Assembly: GCA_028823035.1 (NCBI GenBank)
Contig: JAPKCI010000041.1
Span: 1 to 36,063 of the forward strand
Origin: Rubripirellula sp.
GTDB taxonomy: Bacteria > Planctomycetota > Planctomycetia > Pirellulales > Pirellulaceae
DNA length: 36,063 bases
Direction of reading: 5' to 3'
Each line of letters starts with the position of its first letter. Position 1 is the stretch's first letter. Position numbers and translations under genes: made by a program. Below, piece by piece: positions 1 to 36,063 of the stretch. Below the pieces are notes generated by a model that searched no databases, had not been told where the DNA came from, and saw nothing but the letters and a program-made list of their open reading frames with translations.

Positions 1-21
1 TCGGTTTCTAAGATCTCGGTT

Positions 22-1827
22 TCAGGGCAATTTCTGCAGGAAAACTTTGGCATGATTCGGCAGTAATTGATTGGAGGCGGAACTGTTGGGACAGGAATCA
101 AGCAACAATTGCCCACCTGCCACAAACTCTCGAATCCCCGTTTCGCTGGGTAATTCCGACAATCGAACTGCCACGGTTACAAGTTCACTGGAACCAAGAT
201 AGCGAACGATATAGAGACCGTCTGCACAACAACTGTCCACGGTCATCTGCTGTTGTCCCAGCACACCGTCATTGATCCAGCGTTTCCGATAGGACAACAA
301 ATCCTTGTACCACATCCTCATCACTTGATCACCGTTCAAAGCGGATCCGATCTTTGAGTCATGGAAAGCTGCAGCGTCCGTAGGCAGTATGCCCCCAGAC
401 CAGTCGTGCTGGGGATACTCCCGCTGTCGGCCTTTAACAACAGCATCACGTAAGTGCTGGTCTCCGAAATCAACAAAGAACTGAAACGGATTGTCACAGC
501 AAAATTCTTCGCCCATGAACAGCATCGGAATGGCAGGGGTCAGCAACAGCAATGCTGACGCTGCTCGCTGGGTTTCAGGCGATGTCAATTGATGCAAACG
601 TTGTCCCAGTGGGTGATTTCCTACAAAATCATGATGCTGAATGGAATAGATCAGCCCTCGAGTATCCACCGGCATTGTTGGCTTGCACCGTCCACGTTCC
701 CCACGAAGGGTACCTTCATGGATGTATCCCCATTGAAGGGTTTGCTCGAGATCGGTACCAGGCATGTACTGCCGATGGCACAGTTGCTCACCGGGTCTTA
801 CCACTGCGAACACGCTGTGCAGAAAGTCATCGCACCATTGTCCGTCAAAATCTGAACCACCCTCGCACAGAGGTTCCAGCATGTCAGGATCATAGACATT
901 TGTCTCTGCAATCAGCGTTGTCGGGCGTTGCGTAATGGCGGACCACTGGCTGACAGCGTGGCTCATTTCCGTCACCACATGAGTTTCGCTCTCATCCAGC
1001 ATGCAGTGGATCGCATCAACTCGCAGGCCATCAAAGTGATATTCATCCAACCAGTGAACTGCGTTGGCAATGAAGAACCGGCGCAGTTCACGTCCGTGAT
1101 TGGTGTCATCAAAATTTGGGGCCGCACCCCAGACTGTGTTGTGATGGGATGAAAGATAAGGGCCAGACTCGCCAAGATAATTCCCCTCCGGCCCCAAATG
1201 GTTGTAGACCACATCCAAAATCACTGCCAAACCTTTGCTGTGGGCCGTATCCACAAGAAGCCTCAAGTCATCAGGCGTTCCATAGTTGCGATTGGGGGCG
1301 AATAAACAAACTCCGTCGTAGCCCCAATTCCATCGTCCTGCACAGTCAGCGACAGGCATCAGTTCAATGGCCGTCACACCTAGATCAAGCAACTCGTCCA
1401 ATCTGGCAATGGCAGCGAGAAAAGTCCCAGCCTCAGTGAAGGCACCAAGATGCAGTTCGTAAATCACCAACAATTCGCGGGGCACTCCCTGCCACTCGCC
1501 ATCGGTCCACTCAAAGTCCCGAGATACGACCTGACTTGGTCCATGAACCCCCTCTGGCTGGTAGCGTGAAGCCGGATCTGGCCGTTTTGGTCCACCGTCG
1601 AAAGAGCAGTAGTATCGATCCCCCAACCGAACATTATCGATCTCGCCCACGTGGTAACCGCTATCCTGCTTACTCAACACGACTGATTCATCAATGCCAT
1701 CCACATGGATACGAACACAGTCCACGGTTGGTGACCAGATACAGAATTGCACTCTGGAGTCGGATACCTGCCGAGCACCCAGATATCGATGCAATTCATA
1801 CGACGGAAGTGAAACCAGATTAATCAT
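22..1827 (-). CDS. treZ: Malto-oligosyltrehalose trehalohydrolase (GH13)
   Basis: Predicted cytoplasmic alpha-amylase-family enzyme that releases trehalose from maltooligosyl-trehalose, the second step of the TreY/TreZ pathway. The 601-residue product matches the usual TreZ length of about 600. An N-terminal beta-sandwich (about 1-100) precedes the GH13 barrel. Visible motifs are ELHLGAF (124-130), ELMPVAD (155-161), DVVYNHLGPEGNY (205-217), GLRVDAIH with the nucleophile at Asp271, the acid/base at Glu308 in IAETN, and a late QHHDFVGNHPLGQRL block. The frame stays open upstream to about 2610, but that part is antisense to the next gene and has no family similarity, so the start is taken at MINLVSLPSYELH, where TreZ-like sequence begins. 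No treY is visible; it may lie beyond the left edge. GlgB or GlgX-like enzymes are less likely given the WNWGYDGV and GNHPLGQRL context. Confidence 0.9.
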   Translation of the reverse strand: MINLVSLPSYELHRYLGARQVSDSRVQFCIWSPTVDCVRIHVDGIDESVVLSKQDSGYHVGEIDNVRLGDRYYCSFDGGPKRPDPASRYQPEGVHGPSQVVSRDFEWTDGEWQGVPRELLVIYELHLGAFTEAGTFLAAIARLDELLDLGVTAIELMPVADCAGRWNWGYDGVCLFAPNRNYGTPDDLRLLVDTAHSKGLAVILDVVYNHLGPEGNYLGESGPYLSSHHNTVWGAAPNFDDTNHGRELRRFFIANAVHWLDEYHFDGLRVDAIHCMLDESETHVVTEMSHAVSQWSAITQRPTTLIAETNVYDPDMLEPLCEGGSDFDGQWCDDFLHSVFAVVRPGEQLCHRQYMPGTDLEQTLQWGYIHEGTLRGERGRCKPTMPVDTRGLIYSIQHHDFVGNHPLGQRLHQLTSPETQRAASALLLLTPAIPMLFMGEEFCCDNPFQFFVDFGDQHLRDAVVKGRQREYPQHDWSGGILPTDAAAFHDSKIGSALNGDQVMRMWYKDLLSYRKRWINDGVLGQQQMTVDSCCADGLYIVRYLGSSELVTVAVRLSELPSETGIREFVAGGQLLLDSCPNSSASNQLLPNHAKVFLQKLP

Positions 1828-1926
1828 CAGTGATACACTTAGAGTGGAATTTCTGTTGAGAGTTGCTCCGCTCAACTTTCGATGGTTTGTCTCACTCCGA
1901 CAATCCCCTATGCATTTAGACCATTC

Positions 1927-3105
1927 ATGACAGCTTTTTTCAAGCGATTCCACCTGATCGCTGCCTCCTTTCTGTCCCTGGGTTGCCCGATCTTGCTCGC
2001 TCAAAACTCCACCCCGGATGGAAACAATCCAGCCAGCAAAACGATCCGGGTCGCGACCTTCAATGCGGCTCTTTACGGTAATCAATCCGGTCAGTTGGTG
2101 AGCCGACTGCGTGGTGGCAAGAATCCGCAGGCCCACAAAATCGCGGCAATTGTTCAGACCATTCGTCCAGACATTCTGTTGGTCAATGAAATTGACTACG
2201 ACGAAAAGGGACTGGTCGTCAAACTGTTCGGCAAAGACTACTTGAACGTCGGCCAACGCGGCCGCGCAGCCATCGAATATCCTTATCGCTATGCAGTGCC
2301 CAGCAACACTGGTCAACCTAGTGCGTTGGATATTGACAGCAACGGAAGTACTACCGACCCAAATGACGCCTGGGGATATGGTGTTTACCCCGGCCAATAT
2401 GCCATGGCGGTTTATAGCCGCTTTCCGATCCTCGAGTCGAAAATTCGCACGTTTCAAAAATATCGTTGGTCCCAACTCCCAGATGCGCTGCGTCCCACAG
2501 ATCCAGGAACTGGAAAATCGTATTACACCGATGAAGTCTGGAATCAATTGCGACTGTCCAGCAAGAACCACATCGATGTTCCGATTCAAGTGGGTCAGCA
2601 AGTCGTGCATCTACTCGCCAGTCACCCCACGCCACCAGTCTTTGATGGTGCGGACGACCACAATGGATGCCGAAATCATGATGAGATTCGGTTTTGGACC
2701 GACTATCTCCAAGGACCAAGGGCAACTCATCTGGTGGATGACGATGGAAACAGAGGCGGTTTGGCCGACCATTCGTTGTTTGTCATTGCTGGCGACCTGA
2801 ATTCTGATCCTGAGACAGGAGACAGTCGCCGTGCCGCCATTCAAGATTTGCTGCGTCACGAACAACTGCAGGATCCCAAGCCAGCAAGTGCCGCTGCCTC
2901 GGAACTCACCGGAACCAGCGAATCACGGGCCACAGCCAGTTTCGGCAAGAACCGTCAAATGCGAATCGACTACACACTTCCAAGCCGCGAGTTCATCCTC
3001 AACGATGCCGGCGTATTCTGGCCGAGTAAAAAAAATGGTGGGCAAGACTTGATCGATGCGAGTGATCACCGCATGGTTTGGATCGATATCGAGTTTCGCC
3101 CATGA
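1927..3105 (+). CDS. Secreted endonuclease/exonuclease/phosphatase-family protein
   Basis: A 392-residue exported protein with the EEP (DNase I-like) metal-dependent phosphoesterase fold. A hydrophobic signal segment (about 8-25, ending LLAQ) is followed by the fold's ordered motifs: VATFNAALY (42-50), LLVNEIDYD with the metal-binding Glu (84-92), the AVYSRFPI strand, GDLNSDP and the C-terminal SDHRMVWID with the catalytic Asp-His. The start at MTAFFKRF is preferred because it leaves a proper signal peptide; an in-frame ATG at 1882 would add 15 residues. It diverges from treZ, and its stop codon overlaps the start of the glycosyltransferase by an ATGA junction, so the two are probably co-translated. 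The substrate cannot be told: nucleic acid, a phospholipid head group or an inositol phosphate are all possible for this fold. Confidence 0.85.
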   Translation: MTAFFKRFHLIAASFLSLGCPILLAQNSTPDGNNPASKTIRVATFNAALYGNQSGQLVSRLRGGKNPQAHKIAAIVQTIRPDILLVNEIDYDEKGLVVKLFGKDYLNVGQRGRAAIEYPYRYAVPSNTGQPSALDIDSNGSTTDPNDAWGYGVYPGQYAMAVYSRFPILESKIRTFQKYRWSQLPDALRPTDPGTGKSYYTDEVWNQLRLSSKNHIDVPIQVGQQVVHLLASHPTPPVFDGADDHNGCRNHDEIRFWTDYLQGPRATHLVDDDGNRGGLADHSLFVIAGDLNSDPETGDSRRAAIQDLLRHEQLQDPKPASAAASELTGTSESRATASFGKNRQMRIDYTLPSREFILNDAGVFWPSKKNGGQDLIDASDHRMVWIDIEFRP

Positions 3106-4253
3106 CACACCGCGTCCTTTTCATGATCAGTTCGATGCGCGGCGGTGGCAGCGAGCGTCAAACACTGATGCTGCTAAAGCACCTCGACAGATCATTATTC
3201 ACACCACACCTGTACGTGATGGAACGGGCTGGGGATTTAATGGCCCAGGTCCCAAAAGATGTGTCGATTCACTCCTTCGAAGATGTGCGTCAGGAACCAA
3301 TGGTCTACCTGCCTGGCGGAGTGATGCGGCAGCAAGTTCGGCACTTGGCAAAATTACTCAGCGATGAATCGATCGACGTGATCTATGATCGAACTTTTCA
3401 CATGACCATGATCGCAGGTCCAGCAAGTCAACGACGAAAGGTTCCCCGGGTTTCTACGATCGTCAGTCCACCCGAATTGGCGCTGCCGTTGGTCGAAAAA
3501 CGTTTTGTGCGAATGAAGCAACAGCGACTTGCAAAAGCATACTATCAGTCGCATCAGGTCCTTGCCGTCAGCCAAATCGCAGCGGACTCAGCAAAAAACT
3601 TTTATGGCCTACCCTCCGACGCGGTGGATGTCGTTCCGAATCCTGTGGACTGTGGTGCATTACAGCAAACTGGGGCCGGGCCGCCTAAAAAAAATTCAGA
3701 TGCAATGCTGACGTTGGTATGCGTGGGTCGTATGACACATGAAAAAGGTCACCATGACTTGATCTCCGCAGTCTCGCTCGCTCAGACAAATTGGTCCGAA
3801 TCACAGCCACCCATGCACATCCGATTCGTTGGAGATGGACCGCTGCGACACGAACTGGAAGTTCAAGCCAAGAACATTCAGCCTCCCCATTCGGTTGCAT
3901 TCCTTGGGTCACTATCGGATGTGGTCCCCAGCATCACCAGTGCTGATGCGCTCGTCCTGCCATCCCATTTTGAGGGCATGCCCAACGTCGTGCTTGAAGC
4001 AATGGCCTTGAAGATACCGGTCATCGCTACCCGAGCCGGTGGCACCGTCGAACTCGAACGAGAAGAGCCCACAATTCTATGGGCAGAACCCGGGAATGCC
4101 GAATCACTTGCAGCAGCAATTCGATCGTTTGCGGCAGACCCGGTCTCAGCCTTAGCGCGGGTCAGGTCTGCTACGCGACTGATCTCGGAACGTCATGATG
4201 TCGCAAAAACCAGCCGAATCATTGAGCGTTATTTGCTCGATGCTTGTCGCTGA
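3102..4253 (+). CDS. GT4-family glycosyltransferase
   Basis: A GT-B glycosyltransferase of 383 residues that should transfer a sugar from a nucleotide-sugar donor to a polysaccharide, lipid or protein acceptor at the cytoplasmic membrane. The N-terminal Rossmann half opens with FMISSMRGGGSERQ (7-20). The C-terminal half has VCVGRMTHEKGHHDL (207-220), RFVGDGPLR and the family hallmark EX7E (EGMPNVVLE, Glu291 and Glu299), followed by IPVIATRAGGTVEL. The start is the ATG inside the ATGA overlap with the preceding EEP gene, which also gives the natural GT4 N-terminus; a start at 3078 would add eight unrelated residues. An A8 run lies at 3687-3694 in the linker between the two halves. The acceptor is unknown. 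The next gene converges after 35 bases. Confidence 0.88.
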   Translation: MTHRVLFMISSMRGGGSERQTLMLLKHLDRSLFTPHLYVMERAGDLMAQVPKDVSIHSFEDVRQEPMVYLPGGVMRQQVRHLAKLLSDESIDVIYDRTFHMTMIAGPASQRRKVPRVSTIVSPPELALPLVEKRFVRMKQQRLAKAYYQSHQVLAVSQIAADSAKNFYGLPSDAVDVVPNPVDCGALQQTGAGPPKKNSDAMLTLVCVGRMTHEKGHHDLISAVSLAQTNWSESQPPMHIRFVGDGPLRHELEVQAKNIQPPHSVAFLGSLSDVVPSITSADALVLPSHFEGMPNVVLEAMALKIPVIATRAGGTVELEREEPTILWAEPGNAESLAAAIRSFAADPVSALARVRSATRLISERHDVAKTSRIIERYLLDACR

Positions 4254-4288
4254 TTAACCAACGTACCTCCGACCATCAGGTGGTCCAT

Positions 4289-5119
4289 TCAGCCGGCCAA
4301 ACTTTTCAGAAAGGGCACAACGTCTTTTTCATAGGTGAAACCGGTTGAGTCACCGGCATCAACGAAGACCTTGACCACTTCACCCTTGGCATCGTAGATC
4401 AAAACTGCGGGGATCGAAATAAGTTTGGTGATAGCGAAAACATCGTCACTCGGTGTCGAACTGATGTAAGCAGGAAATCCTGATGCCTTGACGCTGCCGA
4501 GAAACGCAGTGACGCGTTCCTGGTAATAATCTGGTGGCCGGTTTTTTCGACCGTCATAGTCGATATCGACGGCGATGCACTGAACCGACTCACCCATGGT
4601 TCGATGCAACTCGACGAGCCCTGGAAACTCTTTCAAGCATGGTTCACAGGAAAGAGACCAGAGATCGACCACCGTGATACGGCCCGTCGATTTGGCAACT
4701 TGGTTAATCTCATCCCATGTTGCGTATTTAACTTGTGGGCAGGATTCGGATGATGATGACTCAGTGCCGGATGACTCAGCTGGTATTTCAACATCAGCCG
4801 GCAGTTCGATTCCACCTGATTTATCTGGGCCGCGATCACTCTCAGAAGGCGACTGGGTCGGATCGAAGTCAGCGGGTAATTCGAGCGTGCCGGGCGGTAC
4901 CTGAGGATCCGAGTCGCTCGCATCGACCTCTGTCCGAGGCGAAGTTGTATCCGCTGCGGGAGGCGTTGCGGGCACAATTGCCGACACTGACGGTTCCACA
5001 GGGGTATTCGTACTCGAACTGCCACAACCTGCGAACAGGCTCAAGCAGGGAATCGTCAATCCAAGGCCACACCAGGCCAAGAAGTTGATTTGCGATTTTT
5101 TTACGGTGTGTTGTTTCAT
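4289..5119 (-). CDS. TlpA-like thioredoxin-fold lipoprotein
   Basis: A 276-residue membrane-anchored thiol-disulfide protein predicted to act outside the cytoplasmic membrane. A lysine-bearing signal peptide ends in the lipobox LFAGC (Cys32 lipidated). Residues 33-127 form a Ser/Pro/Asp/Glu-rich linker containing two related ELPAD blocks (80-84 and 105-109). The thioredoxin domain follows: ITVVDLWSLSCEPCLKEFP with active-site Cys158 and Cys161, an AVDIDYDG strand and the cis-proline motif SIPAVLI (Pro237). The CEPC centre is typical of TlpA/ResA reductases, while WSLS replaces the more usual WATW. It diverges from the ECF sigma gene over about 175 bases, so a shared control region is possible. 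Redox partner unknown. Confidence 0.88.
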   Translation of the reverse strand: MKQHTVKKSQINFLAWCGLGLTIPCLSLFAGCGSSSTNTPVEPSVSAIVPATPPAADTTSPRTEVDASDSDPQVPPGTLELPADFDPTQSPSESDRGPDKSGGIELPADVEIPAESSGTESSSSESCPQVKYATWDEINQVAKSTGRITVVDLWSLSCEPCLKEFPGLVELHRTMGESVQCIAVDIDYDGRKNRPPDYYQERVTAFLGSVKASGFPAYISSTPSDDVFAITKLISIPAVLIYDAKGEVVKVFVDAGDSTGFTYEKDVVPFLKSLAG

Positions 5120-5294
5120 CAGTCCATCCTGTCGAAAAGTAGATTCCGCCTATCGGGGGATCACCATACCCTGCCTTCGCCTCCCTTTACCTCGCGTCGG
5201 GTATTTTTCATGTACCACGGTTGACTGATAAAGCTCGGCGAATCGAGTAGAGTGTAACTTGGCGGCATTAGTCAATACACTCATCGTTTTCGCA

Positions 5295-5945
5295 ATGAAG
5301 AAGGAAAAAGCCAGCGTGGATGGGCAGATGTCAACAACCGAATTGGTAATTGCTTCCAAAGGAGGCGACAACGAGGCGTTAGGCAGGCTGCTCGAGCAAT
5401 ATCGGGGGTTTCTCCTGATGCTGGCCCATCGGTATCTCTCTGATCGTCTACGCAGACGCATCGATGCTGCGGATATCGTCCAGTTGACCTATCTGGAGGC
5501 AAAACGGGATCTTACGGCTTTTCGTGGCACATCGCCCGCAGAATTCGCTGGCTGGCTGCGTGGCATACTGAAAAACAATGTTGCAACGGCGGTAACCCGC
5601 CATGTAACGACTCAAAAACGGTCCATTCGCCGTGAAGTGGATACCTCACCTGCCCCCGGGCAGGAATCGAATGCCGGTGGCTGGATCCAACAACTGCCGG
5701 GAAGCAAGACGAGCCCCAGTGGTGTCGTGATCCGGTCTGAAGCGGTGGTCGCCCTCCTGGAAGCCCTCCACCAACTCCCGGAAACACAGGCCGAAGCCAT
5801 TCGGCTCCGCTACATGGAGGGACTGCCGCTTTCAGAAATCGTAGAGCGAATGGGGAAACCTGACACCGCCGTTGCGGGTTTACTGAAGCGAGGCCTCCAA
5901 AAGCTTCGAACGATTCTCAACAGCGACGACTGCCCTTGGATCTAG
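5295..5945 (+). CDS. ECF-type RNA polymerase sigma factor
   Basis: A 216-residue sigma-70 family factor of the extracytoplasmic-function class, with only regions 2 and 4. Region 2 covers LLEQYRGFLLMLAHRYL through DAADIVQLTYLEAKRDL to WLRGILKNN. A polar linker of about 45 residues follows, then region 4 with EAIRLRYMEGLPLSEIVERM and a recognition helix ending GLQKLRTIL. The start is uncertain: ATG 5295 is used here, ATG 5328 (MSTTELVIA) would still keep region 2 intact, and a TTG at 5259 is also in frame. The kinase gene follows 141 bases downstream on the same strand, a pairing known for planctomycete ECF groups in which the kinase is thought to control the sigma factor. No anti-sigma gene is visible. 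Confidence 0.9.
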   Translation: MKKEKASVDGQMSTTELVIASKGGDNEALGRLLEQYRGFLLMLAHRYLSDRLRRRIDAADIVQLTYLEAKRDLTAFRGTSPAEFAGWLRGILKNNVATAVTRHVTTQKRSIRREVDTSPAPGQESNAGGWIQQLPGSKTSPSGVVIRSEAVVALLEALHQLPETQAEAIRLRYMEGLPLSEIVERMGKPDTAVAGLLKRGLQKLRTILNSDDCPWI

Positions 5946-6086
5946 GATTTCGCTCCGCAATCCATTTTTGGTCCCTCAACAGCATCTAGACTGGTGGCTC
6001 ATCCTTGCGCGCCCACAACAGGCCGTTTCGCAGCCTGAAGCAAATGAGGATCCATCAATTTGAAGATTACACCATCAAACTTTTAC

Positions 6087-8264
6087 ATGTCCAAATCACC
6101 ACGCACAAATAATCCTCTCGACGAAGCTTTCGCCGATTATCTGCGAATGTGTGACACTGGTGAATTGGGCAGCCGGGAAGATTTCCTGAAGCTTTTTCCT
6201 GACTTGGCGGATGATCTGAAAGAATTGATCGAAGCCGCGGACATTCTAGATCAGGTAACCCTCAGAGGCCGTGCACCGGGAACCTCCTCTGCTGTTGATC
6301 TCAGAATCCAATTGCCAAACGCGGAGACGATCCGTCTCGCAGCGGCCAAGGGGGATAGCGATGCAGATCCTGACATCACGTTGCCAATGGCACATCGCGC
6401 CGCAAACGACCACGGGCCACGCCTTCCCTACGATCTTGGCGACTACATCCTGTTGGAAGAAATCGGTCGAGGCGGGATGGGCGTTGTCTATCTGGCAAAA
6501 CAACATGAATTGGATCGACATGTCGCGATCAAGATGATTCGCAGTGGGATACTCGCTGACGAGAGTGAAGTCCGACGTTTCTATATAGAGGCACAAGCAG
6601 CCGCGAGACTGCGTCATCGCGGAATTGTCGGGGTCCATCAGTTTGGCCGTCGCGCTGGGCATCATTTCTTTTCGATGGAGTATATCCCGGGAACCGATCT
6701 GCAAAAAAAAATCAATTGTGGCTTGCTGGCACCAAAAGAGGCGGCGAGGTACGTACGCGACGTCGCGAGGGCAATCCACCATGCTCATCAGAAGGACGTT
6801 TTGCACCGTGATCTGAAACCGGCCAACGTACTGATCGATGAATACGACCAAGTCCACGTCACTGACTTTGGCTTGGCAAAGCAAATGGATTCCGACAGCA
6901 GTGTCACAGGGAGTGGTGCTGCCATCGGTACACCCCATTACATGGCTCCGGAACAGGCTGGCGGTCACAGCGATCGCGTCTGTACTGAAAGCGATGTATA
7001 CGCTCTCGGTGCGATTCTTTTTGCATGTCTTACCGGGCGACCCCCGATTCTCGCCGATACGGTTGTGCAAACACTGCTGCAGGTCGTTCACCAACCGGCA
7101 CCCCCCGTTCGCTCGCTTCGCTCCGAAGTACCAGTTGATCTCGAAACGATCGTCGCCAAATGCCTTGAAAAGAACCCGGCCAAGCGTTACGGATCGGCTG
7201 AAAAACTTGCAGATGAGCTTGATGCTTTCATCGAAGATCGTCACATCGAAGCCAGACCACGTTCCCAAATTTTGAAAGCGTGGCATTGGTTCGAAGGGGT
7301 CCCCATCGTCGGTGCTCTGACCGGTCGCCGAATCCTGCATTCCTCGTCTACCCATCGTCGCTTTCAGGCAGCCATGCTGTTGGGGCTACTGCTGACTCCT
7401 TTGTTAGCTGTCTTGCTTCATATCGGAATCCAACACTGGCCCGATGCGATGCCATCTTCTGTGTTAATCGCAGGTGGCGTCGAAGGCGGGCGTTATAACG
7501 AAGTTTCCAACCTGCTCTCACAGCACATCGAGCAGAATCAGCCGGGCGTCACATGCAAGGTAATGAAATCGCTGGGGTCAGAGCAAAACTCGGAGTTACT
7601 ACTCGATGCAGACGTTGATCTAGCGCTGATGCAAGCCATCTCGATCCCTGCTGATGAACGACTGACACATGTAGCACCTCTGTATTACGAACCCATCTAT
7701 GCCTTGGCGCTTAAGGATTCGGGCATTGAGTCAATCGAAGACTTCGACGGGCGCAAAGTCTTACTGGGGACCCCCGGAAGCGGATCAAGAGCCTGTGTCG
7801 ACTTGCTGCTGACCGTGCTGCCAAACTCCTTCGGAAACATGATCAAGGTCTCAGGCAATTGGACACAACTGCTTTCTCCCAATCCACCAGAGGCAGCCAT
7901 TTTGTGCGTTGGTCAAGGCAGCCCCATCCTCACGCAACTCAAGGATGATGGGCGATGGCGACTGCTGCAAATCAATCCCAAAAAAGCCATTCACGTATTT
8001 GACCGATACCCGCTCCGTGACGAGCTGTCGAATAACCCCAAGCCAAGTGCCATACAAACACTCGCCACAACCGCCATTCTGATGGCGAGACAAGATACGT
8101 CCGATGAACTGATCACAGCCGTTCTGAATGCCTGGTATCAGCAAACTGAGAGTGGAAGTCGCATATCGCTGAAGGACGCCAGCCAGTGGACAGAACTCCG
8201 TTTACACCCAGCGGCTGAGAAATACTTCAAAACCCGCACCCAGAATAGAAACGCTGAAAACTGA
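6087..8264 (+). CDS. Transmembrane Ser/Thr protein kinase with TAXI-like solute-binding domain
   Basis: A 725-residue protein. Residues about 10-55 form a helical leader (FADYLRMCD...LFPDLADDLKEL) of a kind seen in planctomycete kinases. The kinase domain (about 118-385) is complete: glycine loop GRGGMGVVY (127-135), Lys149 in VAIK, HRDLKPAN with Asp242, DFG (260-262) and APE (287-289). One hydrophobic segment (about 428-446) is the membrane anchor. Residues about 459-720 resemble TAXI-type solute receptors: IAGGVEGGRYNEVSNLLSQH, then DVDLALMQA, PLYYEPIYALALKDSGIESI and GRKVLLGTPGSGSRA. Inferred topology is kinase inside, binding domain outside, so a small ligand could gate phosphorylation. 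It follows the ECF sigma gene. The start at MSKSPRTNN (ATG) is chosen over an upstream TTG at 6060. An A9 run (6703-6711) lies within the kinase domain. Confidence 0.9.
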   Translation: MSKSPRTNNPLDEAFADYLRMCDTGELGSREDFLKLFPDLADDLKELIEAADILDQVTLRGRAPGTSSAVDLRIQLPNAETIRLAAAKGDSDADPDITLPMAHRAANDHGPRLPYDLGDYILLEEIGRGGMGVVYLAKQHELDRHVAIKMIRSGILADESEVRRFYIEAQAAARLRHRGIVGVHQFGRRAGHHFFSMEYIPGTDLQKKINCGLLAPKEAARYVRDVARAIHHAHQKDVLHRDLKPANVLIDEYDQVHVTDFGLAKQMDSDSSVTGSGAAIGTPHYMAPEQAGGHSDRVCTESDVYALGAILFACLTGRPPILADTVVQTLLQVVHQPAPPVRSLRSEVPVDLETIVAKCLEKNPAKRYGSAEKLADELDAFIEDRHIEARPRSQILKAWHWFEGVPIVGALTGRRILHSSSTHRRFQAAMLLGLLLTPLLAVLLHIGIQHWPDAMPSSVLIAGGVEGGRYNEVSNLLSQHIEQNQPGVTCKVMKSLGSEQNSELLLDADVDLALMQAISIPADERLTHVAPLYYEPIYALALKDSGIESIEDFDGRKVLLGTPGSGSRACVDLLLTVLPNSFGNMIKVSGNWTQLLSPNPPEAAILCVGQGSPILTQLKDDGRWRLLQINPKKAIHVFDRYPLRDELSNNPKPSAIQTLATTAILMARQDTSDELITAVLNAWYQQTESGSRISLKDASQWTELRLHPAAEKYFKTRTQNRNAEN

Positions 8265-8386
8265 CTGTCCTCAGAAAACAACTCACGGATTGGCGACAGA
8301 TAGTAATGTCAATGTTGGTTGACGGCCACGCGGTGCATCAGTCATGAACTGCTCGAGTTCGATCGGTCGGGCATGTGACGCGGGCA

Positions 8387-10912
8387 TCATAAAATGGCAA
8401 GTGGATTCCGCTTTGATTCCAAAGTGCCGCGGGTCACCCCCACACGATTTGCTGCCTGCAACTCACTCCACACCTGCTGCCCCGTTACTTGCCGCTTCAG
8501 CAGCTTGCCGTACAGACCCATGATTTTGCGTACCTGACTGGGCTGTTCTTCCAGTAACTCGAGGCGAAACCACTGGACACCTCTTTGCATAAGGTCACAA
8601 ACGAGTTCTGCGCCGCTTTGCGGAGTCGCGTTGTACAGCGTGTTGCGACAGGCGACATCAGCCTGCAATGTGTGTTCAGCTCCCACCCGATCACGCAGCG
8701 CGACCACATGGACATCACACGGTCGTCCGCAATTCGTCTTGTTGGTTCCGGGTGACAAAACACTGCAATAAACACAGTGCTCCATGTGGAACATCGGCAT
8801 ATGCTGATGTATCACCGTCTCTATCCAGGAAGACGGCAACGACTCAATCAGCCCCACTAATTGTTCCCGATTCAAATCATAGGAAGCCGTGACACGTGAC
8901 GCACCAAGACTGCGAACCCATTCAGCGGCGCGGTGATTGGAAACATTCAACGAGAAATCCGCAATGGTTTCAATTCCCACCTCGCTGAAGTGATGGAGAG
9001 CGGCGAGGTTGCGGGCCAAGATCAAGTCAGGCGAGTGGCGTTCCAGCACTCGCAACAAACCTGTCTCTCCCGGTTTTTGCATCCGCACCGAAGCCAGACC
9101 TATCTCAACTCCATGGTGACGGGCGATCGAGACCGCTTCGCGATAATTTCGCACGTCATGCAAATCCGCATAAGCCAAGTCGACTCCCGTCTCGCAGACA
9201 ACCTGCAACTGCTCCAACGTACGACACAGTACCGCCAACTTGCCCACGGGAACGTTTGGATCATCCTCAGTAATCGGGGCCAGCAATGCACGACCGCGGG
9301 CTGGTACAACGTCGCGTTGTGGCGGTTCTGCAACCAACAAATCCATTTTTTCCACGACAGTTCGACGCATCTGATTCAACATCGCCATGGGAACCATGGG
9401 ATCCCCTTCGATCCTCGCTACCAACTCACCCAGTTCAAAACTTGTACCACCCAGACGACCCAATTTTTCCTGCAAGACCGACAATTCAATCGGGCGGGTC
9501 CGGGCAACATCAAGAGGCACTTCACCTGTCACTTCGACCTGCATTCCGTTGCGGATGCTGGCCGTCAACAACAACGGTTGCCCGACTATCGCCTGCACCT
9601 CAAATCGAATGGGTTGCCGATTCACCGGGTCATCCGATGTAAATGTCTTTCTCAGGCGGCGATTCAGCTTGGGATCGTCATTTTTGAAAACGCCATCACC
9701 AGGCTGGACCGCCTGCCACTCGATTTCGCCGCGTCCAAATCCGATCCACGCTACCTGTGACTCGTCGATTTCCGAGCATTTTCTTCCCCTTGAATCGGTC
9801 AGCGAGTAGATCCTGCCACCCTGTTGCTGCTCAGCACCATCAATCGACGTGCAGCCAATGGCAAGACCGTCTCCAAGTGCCACCGGCGCCGCCAAGAGGA
9901 CTTGCAATCGCTGCCCCTCGATACAGCGGACCCGCCCAAGTTCAATGCCGCGTTTCGCCGAATGGATCCCAGGGACCAGACGCTTGTGGTCGTTGCCTTC
10001 CAACCAACCGGGTGAAAAGCCTCTCGAGAAAGAAAGCTCCATTTCTCGCTTCGCTTCCGAGCTAATCTCAACGACCTGATTGGCGCAAGCCTGATCAAGA
10101 GCCTGGCGGTATTTACGGGTAATGTTTGCCACGTATTCGGGAGTCTTCAGACGCCCCTCAATTTTCAAAGACCGGACACCGGCATCAACCAGATCATTGA
10201 TCGCTGCGTACCCCGCCAGGTCCTGTGGACTCAGCAGATAACGCACATCGTCCAAGTCACGCTGTTCCCCATCACAAATCAGTTCGTACGGAAGTCGACA
10301 TGCTTGCGCACACTGGCCGCGATTCGCACTCCGTCCACCCAGTGACTCACTGGTCAGGCATTGGCCGGAATAGGCTACACAGAGTGCTCCATGAATGAAC
10401 ACTTCCAGTGGCATCTCGGTGGCCGCAGCGATTTTTCGAATTTCATCCACCGACAGTTCCCTTGCCAGTACGACTCGGGCCAGATTCAGATCTTTAGCAA
10501 CGCGAATCGTTTCCGCACTAGTCAGGCTCATCTGCGTCGAGGCATGGATTTCGAGATCAGGGCAGACAGCCTGAACCAACCTCGCAACACCAAAGTCCTG
10601 AACAAGAACTGCATCGATGCCAGCCAGAGCGATCTGTTCAACAACATCAACAAGAGGCGACATTTCCTCGGGGAATACAAGCGTATTCATGGTGACGTAG
10701 CCTCGCACCCCACGGGAACGCAGCAATCGACCGATGTCGGGCAAGTCAGTCAGCCCGAAATTTTTGGCCCGATGCCTTGCATTGAACCCACAATCCAACC
10801 CGAAGTAGATCGCATCTGCTCCATTTTCAATGGCCGCGCGTGCACATTCCCAATCACCGGCAGGGGAAAGAAGTTCGACAGATTGTTTTTGACCAAGCTC
10901 GATTTCAGACAT
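8387..10912 (-). CDS. U32 family peptidase, RlhA/YdcP-like
   Basis: An 841-residue member of peptidase family U32. Characterised relatives include RlhA (23S rRNA C2501 hydroxylation) and TrhP (tRNA uridine hydroxylation), so RNA modification is more likely than proteolysis; this is family knowledge. The N-terminus ELLSPAGDWECARAAIENGADAIYFGL is typical. The U32 signature EVFIHGALCVAYSGQC lies at 170-185, followed by the cysteine-rich RGQCAQACRLPYEL. A second cysteine set near the C-terminus (MEHCVYCSVL...TNCGRPC) resembles the C-terminal U32 Cys cluster. The protein is longer than E. coli RlhA (about 650), with a second barrel-like half from about residue 570. ATG 10933 would add seven residues. 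The gene converges with the kinase gene and lies downstream of a terminator on the same strand, so it is probably transcribed separately from the sigma factor. Confidence 0.85.
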   Translation of the reverse strand: MSEIELGQKQSVELLSPAGDWECARAAIENGADAIYFGLDCGFNARHRAKNFGLTDLPDIGRLLRSRGVRGYVTMNTLVFPEEMSPLVDVVEQIALAGIDAVLVQDFGVARLVQAVCPDLEIHASTQMSLTSAETIRVAKDLNLARVVLARELSVDEIRKIAAATEMPLEVFIHGALCVAYSGQCLTSESLGGRSANRGQCAQACRLPYELICDGEQRDLDDVRYLLSPQDLAGYAAINDLVDAGVRSLKIEGRLKTPEYVANITRKYRQALDQACANQVVEISSEAKREMELSFSRGFSPGWLEGNDHKRLVPGIHSAKRGIELGRVRCIEGQRLQVLLAAPVALGDGLAIGCTSIDGAEQQQGGRIYSLTDSRGRKCSEIDESQVAWIGFGRGEIEWQAVQPGDGVFKNDDPKLNRRLRKTFTSDDPVNRQPIRFEVQAIVGQPLLLTASIRNGMQVEVTGEVPLDVARTRPIELSVLQEKLGRLGGTSFELGELVARIEGDPMVPMAMLNQMRRTVVEKMDLLVAEPPQRDVVPARGRALLAPITEDDPNVPVGKLAVLCRTLEQLQVVCETGVDLAYADLHDVRNYREAVSIARHHGVEIGLASVRMQKPGETGLLRVLERHSPDLILARNLAALHHFSEVGIETIADFSLNVSNHRAAEWVRSLGASRVTASYDLNREQLVGLIESLPSSWIETVIHQHMPMFHMEHCVYCSVLSPGTNKTNCGRPCDVHVVALRDRVGAEHTLQADVACRNTLYNATPQSGAELVCDLMQRGVQWFRLELLEEQPSQVRKIMGLYGKLLKRQVTGQQVWSELQAANRVGVTRGTLESKRNPLAIL

Positions 10913-10981
10913 GCTAGCCAGTATGACAAGCAATCAACCTAAGGGAAATGAGTTTTTGTTGGGTTGCCCCATTCAAGACTA

Positions 10982-11008
10982 AAAGCCACGCCTTTACGGC
11001 GTGGCTTT
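10982..11008 (-). terminator. Rho-independent terminator hairpin
   Basis: A perfect 11-bp inverted repeat, AAAGCCACGCC and GGCGTGGCTTT, encloses a 5-base loop. Read on the minus strand it lies about 45 bases after the stop of the sigma-70 gene and runs into TTTTAG, as expected for an intrinsic terminator. It should separate the sigma factor transcript from the U32 gene. On the plus strand a run of six A follows, so it is less favourable in that direction. Confidence 0.8.
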
Positions 11009-11053
11009 CGAAAAAATCCCGAATGGAGACGGGCAGTATCAGCAGCGCGACGA

Positions 11054-12727
11054 TCAGGACCCCAATTCGACGTCAATATTGGCCTCGTCAGCAGCGTCCC
11101 GAAGCTTCGACAGTGCCCGGGCCTCCAATTGCCGGATGCGTTCCTTAGTCACTCCCAATTCTTCACCTACCTGCTTCAGCGTCAGTGGCTCCTTGCCACG
11201 CCCGAGGCCGAAACGGGCAGTGATGATTTTCTGCTCACGCTCATCCAGTCGGTTCAAAATTTTCGACAACTCACGCTGCCGTGATCGCTGAACTGTCTCC
11301 TCAACATAAGGATCAAGACGTTCATCCTGACAGGCGACAAACAACTCTTCGGTGGTAGTACGGAATCGGTCGCGATGTTTGAACTCACTTGGAATCGTCC
11401 GAGCAAAGTTTTTCATGATTGCCCATGAAGCATAAGTGCTGAACTTGTTGCCGCGTGAATAATCAAACTTTTCCACCGCGCGAATGAGAGACATGTTGCC
11501 GTCACTCACGAGAGAGAAAAAGTCGTCGGTACTTGCAACGTGCCGCTTGGCGATCGAAACGACCAAACGAAGGTTGCTTTGCACAATCCGGTTCTTTACC
11601 AGAACTGCCGCTTCATACAGATCATCAATCCGGTCCATGATCGCAGTCTTGCTACCTTCGGACTCGTGAAGACTCTCGCGAAGACGGCTCGCAGAATGCT
11701 TCAGATAGCTCATTTTCCGAAACAAATGATACTCCTGCTCTCGCGTCAACAGAGCAACGTCGTAAAGAGCAGCCAGGTAGCTTGGCAACCCGGCTGGAAC
11801 GCGAACCTTGCGCGGTGCCGTTGCCGGTTGGGGAACTGGCCCGAGGTATTCTGCTTCGCGATCTACCGACTCAAAATCTTCGTTGTAGATGTAATCAAGT
11901 GGAAGTTCTCCGACTTGCTCTAGCCGCATATCAAGCAGGATCCGTTGAATACTGGTTCGCGTTCGCTTGAAACGCTTGCACAGCTGGGCAACAGTAGCAC
12001 CGTGTGTGTAGAGCTTGAAAATCGATCGCTTGTCGTCTCCAGTCAATGCACCCCGATGGTTGGGAAAGATCGCCAAAGACTGGTGGTCAGCGTCGAAATT
12101 CTTGAGGGTGTAGCGGATTGTTTCGGGACTGCGTTTCATGTGCTCGGACAGTTGCCGAGTCACCTCAGAGAGACTGGCACCGCCTTCAACAAGTTGTCGG
12201 GCCCTCTCTATCATCTCTGACTTCTCATCTTCACTCAGCTGGCTGAAGCGTTCGCCCCGCTTAATCTTGTCCCGGTTGTTGGAAACAAACTGCTCGACAC
12301 TGCTATGCAGGAACCCAACCCGTTTTCTGCCGCCAAACAGCATTCGGCGGCTCACCAGCCCTGCATCACGCCAACGACTGATCGTTTTCGTGGAGACATT
12401 GAACATCTTGCTGAGTTCATCAACTGTGTGAACCGGTTCCATGAATTCGTTGATCACGATGTCTGCTGAGTCGCTGAGATCCTCGATCAGCAGGCGTACA
12501 TCATGCTTAAGATCCGCTGCAGCAATGCTGTGGCGACTAGGTGATTCCGGCCGATAGTTAGTGACCCGGAAGCAGCAGTAGTCGAACGCATAGGAGCGAT
12601 CTGATTCGATTTCACCATACAGCTTTTCGGCTAACGCAGCCTGTTCAACCTTCTTCGCTTTGGGTGCAAAGCGAGTCAATTGATCGCGTAGTTCCTTGAT
12701 TTTTTCGTCTCGGTAATCTTCGTGCAT
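11054..12727 (-). CDS. Sigma-70 family factor with N-terminal triple-HTH extension
   Basis: A 557-residue protein. The C-terminal part is a sigma-70 factor: region 1.2-like LTREQEYHLFRKM (327-339), region 2 with IVQSNLRLVVSIAKRH and LIRAVEKFDYSRGNKFSTYASWAI (414-437), a shortened region 3, and region 4 with LDEREQKIITARFGLGRG and LKQVGEELGVTKERIRQLEARAL. Region 2.4 reads WAIMKNFART where housekeeping sigmas have WWIRQAITR, so it is probably an alternative factor. The first 300 residues contain three helix-turn-helix-like units: a MerR/excisionase type (99-150, VDELSKMFNVSTKTISRWRD), a second at 185-211 and a third at 243-269. The start at MHEDYRD follows a GGGAGAG stretch on the minus strand; ATG 12799 would add 24 residues. 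The lone transcript ends at the hairpin downstream. Confidence 0.88.
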   Translation of the reverse strand: MHEDYRDEKIKELRDQLTRFAPKAKKVEQAALAEKLYGEIESDRSYAFDYCCFRVTNYRPESPSRHSIAAADLKHDVRLLIEDLSDSADIVINEFMEPVHTVDELSKMFNVSTKTISRWRDAGLVSRRMLFGGRKRVGFLHSSVEQFVSNNRDKIKRGERFSQLSEDEKSEMIERARQLVEGGASLSEVTRQLSEHMKRSPETIRYTLKNFDADHQSLAIFPNHRGALTGDDKRSIFKLYTHGATVAQLCKRFKRTRTSIQRILLDMRLEQVGELPLDYIYNEDFESVDREAEYLGPVPQPATAPRKVRVPAGLPSYLAALYDVALLTREQEYHLFRKMSYLKHSASRLRESLHESEGSKTAIMDRIDDLYEAAVLVKNRIVQSNLRLVVSIAKRHVASTDDFFSLVSDGNMSLIRAVEKFDYSRGNKFSTYASWAIMKNFARTIPSEFKHRDRFRTTTEELFVACQDERLDPYVEETVQRSRQRELSKILNRLDEREQKIITARFGLGRGKEPLTLKQVGEELGVTKERIRQLEARALSKLRDAADEANIDVELGS

Positions 12728-12799
12728 CTCCGTCTCTCCCAGCGTTTGCACAGCAGTCGACCACTCTTTCCCTGCGACCCCGGCGGATCGCTCGACCAT

Positions 12800-13536
12800 G
12801 TGCTAATGTTGCCCGGGGATCGCCCAATCCTTAGGACGATGTCCATGGGTTTCCTTGAATCCCTGACCTCTCTCAAGGTGTCGCGATACCGACACTTCCA
12901 GATTGGACACAAACCCAAGGTCAGCCGACGGATCCTTGCCGCCAGCTTCTTCAATGGTACGCGTAAGAACAGGCTCCGCATCCCACAACTAAGACTGATG
13001 ATTTCTCTTAAAGTTCACAAAAACATTGAATTCACAGCATTGCGGTCGCATGCTCGCTTCCTCATTCGCTGTTCTGAATCCAACCTTGGCTTTGAAAAGT
13101 TTGTCAAGGAACCAACTGACTAACGAATACCTCTAGGAAATATTGGGCCAAACCATGACCCAAACAGCAGGATTATTCCCCTGAATTGCGGTAAGGTGTT
13201 TGTATTTATAGAGTTAACTCATTTTGTGATAACCAGAGGCTAGGGTAAGCCAAGGCGAAATGTCCACCATGTTTGTAACTTTTTCCGACACTTTGCACTC
13301 CATCACGTCTTATTTTGCGACAGCCGGCGCATTAAAACCTACTTTGTCGATTTGGCAGACACAATTGTCAAGCTCAGAGCAGGGCTTAGGGAGTCATGGT
13401 CTTTCTGACCAGATTCTCCTGAATCACCATCGTTAGCGGGTCGATCTTCAGGAATGGATACTTAGATCCGGATTGCGCCGGAATTCTCTGATTGAACTTG
13501 GCCATCCTCAAAATGCTGCAATTCAACCTTTCTCCA
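12800..13536. other. Intergenic region, no convincing gene
   Basis: About 740 bases between the sigma factor and the next exported protein. Possible reading frames on both strands (for example 12722-13123 plus) are basic, low in secondary-structure logic and overlap the sigma 5' end, so they look spurious. A 58-codon ORF at 13260-13436 (plus) starting MSTMFVTFSDTLH is possible but unsupported. AT-rich sequence around 13200-13250 could hold promoter elements for the downstream gene; no confident -35/-10 pair was found. Confidence 0.5.
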
Positions 13537-15015
13537 ATGCTCGATCGACGCCAGTTCCTCTTTGCTGCGACATCCGTGCTGGGCGTGTCAACTCTGGGAG
13601 ATGTGAGCGCTCTGGAACCTGATTTACTGCTGCGGGCCGGCAAGCAGAATCTGTTCCGGGTCCGGATGGACGTGGAGATGAAAGGTAATGTCAACATCCC
13701 GAGCAACCCTCTTGCCTCTCGCAAACCGGTATTGAAGTTACCCATCGAAAGCAAGGCACTATTTGACTACGAAGAACGTTTTCATCTGGCAAATGCGTCA
13801 GATCTGCAGCGGCCTGACGCGAGGTCAAACATTCGCGCAGCCGAACGCTATTACCATCGCGCAAAAGCGGATAGCACACTCAACCGAAATTCGCACTCGG
13901 TGCAGTTGAGAGATTCAGTGCGGGACACAATCGTCCGGCATGATTTGCTTTCAGATGAGATCTATGGCGTCGAGGATTTCTTTGAACGCGATGAATTGGA
14001 GTTGTTACGAGTCCCTATATCGAGCATGGCAATTGACCAATTGCTGCCAGCGGAAAGAGTCCGAGTGGGCTCAAGATACAAGCCGTCCGCCCATTCCCTC
14101 ACGTCGGTTCTTAACCTGACCGCCATCATGGCCAGCGATATTGAGGCCGAGGTAGTCTCTCTCAGTGATGATGACGTAAAAATACAGTTGCGAGGTACAG
14201 TCGACGGATCAGTTGACGGCGTCCCAACCGCCATCCGCACGGTGGGAAAACTCACTTTCGACCGCAAGTCGGCATGTTGTACATGGCTTGCGATAGCCTT
14301 GCAGGAGACTCGCGAAATTGGACGAGCGGAGCCGGGATTTGATGTAGCTGCGACTATCAAAATGCTCCGCCAACCGCTTCGGTCAACGATCGCGTTGCCT
14401 ACTGCTGCCAGGAAAATCAACCTTCTTGACCCGGTTCCCGCGAGTCGTCTGTACGTTTCTTTGACTAGCGAGAAACTGGGCTTCAGCGTTCTGATGGATC
14501 GACGCTGGCGGATGATGAGAGACCAACCCAACGCCGCCATGATGCGAATGGTTGCCAACGACCGAAGTATTGGCCAGTGCGATATCCGACCACGATCACA
14601 GCTTGTTGACGATCCGCAGGGATCACTTATAGCCTTCGAATCCGACGTCAAAACCATTCTGGGCGAACAGTTGGTGGAATTGGTCGAATCGGACGAGCAG
14701 GTCACTGCGGCCGGGATACGAGTCCTTCGCGTCGTTGCCAATGGCTCGGCAGAGGGGGTTCCGGTAAGATGGATATTGATGCATCTGTCGGATGATTCGG
14801 GGAAACGGATCGTCGCAACTTTCACGATGGAAGCGAGCAACATCGATGCATTTGGTGGCTCTGACATGCAATTAGCGGGCGCGATTCACTTTGCTGACCC
14901 CGCGACCAGTCGCGGCTCAGAGAAAACATCGGCTGACGCTGCCTCGGTTCACGCCGCTGAGGACTCATCAAACCAAGTCGCTGACTCAATTTCGAACGCA
15001 AATACAGTTCGTTAA
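13537..15015 (+). CDS. Exported protein of unknown function, Tat-like signal
   Basis: A 492-residue protein that I do not recognise. Its N-terminus, MLDRRQFLFAATSVLGVSTL, carries a twin-arginine pair before a hydrophobic stretch, typical of Tat export. The mature part is mixed alpha/beta with no membrane segment. One block (about 285-345) runs ASRLYVSLTSEKLGFSVLMD and later EAEVVSLSDDDVKIQL appears earlier in the chain; these are beta-rich but not diagnostic. The C-terminal 35 residues are Ala/Ser/Glu-rich and look disordered. In-frame starts at TTG 13492 and ATG 13513 exist; 13537 is chosen because it puts the RR motif at the natural distance. Another exported protein follows 83 bases downstream in the same direction, so the two may be one transcript. 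Confidence 0.7.
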   Translation: MLDRRQFLFAATSVLGVSTLGDVSALEPDLLLRAGKQNLFRVRMDVEMKGNVNIPSNPLASRKPVLKLPIESKALFDYEERFHLANASDLQRPDARSNIRAAERYYHRAKADSTLNRNSHSVQLRDSVRDTIVRHDLLSDEIYGVEDFFERDELELLRVPISSMAIDQLLPAERVRVGSRYKPSAHSLTSVLNLTAIMASDIEAEVVSLSDDDVKIQLRGTVDGSVDGVPTAIRTVGKLTFDRKSACCTWLAIALQETREIGRAEPGFDVAATIKMLRQPLRSTIALPTAARKINLLDPVPASRLYVSLTSEKLGFSVLMDRRWRMMRDQPNAAMMRMVANDRSIGQCDIRPRSQLVDDPQGSLIAFESDVKTILGEQLVELVESDEQVTAAGIRVLRVVANGSAEGVPVRWILMHLSDDSGKRIVATFTMEASNIDAFGGSDMQLAGAIHFADPATSRGSEKTSADAASVHAAEDSSNQVADSISNANTVR

Positions 15016-15098
15016 GTACAATTAGAAGGTGACCCGAGATAATGCTGTCGTGTTTCTCGGCGTCCAGTCCCTACGGAATGCAAAAAAACGGTCCTGAA

Positions 15099-16091
15099 AT
15101 GACATTGGCTACAAGAATCCAGCTCTGCTTTGTGCTCTGCCTGTTTGGCACCATGACGGCTCTTGCACAAAAGGGCACTCGAAAAGACCCCTCGACTCAA
15201 GAGCAAACCCAGTTTGCGCCTGGTGTGGTCACTGTGATTCCCGCAGCGATTCAGCCGGAAGAGACGTTCGATGGTCCACTGGAACTGCAACCGTTTCTGA
15301 CAAACTATCCCCAGATCGCTTTTGGCGACTCTTCGGGCCATCCCGATGGCAAGCCACACTTTGATCCCCGGAGTCGTACGCTGGTAGAGCGAGCGAAAGC
15401 GGTGATTCACCGACGGACAATCTTCTGCTTTGAGTTCTCGTTCAAACCACTCCGACAAATCTACATTGATATTCCCCGACCCGATGGCCGTATGCAGCGG
15501 AAGCTGGTTTGGTACATGGTTTATCGCATCCGTTATCGTGGTGGTGATTTCCGTCCGGCAGTAGACAAGGTTGCCGGTGCTGATATCTATCAGCGAATGG
15601 AATCAGTCCGCGTTGATCAACGAAAATTCTTTCCAATGTTCGTACTCCGCGATCAAGTTTCTGGAAGACAGTATCTGGATCGCATTCTGCCGACTGCCCG
15701 CGCCAAGATAAAGGTGCGTGAACAAATCAGTACAGCGCTCTACAACTCGGTCGAGATTTCACGAGTTAATATTCCCTTCAGTGATGATAATGCTGCACCA
15801 GGAATCTGGGGCGTCGCCACATGGGTAGATGTTGATCCCAATCTGGATTTCGTCTCTGTCGAGGTATTCGGATTGACGGATGCATTCAAAAAGGTCGGGG
15901 ACGGCAAGAGTGCTGACTACAAGCCAAAAGCTCTGCAACTGAACTTCTACCGTCCGGGCGATACTGTTCGTCAGACAGAAGATTTGATTCGCTTCGGTGT
16001 GCCAGCTTTCGACAACGCTCAGGAACAAAAGTACATTCTGGATCAGTACGGCTTGGAGGAACGCCTCGATTACCGGTGGTTATTCCGTTAG
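15099..16091 (+). CDS. Exported protein of unknown function
   Basis: A 330-residue protein with a clean Sec signal peptide (MTLATRIQLCFVLCLFGTMT, cleavage probably after ALAQ). The mature region contains FSFKPLRQIYIDIPRPDG, VWYMVYRIRYRGGDFRP and a C-terminal LNFYRPGDTVRQTEDLIRFG block; it looks like a beta-rich soluble domain. I do not recognise a named family, although this arrangement is reminiscent of lineage-restricted planctomycete secreted proteins. Starts at 15042 and 15078 are also in frame, but would place a polar stretch before the signal peptide. It is in tandem with the preceding Tat-type protein, which suggests a shared extracytoplasmic role, but no function can be stated. Confidence 0.75.
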   Translation: MTLATRIQLCFVLCLFGTMTALAQKGTRKDPSTQEQTQFAPGVVTVIPAAIQPEETFDGPLELQPFLTNYPQIAFGDSSGHPDGKPHFDPRSRTLVERAKAVIHRRTIFCFEFSFKPLRQIYIDIPRPDGRMQRKLVWYMVYRIRYRGGDFRPAVDKVAGADIYQRMESVRVDQRKFFPMFVLRDQVSGRQYLDRILPTARAKIKVREQISTALYNSVEISRVNIPFSDDNAAPGIWGVATWVDVDPNLDFVSVEVFGLTDAFKKVGDGKSADYKPKALQLNFYRPGDTVRQTEDLIRFGVPAFDNAQEQKYILDQYGLEERLDYRWLFR

Positions 16092-16473
16092 CGAGTGCCA
16101 TGGCCTCACTCTTTCTCAGCTGTTTCCATGCCCATTTATAGGTCTTCCCGCTGGACATCAACGAGCCGCGGGATTCCACTGAGTAGTCGGAGTGCCTCTT
16201 AACGGTCGCATTCCTGAGTAATCGGTGATGGCCTTCAGGCCCCAACTTGGCTTCCGACCGAACTGAGCTATGTCTTGGTGGTTGTCGGCTCGTTCCTGCG
16301 GAACATGGGCTCAGGGACGGTCCGCAGGGCTGACAGCGGCTCGCCAACGATCGAGGCACGTGGATCATTCCGGCCTCACAACGTGATGTCTCGTCACCCG
16401 TTGCCCTCAGAGGGACAACAGGCTTACTCATTCCCAGTCTTCCTTCGGTCGCTAACCTCCTAAGAACGCAGCC
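16092..16473 (+). other. Intergenic region upstream of obg with nested inverted repeats
   Basis: About 380 bases without a credible coding frame. It contains several short inverted repeats: CTGAGC (16263-16268) pairs with GCTCAG (16309-16314) and encloses GTTCC/GGAAC (16292-16303); a second hairpin GTTG-CCCT/AGGG-CAAC lies at 16400-16419. They may belong to a structured leader for the obg-coaX transcript or may be chance. The sequence does not resemble tmRNA, RNase P or SRP RNA in the parts I can recognise. Confidence 0.35.
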
Positions 16474-17655
16474 ATGTTCGTCGATCGTGTCATCATTGAA
16501 TTGCAAGCGGGAAAAGGTGGCGACGGATGTTCCAGCATGCGTCGAGAGAAATACGTTCCCCGTGGTGGTCCTGACGGCGGCAACGGCGGTGATGGCGGTA
16601 GCCTGATTTTCGAGGCCAGATTGGGGGTCAACAGCCTCGCGGCGTTCGCAAACCGCCGCATGTACCGAGCGTCAAAGGGAGCCCCGGGTCAAGGAGCGCT
16701 GCGAAATGGTCGACAGGGTCAGGACGAGACATTGCTGGTTCCTCCCGGCACCACGGTGATCGATGCAGAACATGGGTTTGTGATCAAAGATCTGAAAGAA
16801 CATGGTGAGCAGTTTGTCATCGCCCGTGGCGGTAAAGGTGGAAAGGGAAACACTCACTTCAAGAGCAGCACCAACCGCACTCCAAAGGAACGCACGGTGG
16901 GAGAGCCCGGTGAAGTGCGCGACGTGATCCTGGAACTCAAGTCCATTGCCGATGTGGGGCTTGTCGGTAAACCAAATGCCGGGAAAAGCACTCTGTTAAG
17001 CCGTATTTCCAGTGCACGTCCAGAGATCGCCGATTACCCCTTCACAACGAAACATCCCAACCTCGGGATCGTCGATGTTACGGAGGATCGGTCGTTCGTG
17101 ATGGCAGACATCCCTGGATTGATCGAAGGCGCGAGCGAGGGAATCGGCTTGGGTCATGAATTCCTCCGACACGTCGAGCGAGCCGGGTTGCTGGTGCATC
17201 TGGTAGAGCCCATGCCGATCGATGGAACGGACCCCATCCACAATTACAACGCGATCCGCAGCGAACTATGCGAATATGATGCATCGCTCGGTGAACGGGA
17301 TGAGATTGTCGTTGTCACGAAAAGTGAACTGGAGGGTGCCGAAGATATTCGCACAGCTCTGGCAGAAGCCTCCGGACGCGAAGTACACCTGATTAGCGCA
17401 ATGACCGGCGAGGGCTTACAGAGCCTGACTGCTGAGATCATGACGCGGGTGCATCTCCGTCGCAAGTTGATGATGGAGGCCGGCGAGGATGTGACCGTTT
17501 TGCGAGAGTCGGATCTGTTCAGAGAAAACTTCCGAGCAGGTAAACGTCTGCCACCCCATTTAGCCGGGCCGACCGCAGGTTTGTCTGACAAACAGCAGGC
17601 GAAGGACTTTGACGAGAATTCCCAGCAAACGAAAGCGGGTGGGGAAACGCAGTGA
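16474..17655 (+). CDS. obg: Obg-family ribosome-associated GTPase
   Basis: A 393-residue Obg/CgtA GTPase, which binds the 50S subunit and acts in ribosome maturation and stress signalling. The glycine-rich Obg fold fills residues 1-157 ([29 protein letters not shown] as its core, 14-42). The G domain has G1 GKPNAGKS (165-172), switch Thr191/Thr192 in PFTTKHPN, G3 DIPGLIEG (212-219) and G5 ISAM. G4, normally NKxD, is TKSE here (282-285). The C-terminal tail is short and polar, without the extra OCT domain of some Obg proteins. Unlike the common rplU-rpmA-obg order, no ribosomal protein gene lies upstream. The stop overlaps the start of coaX, so the two are translationally coupled. Confidence 0.95.
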
Positions 17656-18419
17656 TGCAGACATCGACCAGCATCGCAGTCGACATTGGGAACTCCGCGA
17701 TCAAGTTGGCGTTGAAAACCGCTGATACTATCGACATTCAGTCAGTGCTGATCGAGGGCGACACATGGCCGGAAGCAGTTGTCCGTTGGGTGGGATCCAA
17801 GGCTGTCGAGCAAGACGTGGTTTGGCGAATCGCCAGTGTCCATGCCCAAGCCACTAAACAGCTGACTGACCATTTGAACACCATCGCACCGGCGGCAAAT
17901 GTTCACGTGGTAACGTGGCGTGACATCCCTATGAAACCTGAGGTCGACGAGCCTGACCGCTTGGGCATTGACCGTTTAATCACGGCATACGCCGCCAGCC
18001 TGCACTTTGAACCGCCACTGATTGTGGTGGATGCCGGTTCAGCCATCACAGTCGACTGGGTCGGCAGTGACCGACGATTCCATGGGGGGGCAATTTTGCC
18101 AGGTCTGAGTATGCAATTCGGTGTCCTAGCTGCTGGCACGGCCAGCCTGCCGCAAATCGATTGGACGAATTGTCAGCCTAAATTTCCCGCCAAAAACACA
18201 ACAGACGCGATTTTCAGCGGTGTGCTAATGGGAGCCACTGCGGGCATCGATCGCCTGATCATGCACTATTGCCAATGCGTGAAAGTGTCTCCTGAGGCAG
18301 TTCCGGTTGTCTTAACTGGTGGAAATGCTCCTGTTGTTTCTCCGCATCTCCGTCATAATCATGAGCGAATTGACAATTTGGTTTGCCGGGGGTTACTTCG
18401 CTTGCGAAGATCAAGGTAG
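17655..18419 (+). CDS. coaX: Type III pantothenate kinase
   Basis: A 254-residue CoaX enzyme that phosphorylates pantothenate, the first step of coenzyme A synthesis, in the cytoplasm. The ASKHA-fold motifs are present: AVDIGNSAIKLAL with Asp10, LGIDRLITAYAAS with the catalytic-type Asp106, VVDAGSAITVDWV with Asp126, GGAILPGLSMQ and the C-terminal VVLTGGNAP. Type III enzymes usually have DxGTA where this protein has DAGSA, a conservative change. The ATG at 17655 shares a base with the obg stop (TGATG); a GTG at 17652 is the alternative. Coupling to obg is notable but has no evident functional reason beyond shared growth-rate control. Confidence 0.92.
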   Translation: MQTSTSIAVDIGNSAIKLALKTADTIDIQSVLIEGDTWPEAVVRWVGSKAVEQDVVWRIASVHAQATKQLTDHLNTIAPAANVHVVTWRDIPMKPEVDEPDRLGIDRLITAYAASLHFEPPLIVVDAGSAITVDWVGSDRRFHGGAILPGLSMQFGVLAAGTASLPQIDWTNCQPKFPAKNTTDAIFSGVLMGATAGIDRLIMHYCQCVKVSPEAVPVVLTGGNAPVVSPHLRHNHERIDNLVCRGLLRLRRSR

Positions 18420-18561
18420 AAGAGTTCGCAACGAGACTAACACCATTACACCTCCGATTCACTGATCTGGCATGGAAATCCCCGAAGTCATGAGCACCGG
18501 GGGCCCAGTTACAGATCACTTTAAACGGTTCCTTTCCCACATAGCTACAGCGGTCTGAGTG

Positions 18562-20166
18562 ATGCCGGCCACCAAGATTTCCGAATTACTGCCTTTCCCT
18601 GAGGGCGTAAAAAAGCCGCACGCCTACCAGGTTTTCGGCATCGAGGACGGTGAACAGGATCTTGCAGTCATTAGCGGTAAGATCCGTGAAGTTGTCGGCA
18701 AGCTGAAGAGTGTCAAAGAAACCACCGATCCTAAATTGTGGAGCAAGGCAGCCAAACTGGCCCAGCAAGCACGGCTGACACTTGCGAATCCCGAAGCGAA
18801 AGCCAAACTTGACGCCAGATTCGGGATCATATTAGACGAACCGCCAGTCTCTCTGGGTATTGATCCACTGGCAGGTGTGTTACCCGCATCCGACCCACTT
18901 GCAGGCATCCTGCCGGACGCTGATCCGTTGTCAGGGACCGACCCTCTTGCAGGCATTCTGCCAGTCGCCGACCCGGTCAGTGCGAGCCCATCAAACGCTG
19001 ATATGACGGCAGCTCAAGCCAAGCCACCACTCATTCCTCAAGTGGCTGAACCGAAGGCAATGCCAGCTGGAGTATTTGGAACACCGACTAACCCAACCTC
19101 CTCACCCGTCATGGAAGAGGCCGGAGGAGCGATTCCCATCGTCGTGCCTGCTAACGGACCGGGAACATTCAAAGGTTCGCAGGCAAATAACCGACGCCCG
19201 AAGCCCATCCTTGGTCTGCTGATGTTCACAACCTTTGCGGTCGGGATGCTGGCGCTCATCGGAGGACTTGGTTACTTTCTGTTCGGCGGCGGTGAACTTT
19301 CAATCACACAAACAGACGACGGACTCACCGTTTCGACAAACCCGCGGGATAATAACTCCACGGACGAGACTCAATCCAAAGGCACCAAAGGTCGAGCCGT
19401 TCCACAGCCACTGGATCCTGTGATGGGGACCCTTGGTCCCAGTACTAAGAAAATGGGCAATTCAAAAAAGAACAGTGGGCTGGGGAAACAAATTGCCAAC
19501 TCGGAAAAGGAGAAAGACCCAGACCCCAAGCCAGACCCAATGATGGAAAAGCCTGAACCTGATCCACCGATCACCCCACCCAAGCCGCCAGCGGTTCCAA
19601 AGGATCCTCCGGTAACCGCTGAGATGATTGCCGAGGCAGATAAACAATTGACCGCTGTCGGCGTGCTCATTAAATCTGCTCAATGGGACAAGATGAAACC
19701 GGCAGCAGAAAAAGTTTCAGACTTACCCATGAATGACGAACAGAAAGCGCAAGCCGAAGCTTTATACGAGCTTGCGGATCTGGCGACCTTTTATCGAGGT
19801 GGCATTGAAAAGGCGGTGAAGGACATTTCGGTCGGCAATGACTTTGAGGTAACGAAGGATCTTCGAGTGATTGTTGTCGAGAAGGGAGATGACTTCATCG
19901 CGATTCAATTCAACGCCAGAAAGAAGACGTATAAGTTTGATGAAATGCCGTTTTCATTGGCACACAAGCTTGCCTCCTTCACCATCCCCGATTCGCCGAC
20001 TGGCCTAGCCGCCAAGTCGGTCTATCAAGCGATCAGCCCTGAGTCCAACGAGGAAACACGCAAAGAATCTTTGGAGTGGTTGAACGGCATGGGTGGAGGT
20101 GTCGAGGGCGCAGACCCGAAAAGAATCGTTGACTCACTGCAGACGATGTTCGCCGAGGGCGCATAG
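18562..20166 (+). CDS. J-like domain, repeat and membrane protein of unknown function
   Basis: A 534-residue protein. Residues about 18-90 (PHAYQVFGIEDGEQDLAVIS... to LANPEAKAKLDARFGI) resemble the short J-like module that precedes membrane segments in many planctomycete proteins; the DnaJ HPD tripeptide is absent. Residues 101-137 consist of four to five copies of DPLAGILPxA. One transmembrane segment lies around 215-240 (ILGLLMFTTFAVGMLALIGG). It is followed by a Pro/Lys/Asp-rich linker (KDPDPKPDPMMEKPEPDPP) and a C-terminal alpha-helical domain from about 350. The inferred topology is a cytoplasmic N-terminus with the larger part outside. The GTG at 18559 would add one residue. It lies 142 bases behind coaX. 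Confidence 0.75.
   Translation: MPATKISELLPFPEGVKKPHAYQVFGIEDGEQDLAVISGKIREVVGKLKSVKETTDPKLWSKAAKLAQQARLTLANPEAKAKLDARFGIILDEPPVSLGIDPLAGVLPASDPLAGILPDADPLSGTDPLAGILPVADPVSASPSNADMTAAQAKPPLIPQVAEPKAMPAGVFGTPTNPTSSPVMEEAGGAIPIVVPANGPGTFKGSQANNRRPKPILGLLMFTTFAVGMLALIGGLGYFLFGGGELSITQTDDGLTVSTNPRDNNSTDETQSKGTKGRAVPQPLDPVMGTLGPSTKKMGNSKKNSGLGKQIANSEKEKDPDPKPDPMMEKPEPDPPITPPKPPAVPKDPPVTAEMIAEADKQLTAVGVLIKSAQWDKMKPAAEKVSDLPMNDEQKAQAEALYELADLATFYRGGIEKAVKDISVGNDFEVTKDLRVIVVEKGDDFIAIQFNARKKTYKFDEMPFSLAHKLASFTIPDSPTGLAAKSVYQAISPESNEETRKESLEWLNGMGGGVEGADPKRIVDSLQTMFAEGA
18862..18972 (+). repeat. In-frame DPLAGILPxA peptide repeat
   Basis: Codons 101-137 of the J-like membrane protein encode imperfect 10-residue units of the form DPLAGILPxA, including one shortened copy DPLSGT. 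DNA copies differ at many third positions (gatccactg, gacccactt, gaccctctt), so the repeat is old or selected at protein level, not a recent slippage product. It probably forms a flexible spacer. Confidence 0.8.
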
Positions 20167-20238
20167 CATTGTTGCTGAAAATCACCTAGGCTTGCCGTAA
20201 ACGCTCGTCCTGCAGGTTGAGGTTACAGGTACACTTCG

Positions 20239-21399
20239 ATGTCCTTGCTTAAGCATTCCATCACTGTGCTCCAGAAATTGGTGAGCCACCCATCGGTAAG
20301 TTCCACCAGCAACGCGGCAGTATCGGAAACGGCTGGTGAAGCTTTAGCAGACCTTGGATTTGAAATCGAGCGGACAACCTATCTTGATCCTCACGGCGTC
20401 ACCAAAGTCAACCTCGTAGCCCGACGTCTACCAAAGGCGAGTGATTTCAAGGAAGAGAGCGGTCTGGCCTACTTCTGTCACACCGATGTTGTTCCGGCGG
20501 ATGAATGGATCGGTCCTGGTGGGGACCCATTTTGCGGCGTGATTCTGAATGATCGCATCTATGGTCGTGGATCATGTGACATGAAAGGCTCACTGGTCGC
20601 AATGCTGTCCGCAGTCTCACGATTACCCCAAAACCAGCAACGGGCTCCACTGTGGGTTGTCTGCACTGCTGACGAAGAAGTCGGTTTTCTGGGAGCGAAG
20701 GATCTGGTCCGAAACTCGGCAGAATACCGCAATATCGTTCAGGCCCAACCCCTCGCAATCATTGGCGAACCAACTCGATTGTCGGTAGTGCACGCACATA
20801 AAGGCATTGTCGGAATGCGAATCACAAGCCGGGGACGTGCCGCCCACAGCAGCACGACCGACGGCATCAATGCCAACGAAGCCATGGTGCCCATGCTGCA
20901 AACTTTGCTTGACATCCACCGGCAAACCCAGCAGTCAGAAAAACATCACGACGATCGCTTTGATCCGCCAGTGTTGTCCTGGAACTTTGGTGTAAGCGAC
21001 AGTTGCAAAGCCGTCAATATTACGCCCGCAAAATCTGTCGCTTGGGTATCACTGCGCCCCATGCCCAACATCGATGGCAGGGACTTCATGGACCTTGTCG
21101 CCGAGCGAGCGAAATCGTTGGGACTTGAATACGAAGTATGCGAGGGCGGCTCGCCCTTCTGGATTGACCCGAGTGCTTCCTGCATTCGTGACATGTGTAC
21201 CATCGCAGCAGGGCAGCCCAAAACTGTTTGTTACGGTACTGATGGCGGTGAGTTCAGCGAACTCAAGCATCGAGTCGTTTGCGGCCCCGGCGACATCGTC
21301 CAAGCACACACCGCTGACGAATGGCTTGAGATCGACCAACTTGAGAAGGGCATCGACCTTTACGAAAAAGCCATCCGCTTCTGGTGTGGAAGTTCGTAA
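20239..21399 (+). CDS. M20 family deacylase, ArgE/DapE-like
   Basis: A 386-residue zinc-dependent amidohydrolase of family M20. First metal motif YFCHTDVVPADEW (His81, Asp83), second metal motif GRGSCDMKG (Asp114), general base in CTADEEVGFLG (Glu146/147), and an IGEPTRLSVVHAHKGIVG lid-domain entry followed by GRAAHSS, where the dimerisation-domain His is usually found. Candidate substrates are N-acetylornithine (arginine synthesis) or N-succinyl-diaminopimelate (lysine and peptidoglycan synthesis); motif GRGSCDMKG leans to the ArgE side, but no other arg or dap gene is nearby to decide. It converges with the regulator gene after 27 bases. Confidence 0.85.
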   Translation: MSLLKHSITVLQKLVSHPSVSSTSNAAVSETAGEALADLGFEIERTTYLDPHGVTKVNLVARRLPKASDFKEESGLAYFCHTDVVPADEWIGPGGDPFCGVILNDRIYGRGSCDMKGSLVAMLSAVSRLPQNQQRAPLWVVCTADEEVGFLGAKDLVRNSAEYRNIVQAQPLAIIGEPTRLSVVHAHKGIVGMRITSRGRAAHSSTTDGINANEAMVPMLQTLLDIHRQTQQSEKHHDDRFDPPVLSWNFGVSDSCKAVNITPAKSVAWVSLRPMPNIDGRDFMDLVAERAKSLGLEYEVCEGGSPFWIDPSASCIRDMCTIAAGQPKTVCYGTDGGEFSELKHRVVCGPGDIVQAHTADEWLEIDQLEKGIDLYEKAIRFWCGSS

Positions 21400-21426
21400 C
21401 GGCAGAACGAAAACGGACGACACGAG

Positions 21427-23421
21427 TCATTCCTCCGGACGATCTGCATCATCCGCTGCGTTCATTTCCAATTGACGCATTTTGCGATACAGGTTGGATC
21501 GATGAAGACCTAAATGCTCCGCCGCATCGGTCATATTGCCAGAACAGATATCGATAGCCCGATCGATGTGCTCAACCTGAAATTGTTTGGTTGCTTCATT
21601 CAAATTGCCACTGATGAATGACTGGCCTCCGGCAGGTTTTCGCAGGCTGGCGGTCAGCATCAAATCCTCAGTCTCTATTTGTTCTTCGCTACAAAGGTAG
21701 GCAACCCGCTCAATAGTATTTCTCAGTTCCCGAATATTGCCGGGCCATGGATGCGTTTGCAGGGCTTGGCGAGCACTCCGCTGAAAAACCGGTACCGTTC
21801 GACCAATCTGGTAACAAAACTGCTCTAGAAAATGGTTCGCCAACAACAGGATGTCGTCACCCCGTTGGGCCAGCGGTGGCAACCAAAGATTGACGACATT
21901 GAGACGGAAATACAGATCCTCCCGAAAGCGTTTCTCAACGATCATTTCTTCGAGTGGTTGATTCGTTGCAGCGATCACGCGGACGTCAACCGGAATCGTT
22001 TGGGATCCACCCACACGAACGACGACCTTTTCCTCGAGAACACGGAGCAGCTTTGCTTGCCCCCCGGGGCTCATATCGCCCACTTCATCGAGAAACAGGG
22101 TGCCGCCGTTGGCCAACTCAAATTTCCCGGCCCGTGTTTGATTCGCATCCGTGAACGCACCCTTTTCATGACCAAACAGCTCACTTTCCAGCAGTGATTC
22201 GACGAGAGCGGCGCAATTCACTGCAATGAAGGGTGCGTTGCGGCGGCCGCTCTCAAAATGGATGTGTCGAGCGAGCACTTCCTTGCCGGTACCATTTTTC
22301 CCCAACACCAGAACCGTCAAATCTGTCCTGGCTACTTTCTCTGAACTCAGCCTGATCTTGGTAATGCTCGGATGCTCACCAATCAACGGGCTCGCCGAAG
22401 CTGCATCTTCCACCAGTCGATCACAGGTCTCAGATAACTTTTTACGCGTCTTGAGAGACTGGATTGCCACAGCCGCATGAGTCGCCAGATCGCTTAGCAC
22501 CGTTGCATCGCAAGCTTCAAAGCCAAGACCAGTGTGGTTGATTGCCTCGAAAACCCCTATCAATTCATTACGTCGACCCTGCATGGGAACCGCGACCAGT
22601 GACCGAGTCTGGAACTCCAAAGACTGATCCACCTTGCGGTTGACCCGGGACTCGTCATCACTACCGCCGTTCCATATTTTGGATTCACGAGAGCCGAGGA
22701 CTTCTCCCACCACTCCGACGCTATCGTCAACTTCCAAAGCCCCGCCTTCAACACCAAGGGCAGGGCGGCCAATCAGTTTTTTGCGGCGTTTGTCCCAGAG
22801 AAAAATGCTGGCTCGCTCACAATTCAGCAACTCCGTAGCGGTGTCAGCGATGCCGTGCAGCAGAGCCACATCATCTTCCAGTCGTTGCCATTGGGCAGCG
22901 GCATCCATGACTGCCTGCAACTGGTCGATACGGCGTATTCGACGCTCACGACGATCGATGCTTTGCAACGCAGACCCAATCAGTTCGGCAGCCCGTTGAA
23001 ATCGCTGCAGAGACTGACTGGCTTCCTCGGATGCAGCCTTGTTGGTTTGCACCAGTAAAGCGGCAACCATGGGTGCGGACGCCGATAATCCCGCCAGCGG
23101 AGGATGATTGGCGTCCCCCTCGCTGACCAGTGGAGTCACACACCAACCCTTAGCAATCCTCGTCGATCCAAGATCGAGTGCTTCACCGATCAAAAGTTCG
23201 GGAATCTCTACACTCTCACCAACCCAGATTTCGCGATTCCACTGGCCAAGGCTTTGACTCACGAGCCCTCCTGTCGTCTCCCCAAGGAACTGAAGTAACT
23301 CAGGAAAAATCGATTCGAGAAATTCTGTGCGACAAATATCCTTTTTCAGGGACTTTGACACCTCAACAACGAGGCGAATCTCTGTGTTTTCTGTATTACG
23401 GGGCTGGGTGCGGTCTTTCAA
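21427..23421 (-). CDS. GAF-AAA+-Fis transcriptional regulator (sigma-54 activator type)
   Basis: A 664-residue regulator. A weakly conserved N-terminal sensory region (1-165) is followed by a GAF domain (about 175-325), an AAA+ domain (about 340-590) and a Fis-type HTH (about 615-650, MTDAAEHLGLHRSNLYRKMRQL). The AAA+ core has Walker A GKNGTGKE (374-381), Walker B GTLFLDEVGD (440-449), an arginine-finger region RFREDLYFRLNV and PWPGNIREL. The sigma-54 contact loop, usually GAFTGA, is GAFTDA (421-426). By family it should use ATP hydrolysis to open promoters held by sigma-54 holoenzyme, with a small ligand read by the GAF domain. Target genes are unknown. It lies divergently upstream of fabI, about 190 bases apart. 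Confidence 0.9.
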   Translation of the reverse strand: MKDRTQPRNTENTEIRLVVEVSKSLKKDICRTEFLESIFPELLQFLGETTGGLVSQSLGQWNREIWVGESVEIPELLIGEALDLGSTRIAKGWCVTPLVSEGDANHPPLAGLSASAPMVAALLVQTNKAASEEASQSLQRFQRAAELIGSALQSIDRRERRIRRIDQLQAVMDAAAQWQRLEDDVALLHGIADTATELLNCERASIFLWDKRRKKLIGRPALGVEGGALEVDDSVGVVGEVLGSRESKIWNGGSDDESRVNRKVDQSLEFQTRSLVAVPMQGRRNELIGVFEAINHTGLGFEACDATVLSDLATHAAVAIQSLKTRKKLSETCDRLVEDAASASPLIGEHPSITKIRLSSEKVARTDLTVLVLGKNGTGKEVLARHIHFESGRRNAPFIAVNCAALVESLLESELFGHEKGAFTDANQTRAGKFELANGGTLFLDEVGDMSPGGQAKLLRVLEEKVVVRVGGSQTIPVDVRVIAATNQPLEEMIVEKRFREDLYFRLNVVNLWLPPLAQRGDDILLLANHFLEQFCYQIGRTVPVFQRSARQALQTHPWPGNIRELRNTIERVAYLCSEEQIETEDLMLTASLRKPAGGQSFISGNLNEATKQFQVEHIDRAIDICSGNMTDAAEHLGLHRSNLYRKMRQLEMNAADDADRPEE

Positions 23422-23609
23422 CGGATCACTCAGGCAGGAAAATAGGGAATATGTCAGCTGAGGCAGGCAAAACCTCTGGTCCGGAAATTCATTTTGTCAT
23501 CTGTTAGGCAAATAGACGACTCTAAGGGATTGGCGGTATCCTGTGCGTTGGATCGCCCGTCGCCCCAAAGAGTGCGGCGGTACATTTCGCCAAGCAGGAA
23601 TCGTTCGAT

Positions 23610-24428
23610 ATGCAGTTCAATGGGAAAAAAGGGCTTATTCTAGGTGTGGCCAATGATCATTCGATCGCCTGGGCAATTGCAAAGCAAATCATGGAAGCCG
23701 GGGGTGAATGTGGGTTTACTCATCTTCCAGACCGTGAGGATGACGAACGGCAACGTAATCGTCGACGGGTGTCGCAATTGACTGACAAATACGAAAACGC
23801 CAAATTTCTGATCCCCATGGATGCACAGAAGGACGGGGATATCCAGAGCGTATTTGAACATACCGCCGAGCAGTTCGGGAAAATAGACTTCCTGCTACAC
23901 TCGATTGCCTTTGCAGATCGGAATGATCTAGCCCGCGATACGGTGTTCACCAGTCGCGATGGCTTTAAATTGGCAATGGATGTCAGCGTCTACACGCTGA
24001 TCGCCTGCACTGCAGCGGCCAAACCGATCATGAATCCCGGAGGCTCCATCGCCACCATGACCTACTTTGGTGGTGAAAAGTGTGTTCCCGGCTACAACGT
24101 GATGGGAATCTGCAAGGCAGCTCTGGAAGCAACTGTCCGCTATTTGGCTCATGACATGGGACCTCAGGGCGTCAGAGTCAACGCCCTCTCAGCCGGCCCA
24201 ATTCGCACTTTGGCGGGCCGGGCAGCAGGCGTCGAAGAAATGTTAACGTTGTATGAGCACATGGCACCACTGGGTCGCAATGTCAGCCATGAAGAAGTGG
24301 GCCGCACTGGGGCGTTCTTGCTCAGCGGTAATAGTGAAGGTGTTTCCGGCGAAATCCTGCACGTTGATGGCGGCTACCACGCCATGGGCAGCCCCGGTCG
24401 ACTGTTGGACAAAATGAAAAACGATTGA
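23610..24428 (+). CDS. fabI: Enoyl-[acyl-carrier-protein] reductase
   Basis: A 272-residue NAD(P)H-dependent enoyl-ACP reductase that completes each cycle of type II fatty acid elongation. The SDR-like cofactor site is GLILGVANDHSIAWAIAKQI (8-27). Catalytic residues are Tyr152 (MTYFGG), Tyr162 (PGYNVMG) and Lys169 (GICKAALE), spaced as in E. coli FabI (Tyr146, Tyr156, Lys163). HSIAFADRNDL (97-107) resembles Bacillus and Staphylococcus FabI and has Ala where E. coli has Gly93. The C-terminal SGEILHVDGGYHAMG is also typical. The ATG at 23610 is well placed by family length. The gene begins a co-directional run with the redoxin, prenyltransferase-fold and ABC genes. Confidence 0.95.
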   Translation: MQFNGKKGLILGVANDHSIAWAIAKQIMEAGGECGFTHLPDREDDERQRNRRRVSQLTDKYENAKFLIPMDAQKDGDIQSVFEHTAEQFGKIDFLLHSIAFADRNDLARDTVFTSRDGFKLAMDVSVYTLIACTAAAKPIMNPGGSIATMTYFGGEKCVPGYNVMGICKAALEATVRYLAHDMGPQGVRVNALSAGPIRTLAGRAAGVEEMLTLYEHMAPLGRNVSHEEVGRTGAFLLSGNSEGVSGEILHVDGGYHAMGSPGRLLDKMKND

Positions 24429-24518
24429 ACGAATCGTTGATCCAGCAACTGCATGTTTCCCTAATTTCTCCCTCCGATGGGACTGCTCAATCCTCTCTAC
24501 CCTGCAAAGGAATCATCC

Positions 24519-25112
24519 ATGGTTCGTACCGCCAGCACCATGCTACCGTTGGGTACCCAGGCACCTCCGTTTTCCCTGCCTGACACAGACAGCAACACAG
24601 TGCAATTGTCTGACTTCTCTGGCAGCAAAGCCTTGCTTGTGATTTTCATGTGCAATCACTGCCCCTACGTCAAGCATGTCGCCGAGCAACTGAAGTCACT
24701 TACAGACGACTACATGACACGCGGTTTGGTAGTTGCAGCCATCAGCAGCAATGATGCCGACAAATACCCGGATGACTCGCTGGAGGCGATGGCCACTGAA
24801 AAAGCAGACCGCGGTTATCAGTTCACTTATCTCTACGACGAGTCGCAGCAAGTCGCTCAAGCTTATGCTGCCGCCTGCACGCCTGACTTTTATCTTTTCG
24901 ATAGCGACCAAAGATTGGTCTATCGTGGCCAACTCGACTCCAGCCGACCCAAAAGCGATACGCCCGTGACTGGTAAGGACCTGCGAGCGGCGATTGATGC
25001 CGTCCTGGAAGGTCAATCGCCCGCAGACCAGCAAACGCCCTCCATTGGCTGCAACATCAAATGGAAAGAGGGCAACGAGCCACAGTACTTTAATCCACAA
25101 GGGATCGCGTGA
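24519..25112 (+). CDS. Thioredoxin-fold redoxin (AhpC/TSA-like)
   Basis: A 197-residue cytoplasmic thiol protein of the AhpC/TSA-redoxin superfamily. It opens LPLGTQAPPFSLPDTD, as these proteins do, and has the active site VIFMCNHCPYVKHV with Cys45 and Cys48, followed by VVAAISSNDADKYPDDS, the cis-Pro-type loop CTPDFYLFD and a C-terminal SIGCNIKWKEGNEP. Likely a thiol peroxidase or disulfide reductase; the partner is unknown. The ATG at 24519 has an AAAGGAA Shine-Dalgarno-like sequence about eight bases upstream, one of the better sites in this window; an ATG at 24477 would add 14 residues. Its stop codon overlaps the GTG start of the next gene (GTGA). Confidence 0.9.
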   Translation: MVRTASTMLPLGTQAPPFSLPDTDSNTVQLSDFSGSKALLVIFMCNHCPYVKHVAEQLKSLTDDYMTRGLVVAAISSNDADKYPDDSLEAMATEKADRGYQFTYLYDESQQVAQAYAAACTPDFYLFDSDQRLVYRGQLDSSRPKSDTPVTGKDLRAAIDAVLEGQSPADQQTPSIGCNIKWKEGNEPQYFNPQGIA

Positions 25113-26041
25113 GCGGCCCCTACCTTCAGGAATTGACCCTGCAACTGGCAATCGGTGCATCCCAACTCGATTCGTCCTTGCGAACCCGGCACGCTCAATG
25201 GCTGACCGAGCAACAACGCCAAGACGGTGGATTCGCCGGACGTGAAGGTGAGAGTGATCCCTATTACACGGCCTTTGCATTGCGGGCGCTATGGATTCTC
25301 GATGCCCTCGATGCAGAGATTGGCGGAAAAGCTGCTGTCTTTCTGAGACAAAGATTGACCCGCAAAGAATCGATCATCGATCTGATTTCCCTGATCTTTG
25401 CATCGGCAATCGTCGAATTGGCAGTCGGTGAAGTTGTCATTCCCGACGAGGACAACAACTGGCGCCAAAACGTTTCCAGTCTTCTTGGCACCCTGCGTAC
25501 TGACGATGGTGGTTTTGCAAAAACTCCTGAGGGAAGGGCTGGCAGCACGTACCAGACCTTTCTGTCGATACTGTGCTATCAGTTGATTGAAATTCCGGTC
25601 CCCGATATCGATCGTGTCGAGACGTTTCTCGATTCACAGCTGCAAGCAGAAGGAGGTTATCTCGAGATTCGTGCTGCCAAGAGACCCGGCGTCAATCCAA
25701 CCGCGGCTGCAATTGGAAGCTTGAAGGCGCTTGGCAAGCTGGATCCAGCCACCCAGACCAACACCGCCGCTTTCCTGTCTGAAATGCAGTCCGATGAGGG
25801 TGGCTTTACAGCCAACACCCGCATCCCGTTTGCGGATTTACTTAGTTCTTTCACCGGGCTTTTGACTTTGGCCGATCTCGATTCGGTCTCTGAGGTGAAC
25901 ACCGAGGCAATCAGGCGATATGCTTTATCCATGCAATCACCGGAGGGTGGATTCGTCGGCTTCACGCTCGACCAGACAGCCGACGTTGAATACTCTTTTT
26001 ATGGTCTCGCAACGCTCGCTCTTTGTCAGTTATGCAGATGA
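25109..26041 (+). CDS. Prenyltransferase/squalene-cyclase-fold repeat protein
   Basis: A 310-residue alpha-alpha barrel protein related to the beta subunits of protein prenyltransferases. Five repeat cores are visible: DGGFAGREGESDPYYTAFALRAL (39-61), DDGGFAKTPEGRAGSTYQTFLSI, EGGYLEIRAAKRPGVNPTAAAI, DEGGFTANTRIPFADLLSSFTGL and EGGFVGFTLDQTADVEYSFYGLA. The Asp-Cys-His zinc site of true farnesyl- and geranylgeranyl-transferases is not present; the only histidine is His28, near the N-terminus. A polyprenyl-diphosphate or terpenoid role is therefore possible but unproven. It starts at GTG 25109 overlapping the redoxin stop, and its own stop overlaps the ABC gene start, which points to translation as one unit. 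Confidence 0.85.
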   Translation: MSGPYLQELTLQLAIGASQLDSSLRTRHAQWLTEQQRQDGGFAGREGESDPYYTAFALRALWILDALDAEIGGKAAVFLRQRLTRKESIIDLISLIFASAIVELAVGEVVIPDEDNNWRQNVSSLLGTLRTDDGGFAKTPEGRAGSTYQTFLSILCYQLIEIPVPDIDRVETFLDSQLQAEGGYLEIRAAKRPGVNPTAAAIGSLKALGKLDPATQTNTAAFLSEMQSDEGGFTANTRIPFADLLSSFTGLLTLADLDSVSEVNTEAIRRYALSMQSPEGGFVGFTLDQTADVEYSFYGLATLALCQLCR

Positions 26042-26724
26042 ACCAATCGAAACCTGCACACGAATTGTTGGTTACCCACCTCGCCAAGTCATTTCCGACT
26101 TCCGACCAGCCACTGCCCGTCCTTCAGGACGTGTCGATGGAGTTGACTGCGGGTGATTCCGTCGCCATCGTCGGCCCCAGTGGCAGTGGCAAAAGCACTC
26201 TATTGCAGATTCTGGGGACACTCGATCGCCCAGACACCGGAACAGTCACCATCGATGGAACTGATCCTTTCAGTCTTGATGAAAACTCGTTAGCGAGTTT
26301 TCGCAATCAGCACATCGGATTCGTATTTCAGGATCACCACCTGCTACCACAATTGTCAGTGCTGGAAAACGTTCTGGTTCCAGCGTTGGCGGTGGGCAAA
26401 ACATCGGCCGATCAACTTTCGTATGCACATGAGTTAGTTGAAGCTGTCGGATTGGCTGACCGACACAGCCATCTGCCGAGTGAATTATCTGGTGGCGAGC
26501 GGGAACGTGTCGCCATTGCAAGGTCGTTGCTCATGCGTCCCTCACTGATTCTGGCAGATGAACCAACAGGCAATCTGGATCGCAGGACAGCAGACACAAT
26601 CACCGAGCTGTTGATACAGTTACAGCAGTCATCCGGTGCCATCCTTATAACCGTCACACACAGCGACTCCCTGGCTGGTGCAATGCAACAAAGAAAAGAA
26701 CTGCATGATGGTCAGCTTGTGTGA
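26038..26724 (+). CDS. ABC transporter ATP-binding protein, LolD-type
   Basis: A 228-residue ABC ATPase of the LolD/MacB/FtsE subgroup. Walker A GPSGSGKS (46-53), Q-loop FVFQDHHLLPQLSVLENV, signature LSGGERERVAIARSL, Walker B LILADEPTGNLD and switch THSD are all intact. In this subgroup the partner is a FtsX-like permease that extracts lipoproteins, exports peptides or remodels the envelope. No permease gene follows: recG converges 40 bases later. The ATG is in the ATGA overlap with the preceding gene; starts at 26023 or 26032 would add five or two residues. The partner must be encoded elsewhere, or the ATPase serves another permease. Confidence 0.92.
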   Translation: MNQSKPAHELLVTHLAKSFPTSDQPLPVLQDVSMELTAGDSVAIVGPSGSGKSTLLQILGTLDRPDTGTVTIDGTDPFSLDENSLASFRNQHIGFVFQDHHLLPQLSVLENVLVPALAVGKTSADQLSYAHELVEAVGLADRHSHLPSELSGGERERVAIARSLLMRPSLILADEPTGNLDRRTADTITELLIQLQQSSGAILITVTHSDSLAGAMQQRKELHDGQLV

Positions 26725-26764
26725 TTTTGCTGTCAAAACATTGATTCGAAACTGCAAAAACCGG

Positions 26765-28921
26765 TCAGGCAACATCACCCAAATTCATTCGTTTTCCGTA
26801 CCGCCTCATGACCTGACTACGAAGCTCACTCAGCCCATCGGCGCTGAGTTCGGGATCTTCGTCAATCATCGACTGTGCAAGGGCACGAGCAGCAACTAGG
26901 ACATCCTGATCGCGAATCAAATCCGCGATTCTCATCGGTGGCATACCACTTTGCTGCCGTCCAAGCATGTCGCCGGGACCCCTCAAGCGGAAATCAGCTT
27001 CGGACAACTCGAATCCATCATCGGTCTGCTCGAACACTTGCAAACGCTCATTCTCCTCCGGCGAGTCATCTCCATCGGTAAAAACACCGACATGACCCTC
27101 GTGACTTCCCCGAGCAACACGGCCGCGGAGCTGGTGCAACTGGGCGAGTCCGAAACGCTGTGCCCCCAAAATGGTCATCACCGTGGCGTTTGGAATATTG
27201 ATTCCAACCTCGATCACAGTGGTGCTGACCAAAACTTGAATGCGACCAGCTGAAAACGCTTCCATGATGGACTGTTTTTCGTCAGGATGCATGCGTCCAT
27301 GCAACAATTCCACCCGGTAGTCTGCCAAAGCACCATTGCAAAGGTCTTCAAACACCGCCTCGACCGAAGCAACATCTTCGCCCGCTTCATCGTCCGTGGA
27401 AGTCATTGAGACGCGAGGTGCCACGACGAACACCTGTCGCCCCTCATCGATTCGGTCACGCACGAAACCCCACCAGCGATCCCTCCATCCGTCATGGGCC
27501 AGATAGGTATTGACCTTCCGGCGTCCCGGCGGTTTTTCTCGCAGAGTGCTCAATTCCACATCGCCAAACAATGTCATCGCGATCGATCGCGGGATAGGTG
27601 TCGCCGACATCACCAGACAGTGTGGATCAACCCCGCCGCTTCGCAGTGCGACGCGTTGAGCGACCCCAAATTTGTGTTGCTCATCAATGACACACAAACC
27701 GAGTGACTTGAAATCGATGCCGCCGTAAATCAATGCCTGAGTTCCAACCAGCAGGTCAGTCGTCCCGGCGGCTACCGATTCAATTTCATTCCTTCGTTCA
27801 CCAGCACTGAGTGATCCGCACAACAAACCAACTCGGACCCGACTGTCAGTCAACGTCTGCGTGAGAGTCTGATAGTGCTGCCGTGCGAGCACCTCCGTTG
27901 GGGCCATCAATGCTGCCTGATGACCATTGGCAACTGCCAGCATCATTGCGTAAATCGCCACCGCGGTCTTGCCACTACCAACATCCCCCTGCAGCAGGCG
28001 ATTCATGGGAAACTGTCGCGACATGTCACGACTGATTTCACCAATGACGGACTTCTGGTCTCCTGTCAATTCAAACGGAAAACGATTGACAATCCTTGCG
28101 TCAATCATCGCACTTGAGGCAAGCGGCGGTGAATGCAGGTCGGTGGTCAGTTGCCGACGCCTCATTGCCAGCGCCAACTGCATCACAAAAAGCTCTTGGA
28201 ACACCAAACGCGTTCGAGCAGCAAGCAAGGCGAGTGGATTATCGGGTTGATGCAGAGATCGAAGTGCGACGTCAATCGTCACAAGATCGCCTCTCAGATC
28301 GACACCCTGTTTCCGTAGTTGATCGGCTCCTTCCTGCCGCAGGCTTGGTGGCATGACTTCCACCAAATCGCCAGCCAGACGCTCGATCGTCTCATTGACC
28401 AGGCGTCTGACTTCTGATTGCTTGACGCCATCGGTCAGGGGGTACACAGGTAGTATTCGCGGCTCAGGTACATCCTCCGCGTCATCCAACAGTGTGACCT
28501 TGGGATGCACGAACTCCATCCGCATCCCGTTCAGCTTGGGTGTACCCGACATGAGTACGCGTTGATCGACGACAAGTTGGTCAGATCGAAATGGTTGATT
28601 GAAAAACAACATTCTCACGATACCTGATTCATTCTGAACCAGAGCTGCAAACATTGACTTCCCGGGTTTCCTCGAAACGAACTCAGCGTCAACTACCGTT
28701 CCGACCAGTGATGCCGGCTTACCCTCTTCGAGAGAATCCACCATCCCGCTAGGTGCCGGATACTCGTAATCGCGTGGGAAAAGAAAAATGACATCTTGAG
28801 CGTTGCGCAGTCCCAGACGAGTGAACCGCTGCGCACGCACCGCCCCCATTCCCGGCAGATACTGCAGGGGAGTAACAAGCGTCAGCTTGTCTCCATCACT
28901 CTCGTCGGTTCCACCTTGCAT
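26765..28921 (-). CDS. recG: ATP-dependent DNA helicase RecG
   Basis: A 718-residue helicase that remodels stalled forks and Holliday junctions. The N-terminal wedge (about 15-150) starts LQYLPGMGAVRAQRFTRLG and contains the OB-like SLVGTVVDAEFVSR. The helicase core has LTGDQKSVIGEI, Walker A LLQGDVGSGKTAV, MAPTEVLARQHY, the DEQH box CVIDEQHKFG, VMSATPIPRS, TTVIEVGINIPNATVM and LHQLRGRVARG, where most RecG proteins have RVGRG. The C-terminal DFRLRGPGDMLGRQQSGMP is characteristic. The length is near the family average. The start MQGGTDESDGDK gives a slightly acidic leader before the conserved region. It lies in tail-to-tail orientation with the ABC gene. Confidence 0.95.
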   Translation of the reverse strand: MQGGTDESDGDKLTLVTPLQYLPGMGAVRAQRFTRLGLRNAQDVIFLFPRDYEYPAPSGMVDSLEEGKPASLVGTVVDAEFVSRKPGKSMFAALVQNESGIVRMLFFNQPFRSDQLVVDQRVLMSGTPKLNGMRMEFVHPKVTLLDDAEDVPEPRILPVYPLTDGVKQSEVRRLVNETIERLAGDLVEVMPPSLRQEGADQLRKQGVDLRGDLVTIDVALRSLHQPDNPLALLAARTRLVFQELFVMQLALAMRRRQLTTDLHSPPLASSAMIDARIVNRFPFELTGDQKSVIGEISRDMSRQFPMNRLLQGDVGSGKTAVAIYAMMLAVANGHQAALMAPTEVLARQHYQTLTQTLTDSRVRVGLLCGSLSAGERRNEIESVAAGTTDLLVGTQALIYGGIDFKSLGLCVIDEQHKFGVAQRVALRSGGVDPHCLVMSATPIPRSIAMTLFGDVELSTLREKPPGRRKVNTYLAHDGWRDRWWGFVRDRIDEGRQVFVVAPRVSMTSTDDEAGEDVASVEAVFEDLCNGALADYRVELLHGRMHPDEKQSIMEAFSAGRIQVLVSTTVIEVGINIPNATVMTILGAQRFGLAQLHQLRGRVARGSHEGHVGVFTDGDDSPEENERLQVFEQTDDGFELSEADFRLRGPGDMLGRQQSGMPPMRIADLIRDQDVLVAARALAQSMIDEDPELSADGLSELRSQVMRRYGKRMNLGDVA

Positions 28922-29091
28922 TCGTTCGACTCAGTCACTTCCCCGGTAAATTTGGTCCTGACCAGTTTCAATCGTAACGCAATCGTCGACGCAATTCATC
29001 CAGCAAGATTTACGGCGTTCAGTCTGACTGTCAAGCCAGCAAGAAAGAACCCGAGATAATCAGGCAAACAAAACCCTGAGGGATATGCCAC

Positions 29092-29232
29092 TCAACCCAT
29101 TTCGATCTCGTAGCCTTTTCGATAGGGACGAGAGAGAAATGCGTTCGCTTCCTGATCACCAACGATCTGCTCAGTTTTTTGGTCCCACTTCAACTTTCGG
29201 CGATTAACTGTGTTGTGGACCACTTTCGAACT
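29092..29232 (-). pseudogene. C-terminal remnant of a Gfo/Idh/MocA-type oxidoreductase
   Basis: On the minus strand this stretch encodes about 46 residues ending at an in-frame stop, with NRRKLKWDQKTEQIVGDQ followed by EANAFLSRPYRKGYEIEM. This closely resembles the C-terminal tail of planctomycete Gfo/Idh/MocA NAD(P)-dependent oxidoreductases, where a Lys-Trp-Asp segment is followed by GDxEAN and LSRPxR. No matching N-terminal or dinucleotide-binding sequence was found upstream in any minus-strand frame before 29500, so the rest of the gene is lost. An ORF starting at 29274 covers it but probably is not expressed. Confidence 0.6.
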
Positions 29233-29561
29233 CCTGCCTGATGATTTCAATGGCAAAGATGCTGGAAGCCCCACTGCGAGGACTTAGTAATCAAGATATT
29301 TCCTTCTAACCACGGCCGATTGAGGGCGTGGTGCTGACGGTCATCGCTCCCGCACGAATGAACTGAACGCTGACAAAAAGCTTCCAGCAATCCTGCGTGC
29401 GTCGTCAGACAGTACCATCGGTCTCTGCTCACATTCTAACAGAAATAGCATGCTTTTGGCAGATTCGAAGATCGATCGCACACGCCTCTGGGACTGAATC
29501 GTGGAGGATGTTGAAACACTTGATGAGGAGGATTCTCATCCCGCCACTTTTCACCTTCAAA

Positions 29562-29626
29562 ACAACACAGCGGTCAAAACAACACAGCGGTCAAACAACA
29601 CAGCGGTCAAACAACACAGCGGTCAA
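29562..29626 (+). repeat. Tandem repeat, four copies of a 16-base unit
   Basis: Four copies of acaacacagcggtcaa occupy 29562-29577, 29579-29594, 29595-29610 and 29611-29626. The first two are separated by one extra A; the others abut directly. The copies are otherwise identical, so the array is recent or still active. No coding frame depends on it. Confidence 0.9.
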
Positions 29627-29889
29627 AGTCGAACACAAAGATCAGTTCGTCGGCTAAATCGTGTGGTTGGGATTTCGTTGCACGTCAGTCGGGATGCGTT
29701 CCGACAACCATCTGTGGGGAAAAACAAATGGAGAAAACTTCTGACAACCTCCAAAGTGGCTTGAAACCCCGGTCAAGCGACGTTTTTTCAACCGATCGCG
29801 TAGGGCGAACCAAAAGGTATACTTCATGTTCTCGCTCGACCGCGTTCGCCGCGCCGGAAAATCCCGAATCTCGTACACCGAAACTGATC

Positions 29890-30279
29890 ATGTCCGATAC
29901 AAATGCCAATCTGCACGATGCTATTACCGAGGGTAATGTGCCAGAATTGCACACTAAGATCCTGGCGAGCGAGTTTGTCTTGCTCAGCACTTCCCAGTCG
30001 GAAGATAGTGAGGACGAGAACATCGGAGCCCTGACTGCGGAGATCGAGGACTTCGAGGTGCTCGTTGCCTTTACTAGTGAAGAGAACGCCAAAAACTTTG
30101 TTCAGGAAATGGGCGAACTTTTTGCCGAGGATGAGTCGGTCGACGGCATTCTGGTGGAAGGTGCAGCCATGCTGGAATACCTTCCAGAAGGCTATGGTTT
30201 ATTGCTCGATCCCGAACTGGAAAACGCCAGCATCATGGATCCACGCATGACAGCTGACATCATGGCCCTGCAGAAATGA
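29890..30279 (+). CDS. SseB N-terminal-domain protein
   Basis: A 129-residue acidic, probably cytoplasmic protein. The sequence LHDAITEGNVPELHTKILASEFVLLST, then LVAFTSEENAKNFVQEM and a closing GYGLLLDPELENASIMDP follows the SseB N-terminal domain pattern, in which a strand ending FTS and a late NPG-like turn are typical. The role of stand-alone SseB-like domains is not established. The ATG at 29890 is chosen because family similarity starts there; an upstream ATG at 29728 adds 54 residues of basic, low-quality sequence. Upstream lies the gene-poor region; downstream about 260 bases separate it from the hydrolase gene. Confidence 0.8.
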   Translation: MSDTNANLHDAITEGNVPELHTKILASEFVLLSTSQSEDSEDENIGALTAEIEDFEVLVAFTSEENAKNFVQEMGELFAEDESVDGILVEGAAMLEYLPEGYGLLLDPELENASIMDPRMTADIMALQK

Positions 30280-30537
30280 GAGACTTCGGTCAAGGTTGCA
30301 CCTCCACCGAGCATTTTCAACCTCGCATCAATAGGTTCGTTGAGCACTTGCCTTTTTAGTGCAAGATCCGGAGCGGCACTGCTGGAGTTTAAGCACGTCG
30401 ATTCGCTCGCCGCGTTGGGGAACCTCAAAATGTACTTTGCACCAAACCGGAAAAATCCAAAATCAGCTTGGACTTTCCCGTTTGGTGGACCGCGTTAAAC
30501 GAGCTTCAATGATGCTTTCTTTTCGGAAGTTAAAAAA

Positions 30538-32550
30538 GTGAGAAAATCAAGAACGCCACTGGCACTCATCGCCTGCTTGTCCATTTTCTTGGCTTCAGTC
30601 TCGCTGGCCCAGGACTACAAGCGACTGCCTCCCGATGGACAAACCATTGACCCGACAATTCGCGAGACCCTCGAAACTCGGGTAGAAAAACTCCAATACA
30701 AAATCAATGCACTGGCTGAAGCCAGCAAGGATGCTGAAAGCTGGCAACCAGATGTTGAAGTATTGGTTCGTGCGGTTCGTTTGGCCCTGGTCCAGAAGTT
30801 GTTTTTCAAACAGTCAGAAACCGCAATCGCGGCGTCACTTCTGGACGAAACCGAGCGGCGATTGCAAGCTGTAAAACATGGGGATCGCAACCTGATTCTG
30901 CTTGGATTGCAAAAGGACCAAAAAGACAAAACACAACTGTTGGTTGGCGGTTTCCGTTCCCAAATCGATGATTCAATTCAGCCCTATGGCTTGGTCATCC
31001 CAATTGGCTTTCAAGGTAGCAATACTCCGTACCGTGTCGATGTTTGGCTGCATGGTCGAGGTGATACGAAAACAGAAATACCGTTCATCCATGAGCGGAT
31101 GACCAAGGTCGGTCGCTACTCACCCGAAAGCACCATCGTTCTGCATCCATTTGGACGACACTGCAACGCATTCAAGTTTGCAGGTGAAACAGACGTCTAC
31201 GAGGCACTGGCCCACCTCGGAGAACTCGTTTCCATCGACAAAAGACAAGTCTCCATTCGCGGATTTTCGATGGGTGGAGCAGGATGTTGGCATTTCGCGG
31301 TCCATGATCCGGGCCGTTGGTTTGCGGCAAACCCGGGTGCTGGTTTTGTCGACACCATTGTCTATCAAGGCTGGACGCAGCAGACACCTTACCCAATCAA
31401 TACGATTCGTCAGAAACTGATGAACTGGTACGACGTTCTGCCTTGGGTCAGCAATCTGGCCAACACACGCACCATCCCATACAGCGGTGAAAAAGACAAA
31501 CAGAAACAGGCGGCTGATCGCGTGGTAGCCAAAACTGCAAAGCTTGGGATCGAGGTTCCCTATGTGGTCGGTAAGAACATGGGACACAAGGTAGATGCTG
31601 AGTCAGCCTTGACCATCGAAGCCAAGATGGACACATGGGCGAAAGATCCCGAGCTATCACCCCGCAAGACGATTGACTTCACAACCTATACCCTTCATTA
31701 CAACACAATCGACTGGATCAAAATCAGCGGATTGGAGTCACATTGGAGCCCAAGTCGAATTCAGGCAGAGATTGGCAACGACGGTTCCATCCATGTAAAG
31801 ACCAACGGCATCACTCGATTTGAAGTCGACTTCCGTGACTCGGGCTGGCCCGAAACCGATCAACGAGTGGAGGTACTGCTTGATGGGCAAACCTTCCAGA
31901 TCGATGACTGGGATGAGGCGCCAGGCGTGCAGTGTGAATTTGAGAAACAGAAATCATGGCGTGTCGTTGAGCAAATCGATTCGACCTTGCGAAAGCGACC
32001 CGGACTGCAGGGACCGATTGACGATGCGTTTTGCAGCAGGTTCCTGTTTGTAGCCCCCAGTCGACCAGCTCAACATGGCACCGCTCAGAGATGGATTGAC
32101 CGTGAATTCGAGTACGCCAAACAACGCTGGAGCCGGTTGATGCGGGGCAAAGTAAATGTCGTACTGGATACACAAATCACCGAGGAGCAAATCAGAGACT
32201 GCCATCTAATTTGCTTTGGAGACTACAGCAGCAATCAATATCTGCAGAGTATTTCTGATCGTTTGCCCATTCAATGGACGCGAAATACACTCCAAGTCGG
32301 ATCAAGAACTTTTCAGCCCGACAAGCATGTGGCGGCGTTCTGTTTCCCAAATCCACGCAACCCCAACCGCTATGTTGTTGTCAACAGCGGAATGACCTTT
32401 CGAGAATTCTCGAACATTAGCAACTCACGCCAAATCCCAATGCTCGCCGACTGGACAGTGCTAAGTGTTGAGCCAAGCGATGACGGAATTTTCCCCGGCG
32501 AGATTGCTGCCGAAGGATTCTTTGACGAGAGTTGGTCTCTCGCTAAATGA
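30538..32550 (+). CDS. Secreted alpha/beta hydrolase, esterase-peptidase type
   Basis: A 670-residue exported protein. A signal peptide (MRKSRTPLALIACLSIFLAS, cleavage probably after SLAQ) precedes a helical region (30-130). The hydrolase domain begins with YGLVIPIGFQ and VDVWLHGRGD (oxyanion-hole region). The nucleophile motif is RGFSMGGAG (Ser244), and a possible catalytic His350 lies in KNMGHKVDAES; Glu318 or Asp320 in YSGEKDKQK is a candidate acid. About 300 residues follow, rich in beta structure, with no recognised domain except that SGLESHWSPSRI resembles a jelly-roll-like start. The GTG start at 30538 fits directly before the signal peptide. It may act on peptides or esters of carbohydrate polymers; the substrate is unknown. 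Confidence 0.85.
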   Translation: MRKSRTPLALIACLSIFLASVSLAQDYKRLPPDGQTIDPTIRETLETRVEKLQYKINALAEASKDAESWQPDVEVLVRAVRLALVQKLFFKQSETAIAASLLDETERRLQAVKHGDRNLILLGLQKDQKDKTQLLVGGFRSQIDDSIQPYGLVIPIGFQGSNTPYRVDVWLHGRGDTKTEIPFIHERMTKVGRYSPESTIVLHPFGRHCNAFKFAGETDVYEALAHLGELVSIDKRQVSIRGFSMGGAGCWHFAVHDPGRWFAANPGAGFVDTIVYQGWTQQTPYPINTIRQKLMNWYDVLPWVSNLANTRTIPYSGEKDKQKQAADRVVAKTAKLGIEVPYVVGKNMGHKVDAESALTIEAKMDTWAKDPELSPRKTIDFTTYTLHYNTIDWIKISGLESHWSPSRIQAEIGNDGSIHVKTNGITRFEVDFRDSGWPETDQRVEVLLDGQTFQIDDWDEAPGVQCEFEKQKSWRVVEQIDSTLRKRPGLQGPIDDAFCSRFLFVAPSRPAQHGTAQRWIDREFEYAKQRWSRLMRGKVNVVLDTQITEEQIRDCHLICFGDYSSNQYLQSISDRLPIQWTRNTLQVGSRTFQPDKHVAAFCFPNPRNPNRYVVVNSGMTFREFSNISNSRQIPMLADWTVLSVEPSDDGIFPGEIAAEGFFDESWSLAK

Positions 32551-32631
32551 ACGTCCCCACCACGTACTCACAGTGATGGGGCTCGGTGTTTTGAAAGGTA
32601 CTGCAACCAGTAGGTGCCGGATCGCTGGCCG

Positions 32632-33777
32632 CTATCGACGGGCGATACGTTTCGCGATTGCAGCGCGGGACAACGGCATGATCTCGACAGCGCCACCGGG
32701 GTTGAACAATAGATCGTCCCGACTCGGCTTGGTATCGGTATTGTCGTATTGCACAAGATAGGCACCGATCTGAACGCCACTCTCTTCGTAAACAGGTGGC
32801 CAGAATTCTTCGCCACGAATCGCAAGTGTCTTTGCCAACAAACGTGTGGCACGACCTGAAAAGCCACTCAAAACCATGTCGAGCCGACCGAGTGCTTCTC
32901 GGAACAGATAGAAAACGAGTGCTGTGTCCTTGTTCTCACCACCGGCATAGGACCAAGTCCCGTCATCATTCTCGTAATAGAACCCTGGATCAGGAGCATC
33001 CTGGTTCTTGCTGAGCCGAAGGCCTGCCGAAGCTCCTCCGGGCTGTGGATCGCTATCGCGATAGCGCAGGAAAAAGGGACACGAACGGGCTGATACATCG
33101 TCCACGTCGTCTTCGGTTACGAATGGAGTACATCCGAAGGTGTCAGCAAACAGCAGCTCAACCACTGGGTTGCTCTTCACACTGCCGATACAAACCATCC
33201 CACGATCGCCCTGGGCATCTACAAAGCCATCAAAAACTTCAGTGGCTCGACCACGGGCATCTTCCAAAGAAACTTCACCCGGACTCCACACCAGTGATTG
33301 TTGAATCCGGTCGGGCATCGGTACCGATAATTTTTTGCCATCGTCGCCATCCGACGTCCCTTGGTGCTTGGCAGCTCCTCCCAGCGTCGAAACGCCATTG
33401 AGCAGCTCACCAAATAAAACAGCATCGCTTGCCACAACAGTTGCGCTGTCAGGTGATTGAGTCGCCGGGTTCTCGCGAACGCCAAGGACGATTTCGATTT
33501 CACCGCGGCGTGCAAGCAATTCCCAGAAATTCTCTGCGTTGACTGCAAACAACGATCCAGGCAATTGATCAGCATTCGCGTAGCCATGATCAATCAGGTA
33601 ATCACAAATCCGCGACAAAGCGTCCAGAGGAATGTACTTAGCCTCGTTCTTCAACAAAGAAGCGACTTGATGGCGATCCAAGCCCGTGTGTTCAACGATG
33701 GACTTGATCGTGCCCGGACGCTTGCGACGATCAGGGGTATGGCCGAGCAATTCCGCCAGACGAAATGCATATCTCAT
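32632..33777 (-). CDS. N-terminal HTH protein with unrecognised C-terminal domain
   Basis: A 381-residue protein. Residues 22-64 (GTIKSIVEHTGLDRHQVASLL to LSRICDYLIDHG) form a Cro/C1-type helix-turn-helix, suggesting DNA binding. The remaining 300 residues are one or two soluble domains with GEIEIVLGVRENP, GMVCIGSVKSNPVVELLFADTFG and FLRYRDSDP, then GYYENDDGTWSYAGGENKDTALVFYLFREALGRLDMVLSGFSGRAT and a final QIGAYLVQYDNTD. The GMVCIGSVKSNPVVE string is the most distinctive. I do not recognise the family. There is no membrane segment. It converges with the hydrolase gene and diverges from the DUF4175-like gene, which begins about 330 bases away. Confidence 0.8.
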   Translation of the reverse strand: MRYAFRLAELLGHTPDRRKRPGTIKSIVEHTGLDRHQVASLLKNEAKYIPLDALSRICDYLIDHGYANADQLPGSLFAVNAENFWELLARRGEIEIVLGVRENPATQSPDSATVVASDAVLFGELLNGVSTLGGAAKHQGTSDGDDGKKLSVPMPDRIQQSLVWSPGEVSLEDARGRATEVFDGFVDAQGDRGMVCIGSVKSNPVVELLFADTFGCTPFVTEDDVDDVSARSCPFFLRYRDSDPQPGGASAGLRLSKNQDAPDPGFYYENDDGTWSYAGGENKDTALVFYLFREALGRLDMVLSGFSGRATRLLAKTLAIRGEEFWPPVYEESGVQIGAYLVQYDNTDTKPSRDDLLFNPGGAVEIMPLSRAAIAKRIARR

Positions 33778-34108
33778 GGATAATATCGATTGCGAGGATG
33801 AGGCTGATAGGTTTGCCGAAGTCTAACACGGCAAACGATCGACTGCGGGGCGAATAACCACACTGTCGATCATAATCACCGAGAATCAACCATTCAAAGG
33901 TTGTTTTGTTCTCATTAAGAAGCCGAGCGTTAATCACCTCACCTTGCAATTACCCGCCACAGCAATGATGCCTCAAATACCCTACTAGGTAAACAAAGGT
34001 GCAAAAAGAGGTTTGTTTTGATATTAAGTGCATGAGCGAAAAGCCATTAGCTCGACTGAGCTTATAATACTATTGAGTGTCGTCTTTTCCGTAGTTCATG
34101 CAAGCACC
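33778..34108. other. Divergent intergenic region
   Basis: About 330 bases between the HTH gene (minus) and the DUF4175-like gene (plus). AT-rich stretches are present, including TATAAT at 34063-34068, about 40 bases before the plus-strand start. No palindromic operator for the HTH protein could be identified with confidence; a short inverted repeat AACC...GGTT occurs near 33889-33902. Confidence 0.45.
34063..34068 (+). promoter_or_regulatory. Possible -10 element
   Basis: A perfect TATAAT hexamer 40 bases upstream of the DUF4175-like start codon. No good -35 hexamer lies at 16-18 bases upstream (AAAGCC is found there), so this is only a candidate housekeeping promoter. Confidence 0.3.
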
Positions 34109-36063
34109 ATGGCCACAATAGCACCCCCGCCAACGACATCGCATCAGGCTAACCCTCGCCCCAAAACCACCCCAAGTGGTACGGACCAGCTGATTGATGA
34201 GCGTATCGAGGAGGCATGTCGATCACTCTGGTGGGCCGAATTAATCCGCTCCGGGCTTAAGCTTGTGATCACGACGATTATCGCCATCCTTGTATGGCTG
34301 GTGGTCGACCAATGGGTCTACTCACCGAATGTCGCCGTGCGTTCGGTCGTTTTCGTCGGGCTACTTGGGCTGGCGGGTTGGTATCTCAAGGTGCGGGTGC
34401 TTCCCCTTTTTAGCAGCACGGTCCGTCCAGAGTACGCGGCAAGGGCACTGGAACGAAACCTCCCCGAATTACGTCAATCTCTGACGAGCTACGTCACTTT
34501 AAGGAGTGAATCCAATAAAACCGCGCTTCAAACGCGTGTCGTTCGTTCGATGGGTTCGGTCACTGCTGGCAGGCTTCGGACCTACGATGAAATCCCTGAG
34601 GAAGCTGCTGGTAATTTTCGTTGGTGGATAGCAACCGCATTGGTATTCGCGTTGCTGCTCGGATACGCCGTTGCATCGCCGAAAAATGCCTTGCACTCAG
34701 TAGCTCGATTAGTCGCACCCATTGCTGAAATTGATCCGGCACGACGGGTCAAAATCACGGAGGTCCTGCCCGGCAATGTCGAAGCGATGGCCGGTCGCAA
34801 ACTCCAGATTTCCGCTTTCGTAACTGGGATTCGAGAAGAAGAGCAGATCACCTGCCGTTGGGATCTTCCCTCGGGACGTCAGGAATTGGCACTTACATTC
34901 GACCCAGACTCTAATCGCTTTGCAGGGGAACTTTGGCTTCCCCACTCCGCTAGCGGAGCAGTTTCGTACACCATCCAAGCCGGTGACGCTTCCGAGGGAC
35001 CTTACTATCTACAGGTACAAGACCTGCCAGTTGTCGCGTTACAGTCCGTTCATTACACACCCCCGAAATACACCGGCCAGACCTCGCACACCAGCAGCAG
35101 CGGTAGCATCATGGGGCTCGCAGGGACACAAGTACAAATTCTCGCGACGACCAACCGGCCTGTATCAATAGCTCAAATTGAATTCAGTCCACGACTGCTA
35201 GGTGATCGTGTACGTGCCACCGCAGGAGTTCGGGATCTCGCCATTTCGGAAGACGGAACTTCGCTCTCCTTCACGTTCACCCTGCAAACTGCGACAGGTC
35301 CATCAGCTACAGTCGAACAGGACAGCTATCGCATTTCAGTACAGGATGCGTCCGGGCAGGGAAATTCCGAACCCATTATCTATCCGATCCGCGTTGTATC
35401 AGACTTGCCTCCGGAAGTATCGATCACGATGCCATTCCGGTCCCCAAAGGAAATGCCCATCGATGCCCAACAGGTCATCGAAGTCCATGCCTCGGATCCT
35501 GACTATGGTTTGCGGCATGTTCGACTCGAGATGCGATCAGGGCTTGATCTGATGGCCGAACCTATCCTGTGGAGCCACCCCACGGGGCAAAAAGGTAATC
35601 ATGTATCCGAATACCGCTTCCGACCAGCAGAACATGATCTGGGAATTGGATCGATTGTTCAGATTGTTGCCATCGCGACAGACAATCGCGAAAGCGATGA
35701 AGATGCCAACCTTGAATCCAACGTGACGCGAAGCGATCCGATCGAACTGAAGATCACTGCCGCATCAACCCTGCCACCTCCCGACGATCCAAACGCCGGA
35801 GGACTTTCTGCGCCAGATGATCGTCCAGCGAGCGACCATCAGAAGCAGCCGGAAGAGGGAGCAGACGATTCTAAAGGCGATCAACAAGAGGGTGGCGGTG
35901 GATCGGGCGGTTCGGACGCTAGTGATTCGCAGGGCGGAAACCAGCAAGGTGGCGAGGGGACTTCTCAAGAAGGTGGACAGAGCGATAAGCCATCGGGCGA
36001 CCAGCAAAGTGGCGAGGGGACTTCTCAAGAAGGTGGACAGAGCGATAAGCCATCGGGCGACCA
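34109..36063 (+). CDS. DUF4175-like membrane-anchored protein, 3' truncated by window
   Basis: The frame opens at ATG 34109 and stays open for 651 codons to the end of the window, so the gene is incomplete only because the window ends. Hydrophobic segments lie at about 51-68 (ITTIIAILVWLVV), 78-98 and 172-190 (WWIATALVFALLLGYAVA). Between them, YAARALERNLPELRQSLTSYVTLR (109-132) resembles a motif of DUF4175-like proteins. The large external part is beta-rich, with PPKYTG, FRPAEHDLGIGSIVQIVAIATDN, followed from about residue 560 by a Gly/Gln/Ser/Asp-rich tail that enters 60-bp tandem repeats. In relatives this tail region is often followed by coiled coil. In planctomycetes such genes commonly sit in operons with MoxR ATPase and DUF58 genes, which cannot be checked here. 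Function unknown. Confidence 0.75.
   Translation, partial: MATIAPPPTTSHQANPRPKTTPSGTDQLIDERIEEACRSLWWAELIRSGLKLVITTIIAILVWLVVDQWVYSPNVAVRSVVFVGLLGLAGWYLKVRVLPLFSSTVRPEYAARALERNLPELRQSLTSYVTLRSESNKTALQTRVVRSMGSVTAGRLRTYDEIPEEAAGNFRWWIATALVFALLLGYAVASPKNALHSVARLVAPIAEIDPARRVKITEVLPGNVEAMAGRKLQISAFVTGIREEEQITCRWDLPSGRQELALTFDPDSNRFAGELWLPHSASGAVSYTIQAGDASEGPYYLQVQDLPVVALQSVHYTPPKYTGQTSHTSSSGSIMGLAGTQVQILATTNRPVSIAQIEFSPRLLGDRVRATAGVRDLAISEDGTSLSFTFTLQTATGPSATVEQDSYRISVQDASGQGNSEPIIYPIRVVSDLPPEVSITMPFRSPKEMPIDAQQVIEVHASDPDYGLRHVRLEMRSGLDLMAEPILWSHPTGQKGNHVSEYRFRPAEHDLGIGSIVQIVAIATDNRESDEDANLESNVTRSDPIELKITAASTLPPPDDPNAGGLSAPDDRPASDHQKQPEEGADDSKGDQQEGGGGSGGSDASDSQGGNQQGGEGTSQEGGQSDKPSGDQQSGEGTSQEGGQSDKPSGD
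35941..36063 (+). repeat. 60-bp in-frame tandem repeat
   Basis: Bases 35941-36000 and 36001-36060 are identical except position 8 (g at 35948, a at 36008, giving Gly or Ser). A third copy appears to begin at 36061. The unit encodes 20 residues of the form NQQGGEGTSQEGGQSDKPSG in the tail of the DUF4175-like protein. The period is a multiple of three, so copy-number changes keep the frame. The total copy number cannot be seen from this window. Confidence 0.95.

Follow-up and report, generated by a model that had tools for sequence, protein, structure and literature searches.

A predicted receptor Ser/Thr kinase with a TAXI-type solute-binding domain, associated with an ECF sigma factor in Pirellulaceae

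A single polypeptide encoded in 36,063 nucleotides of Rubripirellula sp. DNA (contig JAPKCI010000041.1; this whole stretch is hereafter the window) joins a complete Hanks-type Ser/Thr kinase domain, one transmembrane segment and a C-terminal half resembling TAXI solute-binding proteins (SBPs). This architecture had been proposed in an earlier sequence-only reading and was borne out by Pfam matches and a hydropathy scan. On balance, the protein is probably a receptor kinase of the membrane, built as a single chain and sensing an organic anion similar to glutamate; it would act on the partner sigma factor or in one pathway with it. The principal features are as follows.

5259..5945, forward strand: partner ECF sigma factor (TIGR02984, 220.1 bits against a cutoff of 183.75)
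6087..8264, forward strand: kinase-transmembrane-TAXI receptor, one open frame of 725 aa followed by a stop
6447..7208, forward strand: Hanks-type Ser/Thr kinase domain, residues 121-374 (PF00069)
7374..7430, forward strand: transmembrane segment, residues 430-448, the sole segment above threshold in the hydropathy scan
7467..8231, forward strand: TAXI/NMT1_3 domain, residues 461-715 (PF16868), predicted to lie on the periplasmic side

Receptor gene and kinase domain

The receptor frame may alternatively begin at a longer TTG start at 6060. All three motifs quoted in the sequence-only reading, DVDLALMQA and GTPGSGSRA among them, were found in its translation. The kinase domain was matched by Pkinase (PF00069) with an E-value of 2.3e-50 and 171.9 bits against a Pfam cutoff of 31.7, and the catalytic motif set of a Hanks-type Ser/Thr kinase (glycine loop, VAIK Lys, HRD, DFG and APE) is complete, with GRGGMG at residue 127, VAIK at 146, HRDLKPAN at 240, DFGLAK at 260 and GTPHYMAPEQ at 281. 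The VAIK Lys, HRDLKP, TDFGLA, GTP and PEQA were unchanged across all 24 aligned sequences. The receptor is thus a predicted Ser/Thr kinase and would be expected to carry out phosphotransfer. A full-length single-sequence structure model gave a pLDDT of 35.9 and was discarded.

Family and fold of the TAXI domain

Residues 461-715 were matched by NMT1_3 (PF16868) with an E-value of 2.7e-18 and 67 bits, far over the Pfam cutoff of 27, as the suspected resemblance to TAXI proteins had predicted, and the NCBIfam model TRAP_TAXI (TIGR02122) scored 84.3 bits, 0.05 bit short of its cutoff of 84.35. An AlphaFold2 model of residues 455-725, built from 13 aligned sequences, reached a pLDDT of 85.8 and a pTM of 0.85. 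When this model was compared with the PDB using Foldseek, the seven best rows (1us4, 8u79, 9ibo, 8s4j, 4ddd and 9ibp twice) were all TAXI-type SBPs with E-values of 1.4e-16 to 2.4e-14, 1us4 scoring best (E 1.4e-16, TM 0.77), and the eighth row was set apart at 1.9e-10; the predicted fold is that of a TAXI binding protein. Both outcomes named beforehand as refuting the sequence-only reading, no significant solute-binding family match and a fold of another shape, were thus checked for and did not occur. A sequence profile of 24 relatives matched seven distinct PDB sequences, some titled TAXI and others 'immunogenic protein' or 'GluR0 ligand binding core', the latter entries presumably being TAXI proteins as well. 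Their identity as such is supported in part by the sections of PMC11574862 drawn on here.

Putative ligand pocket

According to the same sections of PMC11574862, glutamate is contacted in VcGluP by Y45, S75, Q93 and E125. Binding depends chiefly on Y45 and Q93, affinity falling 213-fold in Y45A and 990-fold in Q93A. The equivalent positions of the receptor were assigned by counting along the 8s4j alignment, and residues were tallied over 110 fusion proteins from 108 genomes.

7494..7496, forward strand: Tyr470, equivalent of VcGluP Y45 by alignment to PDB TAXI sequences; Y in 107 of 110
7578..7580, forward strand: Ser498, equivalent of VcGluP S75; S in 94, T in 12, A in 4
7632..7634, forward strand: Gln516, equivalent of VcGluP Q93; Q in 108 of 110
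7689..7691, forward strand: Glu535, equivalent of VcGluP E125; E in 103, D in 6, G in 1

With S/T (106) and E/D (109) taken together, all four putative pocket residues are nearly invariant, and their conservation makes glutamate, or an amino or dicarboxylic acid akin to it, the most likely ligand. The equivalents of VcGluP Y200 and M201 vary across the 110 fusion proteins, so that the ligand may differ from glutamate, which is itself a guess.

The putative pocket residues Gln and Glu are 17-18 residues apart in all 110 fusion proteins, 16-24 apart in 18 of 18 kinase-less long-frame TAXI proteins (17 in 13 of them) and 28-30 apart in 9 of 9 soluble-type TAXI proteins of Pirellulaceae, relative to which the fusion domain is 10-13 residues shorter in one segment. 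Some SBP-like domains work through protein contact, and the shortening would suit a TAXI domain that has lost small-molecule binding and acts instead as a structural or docking element; this is quite improbable, because few positions of the domain are as well conserved across distant genera as the putative pocket residues, and docking would not need such conservation. Ligand binding is the preferred function of the domain in what follows. The nine soluble-type proteins themselves (L225-L232 and L236) carry Asn in seven, Met in one and Gln in one at the Gln position, and Asn in all nine at the Glu position, residues hinting at a ligand other than glutamate for that group.

Relationship to other TAXI proteins

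The long class of TAXI proteins was chosen by frame length, and a hydropathy scan of 13 of its members detected at least one segment in each and a segment after the TAXI domain in seven; the long kinase-less proteins may well be membrane receptors. In a tree of 63 TAXI domains, the soluble ones formed one group (98/96) and the fusions another with weak support (72/90, 75% of bootstraps), with the long-class proteins placed between the two, and a tree of the kinase domains neither resolved nor excluded a single origin of the fusions. Judged by spacing and tree, the fusion TAXI domain groups nearer the long, probably membrane-bound proteins than the soluble ones of Pirellulaceae.

Three TAXI matches were found in the receptor's own genome, namely the receptor gene and two of the long class, together with one fused TRAP permease on another contig (TIGR02123, 494 bits); a DctM match was absent from the window contig. 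Membership in the class of TAXI-TRAP transporter subunits, which are free periplasmic proteins or lipoproteins with a linked TRAP permease, was ruled out, as the domain is fused to a kinase and a transmembrane segment and the TRAP permease lies only on another contig. The presence of that permease would be compatible with a transceptor-like arrangement, in which the TAXI domain also contacts a TRAP permease and the kinase reads the transport state; such an arrangement is scarcely credible given the lack of a DctM match in the window contig, the shortening in the fusion domain of a segment of the soluble TAXI proteins, and a domain tree that sets the fusions apart from the soluble proteins of Pirellulaceae. 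The receptor as a stand-alone sensor is the reading retained here.

The same genome encodes a TAXI protein of 470 aa with two hydrophobic segments (L001 1294-2706), close to which a small ORF (L001 381-884) reads by eye as a response-regulator receiver; the two are perhaps another TAXI signalling unit. Elsewhere (G107, L113 2010-4205) a TAXI frame lies directly behind hisG on the same strand.

Distribution of the fusion

The earlier suggestion to survey planctomycete genomes was followed using 222 Pirellulaceae genomes of at least 80% completeness, 173 of which were matched by the TAXI profile, and a kinase was sought in every listed TAXI frame of at least 600 aa. The fusion was verified in at least 105 of the 222 and was partially present in three more (G068, G127, G232), where a contig end cuts off the TAXI part. 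Two less complete Pirellulaceae genomes (G008, G015) and one Pirellulales genome of another family (G039) also carry it, giving a verified total of at least 108 genomes, and named relatives with the fusion include Rhodopirellula, Rubripirellula and Roseimaritima. Because the same single open frame recurs in so many genomes, the joining of kinase and TAXI domain is beyond chance.

G039 provided the only fusion found outside Pirellulaceae in even samples of the phylum (392 genomes, excluding the frames above 600 aa of G281, G288, G308, G330, G341, G356, G362 and G465) and of the order (296 genomes, excluding a 661-aa frame of G025). In the stretch around each of 28 TAXI loci outside Pirellulaceae, a kinase HMM match was absent in 27. 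The exception, G042 (L121 2753-5539), encodes TAXI and kinase in two neighbouring genes on one strand, the TAXI gene coming first and the kinase including a membrane segment; the first in-frame kinase ATG lies 69 nt past the TAXI stop. G042 thus holds the parts of the receptor in unfused form. A second, divergent kinase-TAXI fusion with no sigma gene alongside was found in G115 (L171) and G139 (L170).

Linkage to the partner sigma factor

The receptor gene had been described as sitting right behind an ECF sigma gene, and the gene in question (its start may be TTG 5259 or an in-frame ATG further on, at 5295 or 5328) indeed exceeds the cutoff of TIGR02984, a planctomycete ECF sigma subfamily. 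Adjacency was defined as a sigma gene upstream on the same strand within 1.2 kb, and a genome was considered assessable where at least 1 kb was available. Among 107 Pirellulaceae genomes with the fusion, 68 have the sigma gene immediately upstream and 34 do not, and a contig end cuts the region in five, so that adjacency holds in 68 of 102 assessable genomes. The sigma gene stays beside the kinase where other neighbours were not found (L043, for example). Where the two are apart, an ortholog-level sigma is present elsewhere in 32 of the 34 genomes, G120 and G132 being the two without it, which makes the link stronger than a reader of the window alone could have known.

Ortholog-level sigma genes were sought across Pirellulaceae at a threshold of E 1e-40, which was chosen after viewing the list and has no sharp gap around it (G211 is included at 1.6e-41, G174 lies at 8.4e-39). 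At this threshold, the 222 genomes divide into 101 with fusion and sigma, 4 with the fusion only, 11 with the sigma only and 106 with neither; the sigma thus occurs in 101 of the 105 genomes where the fusion was verified and in 11 of the other 117. Counting the three partial fusions, the figures become 104, 4, 8 and 106, and by genus 21, 2, 2 and 39; the genomes share ancestry and are not independent, and Fisher p-values for the co-occurrence overstate the case. The fusion occurs alone in G120, G121, G132 and G247, although in G247 a sigma HMM match lies next to it. In genera g1, g3 and g83 the sigma is absent from all ten genomes lacking the fusion, and where the genes adjoin, one missing contig could remove both. 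In genera g11, g43 and g76 the two are non-adjacent yet mostly co-occur, and the sigma-only genomes include four in g43 and two in g11. In G111 (L249 2435-4787) the sigma gene lies beside a kinase without TAXI that ends shortly past the membrane helix, with a TAXI protein on another contig, and in G211, which has the sigma without the fusion, no kinase match occurs within 6.5 kb and residue 99 of the sigma is Asp.

A functional link of receptor and sigma is supported by this genome context. The 34 non-adjacent genomes of the 102, together with G120, G121 and G132, which carry the fusion without an ortholog-level sigma, would also accord with a true receptor kinase that senses through TAXI but mainly targets something other than the sigma, the latter merely sharing its operon or transcribing the kinase gene. 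That account seems rather unlikely in view of the retention of the sigma elsewhere in 32 of those 34; it draws on the intact acidic motif described below and is opposed by the frequent pairing of the sigma's paralogs with kinases. A kinase acting on the sigma, or in one pathway with it, is the reading pursued further.

Possible control of the sigma factor

ECF43 sigmas have no DxxD, and the charge is gained by phosphorylation of a Thr that stands in the motif's place (PMC13147305, PMC8103513, in the sections cited). As [DE]xxD is intact in 70 of 70 sigma rows from 69 genomes, a charge-restoring switch of this type was excluded; with the acidic motif in place, any phosphorylation would have to target another site. 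According to PMC8999054 (section 3.4), kinase-associated ECF groups other than ECF43 keep a DAED-like motif, and the control of kinase-paired sigmas that retain DxxD awaits elucidation. One residue was considered a candidate site.

5622..5624, forward strand: sigma Ser99 codon in the TQKRS motif, a candidate phosphorylation site; residues numbered from MSTTELV at 5328

Position 99 is S/T in 69 of 70 sigma rows from adjacent loci and in 8 of 10 from non-adjacent ones, and 7 paralogs have neither residue there. All 20 additional ortholog-level sigmas, which had no kinase match in the stretch around the gene, likewise carry Ser99. At 40 paralogous sigma loci the position holds Asp in 37, Asn in 2, Ala in 1 and Ser in none; of the 40, 33 immediately precede another kinase gene in the same orientation, and Asp occupies the position in 31 of them. 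A role of Ser99 as a general mark of kinase pairing was thereby ruled out: most of the paralogs are kinase-paired yet lack the Ser, and the residue is therefore a trait of this clade. Within the clade, Ser99 in TQKRS is the best candidate for phosphorylation suggested by the alignments. The SPS linker motif proved generic, being present in 7 of 7 paralogs.

A scan of ten paralog-linked kinases detected TPR repeats in six and WD40 in one, whereas the remaining three matched no additional family; the pairing of sigma and kinase resembles a planctomycete module that recurs with its C-terminal part swapped. Paralogous sigma genes directly before TPR- or WD40-repeat kinases were seen at L268, L281, L263, L274 and L283.

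An alignment 5' of the sigma gene contains conserved blocks. Promoter-like sites were no commoner than chance (1 found versus 2.3 expected), and terminator-like sites numbered 7 versus 3.6 expected (sd 2.0). The window also encodes, at 11054-12799 on the reverse strand, a sigma-70 family protein of 581 aa, whose extended N-terminal region shows HTH_17/MerR-like matches and which is about 92-93% identical in five close relatives.

Proposed mechanism

In the proposed mechanism, the periplasmic TAXI domain would close around a small organic anion, and closure would be relayed via the single membrane helix to the cytoplasmic kinase, whose activity would change in one direction or the other, probably by altered dimerisation. 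The kinase would then act on the ECF sigma encoded upstream, or in one pathway with it, presumably by phosphorylation, for which Ser99 would be the best candidate residue, and ligand availability would thereby set transcription. A broader account, possible but held only tentatively, is that a membrane-anchored TAXI branch gave rise to receptors in planctomycetes, that one of these was fused to a kinase in Pirellulaceae, and that with its own sigma it would form a complete line from glutamate-like ligand through kinase and sigma to transcription, with Ser99 replacing the common Asp of the relatives as a phospho-switch.

Which stimuli activate bacterial protein kinases is named as an outstanding question in the part of PMC6069109 cited. 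Ligands and pocket residues are known for the family to which the receptor's sensor belongs, so that its ligand could be screened directly with one soluble domain, and the co-retained sigma-kinase pair with its clade-specific Ser offers a defined site at which to address the control of DxxD-keeping sigmas. If the proposal is true, it is also a case of TAXI domains put to use in signalling rather than transport, and the receptor with one sigma suggests a direct nutrient-to-gene signalling line.

Comparison with known systems

A kinase-TAXI fusion was not found described among the papers listed in the literature searched; the tables of PMC11032199, a paper that counts 307 kinase architectures in Planctomycetota and outgroups, lay outside that search and may list the pairing, and neither NMT1 nor solute occurs in its main text. 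All comparisons below refer to the cited sections of the papers concerned.

The receptor domain resembles VcGluP and TtGluBP (PMC11574862; PDB 8s4j, 1us4) in fold and in the pocket residues Y, S, Q and E, but these are free transporter subunits, whereas the receptor's domain is kinase-fused and membrane-anchored and has a shorter Gln-Glu segment. TAXI-GltS fusions (PMC12344293) likewise recruit a TAXI domain away from TRAP permeases by gene fusion, joining it to a transporter where the receptor joins it to a signalling enzyme. Hanks-type kinases beside ECF sigmas are known from the ECF43 pairs PknT-EcfP and PknS-EcfK (PMC13147305, PMC8103513, PMC8999054 section 3.4), in which the sigma lacks the DxxD that the receptor's sigma has as [DE]xxD and for which the sections cited mention no TAXI sensor. 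The planctomycete groups ECF59, ECF61, ECF62 and ECF217 (PMC8999054), whose regulation by kinases is predicted from synteny, offer a further comparison for the sigma at 5259-5945: a kinase gene beside the sigma gene, the trait of such kinase-associated groups, was found in the window and in 68 of the 102 assessable Pirellulaceae genomes, and the difference lies in the TAXI sensor of the receptor's kinase. Receptor Ser/Thr kinases paired with ECF sigmas are already known, and what appears new is a TAXI sensor, from a transporter family, on a receptor Ser/Thr kinase.

GlnH belongs to an SBP family other than TAXI. In the actinobacterial GlnH-GlnX-PknG system (PMC6069109, PMC9769921), it is proposed that a periplasmic Asp/Glu-binding protein regulates a Ser/Thr kinase on the other side of the membrane, as is suggested here for the receptor. 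That system consists of three separate proteins with a soluble kinase and a metabolic target, whereas the receptor holds sensor, membrane helix and kinase in one chain and has a sigma partner; of the systems compared, it is the nearest working analogue of the receptor.
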